Shown here: positions 1 to 44,731 of the stretch, piece after piece
Position numbering within the stretch: position 1 is the first letter of the stretch
How the letters are laid out: each line of letters starts with the position of its first letter
Assembly: GCA_016872355.1 (NCBI GenBank)
Contig: VGZY01000017.1
Span: 1 to 44,731, forward strand
Source of the DNA: SAR202 cluster bacterium
GTDB taxonomy: Bacteria > Chloroflexota > Dehalococcoidia > Lucifugimonadales > VGZY01
DNA: 44,731 bases
Reading direction: 5' to 3'
The notes under the pieces: generated by a model
The model's input: only the letters and a program-made list of their open reading frames with translations
What the model was told of the DNA's origin: nothing
Database searches by the model: none
Program-made: the position numbers and the translations under genes

Positions 1-5
1 AAGTG

Positions 6-35
6 GCGCCAGGCTGCCATTAGGCAGCCTGGCGC
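6..35. terminator. Perfect GC-rich hairpin
   Basis: Positions 6-18 and 23-35 form a perfect 13-bp inverted repeat with a 4-nt loop. No strong T-run follows on either strand. It lies about 300 bp beyond the end of thiS, so it could end the thi transcript or belong to a gene left of the window. Confidence 0.45.
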
Positions 36-159
36 TTACGCTCCGGCTTCGAAACATGCCTGACGGCGGATGCCGGGGCTAAAAATTCGCCCGAACATGA
101 CATCAATTTGAAGAGGCTCGTCCAAAATCCTCTCCTCCCGAGGTAACGCAAAGGTCTCC

Positions 160-338
160 TAATGGAGAGGAGGAACAGCCTTCGATCAAAAGGCAACACC
201 CTCTCTGTCGCCCAGAGCGGCGACATCTCCCCGTGAGGGGGAGAAAGGAAGAAGGATCACCCTCTCTGTCCCGCACGCCCAACTCCCAACTCCCAACTCA
301 CTACTCTCAACTCACCACTCACTACTCCCCTCTCCACC
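160..338. repeat. REP-like palindromes and simple repeats downstream of thiS
   Basis: The gene-free stretch 1-338 holds dispersed repeats. Two copies of CCCTCTCTGTC sit near 191 and 261. Between them lie a GTCGCC/GGCGAC dyad and a CTCCCCGTGAGGGGGAG palindrome. Positions 280-336 are a run of imperfect CCCAACT and CACTACT units. The same REP type recurs inside leuS (about 8071-8115) and inside the FAD/GcvT gene (about 32440-32500). The minus-strand open frame at 20-226 lies over this repeat and has no RBS or recognisable family, so I do not call it a gene. Confidence 0.6.
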
Positions 339-539
339 TCATCCTCCTCCGACGGCATGGACGATCTCCAGCGAGTCGCCGTCGCGCACTGTCACGGTTG
401 GGAGCTCGTCGCGACGCAGGACGGCGCCGTTGTGGGCTATGGCCACGAGCTTCATGTTGATGTCCAGGGCGGCCAGGTACTCGAGCAGGGGCGTCTCGCG
501 CGGGAGGTCGCGCTGTTTGCCGTTGACGGTGACGGTCAC
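339..539 (-). CDS. thiS: ThiS sulfur-carrier protein
   Basis: This 66-aa ubiquitin-like carrier is thiocarboxylated at its C-terminal glycine and gives sulfur to ThiG for thiazole formation. The start MTVTVNGKQ and the C-terminal VGGG are typical of the family, and the length is normal. It is the last gene of the thiG-thiE-thiS operon. Its ATG overlaps the thiE stop by 4 nt, so translation is probably coupled. Expression should follow the upstream TPP riboswitch. No thiF-like adenylyltransferase, which would activate ThiS, is seen in the window. Confidence 0.93.
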   Translation of the reverse strand: MTVTVNGKQRDLPRETPLLEYLAALDINMKLVAIAHNGAVLRRDELPTVTVRDGDSLEIVHAVGGG

Positions 540-1204
540 GGCTTTTGCCCCCTCACATGGCCTCTCGTGGAAGCAAGGTAGGCGGCCTGGATGCGATAGG
601 CGATCTCGCGTGCGGAGTCCTTCGGGGATGGACTCTGGGTGATGGCGGTGATGACGGCCGCGCCGGACGCGCCCGCCGCGATGACATCGGCGACGTTCTG
701 GGCGGTGATGCCGCCGATGGCCAGGAAGGAAGTGGCGACGCCGGCCCGGAGCTGCGCCAGCAGCCCGAGGCCCTGCGTGGGGCCATCCGGGTGCGTGCCT
801 GACTCGAATATCGTCCCGGCGACGAGGAAGTCCGCGCCTTCGCTCTGCGCCGTTTGAGCGCTGCGCAGGCTGTGGACCGACTTGCCGATGAGCAGGCGGC
901 CGGCAATCGCCCGCGCCGCCTGGACGGGCAGGCCCTCCTCGCCGAGCTGCACGCCGTCCGCGCCTGCGGCGAGGGCAACATCAAGCCTGTCGTTGACCAT
1001 GAGCAGGGCTCTGCCCTGGGTCAACTGCCGCAGCCTGACGGCAAGGTCGTAGAGCTTTCGGGATGGGAGGTCCTTCTCCCTGAGCTGCACCATGTTCACG
1101 CCGCCTTCCACCGCCGCCGCCACAACGTCTTCAATAGGCCTCCCGAGGCTGCGGAGGCGGTCTGTAACAAGGCACAAGGCGGGAAGTGCGATCTGGCTCG
1201 TCAA
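536..1204 (-). CDS. thiE: Thiamine-phosphate synthase ThiE
   Basis: This 222-aa TIM-barrel enzyme joins the hydroxymethylpyrimidine diphosphate and thiazole phosphate halves into thiamine phosphate. Family motifs are visible: VQLREKDL near residue 40, the VNDR loop near 95, and GTIFESGTHP followed by AIGGI toward the C-terminus. It begins 3 nt after the thiG stop and overlaps thiS by 4 nt, so the three genes form one unit. Length is normal and I see no defects. Confidence 0.94.
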   Translation of the reverse strand: MTSQIALPALCLVTDRLRSLGRPIEDVVAAAVEGGVNMVQLREKDLPSRKLYDLAVRLRQLTQGRALLMVNDRLDVALAAGADGVQLGEEGLPVQAARAIAGRLLIGKSVHSLRSAQTAQSEGADFLVAGTIFESGTHPDGPTQGLGLLAQLRAGVATSFLAIGGITAQNVADVIAAGASGAAVITAITQSPSPKDSAREIAYRIQAAYLASTRGHVRGQKP

Positions 1205-1207
1205 GTA

Positions 1208-1999
1208 TCAGCTCCGTGTTGCGTTTGCGGCCACTCCCGTCGTCGGGCTGCTGGCCACGGCCTCGGTGCGCCGCACTATGCGGCCCGCGATGAACGCCTT
1301 TCGCCCGGCCTCGACGCCCATTTTAAACGCTTCGCCCATGAGCGCCGGGTCCTTGGCCTGGGCGATGGCTGTATTCACCAGCACGGCTGAGGCCCCAAGC
1401 TCCATCACCTGAGCGGCCTCGGAGGGGACTGCCAGGCCGGCGTCCACCACTACGGGCACTTTTGACTCGGCGATAATCACCTTGATCTCATCAAGCGTGA
1501 GCACGCCCTGGCCGGACCCGATGGGCGAGCCGAGGGGCATGACTGTTGCACAGCCTATCTCTTCCAGGCGCAGTGCGAGTATCGGGTCAGCATGAATATA
1601 TGGCAGCACGACGAAGCCGTCGGCGACGAGCCGCTTTGCCGCCTCGAACGTTCCGACGGGGTCAGGCAGGAGCGATTTCGGGAAGAACGGCTGGACTTCG
1701 AGCTTGATCCAGTTTGAGGCTGTGAGCTCCCTGGCCAGCTTCGCAGTGAAGACGGCCTCGTCGGCAGTCTTGCAGAGCGCCGTGTTCGGCAGGATGGTGT
1801 ACTTCTTCCAGTCGAAGTAGTCCAGGATGCTCTTCTCGTTCGGTTTATCGAGGTTCAGTCGCCGGATGGCGACGGTAATGATCTCCGCGCCGGAGGCCTC
1901 AACGGATGCGACCATCTCCTCCATGCTGCGGTGGCGGCCTGTGCCGACCATAAGCCTCGATTTGAATTGCTTCCCTGCGATGACCAGAGGGTCGTTCAT
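1208..1999 (-). CDS. thiG: Thiazole synthase ThiG
   Basis: This 263-aa enzyme makes the thiazole phosphate moiety from 1-deoxy-xylulose 5-phosphate, dehydroglycine and ThiS thiocarboxylate. Characteristic segments are visible: GTGRHRSMEEM near the N-terminus, the KLEV segment near residue 97, VLPYIHADP near 130, and MPLGSPIGSGQG near 154. It is the first gene of the operon and lies about 105 nt downstream of the TPP aptamer. The ATG at 1999 follows a plausible GGGAG Shine-Dalgarno. Confidence 0.95.
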   Translation of the reverse strand: MNDPLVIAGKQFKSRLMVGTGRHRSMEEMVASVEASGAEIITVAIRRLNLDKPNEKSILDYFDWKKYTILPNTALCKTADEAVFTAKLARELTASNWIKLEVQPFFPKSLLPDPVGTFEAAKRLVADGFVVLPYIHADPILALRLEEIGCATVMPLGSPIGSGQGVLTLDEIKVIIAESKVPVVVDAGLAVPSEAAQVMELGASAVLVNTAIAQAKDPALMGEAFKMGVEAGRKAFIAGRIVRRTEAVASSPTTGVAANATRS

Positions 2000-2056
2000 T
2001 CTTGCTCCCTGTCGTCACTCTTTTAATACGCACGCCGCGGCGCCGGACGAAACAAT

Positions 2057-2085
2057 AAAGCCGCACGGCCAGGGCCGGCGGCTTT
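2057..2085 (-). terminator. Riboswitch terminator before thiG
   Basis: On the minus strand AAAGCCGC (2085-2078) pairs with GCGGCTTT (2064-2057). An inner CGGC/GCCG pairing lengthens the stem to 12 bp with one bulged base and a 4-nt loop. ATTGTTT follows. Lying between aptamer and thiG, this is the expected expression platform for transcription attenuation when TPP is bound. Confidence 0.75.
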
Positions 2086-2102
2086 CGGAAGTTCCGGACT
2101 GG

Positions 2103-2200
2103 CGTGTCCCTGCGCCGGCATTACCCGGGTCAGGTTCTGGCGGTCGCCCCGAGCGGTCGGGGCCTCTCAGCCTGGCCATTGCCCAAGCTCCCAGCCTAAT
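2103..2200 (-). promoter_or_regulatory. TPP riboswitch (THI element)
   Basis: Read on the minus strand, this stretch has the two conserved TPP aptamer blocks. CTGAGAGG lies near 2170-2163. The block AACCTGACCCGGGTAATGCC runs from about 2136 to 2117 and leads into GGCGCAGGGA. These correspond to the pyrimidine-sensing and pyrophosphate-sensing helices. It precedes thiG by about 100 nt with a terminator hairpin in between, so TPP should shut off the thiG-thiE-thiS transcript. The outer ends are approximate. Confidence 0.93.
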
Positions 2201-2313
2201 CCTAGTACTTATTCGCTTTTGCATAGCATAACACGCCCGCGCGGCGCGGAACAATTTTGCCTGATAGGGCGTCTACTCAGGTGTAACTGCAAATCTAATC
2301 GCAGGTGGGACTT

Positions 2314-2877
2314 ATGATGCTCAAAAGGCTTGCGATCGCTGCGGCGTCCGTGGCGGCCATTGCCGCAGGATGCTCCGAAGGGGCGGGCGCGACGCCGACC
2401 GCGGCGATTACGCCCGCGACGCCCACGCCGACGGCCGCCGCAGCCCAACCGACAGCTAGCCCCACGGCCGTTTCCATGCCGTTCACTCCAGGGCCGGATG
2501 CGACGACGCTCCCGCCGGACCTCACGCCTAAGGGCGTAATGTCCCCTGAGCAGGCGAAGTCGCGCGCGGTCGAGCTCCTGTCCGTGGCCGCCCATGAGGT
2601 CAACGTTGTGCAGGGACCCAGGAACGCGGTCGCCGAGCTGACGTACTGGGGCGACTTCGCTCGGCGTTACGCGTCGGACGTGAACTTCGGCCCGGAGGCT
2701 GCGCCGTACGACCAGATGGTATGGTTCGTGGAGGCGGAGGGCGAGTGGCGCTCCGGCGGCATAGTGCCGCAGGGGTCGCGGACCACCTACCGGTACGCAT
2801 CAGTCGCTTTGGACGCGAAGAACGGGACGCTGATGCACCGGAGCCACTACAATGAGCCGAAGCTCATAGGCCAATAG
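2314..2877 (+). CDS. Putative lipoprotein, unknown function
   Basis: This 187-aa protein has a lipoprotein signal: MMLKRLAIAA, a hydrophobic core, and a lipobox AIAAGC with the cysteine near residue 20. A Thr/Pro/Ala-rich linker follows to about residue 70. The C-terminal 110 residues look globular, with WGDFARRY, DQMVWFVEAEGEW and YRYASVALDAKNG. I do not recognise a family. The ATG at 2314 is preferred over GTG 2305 because AGGTGGG lies just upstream of it. It is presumably anchored on the outer face of the membrane. No operon partner is evident. Confidence 0.8.
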   Translation: MMLKRLAIAAASVAAIAAGCSEGAGATPTAAITPATPTPTAAAAQPTASPTAVSMPFTPGPDATTLPPDLTPKGVMSPEQAKSRAVELLSVAAHEVNVVQGPRNAVAELTYWGDFARRYASDVNFGPEAAPYDQMVWFVEAEGEWRSGGIVPQGSRTTYRYASVALDAKNGTLMHRSHYNEPKLIGQ

Positions 2878-2906
2878 AGAGAAGTTGTCCGCCCCGATAG
2901 GACTCG

Positions 2907-2930
2907 GCCCCGATGGAAACGGGGCTCTTG
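2907..2930 (+). terminator. Hairpin after the 2.3-kb lipoprotein gene
   Basis: GCCCCG (2907-2912) pairs with CGGGGC (2920-2925), and TCTT follows. It starts about 30 bp after the stop codon and is a modest intrinsic terminator candidate. Confidence 0.45.
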
Positions 2931-2936
2931 CCAGTC

Positions 2937-3131
2937 AGTAGGCAGGGGCTCCGGTACTTCCGGTCGGAGGGCTCCTTCCAACTAGTAGGCAGGGGCTCCG
3001 TATTCCATCGGAGCAGATTACGCAGATTTCGCAGATTGTGTTGTGCGGCCTCCTTTGTCGCCCGGATGAGATTTGCAGCGCTATTGCATGGGCTTCAAAC
3101 GGTCTCACTGTGATTCAGTGTAATCTGCGGT
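2937..3131. repeat. Repeated hairpin units and CAGATT repeats
   Basis: AGTAGGCAGGGGCTCCG occurs at 2937-2953 and again at 2984-3000, a period of 47 bp. Each copy is followed by a CTCCG/CGGAG dyad. Next comes CAGATTACGCAGATT (from about 3014), and near 3121-3131 the opposed TAATCTGCGG. The whole 2878-3184 gap is otherwise gene-free. Confidence 0.55.
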
Positions 3132-3184
3132 AGGGTTATTTACGTACTACATAGTGCAACTCTGGTCGCGGAGGTATGTTCACC

Positions 3185-4804
3185 ATGACTGTCACAGCTC
3201 TGCGAACTGCCTTGATTGCCGCCATAGTGGTCCTGGCCTTCGCATTGGCTGCGTGTGCCGGGACCGAGACGGAAGAGCGGCAGATGCCGGCGCCCGCTTT
3301 GCCCGGTAACGCGGGCAACCCGGGCTCAGCTGGGTCATCAGGTATGGACCGTGTTCCGGTCCCTCAGCCGTCTGCCCCGACTTCGCCGCAGCAGCCCGCC
3401 CCTCCTTCGGGCGGTCCAGGCGGGGAGCAGGCGGAGACGCCGGCGGACACCGGCACGGAAGAGGCGATTGCCAGCCTGGTTGCGCAGCAGCGCATTATCG
3501 TCCGCACCGTGGACATGACCAGCGTGGTGGAAAATGTGGCTGCAAGCGTGGACGCTGTCAGCCGCGTCGCCGTAGAGAATGGTGGATGGGTGGTCTCATC
3601 CAACCGTGCGGAGGAGCACCAGGCCACAATCTCTATACGCGTCCCGGCGGACAGGCTGGATGCTGCCGTGCTCCGCCTTCGCCATCTCGCCGTTGAGGTC
3701 AAGTCGGAGCAGTCCACGAGCAAAGACGTCACCGACGAGTACGTGGACCTGACGGCGCGCCTCAAGAACCTCCAGGCGACCGAGCAGGCCCTGCGAGACC
3801 TGCTCGCCCGGGCTGCGGACGTGGAAGACGCGCTCAGGGTGCAGCAGACGCTCACGCAGATCCAGGGCGAGGTTGAGAGCCTGCAGGGTCGAATCCAGTT
3901 CCTGGAGACGACCGCGGCGTTTTCGCTTATCAACCTGCGGCTGGAGCTTGAAGCGGCGACGATGCCCGTAGACGCCGGCACAGACCGGACGGCGGGAGTC
4001 GGCGACGGCATCCGCTTCCGCGCCACGTTCACACCGCCCCCGGGCATCGACAGCTATCGCGTTACCTGGGACTTCGGCGACGGCACGCCCGAGGCGATCT
4101 CCGACCGGACCACGCCGACGGAGTTTGAGGGGCAGCGGGCGACCGCGACGATGACGCACAACTACAACGACGAGCGCGATTCGCCGTTCATCGCGACCAT
4201 CAAGATCACCGGCACCGGCGAAGCAGGCATCGTCGAGGGCGAGGACACGATCATCGTCACCGTCACGCGCGTGCCGAAGATCGAAGTGTTCCCGGGCGAG
4301 GGGAAGAACGTCGAGGCCGGCGATGAAGTGCAGTTTACATGGTCGTTCACGCGTCCGGACGGACTGCGCAGCGTCCGGCACCGCTGGGAGTTTGGGGACG
4401 GCTCCGCTCCCGCGACAGGGGACCTGGCGGACGGCGTCACGAGCATGGTCACGACCCATGTATATCTGAACCACCGGCCGGTGCCGTACACGGCCACCGT
4501 GACGGTTTCAGCGGAGAGCGACGCCGGGCCGATTGAGACATCCGGGATAGTCAATGTGCGCGTGCTGGAGCCGCAGGGCTGGGTGATCGGCGGGTGGGAT
4601 GCGGAGAACCAGCTCAAACTGGCCGTGCAGGCGCTGTCCGGCTTCGGCCAGGTAATCGCGTCGCTGCTCATCTGGGTTGCGGTATTCAGCCTGATCTGGG
4701 TGCCGGTAGTCCTGGCAGTAGTGATCTTCCGCTCGCGCCTGAAGGGGCTGGGCCGGACGAAGCCGCGGGGAAACCTTCCCCCACCTGTACCGCCGCAGGC
4801 GTAG
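3185..4804 (+). CDS. DUF4349 lipoprotein with two PKD domains
   Basis: This is an exported, membrane-anchored protein of 539 aa. It has a signal with lipobox ALAAC near residue 24, then a Pro/Gly-rich linker to about residue 95. A DUF4349 region follows (about 100-255) with a coiled-coil segment around VDLTARLKNLQATEQALRDL. Two PKD-type Ig folds carry WDFGDG and WEFGDG (about 270-360 and 370-465). A membrane segment lies near 485-515, followed by a basic, proline-rich tail. The start at 3185 is chosen because GGAGG at 3170-3174 is 10 nt upstream. ATG 3176 would be too close to it. DUF4349 has no established function. A lipid anchor plus a C-terminal membrane helix suggests an envelope role. 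Confidence 0.82.
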   Translation: MTVTALRTALIAAIVVLAFALAACAGTETEERQMPAPALPGNAGNPGSAGSSGMDRVPVPQPSAPTSPQQPAPPSGGPGGEQAETPADTGTEEAIASLVAQQRIIVRTVDMTSVVENVAASVDAVSRVAVENGGWVVSSNRAEEHQATISIRVPADRLDAAVLRLRHLAVEVKSEQSTSKDVTDEYVDLTARLKNLQATEQALRDLLARAADVEDALRVQQTLTQIQGEVESLQGRIQFLETTAAFSLINLRLELEAATMPVDAGTDRTAGVGDGIRFRATFTPPPGIDSYRVTWDFGDGTPEAISDRTTPTEFEGQRATATMTHNYNDERDSPFIATIKITGTGEAGIVEGEDTIIVTVTRVPKIEVFPGEGKNVEAGDEVQFTWSFTRPDGLRSVRHRWEFGDGSAPATGDLADGVTSMVTTHVYLNHRPVPYTATVTVSAESDAGPIETSGIVNVRVLEPQGWVIGGWDAENQLKLAVQALSGFGQVIASLLIWVAVFSLIWVPVVLAVVIFRSRLKGLGRTKPRGNLPPPVPPQA

Positions 4805-4811
4805 GAGAAGG

Positions 4812-4935
4812 ACGGGAGTAGTTGGTAGTAGGTAGTAAGTAGTTGGCCAGACAAAAGGGCCGACTGACTGACAACCACATGCTGCTCCCGGTCTCCCACT
4901 TCATAATTCATCCTTCATAATTCATAATTCTCTTC
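4812..4935. repeat. Simple GTAGT and CATAATT spacer repeats
   Basis: The gap before the Nudix gene holds a run of GTAGTTG/GTAGTA units (about 4817-4846) ending in AAGTAGTTGGCC. It then has CTTCATAATTCAT units (about 4899-4931). The same two modules occur together at 23860-23956, and singly at 5834-5862, 12563-12633 and 31467-31495. They form a dispersed low-complexity family. I see no gene here. Confidence 0.6.
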
Positions 4936-4960
4936 ATCCCGCCCAAGGAGCTCTCTCCTG

Positions 4961-5488
4961 ATGACCGTTACCCGTCACTTCACCGCCACCGGCTACATGG
5001 TCCACAACGGCCGGGTGGCGCTTCACTGGCACAAGAAGGTCAAGACGTGGCTGCCGGCAGGCGGCCACATTGAGGAGAACGAAGACCCCGTACAGGCCGT
5101 CCGGCGCGAGATACATGAGGAGACCGGCATCGAGGCGGAGGTCCTGCCGTACAGCCCCCAGTTCAAAATCTCCTACCCAACGCAGGTCACCGCGCCTTTC
5201 ACCATCATGGTCGAGGACATCCACGACCCCGTGCGCGGCTTCCACCAGCACATAGACCTCATCTACGTCTGCCGCCCCCTCGGCGAGCCCGGCCCCCTCG
5301 CCCCCGGCTGGCAGTGGATAACCAAGGAGCAGCTGACCAGCGGCGCCGAGCTCCTCCGCGAGGACGGCGTCCGCATCGCGCCCACCGAGGAGATACGCGT
5401 CATCGCGCCGTACGCGATAGAGCTGGCGGAGCGATTGGCGGGGGTGCAGGGGTGGGGTGGGGGATTTGACAAGAATTCGAACATTTGA
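4961..5488 (+). CDS. Nudix hydrolase
   Basis: This 175-aa protein contains a complete Nudix box beginning at GGHIEENED near residue 35 and ending REIHEETGI near 58. Nudix enzymes hydrolyse nucleoside diphosphates linked to another group, using Mg2+ held by the REXXEE glutamates. The sequence resembles MutT-like housecleaning enzymes, but the substrate cannot be told. The ATG at 4961 follows CAAGGAGCTC. The gene is flanked by repeats on the left and tRNA-Val on the right, so it is probably transcribed alone. Confidence 0.88.
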   Translation: MTVTRHFTATGYMVHNGRVALHWHKKVKTWLPAGGHIEENEDPVQAVRREIHEETGIEAEVLPYSPQFKISYPTQVTAPFTIMVEDIHDPVRGFHQHIDLIYVCRPLGEPGPLAPGWQWITKEQLTSGAELLREDGVRIAPTEEIRVIAPYAIELAERLAGVQGWGGGFDKNSNI

Positions 5489-5517
5489 TATAAACCCATA
5501 GTTGATGGCTTTTCCAT

Positions 5518-5588
5518 AGCGTGATCGTCTAGTGGTAGGACAGCCGCCTTACAAGCGGTTTACGTGGGTTCGAATCCCACTCGCGAAA
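5518..5588 (+). tRNA. tRNA-Val (anticodon TAC)
   Basis: A full cloverleaf can be drawn. The D-arm is GTC/GAC at 5527-5541. The anticodon stem is GCCGC/GCGGT (5543-5547 with 5555-5559) with loop CTTACAA, giving TAC at 5550-5552. The T-arm is GTGGG/CCCAC around TTCGAAT (5564-5580). The acceptor stem pairs only in its inner five positions; the outer two are A/A and G/A. No CCA is encoded. The mismatches could be real or reflect a boundary misread. Confidence 0.78.
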
Positions 5589-5594
5589 GTTCTC

Positions 5595-5634
5595 GAGGGA
5601 CGACATGCATTTTCCATGTCGTCCCTCTCTTTTT
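5595..5634 (+). terminator. Terminator of tRNA-Val
   Basis: AGGGACGACATG (5596-5607) pairs perfectly with CATGTCGTCCCT (5615-5626) around a 7-nt loop, and CTCTTTTT follows. It starts within 10 nt of the tRNA end and is a textbook intrinsic terminator. Confidence 0.92.
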
Positions 5635-5639
5635 ACGGC

Positions 5640-5669
5640 TTGACCTCCGTTGTTGCGGTGTGCTAGCTT
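5640..5669 (+). promoter_or_regulatory. Promoter for the T-box/leuS transcript
   Basis: TTGACC at 5640-5645 and TAGCTT at 5664-5669 with an 18-bp spacer resemble a sigma-70 promoter. It lies directly after the tRNA-Val terminator and about 40 nt before the T-box stem I. TAGCTT also appears as the -10 element of the MFS gene promoter near 18776. Confidence 0.55.
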
Positions 5670-5704
5670 GTCTCATCACAGTTACGAATTCAGTAATTTG
5701 CGTT

Positions 5705-6003
5705 GACGGGGAGTAGTAGCGGTCTGCAGGGCCATAGAGAGCCGGGGATGGTGGAATCCCGGCGCACCTCAACCGCGAACTCGCCCCCGAGCATCTTGCC
5801 CGAACGTGGCCGTCGGCTGTTGGGTCTTCACCGACTACCAACTACTTACTACCGACTACCGCTTCAAGGCAGGACGGCATGGCGCCGTTAACGCCGTTGA
5901 GCGGGCCGCTCCCGGTGTTTATCGGGAAGGCAATCAGGGTGGTACCGCGGGACACAACGAAATACGGTCCCGTCCCTTTGTGGGGCGGGACTTTTTGTTT
6001 TTG
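5705..6003 (+). promoter_or_regulatory. T-box riboswitch (leader of leuS)
   Basis: The T-box core AGGGTGGTACCGCGGG is at 5936-5951. Stem I begins with AGAGAG at 5736-5741, and its distal hairpin is 5741-5749 with 5756-5763. CTC codons at 5768-5770 and 5780-5782 are candidate leucine specifiers, which fits leuS downstream. The terminator stem 5967-5976/5982-5991 is followed by TTTTTGTTTTT. Uncharged tRNA-Leu should pair with the core and block termination. A simple repeat at about 5828-5865 is inserted between stem I and the core, making the leader unusually long. Which CTC is read was not proven. Confidence 0.9.
5828..5865. repeat. Simple repeat inside the T-box leader
   Basis: CCGACTACCAACTACTTACT and a following ACCGACTACC match the reverse of the GTAGT repeat at 4817-4846 and 23865-23890. 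Its position between stem I and the T-box core suggests insertion into a tolerant linker of the riboswitch. Confidence 0.6.
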
Positions 6004-6038
6004 GGGATAGGAGAAAACCATGGCGGTGGCGTGCTGGC

Positions 6039-6278
6039 CTGTAGGGCCGGCGCCGACCTCTCTCCCCCTAACCCCCTCTCTCCGACTTCAGAGAGAGGGG
6101 GGACCGATCCCTGAGGGCTACCGCCCTCAGACTCTCTTCGGGCCTGCGGCCCGCTTCGGGCATTGCCGAGCCTATGCTCAATTTGACTCCGGGGAGGCGC
6201 CGGGTTGGGTGCCTTACCCCCTCTCTCTGAAATCGGAGAGAGGGATGGGGAGAGAGGTCTCTTAAGGCTGGCCCACAG
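6039..6278. mobile_element. MITE-like composite repeat, copy A
   Basis: The element starts CTGTAGGGCC (6039-6048) and ends GGCCCACAG (6270-6278). These are near-perfect terminal inverted repeats. Inside are CCCTCTCTCC/GGAGAGAGGG palindromes and a 27-bp hairpin unit at 6107-6134 (CCTGAGGGCT/CGCCCTCAG). A block at 6215-6263 recurs as a direct repeat at 6771-6825 beyond the DUF559 gene. A related copy with the same ends lies at 20155-20519. The 81-codon open frame at 6020-6265 lies on these repeats and is probably not a gene. Confidence 0.6.
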
Positions 6279-6286
6279 TCGGCTTA

Positions 6287-6718
6287 ATGGAGTTTTTGGT
6301 CTTAGGGGATCTCGTGAGACAGCAGCCTGAAAAGAACGCGGAATGGCGCACTGCTCCTAGCCTGTGGGACAAGCTCCGGCCCGTCGCCCTGGGAATGCGC
6401 TCGGCCTCGACGGCCGCGGAAGACGCCCTCTGGCAGCGGCTACGCAACCGCCGCCTCGATGGCCTCCGCTTCCGGAGACAGCACTCCATCGACCGGTTCA
6501 TAGTGGACTTCTACAGCCCAGAGGCGAAACTGGTCCTGGAGATAGACGGCCCTATTCACGACACACAGCAAGAGCAAGACGAGATCAGGCAAGACATACT
6601 CGAAAGCCTCGGCTTCACCATCCTGAGGTTCACCAACGAGGACGTTCTCGAAAACATAGACGCAGTTCTCAAAAAGATAAGCGAGGCCGCCCAAGATTTA
6701 TTGTCCGAAAAGCCCTGA
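6287..6718 (+). CDS. DUF559 (Vsr-like) endonuclease-domain protein
   Basis: This 143-aa protein matches the DUF559 family, which shares the PD-(D/E)XK nuclease fold with very-short-patch repair endonucleases. Visible motifs are AEDALWQRLRNRRLDGLRF (about 44-62), FRRQ, then IVDFYSPEAKLVLEIDG with candidate catalytic D74, E85 and D87, then H91, and FTILRFTNEDVL near 110-121. The biochemical role of DUF559 proteins is not established. The gene lies between the T-box leader and leuS and is enclosed by inverted (6107-6134/6743-6769) and direct (6215-6263/6771-6825) repeats. That fits a passenger or driver of a mobile unit. No clear RBS precedes ATG 6287, and ATG 6395 would still include the core fold. 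Confidence 0.88.
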   Translation: MEFLVLGDLVRQQPEKNAEWRTAPSLWDKLRPVALGMRSASTAAEDALWQRLRNRRLDGLRFRRQHSIDRFIVDFYSPEAKLVLEIDGPIHDTQQEQDEIRQDILESLGFTILRFTNEDVLENIDAVLKKISEAAQDLLSEKP

Positions 6719-6841
6719 CGTCGGGCCAAAGGCCCGACGCGGGAGTCTGAGGGCGAAGCCCTCAGGGATTTACCCCCTCTCTCTCTGAAGTCGGAGAGAG
6801 AGGGCTGGGGTGAGAGAGGTCTCTTCCGCCCTCGCCCACAG
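6719..6841. mobile_element. Right-hand repeat of the DUF559 cassette
   Basis: Positions 6743-6769 are the inverted copy of the hairpin unit at 6107-6134. Positions 6771-6825 directly repeat 6215-6263 with a few changes. The unit closes with GCCCACAG (6834-6841), the same end as copies A and C. leuS begins 33 bp later. Confidence 0.6.
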
Positions 6842-6873
6842 TCGCGGTCACTCAACACACGATCGGAGCATCC

Positions 6874-9537
6874 ATGACAACCACATCACGCAGCACAGAG
6901 CTACGCTACAGCCCCGCGGAGATTGAGGCCAAGTGGCGCGAGCGGTGGGCGAAGGACAGGCTCTACGCGGTGCGCGACGACGATCCGCGCCCCAAGTGGT
7001 ACGAGATGACGATGTTCCCGTACCCCTCCGGCGATATTCACATGGGCCACTGGTACGCCATGGCCCCTTCGGACGCGCATGCACGGTTTCGCCGGATGCA
7101 GGGCTACAACGTGCTGCACCCCATGGGCTTCGATGCGTTCGGCCTGCCGGCGGAGAACGCCGCGATCAAGCGCGGCGTCCACCCGTTCACCTGGACGATG
7201 GCGAACATCGAGAAGATGCGCGGCCAGCTAAAGACCATGGGCACCATCTACGACTGGGACCGCGAGGTAGTGACCTGCACCCCGGAGTATTACCGCTGGA
7301 ACCAGTGGCTCTTCCTGCAGTTCTACAAGGCCGGGCTGGCTTACCGCGCTTTCGCGCCCGCCAACTGGTGCCCTTCGTGCAACACCGTCCTCGCCAACGA
7401 GCAGGTGACGGACGACGGCAAGTGCGAGCGCTGCGGCACCGTTGTCACGCGCCGCGAGCTGAACCAGTGGTTCTTCCGCATCACGAAGTACGCCGAAGAG
7501 CTGCTCGACCACTCAAAAATAGAGTGGCCCGAGAAGATCAACCTGATGCAGACGAACTGGATTGGCCGCAGTACGGGCGTCAGGATCGATTTCGATCTGG
7601 AGAAGGGGTACGGCCCCGATTCGCCGGGCTCCTACGGGGTTCAGAGCAAAGTACAGGGTACGGGGGACGGTGAAATCCAGACGAAGCTGACGACCTTCAC
7701 GACGCGCATAGACACGATCTACGGAGTCACGTTTGTCGTCATTGCCCCGGAGCACCCGCTGGTGCCGAAGCTGACGACCGCCGAGAACCGCGCCGCGGTG
7801 GAGGCTTACATCGAGCAGGCGCGGCGACAGACGGAGGTGGACCGCATGTCCACTGAGAAGGAGAAGACGGGCGTCCCCACCGGCTCGTTCGCCGTCAACA
7901 AGCTCACCGGCGAGCGCGTTCCGATCCTCGTCGGCGACTACGTCCTGCTGACGTATGGCACGGGCGTGGTCATGGCCGTGCCGGCGCACGACCAGCGCGA
8001 CTTCCAGTTCGCGAAGAAGTACGGGTTGCCGGTGAAGGTCGTCATCGCCCCGCCGGAAGCCTCACCCTCACCTGTCGCTAACGCGACATCCTCTCCCGTC
8101 GAGGGAGAGGAAAAAATTGAGCTGACGGAGGCGTTCACCGGCGTCGGCACAATGGTCGCCTCTGGCCAGTTCAACGGCCTGAAGAGCGACGTTGCGAAAG
8201 AGCAGATCGCCGAGTACGTGGAGTCGAAGGGCTGGGGCAAGCGCACCGTGCAATACCGCATGCGCGACTGGCTCATTTCGCGCCAGCGCTACTGGGGCAC
8301 GCCCATCCCAATCATCTATTGCCCGGACTGCGGCGAGCAGCCCGTGCCGGACAGGGACCTGCCCGTCGTGCTGCCCCAGGACGCGGAGTTCAGGCCGACG
8401 GGGGAATCACCGCTCGCGCTGCACCAGGGCTTCGTCAACACGAAGTGCCCGAAATGCGGCAAGGCCGCCAGGCGCGAGACGGACACGATGGACACGTTCG
8501 TTGACTCGTCGTGGTACCAGATGCGCTACACGAGTCCGCACTTCGCAGGCGGCCCGTTCGATCCGAAGGCGATCAAGAAGTGGAATCCCGTGGACCAGTA
8601 CACGGGAGGCGCCGAGCACGCAGTGATGCACCTGCTCTACGCGCGCTTCTTCAACAAGGCGATGCGGGACCTTGGGCTGATCGACTTCGACGAGCCGTTC
8701 GTCCGCCTCTTCAACCAGGGCCACATCCTCTCCAAGGGCGAGAAGATGAGCAAGTCGCGCGGGAACGTCGTCGCGCCGGACGAGTTCGTGAACGTCTACG
8801 GTGCGGACGTCGTCCGCTGCTACCTTATGTTCCTTGGCCCGTGGGACATGGGCGGCGAGTGGAACGAGGGGGGCGTCAACGGCATGGCGCGTTGGATGAA
8901 CCGCGTGTGGGAGATTGCCTCGCGCGACCCGGCGGAGCTGGACGCCGCGCCGGTGGACGAGACGGCAGTGCGCGAGCTGCAGCGCTCAACGCACAAGACG
9001 GTAAGGCATGTCACGGACGACCTGGCGAAGTTCAAGTTCAACACGTCGCTGGCCGCGCTGATGTCGCTCACGAACACGATGAACGCGGCGTGGGAGAAGG
9101 GTACGGGGGACGGGGTACGGAGGACGGGGGAAGGCGGCGAAGGGGCAAAGGGGGTACGGAGCGCCGGGGCCTCAGGCGGGGGCTCGGTAGGGTCTGCCGC
9201 CTGGCGGGACTCGGTGGAGAAGCTGCTGGTGCTGCTTGCGCCGATGGCGCCGCATATGGCGGAGGAGATGTGGGAGCGCACCGGCCACGCCTACAGCATC
9301 CACAACCAGCCGCAGCCGGTGTCGGACGCCGCGCTGGCGGCGGACGACGTGATCACGCTGGTCGTCCAGGTCAACGGCAAGGTGCGCGACAGGCTCGACG
9401 TGCCGGTGGGCGTGACGGAGGCGGAGGCGCGCAAGATCGCGCTGGAGAGCACGCGCATCCAGGCGCACCTGGAAGGCAAGCAGGTAGCCAAGTTCATTTA
9501 CGTGCCAGGCAAGCTGGTGAACATTGTGGTGAGGTAG
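6874..9537 (+). CDS. leuS: Leucyl-tRNA synthetase
   Basis: This 887-aa class I synthetase charges tRNA-Leu. The signature HMGH is at residues 56-59 and KMSKS at 624-628. A zinc-binding-like CPSCNTVLANEQ segment lies near 167, and the CP1 editing domain occupies roughly 220-410. The anticodon-binding helices and a C-terminal domain with VVQVNGKVRDRL follow. Three stretches look like repeat-derived insertions. The 15-mer GGGTACGGGGGACGG is at 7656-7670. A REP palindrome (about 8071-8115) encodes SPSPVANATSSPVEGE. Repeated GGGTACGG units at 9099-9160 encode a Gly-rich loop. All keep frame and fall in variable loops, so the enzyme is probably active. The T-box at 5705-6003 is its likely control. 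Confidence 0.97.
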   Translation: MTTTSRSTELRYSPAEIEAKWRERWAKDRLYAVRDDDPRPKWYEMTMFPYPSGDIHMGHWYAMAPSDAHARFRRMQGYNVLHPMGFDAFGLPAENAAIKRGVHPFTWTMANIEKMRGQLKTMGTIYDWDREVVTCTPEYYRWNQWLFLQFYKAGLAYRAFAPANWCPSCNTVLANEQVTDDGKCERCGTVVTRRELNQWFFRITKYAEELLDHSKIEWPEKINLMQTNWIGRSTGVRIDFDLEKGYGPDSPGSYGVQSKVQGTGDGEIQTKLTTFTTRIDTIYGVTFVVIAPEHPLVPKLTTAENRAAVEAYIEQARRQTEVDRMSTEKEKTGVPTGSFAVNKLTGERVPILVGDYVLLTYGTGVVMAVPAHDQRDFQFAKKYGLPVKVVIAPPEASPSPVANATSSPVEGEEKIELTEAFTGVGTMVASGQFNGLKSDVAKEQIAEYVESKGWGKRTVQYRMRDWLISRQRYWGTPIPIIYCPDCGEQPVPDRDLPVVLPQDAEFRPTGESPLALHQGFVNTKCPKCGKAARRETDTMDTFVDSSWYQMRYTSPHFAGGPFDPKAIKKWNPVDQYTGGAEHAVMHLLYARFFNKAMRDLGLIDFDEPFVRLFNQGHILSKGEKMSKSRGNVVAPDEFVNVYGADVVRCYLMFLGPWDMGGEWNEGGVNGMARWMNRVWEIASRDPAELDAAPVDETAVRELQRSTHKTVRHVTDDLAKFKFNTSLAALMSLTNTMNAAWEKGTGDGVRRTGEGGEGAKGVRSAGASGGGSVGSAAWRDSVEKLLVLLAPMAPHMAEEMWERTGHAYSIHNQPQPVSDAALAADDVITLVVQVNGKVRDRLDVPVGVTEAEARKIALESTRIQAHLEGKQVAKFIYVPGKLVNIVVR

Positions 9538-9568
9538 GGGGTGGGCGTCATTCTTGGAGTGTCCTCTG

Positions 9569-9780
9569 CCTAGTCCATTCGCAGGTAGCGCAAGCCTTAT
9601 CGTTATGCGATATTAAAGTTGTCCCAAGGAATTGAGCCACACGATTCAGACGCAGCAGCGCAAGATCCGGGAAACTGGAGTATTCACTGAGGCAACTGGA
9701 ACGAGGGCAAGGTCCCTTGGGACACCTGTTTTTGATGCAGTGAGGGGGCAGTCACATTTGACTGCCCCCTCACTGTGTTT
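9569..9780 (+). ncRNA. Structured RNA, copy 1, unknown class
   Basis: TGTCCCAAGG (9620-9629) pairs perfectly with CCTTGGGACA (9715-9724), closing a roughly 105-nt domain. An inner hairpin TCCGG-GAAA-CTGGA carries a GNRA loop. A perfect 17-bp terminator (9738-9754 with 9759-9775) and TGTTT follow. Copy 2 starts exactly 1158 bp to the right. It keeps the closing stem, the GAAA loop with a compensatory pair change, and about 50 nt of upstream sequence (CCTAGTCC through GCGATATTAAAG). The next gene is convergent, so this is not a leader. I do not recognise the class. The true 5' end is uncertain. Confidence 0.65.
9738..9780 (+). terminator. Terminator of structured RNA copy 1
   Basis: The stem 9738-9754/9759-9775 is 17 bp and perfect with loop CATT. 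TGTTTG follows. Because the stem is symmetric, it could also stop the convergent hicB-like transcript. Confidence 0.85.
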
Positions 9781-9797
9781 GCTGGGAGTCTGCCGCT

Positions 9798-10010
9798 TCA
9801 GGATACTGAGACGAAGGTTGCGGAGGACTGTGAAGGCGGGATTGGCAGGCCGTCGTCCTGCAGCCCTTTGACATGCATCTCAATGGCCCTATGCATATTT
9901 CGCTCAGCCTCGCGGCGGGTCCTCCCAGTGGCGACACAGCCTGGAAGGTCAGGCGAGTATGAGGAGAAGTATTTATCTGCTTTCTCAGTGACGATAAGGA
10001 AACGATGCAT
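9798..10010 (-). CDS. HicB-like antitoxin, orphan
   Basis: This 70-aa protein has the HicB fold signature: FSSYSPDLPGCVATGRTRREAERNMHRAIEMH in the usual order. HicB proteins neutralise the HicA mRNA interferase. No hicA is found on either side, and the next gene upstream on this strand is a MazF-type toxin, so this is a solitary antitoxin or a regulator. A DNA-binding tail common in longer HicB forms is absent. The gene lies between two copies of a structured RNA. Confidence 0.8.
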   Translation of the reverse strand: MHRFLIVTEKADKYFSSYSPDLPGCVATGRTRREAERNMHRAIEMHVKGLQDDGLPIPPSQSSATFVSVS

Positions 10011-10056
10011 TCCTGGTGTTCCTTTTAGGCCACTTTGCGTCTATTCGGTATCGCGC

Positions 10057-10410
10057 TTAGCGGCTCTTGGCCGCTAGCCCGAACAGCTTCCTCAACTTCG
10101 CGTTAACCTCGGCCTCGTTGCTCACAGGAATTAAGCCAAGCTCGCGCTGGACACCGGATGTGGAGATCGTCATAAGGCGGTGCAGGCGAACCGTAGACGG
10201 CACTTTCAGCCCGGAGACTTCGTTGCCTGGCATGTGAGGGTCGATAAATATATCGGATGGCTGTGGGTCTGGCGGGGCTTTGCTGGTGATGAACGCCACG
10301 ACGATGTGAGAGTTGGCGCCGATAGGCCGGGTAAGGCATAGTGCGGGTCGGACCTTGTTTGCGGCAAGGTCATCGAACGGGAACGGCAGCAGGACGATCT
10401 TACCCTTCAT
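10057..10410 (-). CDS. MazF/PemK-type toxin
   Basis: This 117-aa protein fits the PemK/MazF mRNA-interferase family. It begins MKGKIVLLPFPFDDL, followed by KVRPALCLT, and has the later S(T/S)VRLHRL segment. These toxins cut RNA and are held by an antitoxin. ATG 10410 is preferred over the upstream TTG because it lies inside the end of the antitoxin gene, an 11-nt overlap typical of coupled TA operons. The order is antitoxin then toxin on the minus strand. Confidence 0.85.
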   Translation of the reverse strand: MKGKIVLLPFPFDDLAANKVRPALCLTRPIGANSHIVVAFITSKAPPDPQPSDIFIDPHMPGNEVSGLKVPSTVRLHRLMTISTSGVQRELGLIPVSNEAEVNAKLRKLFGLAAKSR

Positions 10411-10654
10411 GTGATACAAGTTTGCCGTCAGCCAGAGAGTAGATGTCTTCCTCGGGATCGTTGAGGAACTCGAAGGCGGGGTTGTTAGTGACGGCCTGTA
10501 GCCACTCTAATTCGGATATATCTTCGTACCCCGCAGGCAGCACTATGACCCGCACGCGGCCTTCGCCGAGCTCGGTAATCGGCTCGTCCAGGTGGAGGTT
10601 GCCGTTTTGGTCAACCGTTCCAGACGCTTCAACTGCGCGGACTGAGGACTTCAT
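10400..10654 (-). CDS. Antitoxin of the MazF-type pair
   Basis: This 84-aa protein starts with a short beta-rich segment, SGTVDQNGNLHLDEPI then GRVRVIVLP. It ends in an acidic tail, FEFLNDPEEDIYSLADGK. That layout is common in small antitoxins paired with MazF or PIN toxins, where the tail wraps the toxin. The toxin starts within its last codons. The family name is uncertain; the role comes from context and layout. Confidence 0.8.
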   Translation of the reverse strand: MKSSVRAVEASGTVDQNGNLHLDEPITELGEGRVRVIVLPAGYEDISELEWLQAVTNNPAFEFLNDPEEDIYSLADGKLVSHEG

Positions 10655-10726
10655 CCTGGGTCTCCCGGAGCTCGATGTTTAATTGATAGCCCAATCGCGG
10701 GCAAATTACAAGTCTCTGCACGTCGG

Positions 10727-10922
10727 CCTAGTCCGTCCGCAGGTAGCGCAGCGCTTCCAGGTATGCGATATTAAAGTTGTCCCAAGGAACTGAGCGGACA
10801 TCACAGTTACAGCAGAAGCGTATTGGGAAACCGAGAGCATCTGAAGTAGGTGAGATGATCGCAAGGTCTCTTGGGACACTTGCTTTTAGAAGGGCCCCGC
10901 CGTCGGGGCCCCTCTCTTTTTT
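10727..10922 (+). ncRNA. Structured RNA, copy 2, unknown class
   Basis: This is the paralogue of the RNA at 9569-9780. TGTCCCAAG (10778-10786) pairs with CTTGGGACA (10870-10878). The inner TTGG-GAAA-CCGA hairpin keeps the tetraloop while its stem differs from copy 1 in a compensating way. An extra CATCT/AGATG hairpin lies at about 10838-10857. A terminator (10892-10899 with 10904-10911, then CTCTCTTTTTT) ends it. The next gene starts about 120 nt later, so this copy could alternatively be an attenuator, but copy 1 has no gene to attenuate. Confidence 0.65.
10891..10922 (+). terminator. Terminator of structured RNA copy 2
   Basis: GGGCCCCG pairs with CGGGGCCC around CCGT, and CTCTCTTTTTT follows. 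It is a strong intrinsic terminator. Confidence 0.9.
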
Positions 10923-11042
10923 GCCGCCGGACCGGCCTGCGTGCCGCCACGCCTTCCTCCAAACTTGCGCCTGTGATGTCCACGGCAGATAATGGGGAAC
11001 TGTCCGGTATCCGGACGCATCCCCGTTGAGTGGACTCCGCCC

Positions 11043-12554
11043 ATGCGATTTGCCTTTCGGTCCGGTCGCGTAGCCAGGGCGCTCCTGCTTCCGGCCGCAA
11101 TTCTTGTGCTCTCAATCGTGGCCTGCTCCGGCGACGAGTCGCCGGCCGCGCCGAACGGAACCGCCATGGTCGCGCATATCTCCGCCGGGCAGGTGGAGGC
11201 GGGAGCGCCGGTGGTCAGGTTCACCGACGCAGGCTTTGAGCCGAAGCGGCTGGATGTGACCGCCGGGCAGGCGGTCTGGTTTGTGAACGATTCCTCGAAG
11301 AAGCTCTGGCCTGCATCGAGCATCCATCCCACTCACCAGATATACCCGGAGTTCGATGCGAAGGACACGGTGCCGCCCGGCAGCGCGTGGTCGTTCACGT
11401 TCGACAAGCCCGGGTTCTGGCGCTACCACAACCACATGGCCCCGGAGAAGGGCGCGCTGGTTGTCGTCACTGGCGGCGAGGAGTTTGCGCCCGAGCCGCT
11501 GGTGATCAATTCCGCAAACCTTAACTTCGAGCCGGCCGGCAACATCTCGCTCAAAGACTATGTTGCGCTGTTCAAGGACGACGTGCTGCTCCATAACTAC
11601 CTGGAAAAGTACGGCCCCGCGCAGGTGACGACGATGCTGTTCGAGTACGCCTCGGAGCGCAACGTGCTCTGTCACGACCGTGCCCACCAGCTTGGCCACA
11701 TAGCGTACGCGATGTACGGCGCGTCCGCCTTCGCGCTTACCGGCCACGAGTGCGAGGCGGGGGCGTACCACGGCGCGACCGAGGCGCTGTTCCGGGACAG
11801 GGGAACGGTGAACCTGAAGGCGGACGTGGAGACGCTCTGCAACTCGGCGACCTCGTACTTCAACAAGCTCAACTGCCTGCACGGTGTGGGACACGGCCTG
11901 ATGGCGTGGACAAGCTACGAGCTTTACGACGCGCTGGGCCTGTGCGACCAGCTCGGCGAGGACCGGGACCGGCGGGCGTGCTATTCCGGCATTTTCATGG
12001 AAAACGTCGTGGGCGGCCTTGCGGCGAATATGGGTCACACATCGGATTACATCTCGGACGACCCGCACTTCCCGTGCGACGCCGTCGGCGAGCAGTACCT
12101 GGGCCCCTGCTACCTGTACCAGACAACGCGCATGCTGGGCCTATTCAAATACAACTATGGCAAGGTTGCCGAGGCCTGCGCGGAGACACCCAACATCGTC
12201 CACCACGAGTGCTTCGAGAGCTACGGGCGGGACATCGCAGCTGTTACGCTTGGAGAGCCGGCGAAGGCGCTCAAGATGTGCCAGGACACGGTGGAGGACC
12301 AAACGAGCACGGTGTACTGCGTGCAGGGCGCGGTGCAGGCCCGCTTCTGGGAGGTGGAGCGCGCGCCTGAGGCGCTCGAGATGTGCCACATCGCGGATGT
12401 GCTGGACGAGAAGCGCGGGTGTTACACGATGATCGTGCTGCGTGCAAAAGAGCTGTATTCGCGCCAGGCGGACTTCTGGGATTTCTGCGCGAAGGTGGAA
12501 GAGCCGTGGGCATCGTGGTGCAAGCGCCAGCAAGTCGTGGAGAGCGGAACCTGA
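11043..12554 (+). CDS. Lipoprotein: cupredoxin-like domain plus His/Cys-rich domain
   Basis: This 503-aa protein starts with a lipoprotein signal (lipobox LSIVAC near residue 21), so it is probably tethered outside the membrane. Residues about 45-135 form a cupredoxin-like fold: VRFTDAGFEPKRLDVTAG, then FDKPGFWRYHNHMAP. The cysteine of a normal type 1 copper site is missing there. The rest is rich in paired His and Cys motifs: CHDRAHQLGH, CEAGAYHG, CLHGVGHGLM, and repeated CYSGIF and CYLYQTTRM-type segments. This suggests a disulfide-linked or metal-binding helical repeat. I do not recognise a named family for it. The ATG at 11043 is chosen over 10992 because the signal begins there. Confidence 0.8.
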   Translation: MRFAFRSGRVARALLLPAAILVLSIVACSGDESPAAPNGTAMVAHISAGQVEAGAPVVRFTDAGFEPKRLDVTAGQAVWFVNDSSKKLWPASSIHPTHQIYPEFDAKDTVPPGSAWSFTFDKPGFWRYHNHMAPEKGALVVVTGGEEFAPEPLVINSANLNFEPAGNISLKDYVALFKDDVLLHNYLEKYGPAQVTTMLFEYASERNVLCHDRAHQLGHIAYAMYGASAFALTGHECEAGAYHGATEALFRDRGTVNLKADVETLCNSATSYFNKLNCLHGVGHGLMAWTSYELYDALGLCDQLGEDRDRRACYSGIFMENVVGGLAANMGHTSDYISDDPHFPCDAVGEQYLGPCYLYQTTRMLGLFKYNYGKVAEACAETPNIVHHECFESYGRDIAAVTLGEPAKALKMCQDTVEDQTSTVYCVQGAVQARFWEVERAPEALEMCHIADVLDEKRGCYTMIVLRAKELYSRQADFWDFCAKVEEPWASWCKRQQVVESGT

Positions 12555-12562
12555 AGGCAAAT

Positions 12563-12633
12563 TATGAATTATGAAGTATGAATGATGAAGGTCCGATCCG
12601 AGGCCTTCACTTCATAATTCATAATTCATAATT
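12563..12633. repeat. Inverted TATGAATTATGAAG repeats
   Basis: AATTATGAATTATGAAGTAT units (from about 12564) face CTTCATAATTCATAATTCAT units (about 12610-12633), with a GC-rich centre. The block can fold into a long hairpin between two genes and belongs to the dispersed CATAATT family also seen at 4899-4931 and 23940-23956. Confidence 0.6.
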
Positions 12634-12652
12634 TTCTTTCCCGGAGACTTAC

Positions 12653-13639
12653 ATGAGAGCGGCTATCATTGGTTGCGGGCACGCGGGCAGGGGACACGCG
12701 GAGGACGCGAAGCGCGCGGCCTTGGAGATCGTCGGCTTCTGCGACATTATTGAGGCTTCGGCGGAGAAGCTATGCGCCGATTACGGCGGAAAGTACGCCA
12801 CCACAGACCCCGAAAAGGTCATGAAGGACAAGTCGATAGACATCGTCTTCATCGCCACGCACCACGACGCGCATAAGCCTATGGCGCTGGCCGCCGCCAG
12901 GGCGGGCAAGCACATCTTGCTTGAGAAGCCGATGACCGTAACCAAACGAGACGCGATAGAGGTCGCCGAGGCCGTCAAGAAGGCGGGAGTGAAGCTCGCG
13001 ATCAATTACAAGTTCAGGCTGTCCCCGGCGGTGCTCAAGGTGAAGGAGCTCATCAAGAGCCCGCGCGTCAGCCACGGCCAGCTCGCGATGTCCGACAGCC
13101 GCCCAGGCGCAAGCCGCTGGATCTGGCACGGCGACGACGGAGGCGGGCTGCTTATCAGCACGGCGGCGCACACCGTGGACATCCTGTCATACCTGATGGA
13201 CTCGGACGCCGAGCGCGTCTACGCAGAGGGGCGACTTTTTGAGCCGGAAGGCAAGGGCACGCACGGCTATCCGGACGGGGTAGTGGGCACCATCCTCTGG
13301 AAGAGCGGCGGCATCTCCACCTTCATCAGCGCCGACCAGGGCCAGAACGACTTTCTCTCAAAGTGGTTCGTAACTCTCTACGACGGCACGCGCAGCGCCT
13401 CCATCCACGCCCACATGGGCCGCGCCGAGCTCGGCGGCTGCGAGATCACGCACCTGGACAACAAGGTGCTGCCCGCGGAGAAGGTCAAAGAGTCCATAAT
13501 CCTCACCAACCTCCTCAAAGCCATTAAGACCAACGGCGACACCGTCTGCAACGTCCGCGACGGCGTCCGCACCGTAGCCATCTGCAACGCCCTGGACGAG
13601 TCCGCCAAGACCGGCAAGCCGGTGAGGGTGACGGTTTAG
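12653..13639 (+). CDS. Gfo/Idh/MocA family oxidoreductase
   Basis: This 328-aa NAD(P)-dependent oxidoreductase has an N-terminal Rossmann fold with IIGCGHAGRGH (residues 5-15), then the family signature GKHILLEKPMT near residue 85, followed by the C-terminal beta-sheet domain. Family members oxidise sugars, inositols or related alcohols. The substrate is not predictable here. GGAG at about 12641 supports ATG 12653. It seems to be a single-gene transcript between repeats and a TA pair. Confidence 0.93.
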   Translation: MRAAIIGCGHAGRGHAEDAKRAALEIVGFCDIIEASAEKLCADYGGKYATTDPEKVMKDKSIDIVFIATHHDAHKPMALAAARAGKHILLEKPMTVTKRDAIEVAEAVKKAGVKLAINYKFRLSPAVLKVKELIKSPRVSHGQLAMSDSRPGASRWIWHGDDGGGLLISTAAHTVDILSYLMDSDAERVYAEGRLFEPEGKGTHGYPDGVVGTILWKSGGISTFISADQGQNDFLSKWFVTLYDGTRSASIHAHMGRAELGGCEITHLDNKVLPAEKVKESIILTNLLKAIKTNGDTVCNVRDGVRTVAICNALDESAKTGKPVRVTV

Positions 13640-13719
13640 AGTAAAATGACGATGTAGGTCCAAAGACGGAGAACTGCGCCACGAACATCAAGGAAAAACT
13701 TTCGGAGCAAATCGGATCG

Positions 13720-13914
13720 ATGACCGATGCCGAGCTCGAAATGGTCTCGGAGTACGTTGCCTACGTGAAGCACCAGGCGCGGCGCGGTGCCGAGCCGATG
13801 GACCCGGCGCAGCTGGCCTCCCTTTACGCAGAGTTCTCCAAAGAGGATTCCGAGCTGGCGGAGGCGGGTTTGAGTGACTATTCCAAGAGACTCAGGCGAG
13901 AGGACGCTAATTGA
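13720..13914 (+). CDS. Antitoxin upstream of MazF-type toxin
   Basis: This 64-aa acidic, helical protein (MTDAELEMVSEYVAYVK; tail SDYSKRLRREDAN) is followed by a MazF-type gene whose start overlaps its stop by 4 nt. That arrangement supports an antitoxin role, though the sequence family is not clear. In-frame sequence continues upstream to about 13681 without a standard start codon, and no good RBS precedes ATG 13720. The N-terminus may therefore be longer or damaged. Confidence 0.7.
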   Translation: MTDAELEMVSEYVAYVKHQARRGAEPMDPAQLASLYAEFSKEDSELAEAGLSDYSKRLRREDAN

Positions 13915-14264
13915 CCGCCAAACGCGGGGAGGTTTGGGTGCCGGACCTCGACCCGATTCGAGGCTCTGAACAGGCGGGAACTCGGCCAGTCTTGATAATA
14001 CAGAACAACCTGATCAGCAGGCATACGACCACAGTAATTGCAGTACCGCTGACGACAAACTTGCGATGTGCTCCATTGCCCTCCTCGGTCATGATTCCCA
14101 TCGGCGAGGCCGGGTTGAGAAGTGACTCGGTGGCTCTTTGTAACCAGATACGGGCGATTGACTCATCTCGGCTGACAACCCGGTTGGGCGTGGTCACGCA
14201 GAACACACTTACCGCCATCGATGAGTGCATTCTCTTTACAACAGGTATGGACCGCAAACAATAA
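13911..14264 (+). CDS. MazF/PemK-type toxin
   Basis: This 117-aa mRNA-interferase family protein begins (M)TAKRGEVWVPDLDPIRGSE and then has GTRPVLIIQN, VIAVPLTTN and the late IRAIDSSRL segment. All are typical of MazF. The start is TTG at 13911, overlapping the antitoxin stop. It is the second MazF-type pair in about 4 kb. Confidence 0.92.
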   Translation: MTAKRGEVWVPDLDPIRGSEQAGTRPVLIIQNNLISRHTTTVIAVPLTTNLRCAPLPSSVMIPIGEAGLRSDSVALCNQIRAIDSSRLTTRLGVVTQNTLTAIDECILFTTGMDRKQ

Positions 14265-14324
14265 ACCGGCCTTCCCCGCCTTTCGCACCGCAAATCCCAT
14301 TTATACCCCGCATATACACAGGCA

Positions 14325-14353
14325 TTGAGAATATCCGTTCGCTCGGCTACAAT
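14325..14353 (+). promoter_or_regulatory. Promoter of the Ig-like surface protein gene
   Basis: TTGAGA (14325-14330), a 17-bp spacer and TACAAT (14348-14353) match a sigma-70 promoter. Transcription would begin near 14360 and give a leader of about 125 nt. Confidence 0.7.
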
Positions 14354-14359
14354 GGGCCG

Positions 14360-14484
14360 CATCCGGCATGCCGGGGCTGATGTGCTGCGCGGTGGGAGAG
14401 CCTGCCGGAAGTTTCGCGGTCGTCGCGCGGCGGGTTACTGTACGGGCTCCCGTGCGTCTCCAACACACGGGAGGGTTCCCCAAA
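14360..14484 (+). promoter_or_regulatory. GC-rich structured leader with masked RBS
   Basis: This 5' leader is rich in hairpins. CTCCCGTG (14447-14454) pairs with CACGGGAG (14466-14473), which contains most of the GGGAGGG Shine-Dalgarno of the next gene. ACGGG at 14442-14446 could instead pair with CCCGT at 14449-14453, giving a switchable fold. It may be a translational riboswitch or thermosensor. I could not assign it to a known class. Confidence 0.5.
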
Positions 14485-16266
14485 ATGTCACAGCTCCGGC
14501 GTCTGCTCGGCTTCCGTTCCCCCATCCTCATCGCCGTCCTTGCTCTCTGCGCTTTCTTCAGCATGGCGGCAGGGTGCGTTCCGACTATCGCCGAAGACGA
14601 TAGCTACATCGTCGAGGTCGGCGGCTCCGTCACCATCAACCCCCTGTGGAACGACATGCTGAACGAAGGTAATCTTCTCTTCCCATGCTCGCCGGAAGGG
14701 TACTCAATATCCGTCACCTCTATGCCCGATATCGGTAACCTCACCCAAAATGGCAATGAGCTCGTTTACACCGCTCCGAGCAGGGTCGGGCCCATCGGCC
14801 ACTATGTCGCCTTTATCGAATATGAGATCGTCCATGCCGACGACGATGCAGGCAAATTTTGCGGGGGCGGCTCCACAGCGTGGGTGGACATCGAAGCCGG
14901 CGACTCGCTCCCGCCGGTGCGCGCCGTCCGCGATAGATACAGCGTGGTCCAAGGGGAGGCTTTTTCCCGGTCCGCGGCAGAGGGTGTAACCTCCAACGAC
15001 AGGATCTCTGGCATTCTCGATTACGATGTCGCCATTGACGGCACTTATGCAGGGATCGGCGATCTGGACCTCTGGTCGGACGGCGCCTTCACTTACACTC
15101 CGGCCCCCGGGTTCATAGGCTTCGACAATTTCCGGTACCTGATCATGCAGGACGGTGATGTGTTGTGTGAAGGCCGGATCATATTTGATGTCTCACCCTC
15201 CAGCGCTCCCCTGGCTGTGGACGACGAGTTCGCCCTTACCGGCAGCAGGTCCCCACTTGAGGTGCTGGCGCCGGGCGTGCTGGGCAATGACCCGGTAGCC
15301 GCGGAGCTTGGTGTGACCGCGCTGCTGAGAACAATGCCGGCAAACGGGGATGTGACCCTGGAGCCCGACGGCAGCTTCACTTACTACCCTGACTCCGGCT
15401 TCACCCGGGTGGATACGTTCGCCTATGCGGCCTCAAATACATACTACCCGGGCCTGGAGACCTTTGAGACGGACCCGGGCTGGGGCGTCGTGACCATCAA
15501 GGTGCTGGGACCGCTGACCGCCGCGGACGACCGGTACGTCGTGCTTGCCGGTGAACCGCTCGTGAGGACGGCGGCGAACGGCGTGCTATTCAACGACGAC
15601 GAGCCGTCCGGCCTCCCGCTCACTGTAATCCCGTTGGCCCCCCCGTCCGGCAGCCTGACCCTGAACACGGACGGCAGCTTCACCTATCAGAGCGCAGAAG
15701 CCGGCAACGTCACCACCACCTACGACTCATTCACCTATAGTGTGACCAACGGTGAGGATGCGTCCGACCCGGCCGTTGTCACAATCGAAATCCTTCCGAA
15801 CCCCGCGCCTCGCGCGTCCGAGGACTTCTTCAGCGTGGGCGAAGGCGACGTCCTGTTTGCCAATCCCAACGGCGTGCTGCTGAACGACGACGACGTGTAC
15901 GGCATCCCGCTTTTCGCAGAGCTGATCTCGGGCACGCAGCACGGCGAGCTGACCTTCAGGAGCAACGGGACGTTCGATTACGAGCCGGACGCCGGGTTTA
16001 CCGGCAACGACACCTTCACATACCGGGCGAAGCGCCCTGGCAGCACGATCCATTCCGAGCCGGCCACCACAACAATACAGGTAATCCCGGCGGGCGGGTT
16101 CGATGCTCTTCCTTCCGTCCCCGGCGCAACCGCGCGGGCCTCATCGGTCTTGCGATGGCCCTTGGGGTGGGGCGTTCTTCGTCCGCCGGCGGGCGAACAT
16201 CAAGTCGAGATAATAGACAGCTCCGCTTGGCGGCAAGATCAGGAAATGAAGAGGCCTCTGGGGTAA
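14485..16266 (+). CDS. Surface lipoprotein with tandem Ig/cadherin-like repeats
   Basis: This is a predicted exported protein with a lipobox (SMAAGC near residue 30). About five tandem Big_9/cadherin-like domains follow, each with an ND-type turn (GVLGNDP, GVLFNDD, GVLLNDD) and a DGSFTY or TFDYEP strand. Such proteins act in adhesion or matrix. ATG 14485 has GGGAGGG upstream. The annotated end at 16266 lies inside the terminator hairpin, so the C-terminus is probably shifted. Other frames give NRAGLIGLAMALGVG and then AFFVRRRANIKSR, stopping at 16211-16213. That would be a membrane anchor with a basic tail, reached by two single-base indels near 16130 and 16175. Confidence 0.82.
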   Translation: MSQLRRLLGFRSPILIAVLALCAFFSMAAGCVPTIAEDDSYIVEVGGSVTINPLWNDMLNEGNLLFPCSPEGYSISVTSMPDIGNLTQNGNELVYTAPSRVGPIGHYVAFIEYEIVHADDDAGKFCGGGSTAWVDIEAGDSLPPVRAVRDRYSVVQGEAFSRSAAEGVTSNDRISGILDYDVAIDGTYAGIGDLDLWSDGAFTYTPAPGFIGFDNFRYLIMQDGDVLCEGRIIFDVSPSSAPLAVDDEFALTGSRSPLEVLAPGVLGNDPVAAELGVTALLRTMPANGDVTLEPDGSFTYYPDSGFTRVDTFAYAASNTYYPGLETFETDPGWGVVTIKVLGPLTAADDRYVVLAGEPLVRTAANGVLFNDDEPSGLPLTVIPLAPPSGSLTLNTDGSFTYQSAEAGNVTTTYDSFTYSVTNGEDASDPAVVTIEILPNPAPRASEDFFSVGEGDVLFANPNGVLLNDDDVYGIPLFAELISGTQHGELTFRSNGTFDYEPDAGFTGNDTFTYRAKRPGSTIHSEPATTTIQVIPAGGFDALPSVPGATARASSVLRWPLGWGVLRPPAGEHQVEIIDSSAWRQDQEMKRPLG

Positions 16267-16282
16267 CCCGGAGGCCTCTTTC
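16251..16282 (+). terminator. Terminator of the Ig-like gene
   Basis: GAGGCCTC (16251-16258) pairs with GAGGCCTC (16271-16278), and inner GGG/CCC pairs surround GTAA. TTTC follows. It lies 38 bp beyond the likely true stop at 16213. Confidence 0.8.
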
Positions 16283-16397
16283 ACGTGTTCTTCACCACTC
16301 GTTGGTCCTTCTTCACGCCCGCTTTATCCCTCATCCATAGACTGGTTTCAAATCTGCTCCCCAAGGGCGGAGGAATTTTCAACCGGAGAAATGGACC

Positions 16398-17450
16398 GTG
16401 AAGACACCACACCCAGTACGATATGGTCCCCAGCTGATTGGCGCTGTCGGACTGACCTCGCTTCTGATTGCCGCTGCATGTAACGACAAGCCCGCGGCGC
16501 AACAGCCAACGCAGCCAGCGGCTACCGCCACGACTCACCCGGCGGCGCACACGGCGGTCCCCGCCGCCAGCCCCACAATGACGTCCCAGCAAATGTCCGA
16601 CATGATGGACGCCGAGTACATGGCCGGCGTGAACGCCTTCCCTGCGAAGACGGAGGCCCTGGGTAACCAGCTCATGGTGCCGGTTATGGACGGCGACGTG
16701 AAGGTCTACGATATTACGGCGGACGAGATACGCTGGGAGGTTGAGCCCGGGAAGTTCCGCGACGGCACGGCCTACAACGGGCAGATACCCGGGCCCCAGA
16801 TACGCGTGAACCAGGGCGACCGTGTCCGCATTTTCCTCCACAACAAGCTGGAAGAGTCCACACCAATACACTTCCATGGTGTGAAGGTCCCGAACAGCAT
16901 GGACGGCGTGCCGGGCATCACGCAGCCGCTCGTCAAGCCCGGGGAGTCGTTCACATACGAGTTCACCGTGACTCACACCGGCACTCACATGTACCACTCG
17001 CACATGAACGGCGCGAACCAGATCTCGGGCGGGCTCATGGGCGCGTTCATCATCTCTTCTGACCAGGACCCGCTTGCGGCGCACGAGGAGCTGATGGTCG
17101 TGAACGACGGCCCGCTGGGCTACACGTTGAACGGCAAGGGGTTCCCCGCCACCCAGCCGATCGTCGCGAAACTGGGCTCAGAGGTCCGCATCCGCTACAT
17201 GAACGAGGGTCTGCAGATCCACCCGATGCACCTGCACGGCATGAACCAGACGGTCATCGCGAAGGACGGTATTCTGCTGAAGGACCCTTATGAGGTCAAT
17301 ACGCTGCTGGTGGCCCCTGGCGAGACGTTCGATGTGATCGTCAAGGCGACGGAGCCGGGCGTGTGGGCGTACCACTGCCACATCCTCTCGCACGCGGAGG
17401 GCCAGCACGGCATGTTCGGCATGGTCACGGCATTCGTCGTGACGGAGTAG
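16398..17450 (+). CDS. Two-domain multicopper oxidase
   Basis: This 350-aa secreted lipoprotein (lipobox IAAAC, Cys28) has two cupredoxin domains. Copper ligands are visible: HFHG at 158-161, HSH at 200-202, HPMHLHG at 275-281, and HCHILSH (326-332) with a following methionine near 339-342. The last block supplies the type 1 Cys327 and type 3 histidines. The enzyme should oxidise a metal ion or phenolic donor while reducing O2. The substrate is unknown. GTG 16398 is supported by GGAG about 10 nt upstream. It converges on the MFS gene with an 8-bp gap. Confidence 0.93.
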   Translation: MKTPHPVRYGPQLIGAVGLTSLLIAAACNDKPAAQQPTQPAATATTHPAAHTAVPAASPTMTSQQMSDMMDAEYMAGVNAFPAKTEALGNQLMVPVMDGDVKVYDITADEIRWEVEPGKFRDGTAYNGQIPGPQIRVNQGDRVRIFLHNKLEESTPIHFHGVKVPNSMDGVPGITQPLVKPGESFTYEFTVTHTGTHMYHSHMNGANQISGGLMGAFIISSDQDPLAAHEELMVVNDGPLGYTLNGKGFPATQPIVAKLGSEVRIRYMNEGLQIHPMHLHGMNQTVIAKDGILLKDPYEVNTLLVAPGETFDVIVKATEPGVWAYHCHILSHAEGQHGMFGMVTAFVVTE

Positions 17451-17457
17451 GCCTTCC

Positions 17458-18735
17458 TCACTCCGGCGGCCCCGTCGTCGGCTCGTAACGGTATTTGCGC
17501 AGGCCGGGCATGAGGAACCATATCGCGCCCACGACGCCGATGGACACGAAGCCGCCGATGACCATGGTGGCGCCCGCGCCGATGATCGCGCTCAGGAACC
17601 CCACCTCCACCTGGCCAACGTTGTTGGCCCCCTGGGCCGCGAAGGTGTGGGCGCTGCTCGTGCGTCCTAATAACTTGTCCGGCGTCGTGAGCTGCACAAT
17701 TGCCTGGCGCATTGTCATGCTCACGGCGTCGGTCAGGCCCAGCCCAGCGACGATCAGCAATCCCAGAGGCAGGTAGTGGACGAGTCCGAAGGCGATCAGG
17801 AGCACGGCGTAGACGCCCGAACAGACGATCACCAGCAGCCCCTTGCGGGCGAAGCGGCCGGTATAGAAGACGAGCATCGTCCCCAGGATAGCGCCGACGG
17901 AGTTGGCGGTGTTCAGCATGCCCGTGCCGCTGGCGCCCATGCCGTATAGCTGGTCCGCGAAGATCGGGAATAGCTGGCGGTAGAAGCTGACGACCGTCAC
18001 GCCGATATCCAGCAGGTACAGGCCCGGCAGCAGCTGGTGTCCCATCACGAAGCCGAATCCCTCCTTCAGCGCGCTTACGGTCGTGCGCTTCAGCATCGTG
18101 CCTTCCGGCCGGCCGGAGGCGGAGATGATGACGGGCGACACGACGCTGAGGGCGGCGATGGCGGTCGAGACGCCGAACGACGCGGCGACGCCGAAAGACT
18201 CGAACATCCACCAGAAGATGATGGGCGCGACGATGCTGGCGATCTGCATCGTCGCCGTCTGCACGCTTACCGCGTGGACCAGCAGGCCGCGCGGGACGAC
18301 GCGCGGAACCATGGCAGGGCGGGCGGCCGAGCCCAGCATCTGCACGATGCCGGCGATGCCGGTCACGGCGAAGATGTGCCACGGCGCGAGCGAGCCCGCC
18401 GCCGCGAGAATCGTCAGCCAGAGCAACGAACCGAAAGAGACGATCTGCGTGCCGGCCATCAGCTTCTTGCGGTCTATCTTGTCGGCTAGCGTCCCTCCGT
18501 ACAGGGCGAGAGGCATCTGGAGAAGCTGGATGAAGCCCAGTATGCCAAGCTGGACGGCGCTGCCGGTTGTGTCGTATAGCCACTGGGCGCTCACGAGCGT
18601 GCGGAGCGACATGGCCAGGTTCATAAAGAGGCCGCTGGCCCACAGGAGCGTGAAGTCGCGGTAGGCGAATATCTTCCACAGGCTGGAGGTGGAAGTGACG
18701 TGGGAGCCCTGGGGAGTGGGTTGTGGAGAGGACAT
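17458..18735 (-). CDS. MFS transporter, EntS-like
   Basis: This is a 425-aa major facilitator protein with about 12 hydrophobic helices. It has ADKIDRKKLM between helices 2 and 3 (the conserved cytoplasmic loop) and ARKGLLVI in the second half. It resembles the enterobactin-exporter branch (MFS_3), so drug or siderophore efflux is likely. The frame is open to 18804, but that start lies on the promoter -35. ATG 18735, 34 nt after the predicted transcription start, is preferred. Confidence 0.9.
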   Translation of the reverse strand: MSSPQPTPQGSHVTSTSSLWKIFAYRDFTLLWASGLFMNLAMSLRTLVSAQWLYDTTGSAVQLGILGFIQLLQMPLALYGGTLADKIDRKKLMAGTQIVSFGSLLWLTILAAAGSLAPWHIFAVTGIAGIVQMLGSAARPAMVPRVVPRGLLVHAVSVQTATMQIASIVAPIIFWWMFESFGVAASFGVSTAIAALSVVSPVIISASGRPEGTMLKRTTVSALKEGFGFVMGHQLLPGLYLLDIGVTVVSFYRQLFPIFADQLYGMGASGTGMLNTANSVGAILGTMLVFYTGRFARKGLLVIVCSGVYAVLLIAFGLVHYLPLGLLIVAGLGLTDAVSMTMRQAIVQLTTPDKLLGRTSSAHTFAAQGANNVGQVEVGFLSAIIGAGATMVIGGFVSIGVVGAIWFLMPGLRKYRYEPTTGPPE

Positions 18736-18775
18736 CTGTGGCAGGACAGCCTGGGAGCGACAGAATTGCGTGATT

Positions 18776-18804
18776 AAGCTAGACCCCGCGCGTGCGGTTG
18801 TCAA
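18776..18804 (-). promoter_or_regulatory. Promoter of the MFS gene
   Basis: On the minus strand TTGACA (18804-18799), a 17-bp spacer and TAGCTT (18781-18776) form a sigma-70-type promoter. Its -35 lies in the left arm of the inverted repeat TTGTCAATCG/CGATTGACAA (18798-18807/18817-18826). Confidence 0.65.
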
Positions 18805-18819
18805 TCGCCGCTCACCCGA

Positions 18820-18848
18820 TTGACAAGCAAAACCGGCAGTCTTATATT
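18820..18848 (+). promoter_or_regulatory. Promoter of the 86-aa gene
   Basis: TTGACA (18820-18825), a 17-bp spacer and TATATT (18843-18848) lie 31 bp before the start codon. The -35 is in the right arm of the same inverted repeat that carries the divergent MFS -35. Confidence 0.75.
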
Positions 18849-18879
18849 TCTAATCAAAGCCGGATTACAGGGGAGCAGG

Positions 18880-19140
18880 ATGCTTCAAACACCAGGTAAG
18901 ATCGAGGGCAAGATGATTGGTTACATCAGCTTTGGATGGGGCGGCGAGAACCGCGAGATCAAACTTACGGTCAAGGATGGCCGGTGGTACACCCAGCACT
19001 TCATCGACGGCAAGCCGGACGCGCACATGATCAAGACGTTCGGCACCAACGAGCTGCCGTCTCCGTTCACCTCCGATGTGGAGAAGGCTGCGGTCATCCA
19101 GGAGATACAGGCCCGCAACCGGCGCGCGAGGATCAGCTAG
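18880..19140 (+). CDS. Conserved-looking 86-aa protein, unknown
   Basis: This is a small soluble protein with GKMIGYISFGWGG and KDGRWYTQHFIDGK, and no signal or membrane segment. GGGGAGCAGG directly precedes ATG 18880, and a strong promoter lies upstream, so it is very probably expressed. The frame is open to 18820, but that start lies on the promoter. I do not recognise the family. Confidence 0.75.
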   Translation: MLQTPGKIEGKMIGYISFGWGGENREIKLTVKDGRWYTQHFIDGKPDAHMIKTFGTNELPSPFTSDVEKAAVIQEIQARNRRARIS

Positions 19141-19286
19141 GCTGTAGCACGCCGTTCGGATGATGGCCGTCCGCGCGCCAAAAGTAGTAAAATGTAATCG
19201 CACATCAACAACGTAGTGCGGGAATTACGGTGATATCCGTTCCAAAGCTGCAGCACCGGAGGGTGCTCATCCAGGGAGGTGATGTC

Positions 19287-19475
19287 ATGGTAGTATCGGT
19301 CCGCGAGGATGTGAGAGTACAGGAGAAGCTTCGCCGGAACGTTGAGCGCGCGATCCTTGAGATCATGGAGCGCGCCGAGAAGAAGCGCACTGCCAGGCCG
19401 GTCATGTACTATACGATGCCGATGGCAGGGGTGAAGTACTACTCGTTCGAAGAGTCGGAGGCCGCGAAGCCGTAA
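19287..19475 (+). CDS. Small 62-aa protein, unknown
   Basis: This basic helical protein (REDVRVQEKLRRNVERAILE) has a Tyr-rich end (VMYYTMPMAGVKYYSFEE). A near-perfect GGAGGTGAT at 19276-19284 fixes ATG 19287, and a strong terminator follows. An in-frame GTG at 19230 lacks such a site. The function is unknown. Confidence 0.7.
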   Translation: MVVSVREDVRVQEKLRRNVERAILEIMERAEKKRTARPVMYYTMPMAGVKYYSFEESEAAKP

Positions 19476-19503
19476 CGGCGGTCGAACACCAGGCGCCTTT
19501 GCT

Positions 19504-19535
19504 GGGGTCCCGAGCAATCGGGACCCCTTTTTGTT
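19504..19535 (+). terminator. Terminator after the 62-aa gene
   Basis: GGGGTCCCGA (19504-19513) pairs perfectly with TCGGGACCCC (19518-19527) around GCAA, and TTTTTG follows. Confidence 0.92.
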
Positions 19536-19580
19536 TGCGCGTGGTAGACTACACGTCCACCGCAACCTTCGGAGGACCCC

Positions 19581-20057
19581 ATGGCCGAGAAGCGTTACTG
19601 GCTGTTGAAGTCCGAGCCCGAGTCGTTCTCTTTCGAGCACCTGATGAAGGAGCCGAACCGTACTGCGCACTGGGACGGCGTGCGGAACTACCAGGCGCGC
19701 AACTTCATTCGCGACGAGATGCAGAAGGGCGACGGCGTGCTCTTCTACCACTCCAGCACGGCCGTCCCGGCGGTTGTGGGCACTGCGAGCATCGTGAAGG
19801 CCGGCTACCCCGACCACACGGCGTGGGACCCGAAATCCGACCACCCGGACCCCAAGAGCACGCCTGACAAGCCGCTCTGGTACATGGTGGATATCAAGGG
19901 CGAGGCCGCGCTCAAGCACCCCGTCACCCTTACGCAGATCAAGGCGACGCCGGCCCTGGCGAAAATGTCGTTATTCACCCGCCCTCGTCTCTCCGTGCAC
20001 CCGGTGACGAAAGACGAGTGGGACACGATTATGGAGATGTCGAAGAAAGGGGCGTGA
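19581..20057 (+). CDS. EVE domain protein
   Basis: This 158-aa protein fits the EVE (PUA-like) family. It begins RYWLLKSEPESFSFEHL, then has WDGVRNYQARNFIRDEM and KGDGVLFYHSS, and ends in LFTRPRLSVHPVTKDEW. EVE domains bind modified bases in DNA or RNA through an aromatic cage. They occur with restriction or tRNA-related functions, though here no partner is adjacent. Length is standard for single-domain forms. Confidence 0.93.
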   Translation: MAEKRYWLLKSEPESFSFEHLMKEPNRTAHWDGVRNYQARNFIRDEMQKGDGVLFYHSSTAVPAVVGTASIVKAGYPDHTAWDPKSDHPDPKSTPDKPLWYMVDIKGEAALKHPVTLTQIKATPALAKMSLFTRPRLSVHPVTKDEWDTIMEMSKKGA

Positions 20058-20554
20058 CGGGGAGTGTCTACTCCTCTCCCCGAGGGAAAGGCCTTTGCCG
20101 CTCTGGGTCCGCCGCGGCGGATGACGGCTAAGGCTGCTGGATCGAGGCGCGCGCCTGTAGGGCCTGGCCCCGCCTGACCTCTCTCCCCCTGGCCCCCTCT
20201 CTCCGTGCACGGAGAGAGGGGGACTGATCCCTGAGGGCTTCGCCCTCAGACTCCCGTCTGAGCCAAAGGCTCAGATTCGATCCTCATTCTTCGTGGTCCC
20301 CCTCTTCTTCCATTCGATGGGGAGAAGTCGGCCCTCTGGCCGAGAGAGAGGGTGACCGGGGAGGATGGAACGATGGGGGGCGTCTCCCTCCTCTCCCCGA
20401 GGGAGGGGCCTTCGGGGCCTTAACCGAAGGGTGAGGGCTACGGCTGTTGGATCTAACCCCCTCTCTCTGAAATCGGAGAGAGGGCCGGGGAGAGAGGTCT
20501 CCGAAGGCCGGGCCCACAGTTGCCCTTGTCTACTCCAAAACAGGAGCCCAACCA
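20058..20554. repeat. REP-rich spacer with MITE-like copy C
   Basis: This gene-free stretch is nearly all repeats. An element with ends CTGTAGGGCC (20155-20164) and GGCCCACAG (20511-20519) matches copy A at 6039-6278. It shares the GATCCCTGAGGGCTTCGCCC hairpin (20226-20245) and the CTCTCTGAAATCGGAGAG palindrome (about 20463-20480). It carries about 125 bp more than copy A and no DUF559 gene. CTCCTCTCCCCGAGGGA occurs at about 20070 and 20390, so there is also an internal partial duplication. Confidence 0.65.
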
Positions 20555-20893
20555 ATGGACGAAACAACAACAGTATCCGTGCTCAAGCAGCTCGTCGCCG
20601 ACTTCGTCGACGAGCGCAACTGGGATCGCTACCACACGCCCAAGAACCTGGCCATGGCCATCTCCGTCGAGGCCGCTGATCTGATGGAGCTGTTCCGCTG
20701 GTACACACCCGAAGAGTGCGAAGACCGCATGGCCGAGCTAAAGACCCGGCAGGCCGCCACGGAAGAGATCGCGGACGTCATGATCCTCTGTATGTCCTTC
20801 GCCAACCGCAACGGCATAGACCTCTCCGAAACAATATCGGCAAAGGTAAAGAAGAACGCGAGGAAGTACCCGGTGGGGCAGGGCGGAGTTTGA
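20555..20893 (+). CDS. MazG-like nucleotide pyrophosphohydrolase
   Basis: This 112-aa all-alpha NTP pyrophosphatase has ERNWDRYHTPKNLAMAISVEAADLMELFRW (EXXE-type helix) and EEIADVMILCMSFANRNGIDL (EXXD-type helix), which together bind Mg2+. It removes pyrophosphate from unwanted nucleotides such as dCTP analogues. Single-domain length is typical. The start is preceded by AACAGGAGCC. It is next to, but probably separate from, the AbrB-PIN pair. Confidence 0.93.
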   Translation: MDETTTVSVLKQLVADFVDERNWDRYHTPKNLAMAISVEAADLMELFRWYTPEECEDRMAELKTRQAATEEIADVMILCMSFANRNGIDLSETISAKVKKNARKYPVGQGGV

Positions 20894-20916
20894 CATGTCA
20901 TGCGTGTCATGACATG
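20894..20916. promoter_or_regulatory. Palindromic operator candidate
   Basis: CATGTCATG (20894-20902) and CATGACATG (20908-20916) form a perfect 9-bp inverted repeat with a 5-nt centre. It ends 48 bp before the AbrB-like antitoxin gene. The site has no T-run, so autoregulation of the TA operon is more likely than termination of mazG. Confidence 0.55.
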
Positions 20917-20964
20917 ATGAAGAGGTTCTGAGATCCGGAATTTCGGAAAAGCGGAGAAAGGGAA

Positions 20965-21240
20965 GTGACGCAGACAAAAGGACGACGCAAGATCGTAAAG
21001 GCCCAATCGAAGGGTCAGGTGACGATTCCTAACGAGTTTCGCGAGGCGCTTGGGATAGAGGCCGAGACGCTTTTAAGCATCTACCTCGTAGGTGACCACC
21101 TAGAAATTACGCCGCTTGGCTACGAGGACTCGCTCCGCCGGTACACGGACGAGGATATCGCCCGCTTCCTGGAAGAGGACAAGATCGACCCGGAGCTGGC
21201 GAAGAAGGTGGATGAGATGCTTGCGAAGGGCGAGCTCTAG
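20965..21240 (+). CDS. AbrB/MazE-type antitoxin
   Basis: This 91-aa protein has a swapped-hairpin AbrB domain: KAQSKGQVTIPNEFREALGI then LLSIYLVGDHLEITP. An acidic helical tail, ARFLEEDKIDPELAKKVDEM, is suited to blocking the toxin. The start is GTG 20965 with GGGAA upstream. The toxin starts directly after its stop. It probably binds the palindrome at 20894-20916. Confidence 0.9.
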   Translation: MTQTKGRRKIVKAQSKGQVTIPNEFREALGIEAETLLSIYLVGDHLEITPLGYEDSLRRYTDEDIARFLEEDKIDPELAKKVDEMLAKGEL

Positions 21241-21711
21241 GTGGCCTCGGCAGGCGAGGCCAAAGCGTCGCCAAGAGTGCCGGTATTCCTGGACGCCAGC
21301 GTGATCGTTGCGGCGTCCAGGTCGGTTTACGGCGGATCGGCTCGTGTGCTGCGGGTCTGCGCGAGTAACAGGTTCCGAGGGCTCGTCTCAGAGGCCGTGC
21401 TGCTGGAAGCCCGTATGAGCATCGTCCGCAAATTCGACGATCCGGACCTCGTCCGGTACTATAAGCAGATCGCGCTCCTTGAGCCCGAAATAGTCGCCCG
21501 CCCTGATCCCGAGCTGCTCAAGGCGTGCGCGGCCATCACCTCACCCAAGGACGCCCGCGTCCTCGCCGCCGCCATCGCCGGCAAGGCCGCGTACCTCCTC
21601 ACCCTCGATCGCCGCCACCTCCTGAGCCCCAAAGTCGCCGCCGCCGGCCTATCAGTGAAGATCATGACCCCTGGCGACTTCTTGCAGGTTGCGGTCGACG
21701 GGAGAGGGTAG
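21241..21711 (+). CDS. PIN-domain toxin
   Basis: This 156-aa PIN-fold ribonuclease candidate has the first acidic site in FLDASVIVAAS, a middle glutamate in SEAVLLEARMS, and TSPKDARVLAAAIAGKAAYLLTLD with the last acidic residues. VapC-type toxins cut tRNA or rRNA with these acids and Mg2+. GTG 21241 follows the antitoxin stop without a gap. The pair looks intact. Confidence 0.9.
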   Translation: MASAGEAKASPRVPVFLDASVIVAASRSVYGGSARVLRVCASNRFRGLVSEAVLLEARMSIVRKFDDPDLVRYYKQIALLEPEIVARPDPELLKACAAITSPKDARVLAAAIAGKAAYLLTLDRRHLLSPKVAAAGLSVKIMTPGDFLQVAVDGRG

Positions 21712-21847
21712 AAACAGAACAAAACGGGATACCGATACGATTGCCTCCAGGCCGTCTATGCAGCCCTGTATGCTGGGATGAAGTCGCGAAAAGGGGTTGA
21801 CTTTCCCATTTCATAAGCGAGAATGGCTCCCAAAACAGGAGGTTTCT

Positions 21848-22073
21848 ATGGCGAAGGTCACTGCCAATCGGATTCCGAATGAATCGGGTGACAACGATAC
21901 TCTTTGGGAGTGCGATTTCATCGCAGGCTACCACAAGTTCCTGCAAAAAGCATGGCGAAGATATCGTCATCAAACAGTCCAACGGTAGACCCCTTACAAA
22001 AGAGGAGATCGAGGACCTAATTCGAGGGATCTGCCCGTCCTCTCATAACTTGTCGGGGGGAAAAACAAAGTAA
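21848..22073 (+). pseudogene. Small gene with a frameshift in an A-run
   Basis: A strong AGGAGG at about 21837 precedes ATG 21848. The frame reads MAKVTANRIPNESGDNDTLW through YHKFLQ, then loses sense. In the next frame the protein goes on as KHGEDIVIKQSNGRPLTKEE and ends at 22073. The switch falls at CAAAAAG (about 21944), a homopolymer where a one-base indel is likely. The joined product would be about 75 aa. The family is not recognised. Its last 80 bp overlap the DUF885 gene on the other strand. Confidence 0.55.
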
Positions 22074-22974
22074 CACCCCTCACGCCCCCCATCTCTTCCC
22101 GCATCTGCGCCAGGCCCATTGGGCCCAGGTTGAGCGCCTTGTTGTGCCATGCCCGCAGGTCGAACTTTGACCCAAGGGTGACCTTCGCCTTGTCTCGCGC
22201 CTGCAGCCAGGCGCGCTCGCCCATCTTGTAGCTGATCGCCTGCGCGGGGACGCCGAGGTAGCGCGTGAGCTCGCTCGCGAGGAAGTTCGGCGGGAAGTGC
22301 GCGTTCGCCAGGAGGAACTCGTGGCCGAGCTCCGGCGTCCACGTCGCGCCGGGGTGGAACTTCTGGGCGCGGGGTATCTTGAGCTGGAGGTGCATGCCGA
22401 TGTCCACGATCACGCGGACGGAGCGCAGCGCCTGTGCGCGGAGCATACCCAGGTAGTAGTCGGGGTTTTCGAGGTACCCCATCTCGCCCATCAGCCGCTC
22501 TGCGTAGAGTGCCCACCCCTCGCTGTAGCCGGAGACGAGCCCCAGGTTGCGCTGGAAGCGCGACAGGTCCTCGCGCATGTGCTTGGCCATGCCGAGCTGG
22601 AAGTGGTGTCCGGGGACCCCTTCGTGATACGCAATCGATACTTCGCCCCAAAGGGGGAAACGCGTCTTGCCGTTCGTGGGGTACCAGGTGCGGCCGGGGC
22701 GGGAGAAGTCTTCCGAAGGCGGTGTATAGTACATCGCCAGCGCGCCGCCGGGCGGGGCGATCATCGCCTCGATGCGCCGGACGTCCGCCGGAATGTCGAA
22801 GTGGGCGCCGTTGAGCTCGGCGATGGTGCGGTCCTGCAGCTCCTGCATCCAGCGGCGGAACTCCTCCACGCCCTCTATCGCCCGCGCCGGGTCGGCCTCC
22901 AGCACCTTCTTCGCCTCCTCGACCGTCGCTCCGGGGAGGATCCTGTCCGCCGTGTCGATCATCTCCTGCTCCAC
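21994..22974 (-). pseudogene. DUF885 protein, C-terminal half
   Basis: This half carries the predicted metallopeptidase site HEGVPGHHFQ and the following GYSEGWALYAERLMGEMGY, which are the DUF885 signature. In-frame sequence runs back through a TAG at 22984-22986 into the N-terminal half, so the two were one gene of about 590 codons. A GTG at 22974 could restart translation but lacks an evident RBS. The reading frame is otherwise undamaged, pointing to a recent point change (GAG to TAG) or an assembly error. Confidence 0.8.
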
Positions 22975-22983
22975 CCACGCCAG

Positions 22984-23763
22984 CTACTCCCAGCCCCAGG
23001 CGTAGGTGTCCTCGAAGTCCAGCTCCGTGCCGTTGTACCCCAGCGAGTACAGCCGGTACCGCTCCGGGCCGATACCGTCCTGCTCCGGGGAGGCGGGCGC
23101 GTAGGTGTCGCGAAGGTACTTCGCCATCTCTGCGTACGCATCGCTCGCGGCGGCAGCGCCCCCCTCCAGCCTGCCGCGCAGGGCGGGGTCTGAGATCCTG
23201 GTTGCGTCGTAGGAGTCCAGCAGCTTGATGAAGAACGAGGGCTTGCCCCCGGCGCCTGCCCACGCCTCCGCCTGCGCGGCGCAGCTAAGCGCCTGCCGGC
23301 GCGCTGAAGTGAGATTCTGCTGCACGCCATCGTGGAGGAGACGGCGGTAGGACTCGATGCCGGCAGGGACTAGCGACGACCGCTGAGCGATGTCCGACCA
23401 CTCGTCGCGCGTCTTGCGTGGCATGAGGTCGAAACACATGCGCACCATCTGCAGCGGGCTGGTCAGGATGTTGAGCCCGCGGAAGTGCTCTTTGGCCCGG
23501 TGCAGCTCAGCGGTGACTCCCAGCCGCTCGCGGATAAGCTCCTTGGCTATGCGGTCCCGCTCACCTTTGTTCTCCGCCGCCGAGAGCTGGGTGAGCGTGG
23601 ACATCGTGAGCATGTACTGCGCTTCGACGCCTTCCTGCGAGTAGTCGGTCATCCTGTCGTTGTAGCCTTCGATGCCGAGCATCGTGGCGGAGACGGGGTC
23701 GAGCTCCGCGTACTTCGCGACGTATGCGTCGGCGACGGCATAGACCGGGGACTTCGAGGACAT
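22984..23763 (-). pseudogene. DUF885 protein, N-terminal half
   Basis: This half starts MSSKSPVYAVADAYVAKYAELDP, the usual DUF885 opening, and runs about 259 residues to DTYAWGWE before an in-frame TAG. DUF885 proteins are putative zinc peptidases of unknown substrate. Without the second half this fragment has no active site. The start 23763 is preferred over 23823 because family similarity begins there. Confidence 0.8.
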
Positions 23764-23839
23764 ACCTGCTTCCAGCGAGGGGGATATGTCTAGTGTAAGG
23801 CATGGGGAAGAGAGTGGAGGCAAATTATGAAGGATGAAA

Positions 23840-23956
23840 GGGAGAGCAGGGAGCAGTAGTCAGTAGTGGGTAGTAAGTAGTTGGCCAATCCAACAGCCGG
23901 CTTTATGTCTGGCCTACTACCTACTACTAACTACCGACTACTTCATAATTCATAAC
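23840..23956. repeat. GTAGT and CATAATT spacer repeats
   Basis: AGTAGTCAGTAGTGGGTAGT (from about 23857) leads to AAGTAGTTGGCC. A GGCCTACTACCTACTACTAA block (from about 23914) and ACTTCATAATTCATAA follow. The two GTAGT blocks face each other and could fold back. The gap lies between convergent-side spacers of DUF885 and leuB. Confidence 0.6.
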
Positions 23957-23961
23957 TGATG

Positions 23962-25059
23962 TTAGACCCGACCGGCTATGATGTCCCCCATCTTGCTCGT
24001 CGTGACAAGCTGGCCGCCGTCTGAGGCGATGTCCTTCGTGCGGTAGCCTTCGGCCAGGACGCCCTCGACGGACTTTTCTATGGCGTCGGCCTCCTTCTCC
24101 AGGCCGAAGGAGTAGCGGAGCATCATCGCGCCGCTGAGGATCGCGGCGATGGGGTTGGCGATACCCTGGCCGGCGATGTCCGGGGCGCTGCCGTGGATAG
24201 GCTCGTAAAGGCTCATCGGCCGCTTGCCGCGCCCGTTCGGGTTCGGCAGGCCCGCCAGGCTGGCGGACGGAAGCATGCCCATCGAGCCCGCCAGGACGGA
24301 CGCCTCGTCGGAGAGGATGTCGCCGAACATGTTCTCGGACACAACCACGTCGAAGTGCGCCGGGTTGCGGATGAGCTGCATCGCCAGGTTGTCCGCGAGG
24401 ATGTGCTCCAACTTCACGTCCGGGTAGTCCGCGGACATCTCGATGGCGATCTCGCGCCACATGCGGGAGGACTCCAGAACGTTGAACTTGTCGGCGGACG
24501 TGAGCAGCTTCTTGCGGCCGCGAGCGAGCTCGAAGCCCACCTTGAGGATGCGGCGCACCTCTTGCTCCGTATAGTACATCGTGTCCACGCCGCGGCGGCC
24601 GCGGGAGGTGGTCCAGCGCTTCTTCGGCTTTGAAAAGTACAGCCCGCCCGTGAGCTCGCGCAGGATGATCATGTCCACGCCCTTGAGGTAGCTCGGCTTG
24701 ATTGGGCTGGAGTTGATTAGCTGCGGGTAGACCTTCACCGGCCTCAGGTTGGCGTAGAGGCCGAGGTTCTTCCGCAGCGCCAGGATGCCCGCCTCCGGCC
24801 GCACCTTCGCGTCCACCTTGTCCCACTTCGGCCCGCCCACGGCGCCGAAGAGGATGGCGTCGCTGTTGTCGATGACCTCGACGGTTGCGTCGGGGAGGGC
24901 GGTGCCGCTCTCGTCGATGGCGATGCCGCCGATCTTCCCCCAGTTCGCCTCCACCTTGTGGCCGAACTTGCCGCCGACGGCGTCCACAACCTTGATGGCC
25001 TCGCGGATTACGTCCGGGCCGATGCCGTCCCCAGGCAGCGCTGCGATAGTTATCTTCAT
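23962..25059 (-). CDS. leuB: 3-isopropylmalate dehydrogenase
   Basis: This 365-aa enzyme oxidises and decarboxylates 3-isopropylmalate in leucine synthesis. Visible motifs are ALPGDGIGPDV at the N-terminus, LFGAVGGPKWD near 70, RPEAGILALRKNLGLYANLRP near 88-108, LRELTGGLYF near 134, and GSAPDIAGQGIANPIA near 290. Length is standard. No other leu genes are adjacent, although leuS is in the window. Confidence 0.96.
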   Translation of the reverse strand: MKITIAALPGDGIGPDVIREAIKVVDAVGGKFGHKVEANWGKIGGIAIDESGTALPDATVEVIDNSDAILFGAVGGPKWDKVDAKVRPEAGILALRKNLGLYANLRPVKVYPQLINSSPIKPSYLKGVDMIILRELTGGLYFSKPKKRWTTSRGRRGVDTMYYTEQEVRRILKVGFELARGRKKLLTSADKFNVLESSRMWREIAIEMSADYPDVKLEHILADNLAMQLIRNPAHFDVVVSENMFGDILSDEASVLAGSMGMLPSASLAGLPNPNGRGKRPMSLYEPIHGSAPDIAGQGIANPIAAILSGAMMLRYSFGLEKEADAIEKSVEGVLAEGYRTKDIASDGGQLVTTSKMGDIIAGRV

Positions 25060-25117
25060 TGTGACTCCAGAGGCCCCGATGCACGGACCGGGAAGCCCCT
25101 TCGTAAGTTCTCGCTAT

Positions 25118-25146
25118 GGTGTCAGAACCAAGCCGTGAAGTATTAT
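25118..25146 (+). promoter_or_regulatory. Possible promoter of the FAD oxidoreductase gene
   Basis: AAGTATTATAT (25138-25148) supplies a TATTAT -10 element. The same 11-mer recurs at 27226-27236 before the histidine kinase gene. No convincing -35 is seen at either place, so an activator or another sigma factor may be involved. Confidence 0.4.
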
Positions 25147-25217
25147 ATGCCAAATTGAAGAATATATCTGCGAAGCCGCGCTCAACGTGCGTGCCGCACA
25201 GCTGAAAGGACCTCTCA

Positions 25218-26387
25218 ATGGCTATCACCAAGGACGCCGTTATCGTTGGCGGCGGTGTCATGGGCACTGCGATCATATTCAACCTGGCGACGCGCGGCGT
25301 CAGGAACACCGTTTTGCTGGAGCGGGACACCCTCGGCTCCGGTTCTACGGGCCGCTCCTCCGGCGCGGTGCGCATGCACTACTCCACAACCGTCAACGCG
25401 GACCTGGCATGGAAGAGCCTCAAAATCTTCCAGAACTTCGGCGAGATCGTCGGCGGGGACTGCGGCTTCGTGCAGACCGGCTACATGGTCTTTGTGCCGG
25501 GCGATTCCCGCGACGGGCTGAAGTACAACATCGGCATCCAGCAGGCGGTGGGCATTGATACGCGCATCGTCTCCAAGGAAGAGGCGCGCGAGCTTGCGCC
25601 GATGTTCGAGTACCAGGACGACGAGGCGTTCGCGTGGGAGGCGCAGTCCGGACACGCCGACCCGAGTGGCACCGGTCTCTCGTACGCTACGCGCGCCCGC
25701 GAGATGGGCGCGCAGATAGTACTGCAATCGCCTGCGACAAACGTGGAGATCAAGAACGGCAAGGTGGTAGCCGTAGAGACGGCCACAGAGCGCTATGAGA
25801 CGAACACGGCGGTGATTGCCACAGGGCCGTGGTCCGGCCGCTTCATGCGCAAGCTCGGCTTCGACCTGCCGCTGGAGGCGACGCGCCACGAAGTTTTTCT
25901 CCTGCGGCGCAAGCTGGACCAGCTACCGTTCCACCCCGGCGGCGGCGACATGGCCAACCTGGTCTACTTCCGCCCGGAGGGCTCCGATCTTACGCTTGTC
26001 GGCAACGGCAATGCCGAGGACGTGGCCAACCCGGACAACTACAACCCGAAGTACGGTACTGAGCACCTGGAAGACGTATGGCTGCGCCTTTCGAAGCGGC
26101 TGCCGGCGATTGCGGACGCCGAGATCTTCACCGGCTACGCGGGACTGTACACGTCCACTCCTGACCTTCACCCGATCATCGACAAGGTGACCGGCGTCGA
26201 GGGGCTTTACATCTGCACAGGCTTCAGCGGCCACGGCTTCAAGCTCGCCCCGGCCATCGGCGTGTGCGTAGCGGAGATGGTCCTTGACGGAAAGTCGAAG
26301 CTCGTGGACTTCACGCCCCTGCGCATGGACCGCTTCAAGGAAGGCAACCTCAACAAGACTACCTACAAGTTCAAGGTGATAGCTTAG
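25218..26387 (+). CDS. FAD-dependent amine/sarcosine oxidase-like protein
   Basis: This 389-aa D-amino acid oxidase-fold flavoprotein begins with the dinucleotide motif VGGGVMGTAIIFNL. It then has GSTGRSSGAVRMHYS for FAD contact and late GLYICTGFSGHGFKLAPAIG closing the FAD site. It resembles sarcosine oxidase beta/monomeric types, which oxidise secondary or primary amines. The substrate is unknown. ATG 25218 has AAAGGA upstream. A decayed partial copy of the same gene lies at 27076-27167 beyond a TA pair. Confidence 0.93.
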   Translation: MAITKDAVIVGGGVMGTAIIFNLATRGVRNTVLLERDTLGSGSTGRSSGAVRMHYSTTVNADLAWKSLKIFQNFGEIVGGDCGFVQTGYMVFVPGDSRDGLKYNIGIQQAVGIDTRIVSKEEARELAPMFEYQDDEAFAWEAQSGHADPSGTGLSYATRAREMGAQIVLQSPATNVEIKNGKVVAVETATERYETNTAVIATGPWSGRFMRKLGFDLPLEATRHEVFLLRRKLDQLPFHPGGGDMANLVYFRPEGSDLTLVGNGNAEDVANPDNYNPKYGTEHLEDVWLRLSKRLPAIADAEIFTGYAGLYTSTPDLHPIIDKVTGVEGLYICTGFSGHGFKLAPAIGVCVAEMVLDGKSKLVDFTPLRMDRFKEGNLNKTTYKFKVIA

Positions 26388-26405
26388 GGGAGAAGAAGGG
26401 AGGGA

Positions 26406-26645
26406 ATGATGGCTAACCAGTCTGCACTTATCGATTCTAACCCGTCGGTCATGATGGGGAAGCCGGTGGTTTCTGGTACGCGGATCACGGTCGAGCAGAT
26501 ACTGGAGGCTCTGGCCGCCGGTGAGACTACCGATCAGCTTTTGGAGGCGTACCCCAGACTGACCATCGAGGGGATAAGGGCTGCTCTGGCATTTGCGGCC
26601 AAGGCCCTCAGCGCAGATGTCGTGTACCCGCACGAGGAGGTCTAG
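26406..26645 (+). CDS. DUF433 antitoxin
   Basis: This 79-aa protein is a good DUF433 match: DSNPSVMMGKPVVSGTRITVEQILEALAAGET, then YPRLTIEGIRAALAFAAKAL. It has a winged-HTH-like fold and is usually the antitoxin of a DUF5615 PIN-like toxin, which indeed follows after 2 bp. ATG 26406 or 26409 follows GGGAGGG. Confidence 0.92.
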   Translation: MMANQSALIDSNPSVMMGKPVVSGTRITVEQILEALAAGETTDQLLEAYPRLTIEGIRAALAFAAKALSADVVYPHEEV

Positions 26646-26647
26646 GC

Positions 26648-27004
26648 CTGAGATTCGTGGCGGACGAAGGACTCAACAAGGCGATTGTGGACCGGTTGCG
26701 TCTAGAAGGCCACGACGTACTCTACATTGCCGAAACCGACCGGGGAGTTTCCGACGATGCGATTCTGGAGATGGCCGTCGCAGAAGGTCGAATAGTCGTG
26801 ACACTAGACAAAGGATTCGGCCAAATGGTATTCGGCAGCTACCTGCCAACACACTGAGTAATTCTGGTACGCCTATTCGGCGAAACAGAAACGGAGAAGA
26901 CTTCCATCGTGGCCCAGGCCGTCCGCAATTTCCACGACCGCATTTTCAACAGTCTGACGGTTATCTCTAACCGCGGTGTGCGAATTAGACGGATCGTTAA
27001 GTGA
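26648..27004 (+). pseudogene. DUF5615 PIN-like toxin with internal stop
   Basis: The frame reads RFVADEGLNKAIVDRLRLEG, GHDVLYIAETDRGVSDD and VVTLDKGFGQMVF, the DUF5615 core, and meets TGA at 26855-26857. It then continues in the same frame as VILVRLFGETETEKTSIVAQ to a stop at 27002-27004, exactly the expected C-terminus. A GGA-to-TGA change would explain it. Family similarity begins at a CTG (26648), upstream of GTG 26657. The toxin is probably inactive while its antitoxin survives. Confidence 0.8.
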
Positions 27005-27075
27005 AACTCCAGTACTCCGCATATACCGACACCCTCTCCAGAGACCTCTCCAGCAGCGGGCCCGTCCGCGCACGG

Positions 27076-27167
27076 GAGGTCACGAGCGGCGCTACGCCTC
27101 TACGTCTGACCTGTACCCGATCATCGACCAGGTACCAATGACTTACAAGTTCAAGGTGATAGCATAG
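27076..27167 (+). pseudogene. Remnant of a second FAD oxidoreductase gene
   Basis: The frame reads YASTSDLYPIIDQV, then directly MTYKFKVIA and stop. The intact gene at 25218-26387 has YTSTPDLHPIIDKV and, about 65 codons later, TTYKFKVIA at its end. This is the C-terminus of a diverged duplicate with an internal deletion. The DUF433-DUF5615 pair lies between gene and remnant. Confidence 0.75.
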
Positions 27168-27224
27168 GGGGGACCGTTCCCCATAAGTTCGGTTATATTC
27201 ACCTATAGAAACGTTCACTCCCTG

Positions 27225-27241
27225 TAAGTATTATATAACCC
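27225..27241 (+). promoter_or_regulatory. Possible -10 region of the kinase gene
   Basis: GTAAGTATTATATAAC lies about 45 nt before GTG 27285 and matches the AAGTATTATAT found upstream of the FAD oxidoreductase at 25138. No clear -35 is visible. Confidence 0.4.
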
Positions 27242-27284
27242 GGCCATTCGTTTTGCTAAAACTACATGGACGGAGAGGGAGTGT

Positions 27285-29897
27285 CGTGAAGCTGCTTCCC
27301 ATATCCAGCCTACGGGCGAGGTTAGTAGCCCTCGTACTCTTCGCCGCAGTCCCCGCTTTCATTCTGCTTGCCTGGTCCGCAGCTAACGCCCGGGACCAGG
27401 CCGCGCGCGAAGCACGCGAAGACGCAGCCAGGGCTGTAGCCGCGGCTGCCCGCAACCAGGCGGCGCTCATCGATCAGGCCCAGCGGCTCCTCATGCTATT
27501 GGCGCAAGTGCCCCAGACGTTGCCCGGCCACGAGTCAGAGTGCTCCAGCCTTGCACGCGCATACTCGTCCAGAGCCCGCAATTCGGCAATATCGGCGTGG
27601 CTACTCCCGATGGGAATCTCTACTGCAGGGCTGCGCCCCTGGCCTCCGCCGTAAACGTTTCGGACAGGGCCTATTTCCAGCGCGCCGTTACCGCGAAAAA
27701 CTTTGCTGTCGGCGACTACCTGATCGGCAGGGTGACCGGCAGGGCTTCGCTTACTGTGGGCTATCCGACGTACGACGAGTCCGGTGAGATGCAGTCCTTG
27801 CTCTTTGCCGCAATCGACCTCGGGTGGCTCAACGATGGCGCCGCCGCTTCCGGCCTGCCGGACGGGTCGGAGGTGTTCGCGGCGGATACACGCGGGTCAA
27901 TCCTGGCGCGGTTCCCGGATTCCGCAGGATCAGTGGGGAAGGCCCTGTCCGACTTCGGCTTGCCCGCCGAGTCGCTGGCCTCCGGCAACCCGGTGACAGG
28001 CCTTGACGGAACGGACCGTCTCTATTCCGTTGAGGCGGCGCATTACCAGGTTACGACTATCTACTTCGCCGGCGGCATACCCGCTTCAGTCGTATTCGCC
28101 GGGGCAAACGCGGAGATTGCCCGGGACCTCCTGGCGCTGGCGGGAATCGTTGTGCTGACGGCGGCCGCGGCGTGGTTCACCGGAGGCTTCCTGGTGCTCC
28201 GGCCTATCAGAGAGATCTCCATTGCTACTCGCGCCCTGTCGGCAGGCGATCTAAGCAGCCGCGCCCGCGTTTTGGGGGCGGCGAAAGAGCTTGACCAGCT
28301 TGCCGCATCATTCAATGAGATGGCGAACACCATTGAGTCTAGGGACCGAGAGGTGCAGGACTCGGCGAAGGCCATCAAGGCAGCTAACGCGAAACTGAAC
28401 GCTGTTGTTGATGCTTCGCCGATCGGGATAGCCTCTCTGGACGCAAAAGGCAACATTGTGATCTGGAACCGCTCCGCCCAGGTCATCACTGGGTGGACGG
28501 TAGAAGATGCAGTGGGGCGCCCGCTCCCTATTACCGTCGACGAGAAGCCGGTTTACGGAAACGGGTTGGCTGCTGCCCTCCGGGATGGGAAGACCGTCGC
28601 AGGAACAGAGATTAGAGCGCGCCGAAAAGACGGCGCTCCGGTTGACCTCAATATGTCCGCCGCGCCATTGCGAGGGCCGGGCGGATCAATCGAAGGCGCT
28701 ATTGTCATGATGACGGACGTTACCGAGAAGAACAGGCTCCGCGATCAACTTGTTCAATCCCAGAAGGTTGAGAGCATCGGCTGGCTGGCGGCGGGCGTCG
28801 CGCACGACTTCAATAACCTCCTCGTCCCCATAATGGGTTACGCAGAGCTAGTGTCCGAAACCATGCCCCCAGGCGATAGGGCCAGGGAAGACCTCAACGA
28901 GATATCCAGGGCCGCCGAACAGGCGCGCAACCTGACTCGGCAGCTGCTTGCCTTCTCTCGGCAGCAGGTGATGGAGCCTCAGACCTTCGACCTCAACCAG
29001 CTCATCCTGGACATGGACAAGCTGTTCCAGCGCGTGATCGGAGAGAACATAGAGCTGACTTCGTTGCCCGCGGAAGGGATATGGCCGGTGTGCGCAGACC
29101 CCGGGCAGATACAGCAAGTCCTCATGAACCTGGTCGTGAACGCCCGGGACGCGATGCACAGCGGCGGAAAAATTACCGTTGAGACATCGAATGCTGTACT
29201 TGATGACGAATACGTGGCCCTGCATCCGGATGCGACTGCAGGTGAGCACGTTATGCTTGCGGTGACGGATACGGGTACAGGGATGACAGACGAGGTCAAG
29301 AGACACCTTTTTGAGCCGTTCTTCACCACGAAGGAGCGCGGGAAGGGCACTGGCCTGGGCCTGGCGACATGCCACGGGATCATCCGGCAGAGCGGCGGCA
29401 CAATCTGGGTATACAGCGAGCTCGGCCGCGGCACCACCTTCAAAGTGTACTTGCCCAGGGCGCAGGGGGCGCCACAGGCAACCAGAGTGGAGGCGGAATA
29501 CTTTGGAGGAGGAAACGAGACCGTCCTGGTGGTCGAGGACGATGATCGAGTCCGGCGCGTGGCCGTCAGAACGCTTTCGGAAATAGGGTATCGAGTGCAC
29601 GAAGCGTGGGACAGCGAAAGCGCTTTGGCTGTGTTCTACGGCGAGGGTCCATCCATAGCACTGCTGGTCACCGACGTAGTTATGCCCGGGTCCAACGGCA
29701 GGGAGCTGGCTGACGGCCTACGCCGCCGATTCCCGTCCCTAAAGGTCCTCTTCATGACCGGATACACGGATGATACCGTTATCCGCCACGTGGTGCTTGA
29801 GCAGGGCGCGGCGGTGCTCCAGAAGCCATTCACCCCCAGGACTCTTGCAAAAAGGGTCCGTCAGGTGTTAGATACGCCTATCGTGGGGCACGGATAG
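27285..29897 (+). CDS. Hybrid sensor histidine kinase with apparent frameshift
   Basis: The joined product has a first membrane helix (LVALVLFAAVPAFILLAW), a periplasmic dCache domain (FGNIGVATPDGNLYC, VSDRAYFQRAV) and a second helix near 28135-28200. HAMP, a PAS domain (VVDASPIGIASLDAKGNIV) and HisKA with H in GVAHDFNNLL follow. HATPase has N-box NLVVNARDAM and GTGLGL, and a receiver has VTDVVMPG. The N-terminal part (27285 to about 27570) is in one frame and the rest (from about 27540) in another. A single missing base near 27555-27575 joins them within the Cache domain. GTG 27285 has GAGAGGGAG upstream. No separate response regulator is nearby. Confidence 0.88.
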
Positions 29898-30057
29898 GGT
29901 TCGTGATACGCGTGAGGTCGCGCGCGGCGTTACCATAGATGTGGACCCTGCCGGCAACGTCGTCGGCATCGACATCGAAAGCGCTGGCAAGGTGGTGGAC
30001 ATGACGCGGCAGGAGGCCGTCGCGGGCTTTGCGATGACGAACCTACTAATCAAGTGA
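29896..30057 (+). pseudogene. DUF2283 remnant
   Basis: The frame VRDTREVARGVTIDVDPAG followed by NVVGIDIESAGK matches the C-terminal half of DUF2283 proteins. It has no start codon and is cut off by the end of the kinase gene, since a stop lies at 29869 in this frame. DUF2283 is often found near toxin-antitoxin genes. It is a 5'-truncated fragment and probably not expressed as a protein. Confidence 0.65.
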
Positions 30058-30069
30058 CGCTGGTGATCC

Positions 30070-30675
30070 TTGGATCTCGGAAACATCGGTACGGCGTTCG
30101 CGCTGATCTTCCTGGCGGAGTTCGGTGACAAGACACAGTTTGCAGTTGTAGGCGTATCCGCCCTCGCGCGGCTGCGGTGGGCGGTCTTCCTCGGCTCTGC
30201 CGCCGCGTTCATTGTCCTTGCGCTGGCGGCGTCCATCATAGGCTCGATCGCCGGCGACTTGATCCCGGCCGAGTGGGTGGGTATTGCGGCCGGCACCCTG
30301 TTCCTGGTCATCGGGGCGCTGACCCTCCGCGCGGCCCTCGGTCACGACGCCGATGACGGCGAGGCAGGCGCCGGCGGCGCGAAGTCGCAGTCGTTCGCCC
30401 GAGTGGCCGCGTCCACGTTCGCGATGATCTTCGTCGCCGAGATGGGGGACAAGAGCCAGCTCGCCGTCACCGGCCTTGCCGCCGAGTCCGGCGACCTCCT
30501 CGGCAGCTTCATCGGCTCGGCGCTCGCGCTGGTGACGCTCACGGGCCTTGGCATAGTCGGCGGCGCCGCGCTTTCGCGCTACCTCAAGCCGAAGATGATC
30601 AAGACGATCGCGGCGGTGGTCTTCCTTGGCGTCGGCCTTGTGCTCCTCGTCGGCGCGATAGCCGCGATGAGGTAG
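30070..30675 (+). CDS. TMEM165/GDT1 family transporter
   Basis: This 201-aa membrane protein has about six to seven helices. The two diagnostic motifs are present: EFGDKTQ near residue 17 and EMGDKSQ near residue 125, one in each inverted half. The family moves Mn2+ or Ca2+ against H+. A polar linker (GHDADDGEAGAGGAKS) joins the halves. The start is TTG 30070 with GGTGAT upstream. The next gene follows after 28 bp, possibly cotranscribed. Confidence 0.94.
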   Translation: MDLGNIGTAFALIFLAEFGDKTQFAVVGVSALARLRWAVFLGSAAAFIVLALAASIIGSIAGDLIPAEWVGIAAGTLFLVIGALTLRAALGHDADDGEAGAGGAKSQSFARVAASTFAMIFVAEMGDKSQLAVTGLAAESGDLLGSFIGSALALVTLTGLGIVGGAALSRYLKPKMIKTIAAVVFLGVGLVLLVGAIAAMR

Positions 30676-30703
30676 TGGGCGAGGTCCGTTACGGAGGTAC
30701 AGT

Positions 30704-31393
30704 TTGGATCTTCAGACGTACCGCATCGGCGTCCGCCTGGCACTCTCCGCATGCGGCCTGCTCTTGGCGGCCTGCAGTCCGGCAGCGCCTATGGCCCCGC
30801 CGGCAACCGGCACTGCTTCCGCAACGCCACTTCCCGAAGTAACGCGTGTTCCTCAGGGAAGTGGTGATGTTGTGGCGCAACGAGAAGCCGAGGAAGTTGC
30901 CGTTCTTGTGCAGCTTGCCGGTGCGGTCTCTCAGGGAGCGAAAGAGATAGTGTCCTTCCCACTGCTCCGTTCGATAAATATCAATTACGGGACTGGGGTC
31001 GCGACTTTTGGATTCACCGACGGCAGGGCGACCGCGCAGTTCGACATCGCCGTTTCAAGCACATCAACGACGGCTTCTGACTGGTCCGTGCGGCAGCATG
31101 ACACGATCCATCCTGTTTTTGCTGTAGACCATTCAGTGCTGGACCTTGCCGGTCTACGAGTGCCGCCGTCGAAGACCTTCAGCGCTGCTCTGGAGGACTG
31201 GCGTCATTGCAGGAATTCTGACGATACGACGAGATTGACTGCCACGCTACTTCCGGCGCCTGAAGGGCTCATTTGGACGGTGAGTTGCGGCACGTCAGAA
31301 GGGATCTGGTTCGGGACGATGTACAACGCAACCGAGGTCTGGCGCGCAGAGGCTTCTCCGCTACAGCCTCCCGAGACATCAGTGCCCAGATAG
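30704..31393 (+). CDS. Putative lipoprotein, unknown function
   Basis: This 229-aa protein has a signal sequence and lipobox LLAACS (Cys near 24), and a Pro/Ala/Thr linker. A globular part follows with INYGTGVATFGFTDGRATAQ and SCGTSEGIWFGTMYNATEVW. The start is TTG 30704 with a strong GGAGGT at 30693-30698. I do not recognise a family. It is probably on the outer membrane face, downstream of the TMEM165-type gene. Confidence 0.78.
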   Translation: MDLQTYRIGVRLALSACGLLLAACSPAAPMAPPATGTASATPLPEVTRVPQGSGDVVAQREAEEVAVLVQLAGAVSQGAKEIVSFPLLRSININYGTGVATFGFTDGRATAQFDIAVSSTSTTASDWSVRQHDTIHPVFAVDHSVLDLAGLRVPPSKTFSAALEDWRHCRNSDDTTRLTATLLPAPEGLIWTVSCGTSEGIWFGTMYNATEVWRAEASPLQPPETSVPR

Positions 31394-31537
31394 GCGCGTC
31401 GGGAGTCCCCCGTTTGCAGTCCCGAAATCAGCGTAATGTGTGGATGACTTCCCCGGCTTTTGGCTTGACTGACTACTTACTACCGACTACCTCCCTTGTA
31501 GTATCATGTCCGCCATCATCTCCCGGAGCGTCCACCC
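31394..31537. repeat. Spacer with simple repeat
   Basis: GACTGACTACTTACTACCGA (31469-31488) and the following CTACCTCC belong to the GTAGT repeat family in reverse orientation. No gene or clear terminator is seen here. Confidence 0.5.
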
Positions 31538-34141
31538 ATGCCCAAAGATCTCCCCAGGCACGCCCGCGTCGTCGTCGTGGGCGGCGGCATTGCGGGGTGC
31601 GGAGTCGCGTACTACCTTGCGAAGCTGGGGTGGCGCGATGTCACCGTGCTGGAGCGCAAGACCGTGTCCGGCGGGACGACGTGGCACGCGGCGGGGCTGG
31701 TGACGCAGTTCCGGGCGTCGCGCTCCCTCATCGAGATTGCACGCATCAGTGTGGACCTGTACTCGCGGCTGGAGGCTGAGACCGGCCTGCCCACCGGCTT
31801 CCGGCGTCCAGGCAGCATCACCGTCGCCCGCACGCCCGGGAGGATGGACGAGATCCGCAAAATCGCCTCGCTCGGCCGCTCCTTCGGCATCGAGATCGAG
31901 CCGATTACCCCGAAGCGCGCGGGCGAGATGTGGCCGCTTATGCGCACGGACGACCTGGTTGGCGCGCTCCACATCCCGCGCGACGGTCAGACAAACCCCG
32001 CTCTGACGGCCCTCGCGATGGCGCGCGGCGCGGAGCTGCAGGGTGTGAAGATCATCGAGAACGTGCAGGTGACCGGCTTCCGCAAGAGGCACGGCTCGGT
32101 GGCGGGCGTCGTAACGGGTAGGGGAGAGATCGGCTGCGAGTACGTCGTCCTCGCGGCGGGCATGTGGTCGAGGGAGCTTGGCCTGCTCGCGGGGGTGAAT
32201 GTGCCGCAGATGGCTGCAGAGCACATGTACCTCGTCACCAACCCGCTCCCCAGCGGCGTCCCGTACGAGATTCCCTCGCTGCGCGACCCGGACGAGCAGA
32301 TCTACTTTCGCCGCGACATGGAGGAGCAGGGCGCGATCCTGATGGGCGGCTTCGAGACGGACGCGAAGCCGTGGGGGGTGAGGACGGGGATTGGCAGTGA
32401 GCAGTCGGCAGTCGGCCAGGCAAACAGCCGAACAGCCACACCCTCTCCGTCCCGATGGGGCATCGGGACACCTCTCCCTGAGGGAGAGGAACAAAGGCAG
32501 GGAGGGGAAGGGGAACAGAGCCGAGACATCCCCGGGGACTACCACTTTGGGCTGCTGGAGCCGGACTGGGACCACTTCAAGGTGTTCTGGGAGAACGCCA
32601 TCTTCCGCGTGCCGGCGATTGAGGAGGCGGGGATCAACCGCTTCTACGTGAGCGCGGAGAGCTTTACCCCGGACAACAAGTACATCCTCGGCGAGGCCCC
32701 TGAGCTCAAGAACTTCTACGTCGCGACCGGCCTCAACTCCACGGGCATCTCCGCCGGCGCGGGTGTCGGCAGCCTCGTTGCCCAGTGGATCGTCGACGGC
32801 CACCCGCCGATGGACCTTACGGACGTCGATATCCGCCGCTTCCACGGCTTCGAGAACTCGCCGAAGTTCCTCCTGGACCGCACGGTGGAGTCGGTCGGGA
32901 CGATGTACGGGATGCACTGGCCCAACAAGCAGATGACCACCGCCAGGGGCGTCCGACGCTCCGCCATCCACCAGCGGCTGGCCGCGCGCGGCGCGTGCTT
33001 CGGCGTCGGCGGCGCGGGCTGGGAACGGCCCAACTGGTACGCGCCCCACGGCGTCGAGCCCAAGTACAGGTACTCCTACCAGCGCCAGAACTGGTTCCAG
33101 TACTCCGCCGCCGAGCACCGCTCCGCGCGCGAGGACGTCGCCCTCTTCGACCAGTCGTCCTTCGCGAAGTTCCTTCTGCAGGGCACCCAGGCAGAGCGCC
33201 TCCTGCAGACCCTCTGCGCCAACGACGTCGACGTCCCTCCCGGCCGCGTCGTCTACACCGCCATGCTCAACCCGCGCGGCGGCATCGAGGCCGACCTCAC
33301 CGTCACGCGCCTCTCAGAGGACAGCTACCTCATCGTCACCGGCGGCGCGACCGCCACCCGCGACTTCCACTGGATAAAGTCGCACATCCCACACGGCGCG
33401 CACACCTACCTGACGGATGTCACCTCCGCGTACGGCGTCCTGGGCGTCATGGGCCCCAACTCCCGCGCCCTCCTCCAGACCCTCACGGACGCCGACATGT
33501 CCAACGCCGCCTTCCCGTACATGACCTCGAAGGAGCTGCCCCTCGGCTACGCCACCGTCCGCGCCTCCCGCGTCACCTACGTGGGCGAGCTCGGCTGGGA
33601 GCTCTACGTTCCCACCGAGTTCCTCCCGACCGTCTACGAGGCGATCGTCACCAGCGGCGACGACTTCGCCCTCAAGCACGCCGGCTACCACGCGATGAAC
33701 TCCCTCCGCATCGAGAAGGGCTACCGCGCCTGGGGGCTGGACATCACCGACCAGGAGACGCCCCTTGAGGCCGGCCTCGGCTTCGCCGTCGCGTGGGACA
33801 AGCCGGTAGAGTTCATCGGCAAGCGCGCCCTCCTCCACCAGCGCGAGCGCCCGCTGCGCAACCGCCTCGCCATGCTAGTCCTGGACTCCGCCGAGCCGGT
33901 GTTGTGGGGCGACGAGCCCATCTACCGCGACGGCGCCCTCGTAGGCCGCACCACCTCCGGCTGGTTCTGCCACACCGTCGGCCGCTCCGTAGCCATGGGC
34001 TACATCACCAACCACGACGGCGTAACATCGGAGTTCATCAAAACAGGCGCATACGAAATAGAGGCGGCGTCCGAGCGCCACAAGGCCAAGGCCAGCCTGC
34101 AAGCGCCATACGACCCGAAGGGCGAGAGGGTGAGGGGGTAG
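31538..34141 (+). CDS. FAD dehydrogenase fused to GcvT (DMGDH/SarDH-like)
   Basis: This 867-aa protein has an N-terminal D-amino acid oxidase-type FAD domain (VVVGGGIAGCGVAYYLAKLG; GGTTWHAAGLVTQFR) and a central FAO_M-like region. A C-terminal GcvT aminomethyl-transfer domain with its barrel follows (GVLGVMGPNSRALLQ; ELGWELYVPTE; GYRAWGLDI). Such enzymes demethylate dimethylglycine or sarcosine and pass the carbon to tetrahydrofolate. Codons for residues about 283-330 (about 32384-32527) are repeat-like. They hold GCAGTCGGC simple units and a CCCTCTCC...GGGAGAGG palindrome, encoding a Ser/Thr/Glu-rich insert between KPWGVRTG and DIPGDYHFGLL. The frame is kept. Confidence 0.93.
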   Translation: MPKDLPRHARVVVVGGGIAGCGVAYYLAKLGWRDVTVLERKTVSGGTTWHAAGLVTQFRASRSLIEIARISVDLYSRLEAETGLPTGFRRPGSITVARTPGRMDEIRKIASLGRSFGIEIEPITPKRAGEMWPLMRTDDLVGALHIPRDGQTNPALTALAMARGAELQGVKIIENVQVTGFRKRHGSVAGVVTGRGEIGCEYVVLAAGMWSRELGLLAGVNVPQMAAEHMYLVTNPLPSGVPYEIPSLRDPDEQIYFRRDMEEQGAILMGGFETDAKPWGVRTGIGSEQSAVGQANSRTATPSPSRWGIGTPLPEGEEQRQGGEGEQSRDIPGDYHFGLLEPDWDHFKVFWENAIFRVPAIEEAGINRFYVSAESFTPDNKYILGEAPELKNFYVATGLNSTGISAGAGVGSLVAQWIVDGHPPMDLTDVDIRRFHGFENSPKFLLDRTVESVGTMYGMHWPNKQMTTARGVRRSAIHQRLAARGACFGVGGAGWERPNWYAPHGVEPKYRYSYQRQNWFQYSAAEHRSAREDVALFDQSSFAKFLLQGTQAERLLQTLCANDVDVPPGRVVYTAMLNPRGGIEADLTVTRLSEDSYLIVTGGATATRDFHWIKSHIPHGAHTYLTDVTSAYGVLGVMGPNSRALLQTLTDADMSNAAFPYMTSKELPLGYATVRASRVTYVGELGWELYVPTEFLPTVYEAIVTSGDDFALKHAGYHAMNSLRIEKGYRAWGLDITDQETPLEAGLGFAVAWDKPVEFIGKRALLHQRERPLRNRLAMLVLDSAEPVLWGDEPIYRDGALVGRTTSGWFCHTVGRSVAMGYITNHDGVTSEFIKTGAYEIEAASERHKAKASLQAPYDPKGERVRG

Positions 34142-34362
34142 GGCCTTTAGGATTTCCTCCCTAGGTACTATTCTAGGTATATCCTTGAAAGGGCTGCAGT
34201 CGTTAGAGGAATAACCCAGACAAAGAACTTAAGGCTCTACTCCTAGTATCCAGACGCCTCCCTCCATTTCCCCACGCCTCTGGGATCAACAATAGATTTC
34301 TGAAGAAGCTCTATCTGCGGAGAAAAAGAGAGCCTGTTAAAGTCGATGTTTTCAACTTCAAT

Positions 34363-35010
34363 ATGATATTGGATCCACATGAGACGGTCGATGCCAATGT
34401 CCTCTTTCACCCACATCTCCGAGACCGCGCTGAAGTACGCTACCTCCGGAAGATCCTGGACGATGGAGATGTTTGCCTGGATGTAGGAGCCAACATTGGC
34501 TTCTATACCCTTATCATGGCAAAGGCCGTAGGCGCTAAGGGGAAGGTGCTGGCCATCGAAGCGGACCCCGTAGTACATCGAAGCCTCGAAACGAACCTAT
34601 CCATAAATGGTATTAATAACGTCCGCGCTTTGAATCTGGGCGTCTCAGACAGGGAGGAGAGCCTCAACCTGACCGTTTCAATGCATGGCCACAGAGGCGG
34701 AAACTCCTTTCTAAAGGATGGGCAAAACAAGGTCGAGGTAAAGTGCAGGCCGCTGCTTGCCTTTGTGGAAGCTGAAGGAATCAAAAACATTAAGGCCTTG
34801 AAGATCGATATCGAGGGTTTTGAATTCAGGGTACTGAATAAATTCTTCAGCGAAGCCAACACAGGATTATGGCCTGAGGCGGTCATATTAGAGTACGTGC
34901 CTTCCAGGACAGCTAAAGCAGGTGGCGAAAGTCTCAGGTTGTTGCTGGAAAGTGGATATGTGGTTCACTCAAGGCATGGAATCAACTACATCCTAACGAG
35001 AAGACATTGA
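34363..35010 (+). CDS. FkbM family methyltransferase
   Basis: This 215-aa SAM-dependent methyltransferase has VCLDVGANIGFYTLIMAKAVG for SAM binding, then KVLAIEADP and the FkbM-type IKALKIDIEGFEFRVL. It probably methylates a sugar or polysaccharide hydroxyl. The region from about 34150 to 35020 is visibly more AT-rich than its neighbours, suggesting transfer. Protein-like in-frame sequence extends upstream (LKKLYLRRKREPVKVDVFN) to about 34290 but offers no ATG, GTG or TTG. The true start may be lost or be the CTG at 34300. Confidence 0.88.
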   Translation: MILDPHETVDANVLFHPHLRDRAEVRYLRKILDDGDVCLDVGANIGFYTLIMAKAVGAKGKVLAIEADPVVHRSLETNLSINGINNVRALNLGVSDREESLNLTVSMHGHRGGNSFLKDGQNKVEVKCRPLLAFVEAEGIKNIKALKIDIEGFEFRVLNKFFSEANTGLWPEAVILEYVPSRTAKAGGESLRLLLESGYVVHSRHGINYILTRRH

Positions 35011-35028
35011 ACGCGTATTAGTCTTTAA

Positions 35029-35412
35029 TCACTTTTCCGGCTCCTTCTCCCTCTCCTCCCCAACCGCCGCCAGGAACTCCGCGTCGAACTCCGGCGCGGG
35101 CCAGTCCGCCGGGTACGCCTTGTTCATCGCCGCCAGGAACGCCGATCCGTCGTTGAGGGGGTGCTTGAGCCAGTAGTGGAGGAAGGTGTAGAGCTTGTCC
35201 ACCACCTACTTGTTGAGCGCCGCCAACTCCCCCTCGGAGATACGCCCCTTCACCGGGTTCGTGACGCAGTTCACCGCCATCAGCGTGGCGATGCGCTTCA
35301 TCCACTCCGGCTCAATGTCGTCCATCGCCTGCTTCACGGCCCTGCGCGACTCCCGCGAGATGGGCGTGCGGCCTGGTGTTGCGTCTCGTCGTCGCGACCT
35401 GTTGCGGTCCAT
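35029..35412 (-). pseudogene. Small 127-codon gene interrupted by TAG
   Basis: From ATG 35412 the frame reads SRESRRAVKQAMDDIEPEW to ELAALNK and hits TAG at 35206-35208. It then goes on in frame as VVDKLYTFLHYWLKHPLNDG and APEFDAEFLAAVGEE to a stop at 35029-35031. The continuation is clearly protein-like. CAG-to-TAG is the simplest cause. The family is unknown. The minus frame at 35018-35305 is a shadow of this gene. Confidence 0.65.
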
Positions 35413-35525
35413 TCATCGCCTCCGTGCGTACATAGGGCGGGCATAATACCAGGCTGCGAGGGGCGCCGGTTGCCTCAACTCACTCCTTGGGCAATAATAC
35501 ATCACCTGTTCGCGCGGAGGGACGC

Positions 35526-36038
35526 ATGCACCGGAGCACGCTCGTAGGGCTGGTCGTGGAGGCGTGGAAAGACCTGGACAGGGCCGTCGCGGGGCTGAGC
35601 GCGGAGGACGCAGTAAAGCGTCACGCGGGCGGCAGCTCCTTCGCGTGGACGCTCGCGCACGTCACCCACCAGGTGGACGTCTGGGTCAACGTGCGCTTCG
35701 CCAAGCACCCGCCGCACCCGGTCGTCGCGCAGGACCGCTTCCGCTTCGGCGGCACCGGCGACGCCTCCGAGTGGGAGGCCATCCAGCAGGGCGTCAAAGA
35801 GGTGCGCGAGCGGGCTCTGGCGTACCTTGCGGACAAGTCGGACGAGGACCTTGAGGCGACGGTCCCGTACACCGGCTCGCACGTCCGCCTGCGGGAGCTC
35901 GGCGCGCTGAGCCTGCGGTACGCCCTCTACCGCGCCGTATCGCACCACTACTTCCACATCGGCGAGGTCGCGTCCAAGCGCGACGCCCTCGGCCACAAGG
36001 TCGGCGATTACCCCGGAACTCTTGAGGAGAGCATCTAG
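35526..36038 (+). CDS. DinB-like protein
   Basis: This 170-aa four-helix-bundle protein of the DinB/YfiT superfamily has SSFAWTLAHVTHQVDVWVN with the first metal-ligand histidine and YRAVSHHYFHIGEVASKRD with the others. These proteins bind a divalent metal. Some are thiol-dependent transferases, others have unknown roles. ATG 35526 has GGAGGG upstream. It starts a three-gene unit: the next gene starts at the base after its stop. Confidence 0.88.
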   Translation: MHRSTLVGLVVEAWKDLDRAVAGLSAEDAVKRHAGGSSFAWTLAHVTHQVDVWVNVRFAKHPPHPVVAQDRFRFGGTGDASEWEAIQQGVKEVRERALAYLADKSDEDLEATVPYTGSHVRLRELGALSLRYALYRAVSHHYFHIGEVASKRDALGHKVGDYPGTLEESI

Positions 36039-36419
36039 ATGGCAGACAGAAAGATCAAAATCACCGCCGGGAGCGTGACGCTCACCGGCACGCTGAACGG
36101 CTCCGAGACCTCGAACATGCTGTGGGACGTCCTTCCCATCAAGGCGTCCGCGAGTGTCTGGGGCGACGAGATCTACTTCAAGACGGCGGTCAACACCCGC
36201 GAGGCGAAGGACTCCCAGGAGACCGTGGACATGGGCGCCATCGCCTACTGGCCCCCCGGCAATGCCCTCTGCTTCTTCTTCGGCCCCACCCCCATGAGCG
36301 CCGGCGACGAGATCCGCCCCGCCAGCGGGGTAAACGTCATGGGCAAGATAGACGGCGATGCGAAGGCGCTCAAGAAGGTGCGCGCAGGCGAGCCGGTAGT
36401 CGTGAAGAAGGGGTCCTGA
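36039..36419 (+). CDS. Cyclophilin-like fold protein (DUF369-type)
   Basis: This 126-aa protein matches the bacterial cyclophilin-like family. It has KITAGSVTLTGTLNGSETSN, then WGDEIYFKT, DMGAIAYWPPGNALCFFFGP and the closing GKIDGDAKALKKV. Function is unknown, and catalytic prolyl isomerase residues are not evident. It starts directly after the DinB stop, and its TGA overlaps the tenA ATG. Confidence 0.88.
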   Translation: MADRKIKITAGSVTLTGTLNGSETSNMLWDVLPIKASASVWGDEIYFKTAVNTREAKDSQETVDMGAIAYWPPGNALCFFFGPTPMSAGDEIRPASGVNVMGKIDGDAKALKKVRAGEPVVVKKGS

Positions 36420-37102
36420 TGCGCTTCACGGACCACCTCCGCAACGCGGCCGCGCCCATATGGGCGGCGGAGCACCGCCACCCGTTCGTGACCGGCATCG
36501 GCGACGGAACGCTGCACGTCGAGAAGTTCAGGCACTACATGATGCAGGACTACGTATTCCTGATCGACTTCTCACGCGTCATCGCATTGGCCGTTGCGAA
36601 GGCCGAGGTTCTGGAGGACATGGCGTGGCTCGCCCGCCTCCTCCATGAGACCCTCAACACGGAGATGGCCCTCCACGTCGGTTTCTGCGCGGACTTCGGC
36701 ATTACGGAGGCCGATCTCCGCGCCACGAAGCCTTTTCCGACCAACCTCGCTTACACGCGCCACATGCTGGCGTGCGCATACTCCGGCGACGCCGGCGAGA
36801 CCGCCACGGCTATCCTCCCGTGCTCATGGGGCTACTCAGTCATCGGGCAGACTCTGGCCGCCCGCGGCCTGCCCAGGCACCCGCTGTACCGCCGCTGGAT
36901 CGAGATGTATGCCTCGCCGGAGTTTGCCGCTCTCGCCGATTGGCTGCGGGAGTTCGTGGACAGGCGCGCGGACGCCGGCGGCGATCACTACCGCGCCCGA
37001 CTGGAGGGCATCTTCCTCACCAGCAGCCGGTACGAGTACATGTTCTGGGATGCGGCTTACAGGCTGGAAGGATGGTCGGTCTGGGAGAATAGTGAATTGT
37101 GA
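36419..37102 (+). CDS. tenA: TenA family protein (thiaminase II-like)
   Basis: This 227-aa helical protein has FRHYMMQDYVFLIDFSRVIA near residue 40, FPTNLAYTRHMLACAYSG near 105, and AILPCSWGYSVIG near 130 with the candidate catalytic cysteine. TenA enzymes hydrolyse aminopyrimidine or formyl-aminopyrimidine products of damaged thiamine for reuse. ATG 36419 overlaps the preceding stop (TGATG). It complements the thiG-thiE-thiS operon at the left of the window but has no TPP riboswitch here. Confidence 0.92.
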   Translation: MRFTDHLRNAAAPIWAAEHRHPFVTGIGDGTLHVEKFRHYMMQDYVFLIDFSRVIALAVAKAEVLEDMAWLARLLHETLNTEMALHVGFCADFGITEADLRATKPFPTNLAYTRHMLACAYSGDAGETATAILPCSWGYSVIGQTLAARGLPRHPLYRRWIEMYASPEFAALADWLREFVDRRADAGGDHYRARLEGIFLTSSRYEYMFWDAAYRLEGWSVWENSEL

Positions 37103-37160
37103 ATAGTGAATAGGGAATTGCGGAACGGGGACAAGGGAGAGCGGCGGGGAATTCCGCGTC

Positions 37161-37829
37161 CTATGCAGGCGCGACCTCTTGCTTTGTCCGCGCGGCGATG
37201 TTCGCCGAGTAGACACAACCGCTGTGGCCGTCGCTGATGCACTGCTCGCGGGTGACAGGGACTTTGAGGAGGGAGGCGATGAGGTTGCGGTCGAAGTCGC
37301 AGACCGCCTTATTTCGCATCGCCACAGCTCTGAACGGGCAGTTCAAAAGCGAAATCTTCAGACTGCCGTCAGGACCGATATCGGTCTCCGGGAAGAAATT
37401 GTCCTGGCTCAACTGGGCAGTGAGCGCCGTAAGTCGATCGCCCATGCCCTTGCCGTCAAGAATTTCCTCGTGCTTTCGCGCCGCGGCGTCACCCATCCGG
37501 GCAAAGACGAGCTCGAGCAGGTCTTCTCCATCCCTGGAACTGGTCTCGTCAGCGGTTAGGGCCGACAGTTCCTGTACGATCGCCCCAAGCATCCCATCAT
37601 AGTCCTTTGGAAGCGACTCTTGGCCGCCCTCTGTAAGGTAAAATGCGTACTCGGGCCGTCCCGTCTTCTTTCTTACTTCCGTAAAGGCCACGAGGCGGTC
37701 GCGCTGGAGTATGTCGAGATGGCGCTGGACCGTGGCGGGCGCAAGGCCGATGGCCCTTGCAAGGCCGTCCACGGTGTCGGTGCGGTTCCGTTGCAGGATC
37801 TGGAGTATCTGGAGTCGGCTGCCTTCCAT
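37161..37829 (-). CDS. SufR-like iron-sulfur transcriptional regulator
   Basis: This 222-aa protein has an N-terminal winged helix (SRLQILQILQRNRTDTVDGL; GLAPATVQRHLDILQRD; GRPEYAFYLTEGG). A C-terminal region has four cysteines at about 164, 177, 197 and 205, in LLNCPFRAVAMRNKAVCDFD and CISDGHSGCVY. The spacing suggests Fe-S cluster binding as in SufR. It probably senses iron or oxidative stress. Its promoter faces a second promoter, with an inverted repeat between them. No suf genes are in the window, so its targets may differ. Confidence 0.88.
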   Translation of the reverse strand: MEGSRLQILQILQRNRTDTVDGLARAIGLAPATVQRHLDILQRDRLVAFTEVRKKTGRPEYAFYLTEGGQESLPKDYDGMLGAIVQELSALTADETSSRDGEDLLELVFARMGDAAARKHEEILDGKGMGDRLTALTAQLSQDNFFPETDIGPDGSLKISLLNCPFRAVAMRNKAVCDFDRNLIASLLKVPVTREQCISDGHSGCVYSANIAARTKQEVAPA

Positions 37830-37870
37830 GGAGACGGTCCTGGGGGATGCGGGAGAAGTAGTCCAAACGG

Positions 37871-37900
37871 AGTATAGGTAGGTCCCGTCGAAGTTGTCAA
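37871..37900 (-). promoter_or_regulatory. Promoter of the SufR-like gene
   Basis: On the minus strand TTGACA (37900-37895), an 18-bp spacer and TATACT (37876-37871) give a strong sigma-70 promoter about 40 bp before the ATG. Confidence 0.8.
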
Positions 37901-37902
37901 CA

Positions 37903-37964
37903 AATTAGGCACATATTGCATCAAAATGCATAATTGCATGTTAAATTGACAAAGACGCCTAATT
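37903..37964. promoter_or_regulatory. Candidate operator pair for the SufR-like regulator
   Basis: AATTAGGC (37903-37910) and GCCTAATT (37957-37964) are a perfect 8-bp inverted repeat. The first abuts the minus-strand -35, and the second sits in the spacer of the plus-strand promoter. Between them are ATGCAT/TTGCAT repeats. The layout suggests one regulator controlling both directions. Confidence 0.5.
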
Positions 37965-37974
37965 AAGTTATGAT
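37946..37974 (+). promoter_or_regulatory. Strong promoter toward the zinc-ribbon gene
   Basis: TTGACA (37946-37951), a 17-bp spacer and TATGAT (37969-37974) are near consensus. Transcription would start near 37981 and give a 150-nt leader before GTG 38135. Confidence 0.8.
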
Positions 37975-38134
37975 AAACATGTAGTCCAAACAAATAGTTT
38001 CACAGTCCGAAGCTTACCGGCAGACATCAAAATCGTTCTACTCGTTTGAGTCATCGTAATCAGGGACACTAATCAATCTAGGGTAGCGGCAGGTCGAGGT
38101 TGCGCCATTGAGGCCTGTCGCCGGAGGTGATGAA

Positions 38135-38338
38135 GTGCGGGTGGCATTCAAGTCGTGTCCTAGGTGTCAAGGCGATGTGAGCTCAAAGCGTGACATGTAC
38201 GGGGAGTACACGGAGTGCCTTCAGTGCGGATATGTGGTGGACGCGCCTACTCCCAAGCTGCATTTCACCGGTGTCATCGGTAAGTTGAAGCCTGGCAGGC
38301 CCAAGAAGAACGCCATCCGCCAGGACGTCCTCGTCTAG
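38135..38338 (+). CDS. Small zinc-ribbon protein
   Basis: This 67-aa protein has CPRCQGDVSSKRDMYGEYTE then CLQCGY, a four-cysteine zinc ribbon of CXXC-CXXC type. A basic tail (GKLKPGRPKKNAI) resembles an AT-hook (GRP). It may bind DNA or RNA. GTG 38135 is fixed by GGAGGTGAT at 38123-38131. It is driven by the promoter opposite the SufR-like gene. Confidence 0.75.
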   Translation: MRVAFKSCPRCQGDVSSKRDMYGEYTECLQCGYVVDAPTPKLHFTGVIGKLKPGRPKKNAIRQDVLV

Positions 38339-38340
38339 GT

Positions 38341-38671
38341 CCTATAGGGTCTGGTCCCCAAAGCCCATTAGTCCGCGTCTGCAGTGAGAGCTTCTTGATC
38401 GGGCGGTGAAGGTGCCCCAACTTCGGTAAGTCTGCTCTCCCTACAGCAACCGGAAAAGCATGCGAGCTTCGGACCAGGCCCTCTTGTTTTGTCCACATCC
38501 CTTCCTCGATAGTCGAATTCCGTCGCGTCGCTCAAACTATTTCCCTGGGCCGTCCTACTTCCTCCTTATGTCCGTCAGCAGCGAACGTTTTGTATCTGAA
38601 AACTAACATCTCTTCTGTGACTCTCGTTCCACCGATAGGATAAGTCCACAACAAATTGACGTTCAAGCCTA
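38341..38671. other. Gene-free spacer
   Basis: I see no open frame with a plausible RBS, RNA gene or strong hairpin here. Base composition is lower in GC than in the flanking genes. It may hold the end of the zinc-ribbon transcript. Confidence 0.5.
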
Positions 38672-38700
38672 TTGCAAGGGCGTTAGCCTTGCGTTATAAT
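38672..38700 (+). promoter_or_regulatory. Promoter of the 92-aa gene
   Basis: TTGCAA (38672-38677), a 17-bp spacer and a perfect TATAAT (38695-38700) form a clear sigma-70 promoter. The leader would be about 105 nt. Confidence 0.8.
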
Positions 38701-38813
38701 GCACTGTTTGTGTGAAGCAGCCAAAGGATCCGTTTTTCGTAATCATGCATCTGATTAACTGTGGCCACAAAGCGCGGCCAGAAAATGCGCAAGACCTGAT
38801 GGAGGAACATTAA

Positions 38814-39092
38814 GTGGGATCGTCGAGGTTCGGTTCGGGGTCGGCTGTCGCAGTCGCAGAGCCTATTTCAGTTGAGGCGCCGTCTTGCCGACACCAGTGG
38901 ATGATTGAGGCGCCGTCCGGCCCATCCAGCTCGGGGAGGTGCCGCCGCTGCGGTGAGATCAAGCAGTTCATGAACTACATCGAGGGCTCGGCCTGGGGCT
39001 ACGATATCTCTATCGAGCAGCTCGCCGGCGGCTCGCGCCTTCCGGTCTCCCGGGAAGCGAAGCCCAAGAAGAGCCTGGCTGAGGAAGAGTAG
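38814..39092 (+). CDS. Small zinc-ribbon-like protein
   Basis: This 92-aa protein has the core CRHQWMIEAPSGPSSSGRCR and CGEIKQFMNYI, giving a C-H...C-C metal site. Small proteins of this form are common in related bacteria but have no known role. GTG 38814 follows TGGAGGAACATTAA. It has its own strong promoter and terminator. Confidence 0.8.
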   Translation: MGSSRFGSGSAVAVAEPISVEAPSCRHQWMIEAPSGPSSSGRCRRCGEIKQFMNYIEGSAWGYDISIEQLAGGSRLPVSREAKPKKSLAEEE

Positions 39093-39145
39093 TCCGCGTG
39101 TGGCAAGTGCGCCGGCGTGCTGGCGCATTCAGTCACCTGACAACA

Positions 39146-39180
39146 GGGCCACTGCTTCTGAGCAGTGGCCCGTTTGTTTT
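39146..39180 (+). terminator. Terminator between the 92-aa gene and cofE
   Basis: GGGCCACTGCT (39146-39156) pairs perfectly with AGCAGTGGCCC (39161-39171), and GTTTGTTTT follows. It may serve both convergent transcripts. Confidence 0.9.
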
Positions 39181-39188
39181 CTTAACTA

Positions 39189-39959
39189 CTACCGGAACAG
39201 GTCGTGCGTGCGGTCCCGAAGGAGCCCTCTGGCGCTCCCGTCCGCGTGTCGAAACGGGACACCCCGCGCTATCGCCGCCGGCACGCCGTCCGACTTGGCC
39301 ATCACCAGCTCTGAAGCGGCCGCTACCTCGTCGGCAACGGCAATTCGCGTCACCTTGAGGGATTTCCCCAACGCATCCGCTGCGCCGCGGTAGTCGTTGA
39401 ACGGGTCCATGCCGGCGACCCCAATGGCGAAGTTCACGTGGCCCTCTCGCCACGCGCGACCGAACGTGTCCGTGATCACTACCGCCACGCTTTCCAGCCC
39501 AGACAGCCGGCAAACGTCTTCCCTTATCGCTCGCGCCGATGCGTCCGGGTCCACGGGTAAAAGGCACACAGTCTCTTCACCGGGTACATTCGACGAGTCG
39601 ATGCCCGAGTTTGCGCACACGAAGCCGTGCCGCGTTTCCGTGATGATAATCCCGCGCGTCTCGTCCACCCTCACAATAGCGGCGCTTTCCCGCAGGATAA
39701 GCTCCACCAGGCGGGGGTCCCGGCGCGTACGCCCGGCGAGGTCCGCGGCCTGCGGCGACGGCGTGACGCTGCTGAGCGCAAACATGCGCCCTTCAGACTT
39801 GGAGACCACCTTCTGGGTAACCACCAGGATGTCGTTCTCGGCGAGCGGAGTGCCCTGTGCAGCGGCGCGGCGGACCACCATCTCGGTGATCGGGTCGCCG
39901 GCGACGATTTCGGGCAGGCCGCCTATGCCAATGAACTCAACGCGGCGAGGAGTTGCCAT
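39189..39959 (-). CDS. cofE: Coenzyme F420-0:L-glutamate ligase
   Basis: This 256-aa enzyme adds glutamates to the F420-0 side chain using GTP. Motifs seen are LAENDILVVTQKVVSKSEG near residue 41, RHGFVCANSGIDSSN near 108, VITDTFGRAWREGHVNFAIG near 160, and VADEVAAASELVMAKSDG near 205. Length fits the ligase alone, without the FMN domain found in FbiB. It implies an F420-using organism, but other cof genes are not in the window. Confidence 0.95.
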   Translation of the reverse strand: MATPRRVEFIGIGGLPEIVAGDPITEMVVRRAAAQGTPLAENDILVVTQKVVSKSEGRMFALSSVTPSPQAADLAGRTRRDPRLVELILRESAAIVRVDETRGIIITETRHGFVCANSGIDSSNVPGEETVCLLPVDPDASARAIREDVCRLSGLESVAVVITDTFGRAWREGHVNFAIGVAGMDPFNDYRGAADALGKSLKVTRIAVADEVAAASELVMAKSDGVPAAIARGVPFRHADGSARGLLRDRTHDLFR

Positions 39960-40050
39960 GGATACCTGTGATGAGAAAAGTGGGCGCGTGGCTGCGGTGT
40001 CTATAGTATACTCTTGGCGGCGGCCGGGCCCGCTTTAGGCCCAATGTCGC

Positions 40051-40962
40051 ATGCACTTCCCGGGGACGCCATTGATGCAAGTGGTCCGCTCTCTACTGTT
40101 CGTGCCGGGCAACCAGCCGAGAATGCTGGACAAGGCGCTCGGCCTGTACCCTGACGCCGTTGTGCCCGACTTGGAGGACTCTGTGCCGGACGGTGAGAAG
40201 GACGGGGCGAGGCGCACGGTATCCGAATACCTTCCCCGGCTAGCCGGGCGCGGCCCCCTTGTCATTCCCAGGGTGAACGCACTCCGTTCCGGCCATTTCG
40301 AGGCTGACCTTGAAGCCGTTGTCGGACCGCATACCGTCGGTGTTTCCGTTGGCAAGGTCGGCACTGTACAGGATGTTCAGAACATCTCGGCCGCTATGGT
40401 GTCGCTGGAACGGAAATCTGGCATAGAGCCCGGCGCCACCCGCCTGGTGCTCTGGCTCGAATCGGCGCTGGCTATTGTAAACGCGTATGCTATTTGCGCC
40501 GCGTCCCCAAGGATTCTTGGGGTGGCGTTCGGGGCGGAAGACTTCACGAACGATATGGAGATTCAGCGGCAGCCGGACGATTCCGAGGTGGTACACGCCC
40601 GGAGCGTGGTCGCTATCGCGGCGCGAGCGGCAGGCGTGCTCGCTGTAGACACACCGTACTTCGCATTCAGGGACGTCGACGGCCTGCGCTCGAATATCCG
40701 CTCGGTCAGGAAGTTGGGATACAAGGCGAAGTTCGCTATTCATCCGGCCCAGGTGGACATCATCAACGAGGAGATGTCGCCTTCCGCGACGGAGCTAGAG
40801 CGCGCCAGGAGGATCGTAGCCGCCTTCGAAGAGGCCGAGCGCGCGGGTCGCGGGTCGACGTCGCTAGACGGGCTAGTCATCGATGTCCCGGTCGTAAAGC
40901 GTGCGCGGAAGTTGATTGAGACGGCGGAAGCGATTTCGAGCAGGGCAAGAGCAGGAGCATAG
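40051..40962 (+). CDS. CitE-like CoA ester lyase (HpcH/HpaI family)
   Basis: This 303-aa TIM-barrel protein has RSLLFVPGNQPRMLDKAL and VVPDLEDSVPDGEKDGAR near the N-terminus, then LVLWLESALAIVNAYAICAA. GVAFGAEDFTNDMEI carries metal-binding acids, and FAIHPAQVDIINE lies near the end. The family cleaves or forms malyl-, citramalyl- or similar CoA esters. The exact substrate is open. ATG 40075 is an alternative start that keeps the whole domain. folB follows after 2 bp. Confidence 0.93.
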   Translation: MHFPGTPLMQVVRSLLFVPGNQPRMLDKALGLYPDAVVPDLEDSVPDGEKDGARRTVSEYLPRLAGRGPLVIPRVNALRSGHFEADLEAVVGPHTVGVSVGKVGTVQDVQNISAAMVSLERKSGIEPGATRLVLWLESALAIVNAYAICAASPRILGVAFGAEDFTNDMEIQRQPDDSEVVHARSVVAIAARAAGVLAVDTPYFAFRDVDGLRSNIRSVRKLGYKAKFAIHPAQVDIINEEMSPSATELERARRIVAAFEEAERAGRGSTSLDGLVIDVPVVKRARKLIETAEAISSRARAGA

Positions 40963-40964
40963 GG

Positions 40965-41330
40965 TTGGTACCAGACAAGATCCAGCTTGAAGGGATGGTC
41001 TTTTACGGATTTCACGGCGCAAGCCCGGCCGAGCAAGAGGTGGGGCAGCGGTTCGTTGTCGACCTTGAAGCGCACCGAGACCTCCGTGCCGCCGGGCTGT
41101 CCGACGAGCTGGAGGACACCGTGAGCTACTCCCACCTTTACAAGCTTGTGAAGGAGATCGTGGAAGGTCCCAGCCGGAAACTCCTGGAAAACGTCGCCGA
41201 GACCATCGCCGCCCGCATACTCGCAGGCTTTCCGGTTGACGCCGTCAAAGTGCGCGTCAGGAAGCCGGAAGTGCCGATGAAGGGCAGCATCCTCTCTTTC
41301 GCAGCAGTCGAAATCTACCGCACGCGGTAA
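40965..41330 (+). CDS. folB: Dihydroneopterin aldolase
   Basis: This 121-aa enzyme cleaves dihydroneopterin in folate synthesis. It shows DKIQLEGMVFYGFHGASPAE, QRFVVDLEA, DTVSYSHLYKLVKEI and the late VRVRKPEVPMKG, all typical of FolB. The start is TTG 40965, directly behind the CitE-like gene, suggesting one transcript. Other folate genes are not present. Confidence 0.93.
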   Translation: MVPDKIQLEGMVFYGFHGASPAEQEVGQRFVVDLEAHRDLRAAGLSDELEDTVSYSHLYKLVKEIVEGPSRKLLENVAETIAARILAGFPVDAVKVRVRKPEVPMKGSILSFAAVEIYRTR

Positions 41331-41393
41331 CCTTGGGCCGTTGCATGGGCTTGCACACCGTGTAAGACTGGAATCAAAGGGCGAAGCACGGAG

Positions 41394-42815
41394 GTGGACG
41401 CATTGTCACTGGCAAAGTCCCCAGCAAACCGACCGTCGACAGTCGGAGATCTGAAGTCGAGTGGATACCACCCCGCCCACATCAAGGAAGAGATACGGCG
41501 CAACCTGATCTCGATCATCGAGAAGGGCGACAGGCTCTTCCCAGGCATCGTCGGCTTTGAAGACACCGTCATTCCCCAGCTTGAGAACGCCATCCTCGCA
41601 GGGCAGGACATCGTCCTCCTGGGAGAGCGCGGCCAGGCGAAGTCGCGCATCCTCCGGCAGTTAGTAACCCTCCTCGACGCCGAGATCCCGGTCATCGCCG
41701 GCTGCGAGGTCAACGACAACCCGTTTTCGCCCATTTGCAGGCGTTGCAAGGACCTTGTGTCGGATAAAGGCGACGGCGCGCCGGTCTCCTGGCTCCCGCG
41801 CGACAGGCGTTACGGCGAGAAACTGGCGACGCCGGACATATCCGTCGCAGACCTCATCGGTGAGATAGACCCCATCAGGGTGGCGGAGGGGCGGTACCTC
41901 GCGGACGAACTTACCATCCACTTTGGCCTCGTCCCGCGCACCAACCGCGGCATCTTCTGCATCAACGAGCTGCCGGACCTGGCAGAGCGCATACAGGTGT
42001 CGCTCTTCAACCTGATGGAAGAGCGCGATATCCAGATCAAGGGATATCGCATAGTGCTGCCGCTGGACGTCATGCTCGTCGCGAGCGCCAACCCCGAGGA
42101 CTACACCAACCGCGGCCGCATCATCACGCCGCTCAAGGACCGGTACGGCGCGCAGATCAGGACGCACTATCCAAAGTTGCCCGAGCACGAGATCGCGATC
42201 ATCGAGCAGGAGCACTCGCGCTTCGCGGACACGCGAGACCGCGTCATCGTGCCGCAGTACATGAAGGAAGTGATCGCCGAGATTACCCGGCTGGCCCGCA
42301 AGAGCCCTGAGATTAACCAGCGCTCCGGCGTCAGCCTGCGGGTCTCCATCGCCAATTACGAGACGTTGCTCGGCAGCGCCTTCAAGCGCAGCCTTCGCCG
42401 CCGGGAGGTGGCATCGCCACGAGTGAGCGACCTTCCTGGAATTCTCGCGTCCACCACAGGCAAGATTGAGCTGGAGACGACCGAGGAGGGCAAGGAAGGC
42501 CGCGTTGTAGAGGACCTGATCAAGAAGGCCGTAGTGAACGTTTTCAACCGGCACGTCGGCACTGCCGATCTCTCCGGGCTCGTTACCCGCTTTGACAGCG
42601 GGCTGATCGTGGAGACCGGCGCGGACATTCCGTCCGCCAGGTACGTCGAAAAGCTCCGCGGCGTGGACGACATCTCGAAGGTCGTCCAGAAGCTGGTTCC
42701 GAGCGAGGAGCCTGCGACATTCGCCTCGGCCGTTGAGCTTATCCTGGAAGGGATGCACCTGAACCGCAAGCTCAACCGGGAGATGGTCTCCGGTCGCTAC
42801 CAGTACCGCCGTTAG
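41394..42815 (+). CDS. AAA ATPase, MoxR/Mg-chelatase-I-like
   Basis: This 473-aa protein has a P-loop-like LLGERGQAKSR near residue 82 (variant Walker A) and GIFCINELPDL near 186 (Walker B). The sensor region VASANPEDYTNRGRIITPL follows, then a helical C-terminal part. Such ATPases remodel protein or metal-insertion complexes, usually with a VWA-domain partner. None is seen, because the next gene is on the other strand. TTG 41403 is a good alternative start, as GGAGG lies 9 nt before it. Confidence 0.88.
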   Translation: MDALSLAKSPANRPSTVGDLKSSGYHPAHIKEEIRRNLISIIEKGDRLFPGIVGFEDTVIPQLENAILAGQDIVLLGERGQAKSRILRQLVTLLDAEIPVIAGCEVNDNPFSPICRRCKDLVSDKGDGAPVSWLPRDRRYGEKLATPDISVADLIGEIDPIRVAEGRYLADELTIHFGLVPRTNRGIFCINELPDLAERIQVSLFNLMEERDIQIKGYRIVLPLDVMLVASANPEDYTNRGRIITPLKDRYGAQIRTHYPKLPEHEIAIIEQEHSRFADTRDRVIVPQYMKEVIAEITRLARKSPEINQRSGVSLRVSIANYETLLGSAFKRSLRRREVASPRVSDLPGILASTTGKIELETTEEGKEGRVVEDLIKKAVVNVFNRHVGTADLSGLVTRFDSGLIVETGADIPSARYVEKLRGVDDISKVVQKLVPSEEPATFASAVELILEGMHLNRKLNREMVSGRYQYRR

Positions 42816-42831
42816 CCAGGTTTGCGAGAAG

Positions 42832-44502
42832 CTATCGCCCGGTCGCCACGTAAACGCTGCCGGACCTCTCCAGGCCGTAGCGGTCAGCTACGTTCGCGTC
42901 TCCGAAGGTGAAATACACGGTCCCATTACCCCGGTTATGCTCCACGATAGCGTCCATCGAAGGAAACTGGGACTCGCTGTTGGGCAGGGATGGGACCCTG
43001 TCCGGGTAGCGCCGCTCCAGTTGGCCGCGGTACCAATCGAACGGCAGAAGGAGCGGCGCCACCACCGCCACGTCAGGGCGACCGCCCTCCGCATGCTGGA
43101 CGTACCACAGCGAGAAGAAATCCTTCTCCGTGCGGCTGAACACGATCGCGTCAGGCGGCAGTGCTGCCATGATCTCCGTGGCCCGCTCGCGCGCAGAGCG
43201 GTCGTCGCTAAGGTCCTGGTCGGTGTAGTTGAGGCCTATCGAGACCGCGGGGAGGAACAGGAAGGCCAGTCCTCCGAGAATCGCGATCCGCCAACCAGTG
43301 GCCACAGCCCCCGCCGGCCCCGGCAGCACGGCGTGCGCGCCGTTAGCCTTCATTGCGTCACCGGACTCGCCAAGCACCAGCGTGCCCACCAGCCACGCGA
43401 AGCCCACGCCCCCCAGTACAGCCCCCGCCATAATCGCCGGCACCATCAGCACTTCAGGATCCACACTGCGGTATCCGATTGAATATACGGTCACAGCAAT
43501 GATCGTGAAGATCATCGCCCAGAACACCCTGGGGAGCATACCAATGGCCAAACGCCCGCCCACAATCGCGAAAAAGAGGCCGAGCGGATTGAGCTGGACA
43601 AAGATGAGCTCAATCGTTTCCAGGACGCGACTGCCGACCTGGCTCGCGGGCACGCCGAAGGCGTAGTTCCCGTACGCTCGCGCGGTCACAAGCCAGAGGA
43701 AGCCGGCGGGAGAGTCCGCGTCCCCCCAGTTCACAGGCGGGTCCGCTGCCGCCCTGATGGGCAGGTAAGCGTACACGGATAGTCCGGCGACGAATGGGGC
43801 GACGGTCCGCGGCGAAAGAATTGCGCGGATCCCGCGTGTTCTTAGGAGCAGCACTGCCAGAGGCGCGCCGACCGCGAGGAGCGTGAGGTGGTTGCCCAGG
43901 CCGAGGCCGAAAAGAAGCCAGAAGGCGGCGAGCAGCAGTCTCTCGTTCGGCACGACGTCGGCCCGAGCTGGTTCTCCCGGGTGAGGCTGAGAAAAGGAGT
44001 GGGCCGGCAAAGTTACGTGGAGCGCGATGAACAGGAGCGCGGCGGCGAACAGCGCGTTGAGGGTGTAGACTTCCGTCACGACTGCCTGGGACCAGAAGAG
44101 CGGCGCAGCCGCCAGCATCGACGCCCCTAGTGCCGCGCTGACCACTGCCAGGCTCACCGGTGATTTTGGTAGCGCATAACGGCAGAGCCTGAGCGCGGAG
44201 GCGTAGACAAGCACGACCGCCAGTGCGGCGCACAGAGCGGAAAACAGGTTGCCCCTATAGGCAATGTCACCCACCGGCACGGCGGTTATGAAGCCCTTGA
44301 GCGCCAGCATGTACGTGGGGTAACCGGGAGGGTGCGGTATGCCCAGTGTCTGGGCCGCCGCCAGGAGGTCGCCGCCGTCCACGGCTTTACCGTCCCACCC
44401 CCATGTGAGGGTGAGCGCCATTGCGAGCAGGTACAGCGCCATGGCCCCGGCGAAAAGACCGGCGCCTGTAATGATCGATGGAAGGTGAAAGCGGGTTCGC
44501 AC
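42832..44502 (-). CDS. DUF2723 multi-pass membrane protein
   Basis: This 556-aa protein has about ten membrane helices. Near the N-terminus it carries the DUF2723 signature DGGDLLAAAQTLGIPHPPGYPTYML. The C-terminal 100 residues form a soluble domain (ALPPDAIVFSRTEKDFFSLW; DVAVVAPLLLPFDWYRGQLE). The family belongs with membrane glycosyltransferases of the protein-mannosyltransferase fold, using lipid-linked sugars. The acceptor is unknown. Confidence 0.92.
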   Translation of the reverse strand: MRTRFHLPSIITGAGLFAGAMALYLLAMALTLTWGWDGKAVDGGDLLAAAQTLGIPHPPGYPTYMLALKGFITAVPVGDIAYRGNLFSALCAALAVVLVYASALRLCRYALPKSPVSLAVVSAALGASMLAAAPLFWSQAVVTEVYTLNALFAAALLFIALHVTLPAHSFSQPHPGEPARADVVPNERLLLAAFWLLFGLGLGNHLTLLAVGAPLAVLLLRTRGIRAILSPRTVAPFVAGLSVYAYLPIRAAADPPVNWGDADSPAGFLWLVTARAYGNYAFGVPASQVGSRVLETIELIFVQLNPLGLFFAIVGGRLAIGMLPRVFWAMIFTIIAVTVYSIGYRSVDPEVLMVPAIMAGAVLGGVGFAWLVGTLVLGESGDAMKANGAHAVLPGPAGAVATGWRIAILGGLAFLFLPAVSIGLNYTDQDLSDDRSARERATEIMAALPPDAIVFSRTEKDFFSLWYVQHAEGGRPDVAVVAPLLLPFDWYRGQLERRYPDRVPSLPNSESQFPSMDAIVEHNRGNGTVYFTFGDANVADRYGLERSGSVYVATGR

Positions 44503-44552
44503 GGGCGCGGAGGGGTCCTGTTTACGTTATTCGGCGGCGCGTCCGGCCGCAA

Positions 44553-44581
44553 TTGAAACAGCATAGCGCGATTGGTACAAT
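44553..44581 (+). promoter_or_regulatory. Promoter reading into the insertion sequence
   Basis: TTGAAA (44553-44558), a 17-bp spacer and TACAAT (44576-44581) form a good sigma-70 promoter between the divergent DUF2723 gene and the transposase. Confidence 0.6.
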
Positions 44582-44610
44582 TACGCCACTTTCAGAGCCA
44601 AACGTGTCTT

Positions 44611-44731
44611 TGCTCAGTGATATTGTCAGTAGGTAACTGCTCAGTGAATATGTCAGTCCATGAGAGGACTACATTTGACCGAGCGAGAAGCGAAGAGAGC
44701 ACAGATACTGAACCTTGTTCTGGAGGGGCGT
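44611..44731 (+). mobile_element. Left end of an insertion sequence (partial)
   Basis: TGCTCAGTGATATTGTCAGT (44611-44630) and TGCTCAGTGAATATGTCAGT (44638-44657) are near-identical direct repeats 27 bp apart. They lie immediately before a transposase-like start codon. Such repeated ends are typical transposase binding sites. The element continues beyond the window. Confidence 0.65.
44660..44731 (+). CDS. Transposase, N-terminal fragment (window edge)
   Basis: Only 24 codons are visible: MRGLHLTEREAKRAQILNLV then LEGR. This matches the opening of helix-turn-helix transposases of the ISNCY type, in which an HTH that scans the IS end follows. The assignment is tentative because the rest is outside the window. 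Confidence 0.6.
   Translation, partial: MRGLHLTEREAKRAQILNLVLEGR

Follow-up and report, generated by a model that had tools for sequence, protein, structure and literature searches.

A family of rod-shaped non-coding RNAs predicted in Dehalococcoidia and other Chloroflexota, with two copies in a SAR202 genome

Two related RNA-like segments in a SAR202 contig

The stretch of DNA analysed here, termed the window, comprises all 44,731 nucleotides of contig VGZY01000017.1 from a SAR202 cluster bacterium (assembly GCA_016872355.1; Chloroflexota, Dehalococcoidia). Positions 5517-5980 contain a tRNA-Val gene (TAC) and then a T-box leader that scores strongly against RF00230 (99.6 bits); a leucyl-tRNA-synthetase-like gene follows downstream at 6874-9537. 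Beyond this gene are two related segments, copy A (9604-9734) and copy B (10762-10888), which both lie on the plus strand and are offset by exactly 1158 bp. The minus strand between them carries a gene for a MazF/PemK toxin, together with one small antitoxin-like ORF and another ORF resembling HicB.

The two copies share 74% identity across 165 bp (blastn, E 6.6e-18). Their rod cores (9619-9726 in A, 10777-10880 in B) reach fold z-scores of -6.05 and -8.10, respectively, against dinucleotide shuffles, none of which folded as well (0/200), and the plus-strand cores fold better than their own complements. Between A and B, 5 of 30 base pairs have changed in a compensatory manner and none is broken. 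The closing helix, UGUCCCAAGG paired with CCUUGGGACA or UCUUGGGACA, measures 10 bp, or spans 14 bp with one mismatch bridged. Inward from this helix the rod continues through a 1x1 mismatch, 3 bp and a GA/AA loop into short helices with symmetric purine mismatches, and it ends in an apical hairpin capped by GAAA, where A and B differ by a compensating C-G/U-A change.

Upstream, the copies have in common the -10-like TATGCGATATT and a 22-bp element that occurs nowhere else in the window (0 expected from shuffles). This element stands where relatives of the copies have a TTGACA box, and it is perhaps an activator site or a site for another sigma factor. Terminator hairpins of different sequence lie downstream of A (approximately 9738-9775) and B (approximately 10888-10917). 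The window copies thus deviate from the family described below by lacking TTGACA and by having a second terminator. The features are compiled in Table 1.

A sequence-only reading of the locus had described two related segments at this spacing, each with a closing stem of 9-10 bp, a GAAA hairpin with a compensating pair change, a conserved upstream sequence and a terminator of its own, and all of these observations hold. The closing stem and the GAAA hairpin do not make up the architecture alone, but are parts of one long, irregular rod. Its remark that one copy has no downstream gene in its orientation applies to copy A.

Table 1. Features of the two RNA copies in the window
Feature	Position	Strand	Remarks
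Conserved upstream element, copy A	9571..9592	+	exact pattern in window only here and in copy B
-10 region, copy A (TATGCGATATTAAA)	9604..9617	+	identical in B; aligns with extended -10 of relatives
Rod-shaped RNA core (predicted), copy A	9620..9724	+	fold z -6.05; covariation
Closing helix, copy A	9620-9629 with 9715-9724	+	part of rod core
Apical GAAA, copy A	9671-9674	+	part of rod core
U-tract and downstream terminator hairpin, copy A	9729..9775	+	
Conserved upstream element, copy B	10729..10750	+	pattern shared with copy A
-10 region, copy B	10762..10775	+	identical to A; aligns with extended -10 of relatives
Rod-shaped RNA core (predicted), copy B	10778..10878	+	fold z -8.10; covariation
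Closing helix, copy B	10778-10787 with 10869-10878	+	part of rod core
U-rich tract and downstream terminator hairpin, copy B	10882..10924	+	

Relatives in Dehalococcoidia and beyond

Rfam 15, searched at permissive thresholds, yielded no credible match at A, B or the loci of their relatives, and a literature search, from whose coverage subscription papers were mostly absent, found no such RNA described in Chloroflexota. Since blastn in 59 relatives of the order returned short chance matches only, covariance models were required, one built from the two window copies (R1) and one from 12 sequences (R2). The R1 search revealed relatives in nine further genomes of the order, and together the models recovered more than 130 relatives. 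R2 matched 28 of 250 genomes of the order (SAR202), 82 of 393 genomes of the class (Dehalococcoidia) and 34 of 400 genomes sampled from the phylum (Chloroflexota). Model matches on the reverse strand of the window copies are palindromic echoes of the rod and were rejected as additional genes. A scan of 84,980 species genomes with an exact pattern gave 8 matches, all in genomes named Dehalococcoidia, SAR202, Chloroflexi or Chloroflexota. Five genomes, among them G256, harbour 3-5 dispersed copies each, several of which are located very near contig ends, perhaps because the assembly was broken at repeats.

In an alignment of 71 sequences, which was built to fit the structure of R2 and hence leans towards it, 84% of the cells are paired and 373 are double-changed, compared to 151 after shuffling; the structure collapses once the partner columns are slid by one. 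A MAFFT alignment of 12 sequences that was not fitted to R2 points in the same direction (34 versus 19), and a phylum-wide MAFFT alignment supports the closing helix only. The earlier notion of an unrecognised structured RNA, for which covariance models from relatives had been proposed as a check, is thus backed by strong covariation across the 71 sequences as well as by the Rfam scan.

The family members share further elements. Among the 132 relatives whose upstream sequence was long enough (window copies left out), the best sigma-70 promoter match agrees in a mean of 9.8 of 12 letters, as opposed to 6.8 in shuffles, and 107 relatives have an exact TTGACA. The distance from the end of the -10 box to the closing helix is mostly 5-7 nt, and therefore, transcription is predicted to start at about the first base of the helix. 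In the relatives this helix comprises 13-17 bp. The family consensus reads GUCCCaAGUaaYcRAGc ... gcRAGGUuaCUuGGGgC, after which comes a U-tract. A near-consensus promoter, a start at the helix and a U-tract predict free-standing RNA genes, in agreement with the independent small RNAs put forward previously. Just inside the closing helix, ahead of the next 3 bp, a loop reads RA/RA in 53 of 71 sequences, where tandem sheared purine pairs are expected. Of 134 RNAs, 56 contain an RGUA-stem-GAA module, the signature of a loop E, whereas shuffled sequences gave 9.2 +/- 2.7; GNRA accounts for 52 of 100 tetraloops. The minimum-energy fold is a single hairpin in 87% of the RNAs.

Judged from sequence, it is nearly certain that A and B are paralogues encoding a rod-shaped non-coding RNA that ends in a terminator and is absent from Rfam, and that this family of approximately 105-200 nt RNAs with their own promoter is conserved across the class Dehalococcoidia as well as in other Chloroflexota.

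Genomic neighbourhood

The recurrent neighbour of the rod RNA is a gene for HPRT. Of 129 RNAs with enough downstream sequence, 75 are convergent with an HPRT gene within 500 bp, at a median distance of 9 bp, and in much of the class this gene encodes a fusion of a GAF domain, an unassigned domain and HPRT. In four genomes RNAs lie beside two different HPRT genes each. When fused-HPRT loci were taken from genomes without an R2 match, an RNA was present at the predicted place and in the predicted orientation in 6 of 9 cases, three of them in single-contig genomes of 1.4-1.5 Mb that belong to one genus. In another Chloroflexota class the RNA is again convergent to HPRT, at a distance of 304-341 bp. 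Owing to the conserved spot beside hpt, the RNA can readily be found in isolates for which transcriptomes exist.

HPRT proteins fused at the N terminus to a GAF domain, with an unassigned domain in between (e.g., L090:937-2388), are widespread in Dehalococcoidia and are possibly sensor-regulated purine-salvage enzymes. Pfam finds nothing in the middle domain, which resembles PD-(D/E)XK by eye only, and the AlphaFold model of the fusion is unusable (mean pLDDT 36).

The rod RNA might be functionally tied to its HPRT neighbour, fused or plain, either bound by the enzyme or regulating it. Such a tie would be in line with the close convergent arrangement, the occurrence of an RNA beside each gene in the two-HPRT genomes, the success of position in predicting missed RNAs, the persistence of the linkage in another class and the GAF sensor domain of the fusion. 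Moreover, PyrR provides an example of a phosphoribosyltransferase that binds RNA. Yet, the HPRT domain of the fusion is by sequence an ordinary HGPRT, far from PyrR, many RNA copies adjoin unrelated genes at many loci, and adjacency can be inherited without function. Above all, the window genome (97.6% complete) keeps two RNAs while having no HPRT homologue at E <= 1e-15 (21 of 22 compared genomes have one), and thus, the RNA cannot depend on HPRT everywhere. The window lineage may employ a different purine salvage, or its HPRT gene may lie in the missing part of the genome. Weakened by this genome, the HPRT tie appears rather unlikely, even though it is the main rival to a function on RNA polymerase.

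Convergent genes also raise the question of whether the long inverted repeat is merely a two-way transcription terminator and no RNA gene at all. In most relatives no gap separates the U-tract from the closing helix, and the end of the RNA frequently abuts the stop codon of hpt, as would suit a terminator, but a near-consensus promoter is directed into the rod at 107-120 of 132 loci, G-U pairs are conserved and the plus strand folds better. The inner loops and apical modules are conserved as well, and the window copies and many others have a separate terminator and no convergent gene. We consider this explanation very improbable.

The window copies flank mazF-like and hicB-like genes, and the sequence-only reading had considered a link to the genes they enclose, which would make them regulators of this toxin-antitoxin locus. 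This link has to be given up: the relatives reside at many unrelated loci, where the recurrent neighbour is the convergent HPRT gene and toxin-antitoxin genes do not recur. The proximity seems incidental, and a role in toxin-antitoxin regulation is improbable in the extreme. A type I or III toxin-antitoxin RNA was likewise rejected, given that the relatives' neighbours show no recurrent toxin linkage. A cis-regulatory leader (riboswitch, T-box) was discarded too, as copy A has no same-strand downstream gene and most relatives face a convergent gene.

Relation to 6S RNA and putative function

Of 81 distinct Dehalococcoidia genomes, only one had a detectable 6S RNA. This RNA is common elsewhere in Chloroflexota, with matches in 32 of 131 genomes from the phylum, all of them outside the class. 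In the phylum searches no genome was positive for both R2 and 6S. Within one family (f141), 6S without an R2 match occurs in two genomes of a single genus, and an R2 match without 6S in four genomes of other genera, presumably part of the 6S sample; this complementary pattern is suggestive, albeit not significant alone. The complementary distribution may in part be a detection effect, because R2 is less sensitive outside the class. Genome G256 carries a clear 6S RNA beside and directly downstream of aspS (L183, C227) in addition to five rod RNAs; GC content does not mark the contig as foreign, but the bin is 9% contaminated. The 6S model (RF00013) matched neither the window loci (E up to 5) nor the loci of the relatives (E up to 1), and it detected no 6S RNA in the window genome. 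The rod RNA, an apparently undescribed non-coding RNA that extends over the phylum, is present in marine SAR202 bacteria, a lineage in which no 6S was found.

The definition of 6S RNA requires, between its closing and apical stems, a large central bulge on the 5' side that faces a hairpin (PMC8414754). Single-hairpin folds are adopted by 87% of the rod RNAs versus 25% of Chloroflexota 6S RNAs, and the consensus folds of the rod RNA contain no conserved bulge of the 6S type. Since the rod RNA fails the structural definition, we call it a new family and do not claim 6S membership.

The explanation we prefer, with a probability of roughly 40% for family and function taken together, is that of a housekeeping, protein-bound RNA, most likely a regulator of RNA polymerase akin to 6S or Ms1. 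A strong sigma-70 promoter would drive abundant synthesis of the RNA, whose long duplex and purine-rich internal loops would serve to bind a protein machine. RNA polymerase is the best candidate for this machine, and the outcome would be a global growth-phase control like that exerted by 6S, Ms1 or CoRP, in lineages without detected 6S. The pair in the window genome would then represent a lineage-specific duplicate, comparable to the two 6S RNAs of Bacillus subtilis. A general regulator, which had also been suggested for the two segments, is possible.

A 6S/Ms1-like function ranks as the single most likely mechanism, favoured by the single-hairpin closed rod in 87% of the folds, the paralogues in one genome, the near absence of detected 6S in the class as against its detection elsewhere in the phylum, the lack of genomes positive for both RNAs in the phylum sample and the precedent of Ms1/CoRP-type RNAs (PMC11077062). 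The polymerase reading is weakened because a 6S-type bulge is missing and conservation resides in the closing helix and the purine loop instead of a central bubble, because G256, with its contaminated bin, carries both RNAs, and because up to five copies per genome are more than usual for 6S.

Several copies per genome would also be compatible with a trans-acting or protein-titrating small RNA that engages another partner, e.g., a translation regulator on the purine-rich loops, just as CsrB-type RNAs titrate CsrA. The symmetric purine-rich loops, the excess of loop-E-like modules over shuffles and the frequent GNRA tetraloops point in this direction. Between families, though, the purine-rich inner loops are conserved in character and not in sequence, and apart from its loops the RNA offers no conserved single-stranded segment that could base-pair with a target. 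We deem this alternative unlikely.

Going further along the polymerase reading, the rod RNA could be the Chloroflexota counterpart of Ms1/CoRP, i.e., a new global regulatory RNA on RNA polymerase or another central machine, which replaced 6S in Dehalococcoidia and whose place beside GAF-HPRT may couple it to the purine/ppGpp state. This extended proposal is conceivable, though doubtful. Should the rod RNA indeed bind RNA polymerase, this would lend support to the proposal of a polymerase-bound RNA of some kind in all bacteria (PMC11077062).

Comparison with known RNAs

The Chloroflexi-1 motif (RF01698) is likewise a structured RNA described from Chloroflexota; it is listed for Chloroflexus aggregans only (PMC2864571), and in Rfam scans it did not match the rod RNA loci. 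Bacterial SRP RNA (RF00169) is, like the rod RNA, a rod of approximately 100 nt in which the internal loops are symmetric and a GNRA loop is present. Identity with SRP RNA was rejected: the SRP RNA of the window genome is encoded elsewhere (C1:97670, 72.3 bits) and the rod has no RF00169 match.

With 6S RNA (RF00013) the rod RNA shares a free-standing gene, a sigma-70 promoter and a closed rod, as well as paralogues in some genomes, a conserved neighbour and a housekeeping-like spread. Unlike 6S, it has no RF00013 match and lacks the large 5' central bulge with its opposite hairpin, its conserved sequence is the closing helix, and it is shorter in SAR202. The 6S RNA of Chloroflexota is a separate gene that is not near HPRT. 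A further hallmark of 6S is that it binds sigma-70 RNA polymerase and serves as the template for pRNA.

Ms1 and CoRP of Actinobacteria, to which the rod RNA is likened by description and not by sequence, are longer (approximately 300 and 500 nt, respectively). CoRP binds RNA polymerase and is neither 6S nor Ms1 (PMC11077062). Both RNAs serve as precedents for the rod RNA, being structured, unrelated to 6S in sequence and bound to RNA polymerase in bacteria where 6S was not found (PMC11077062).
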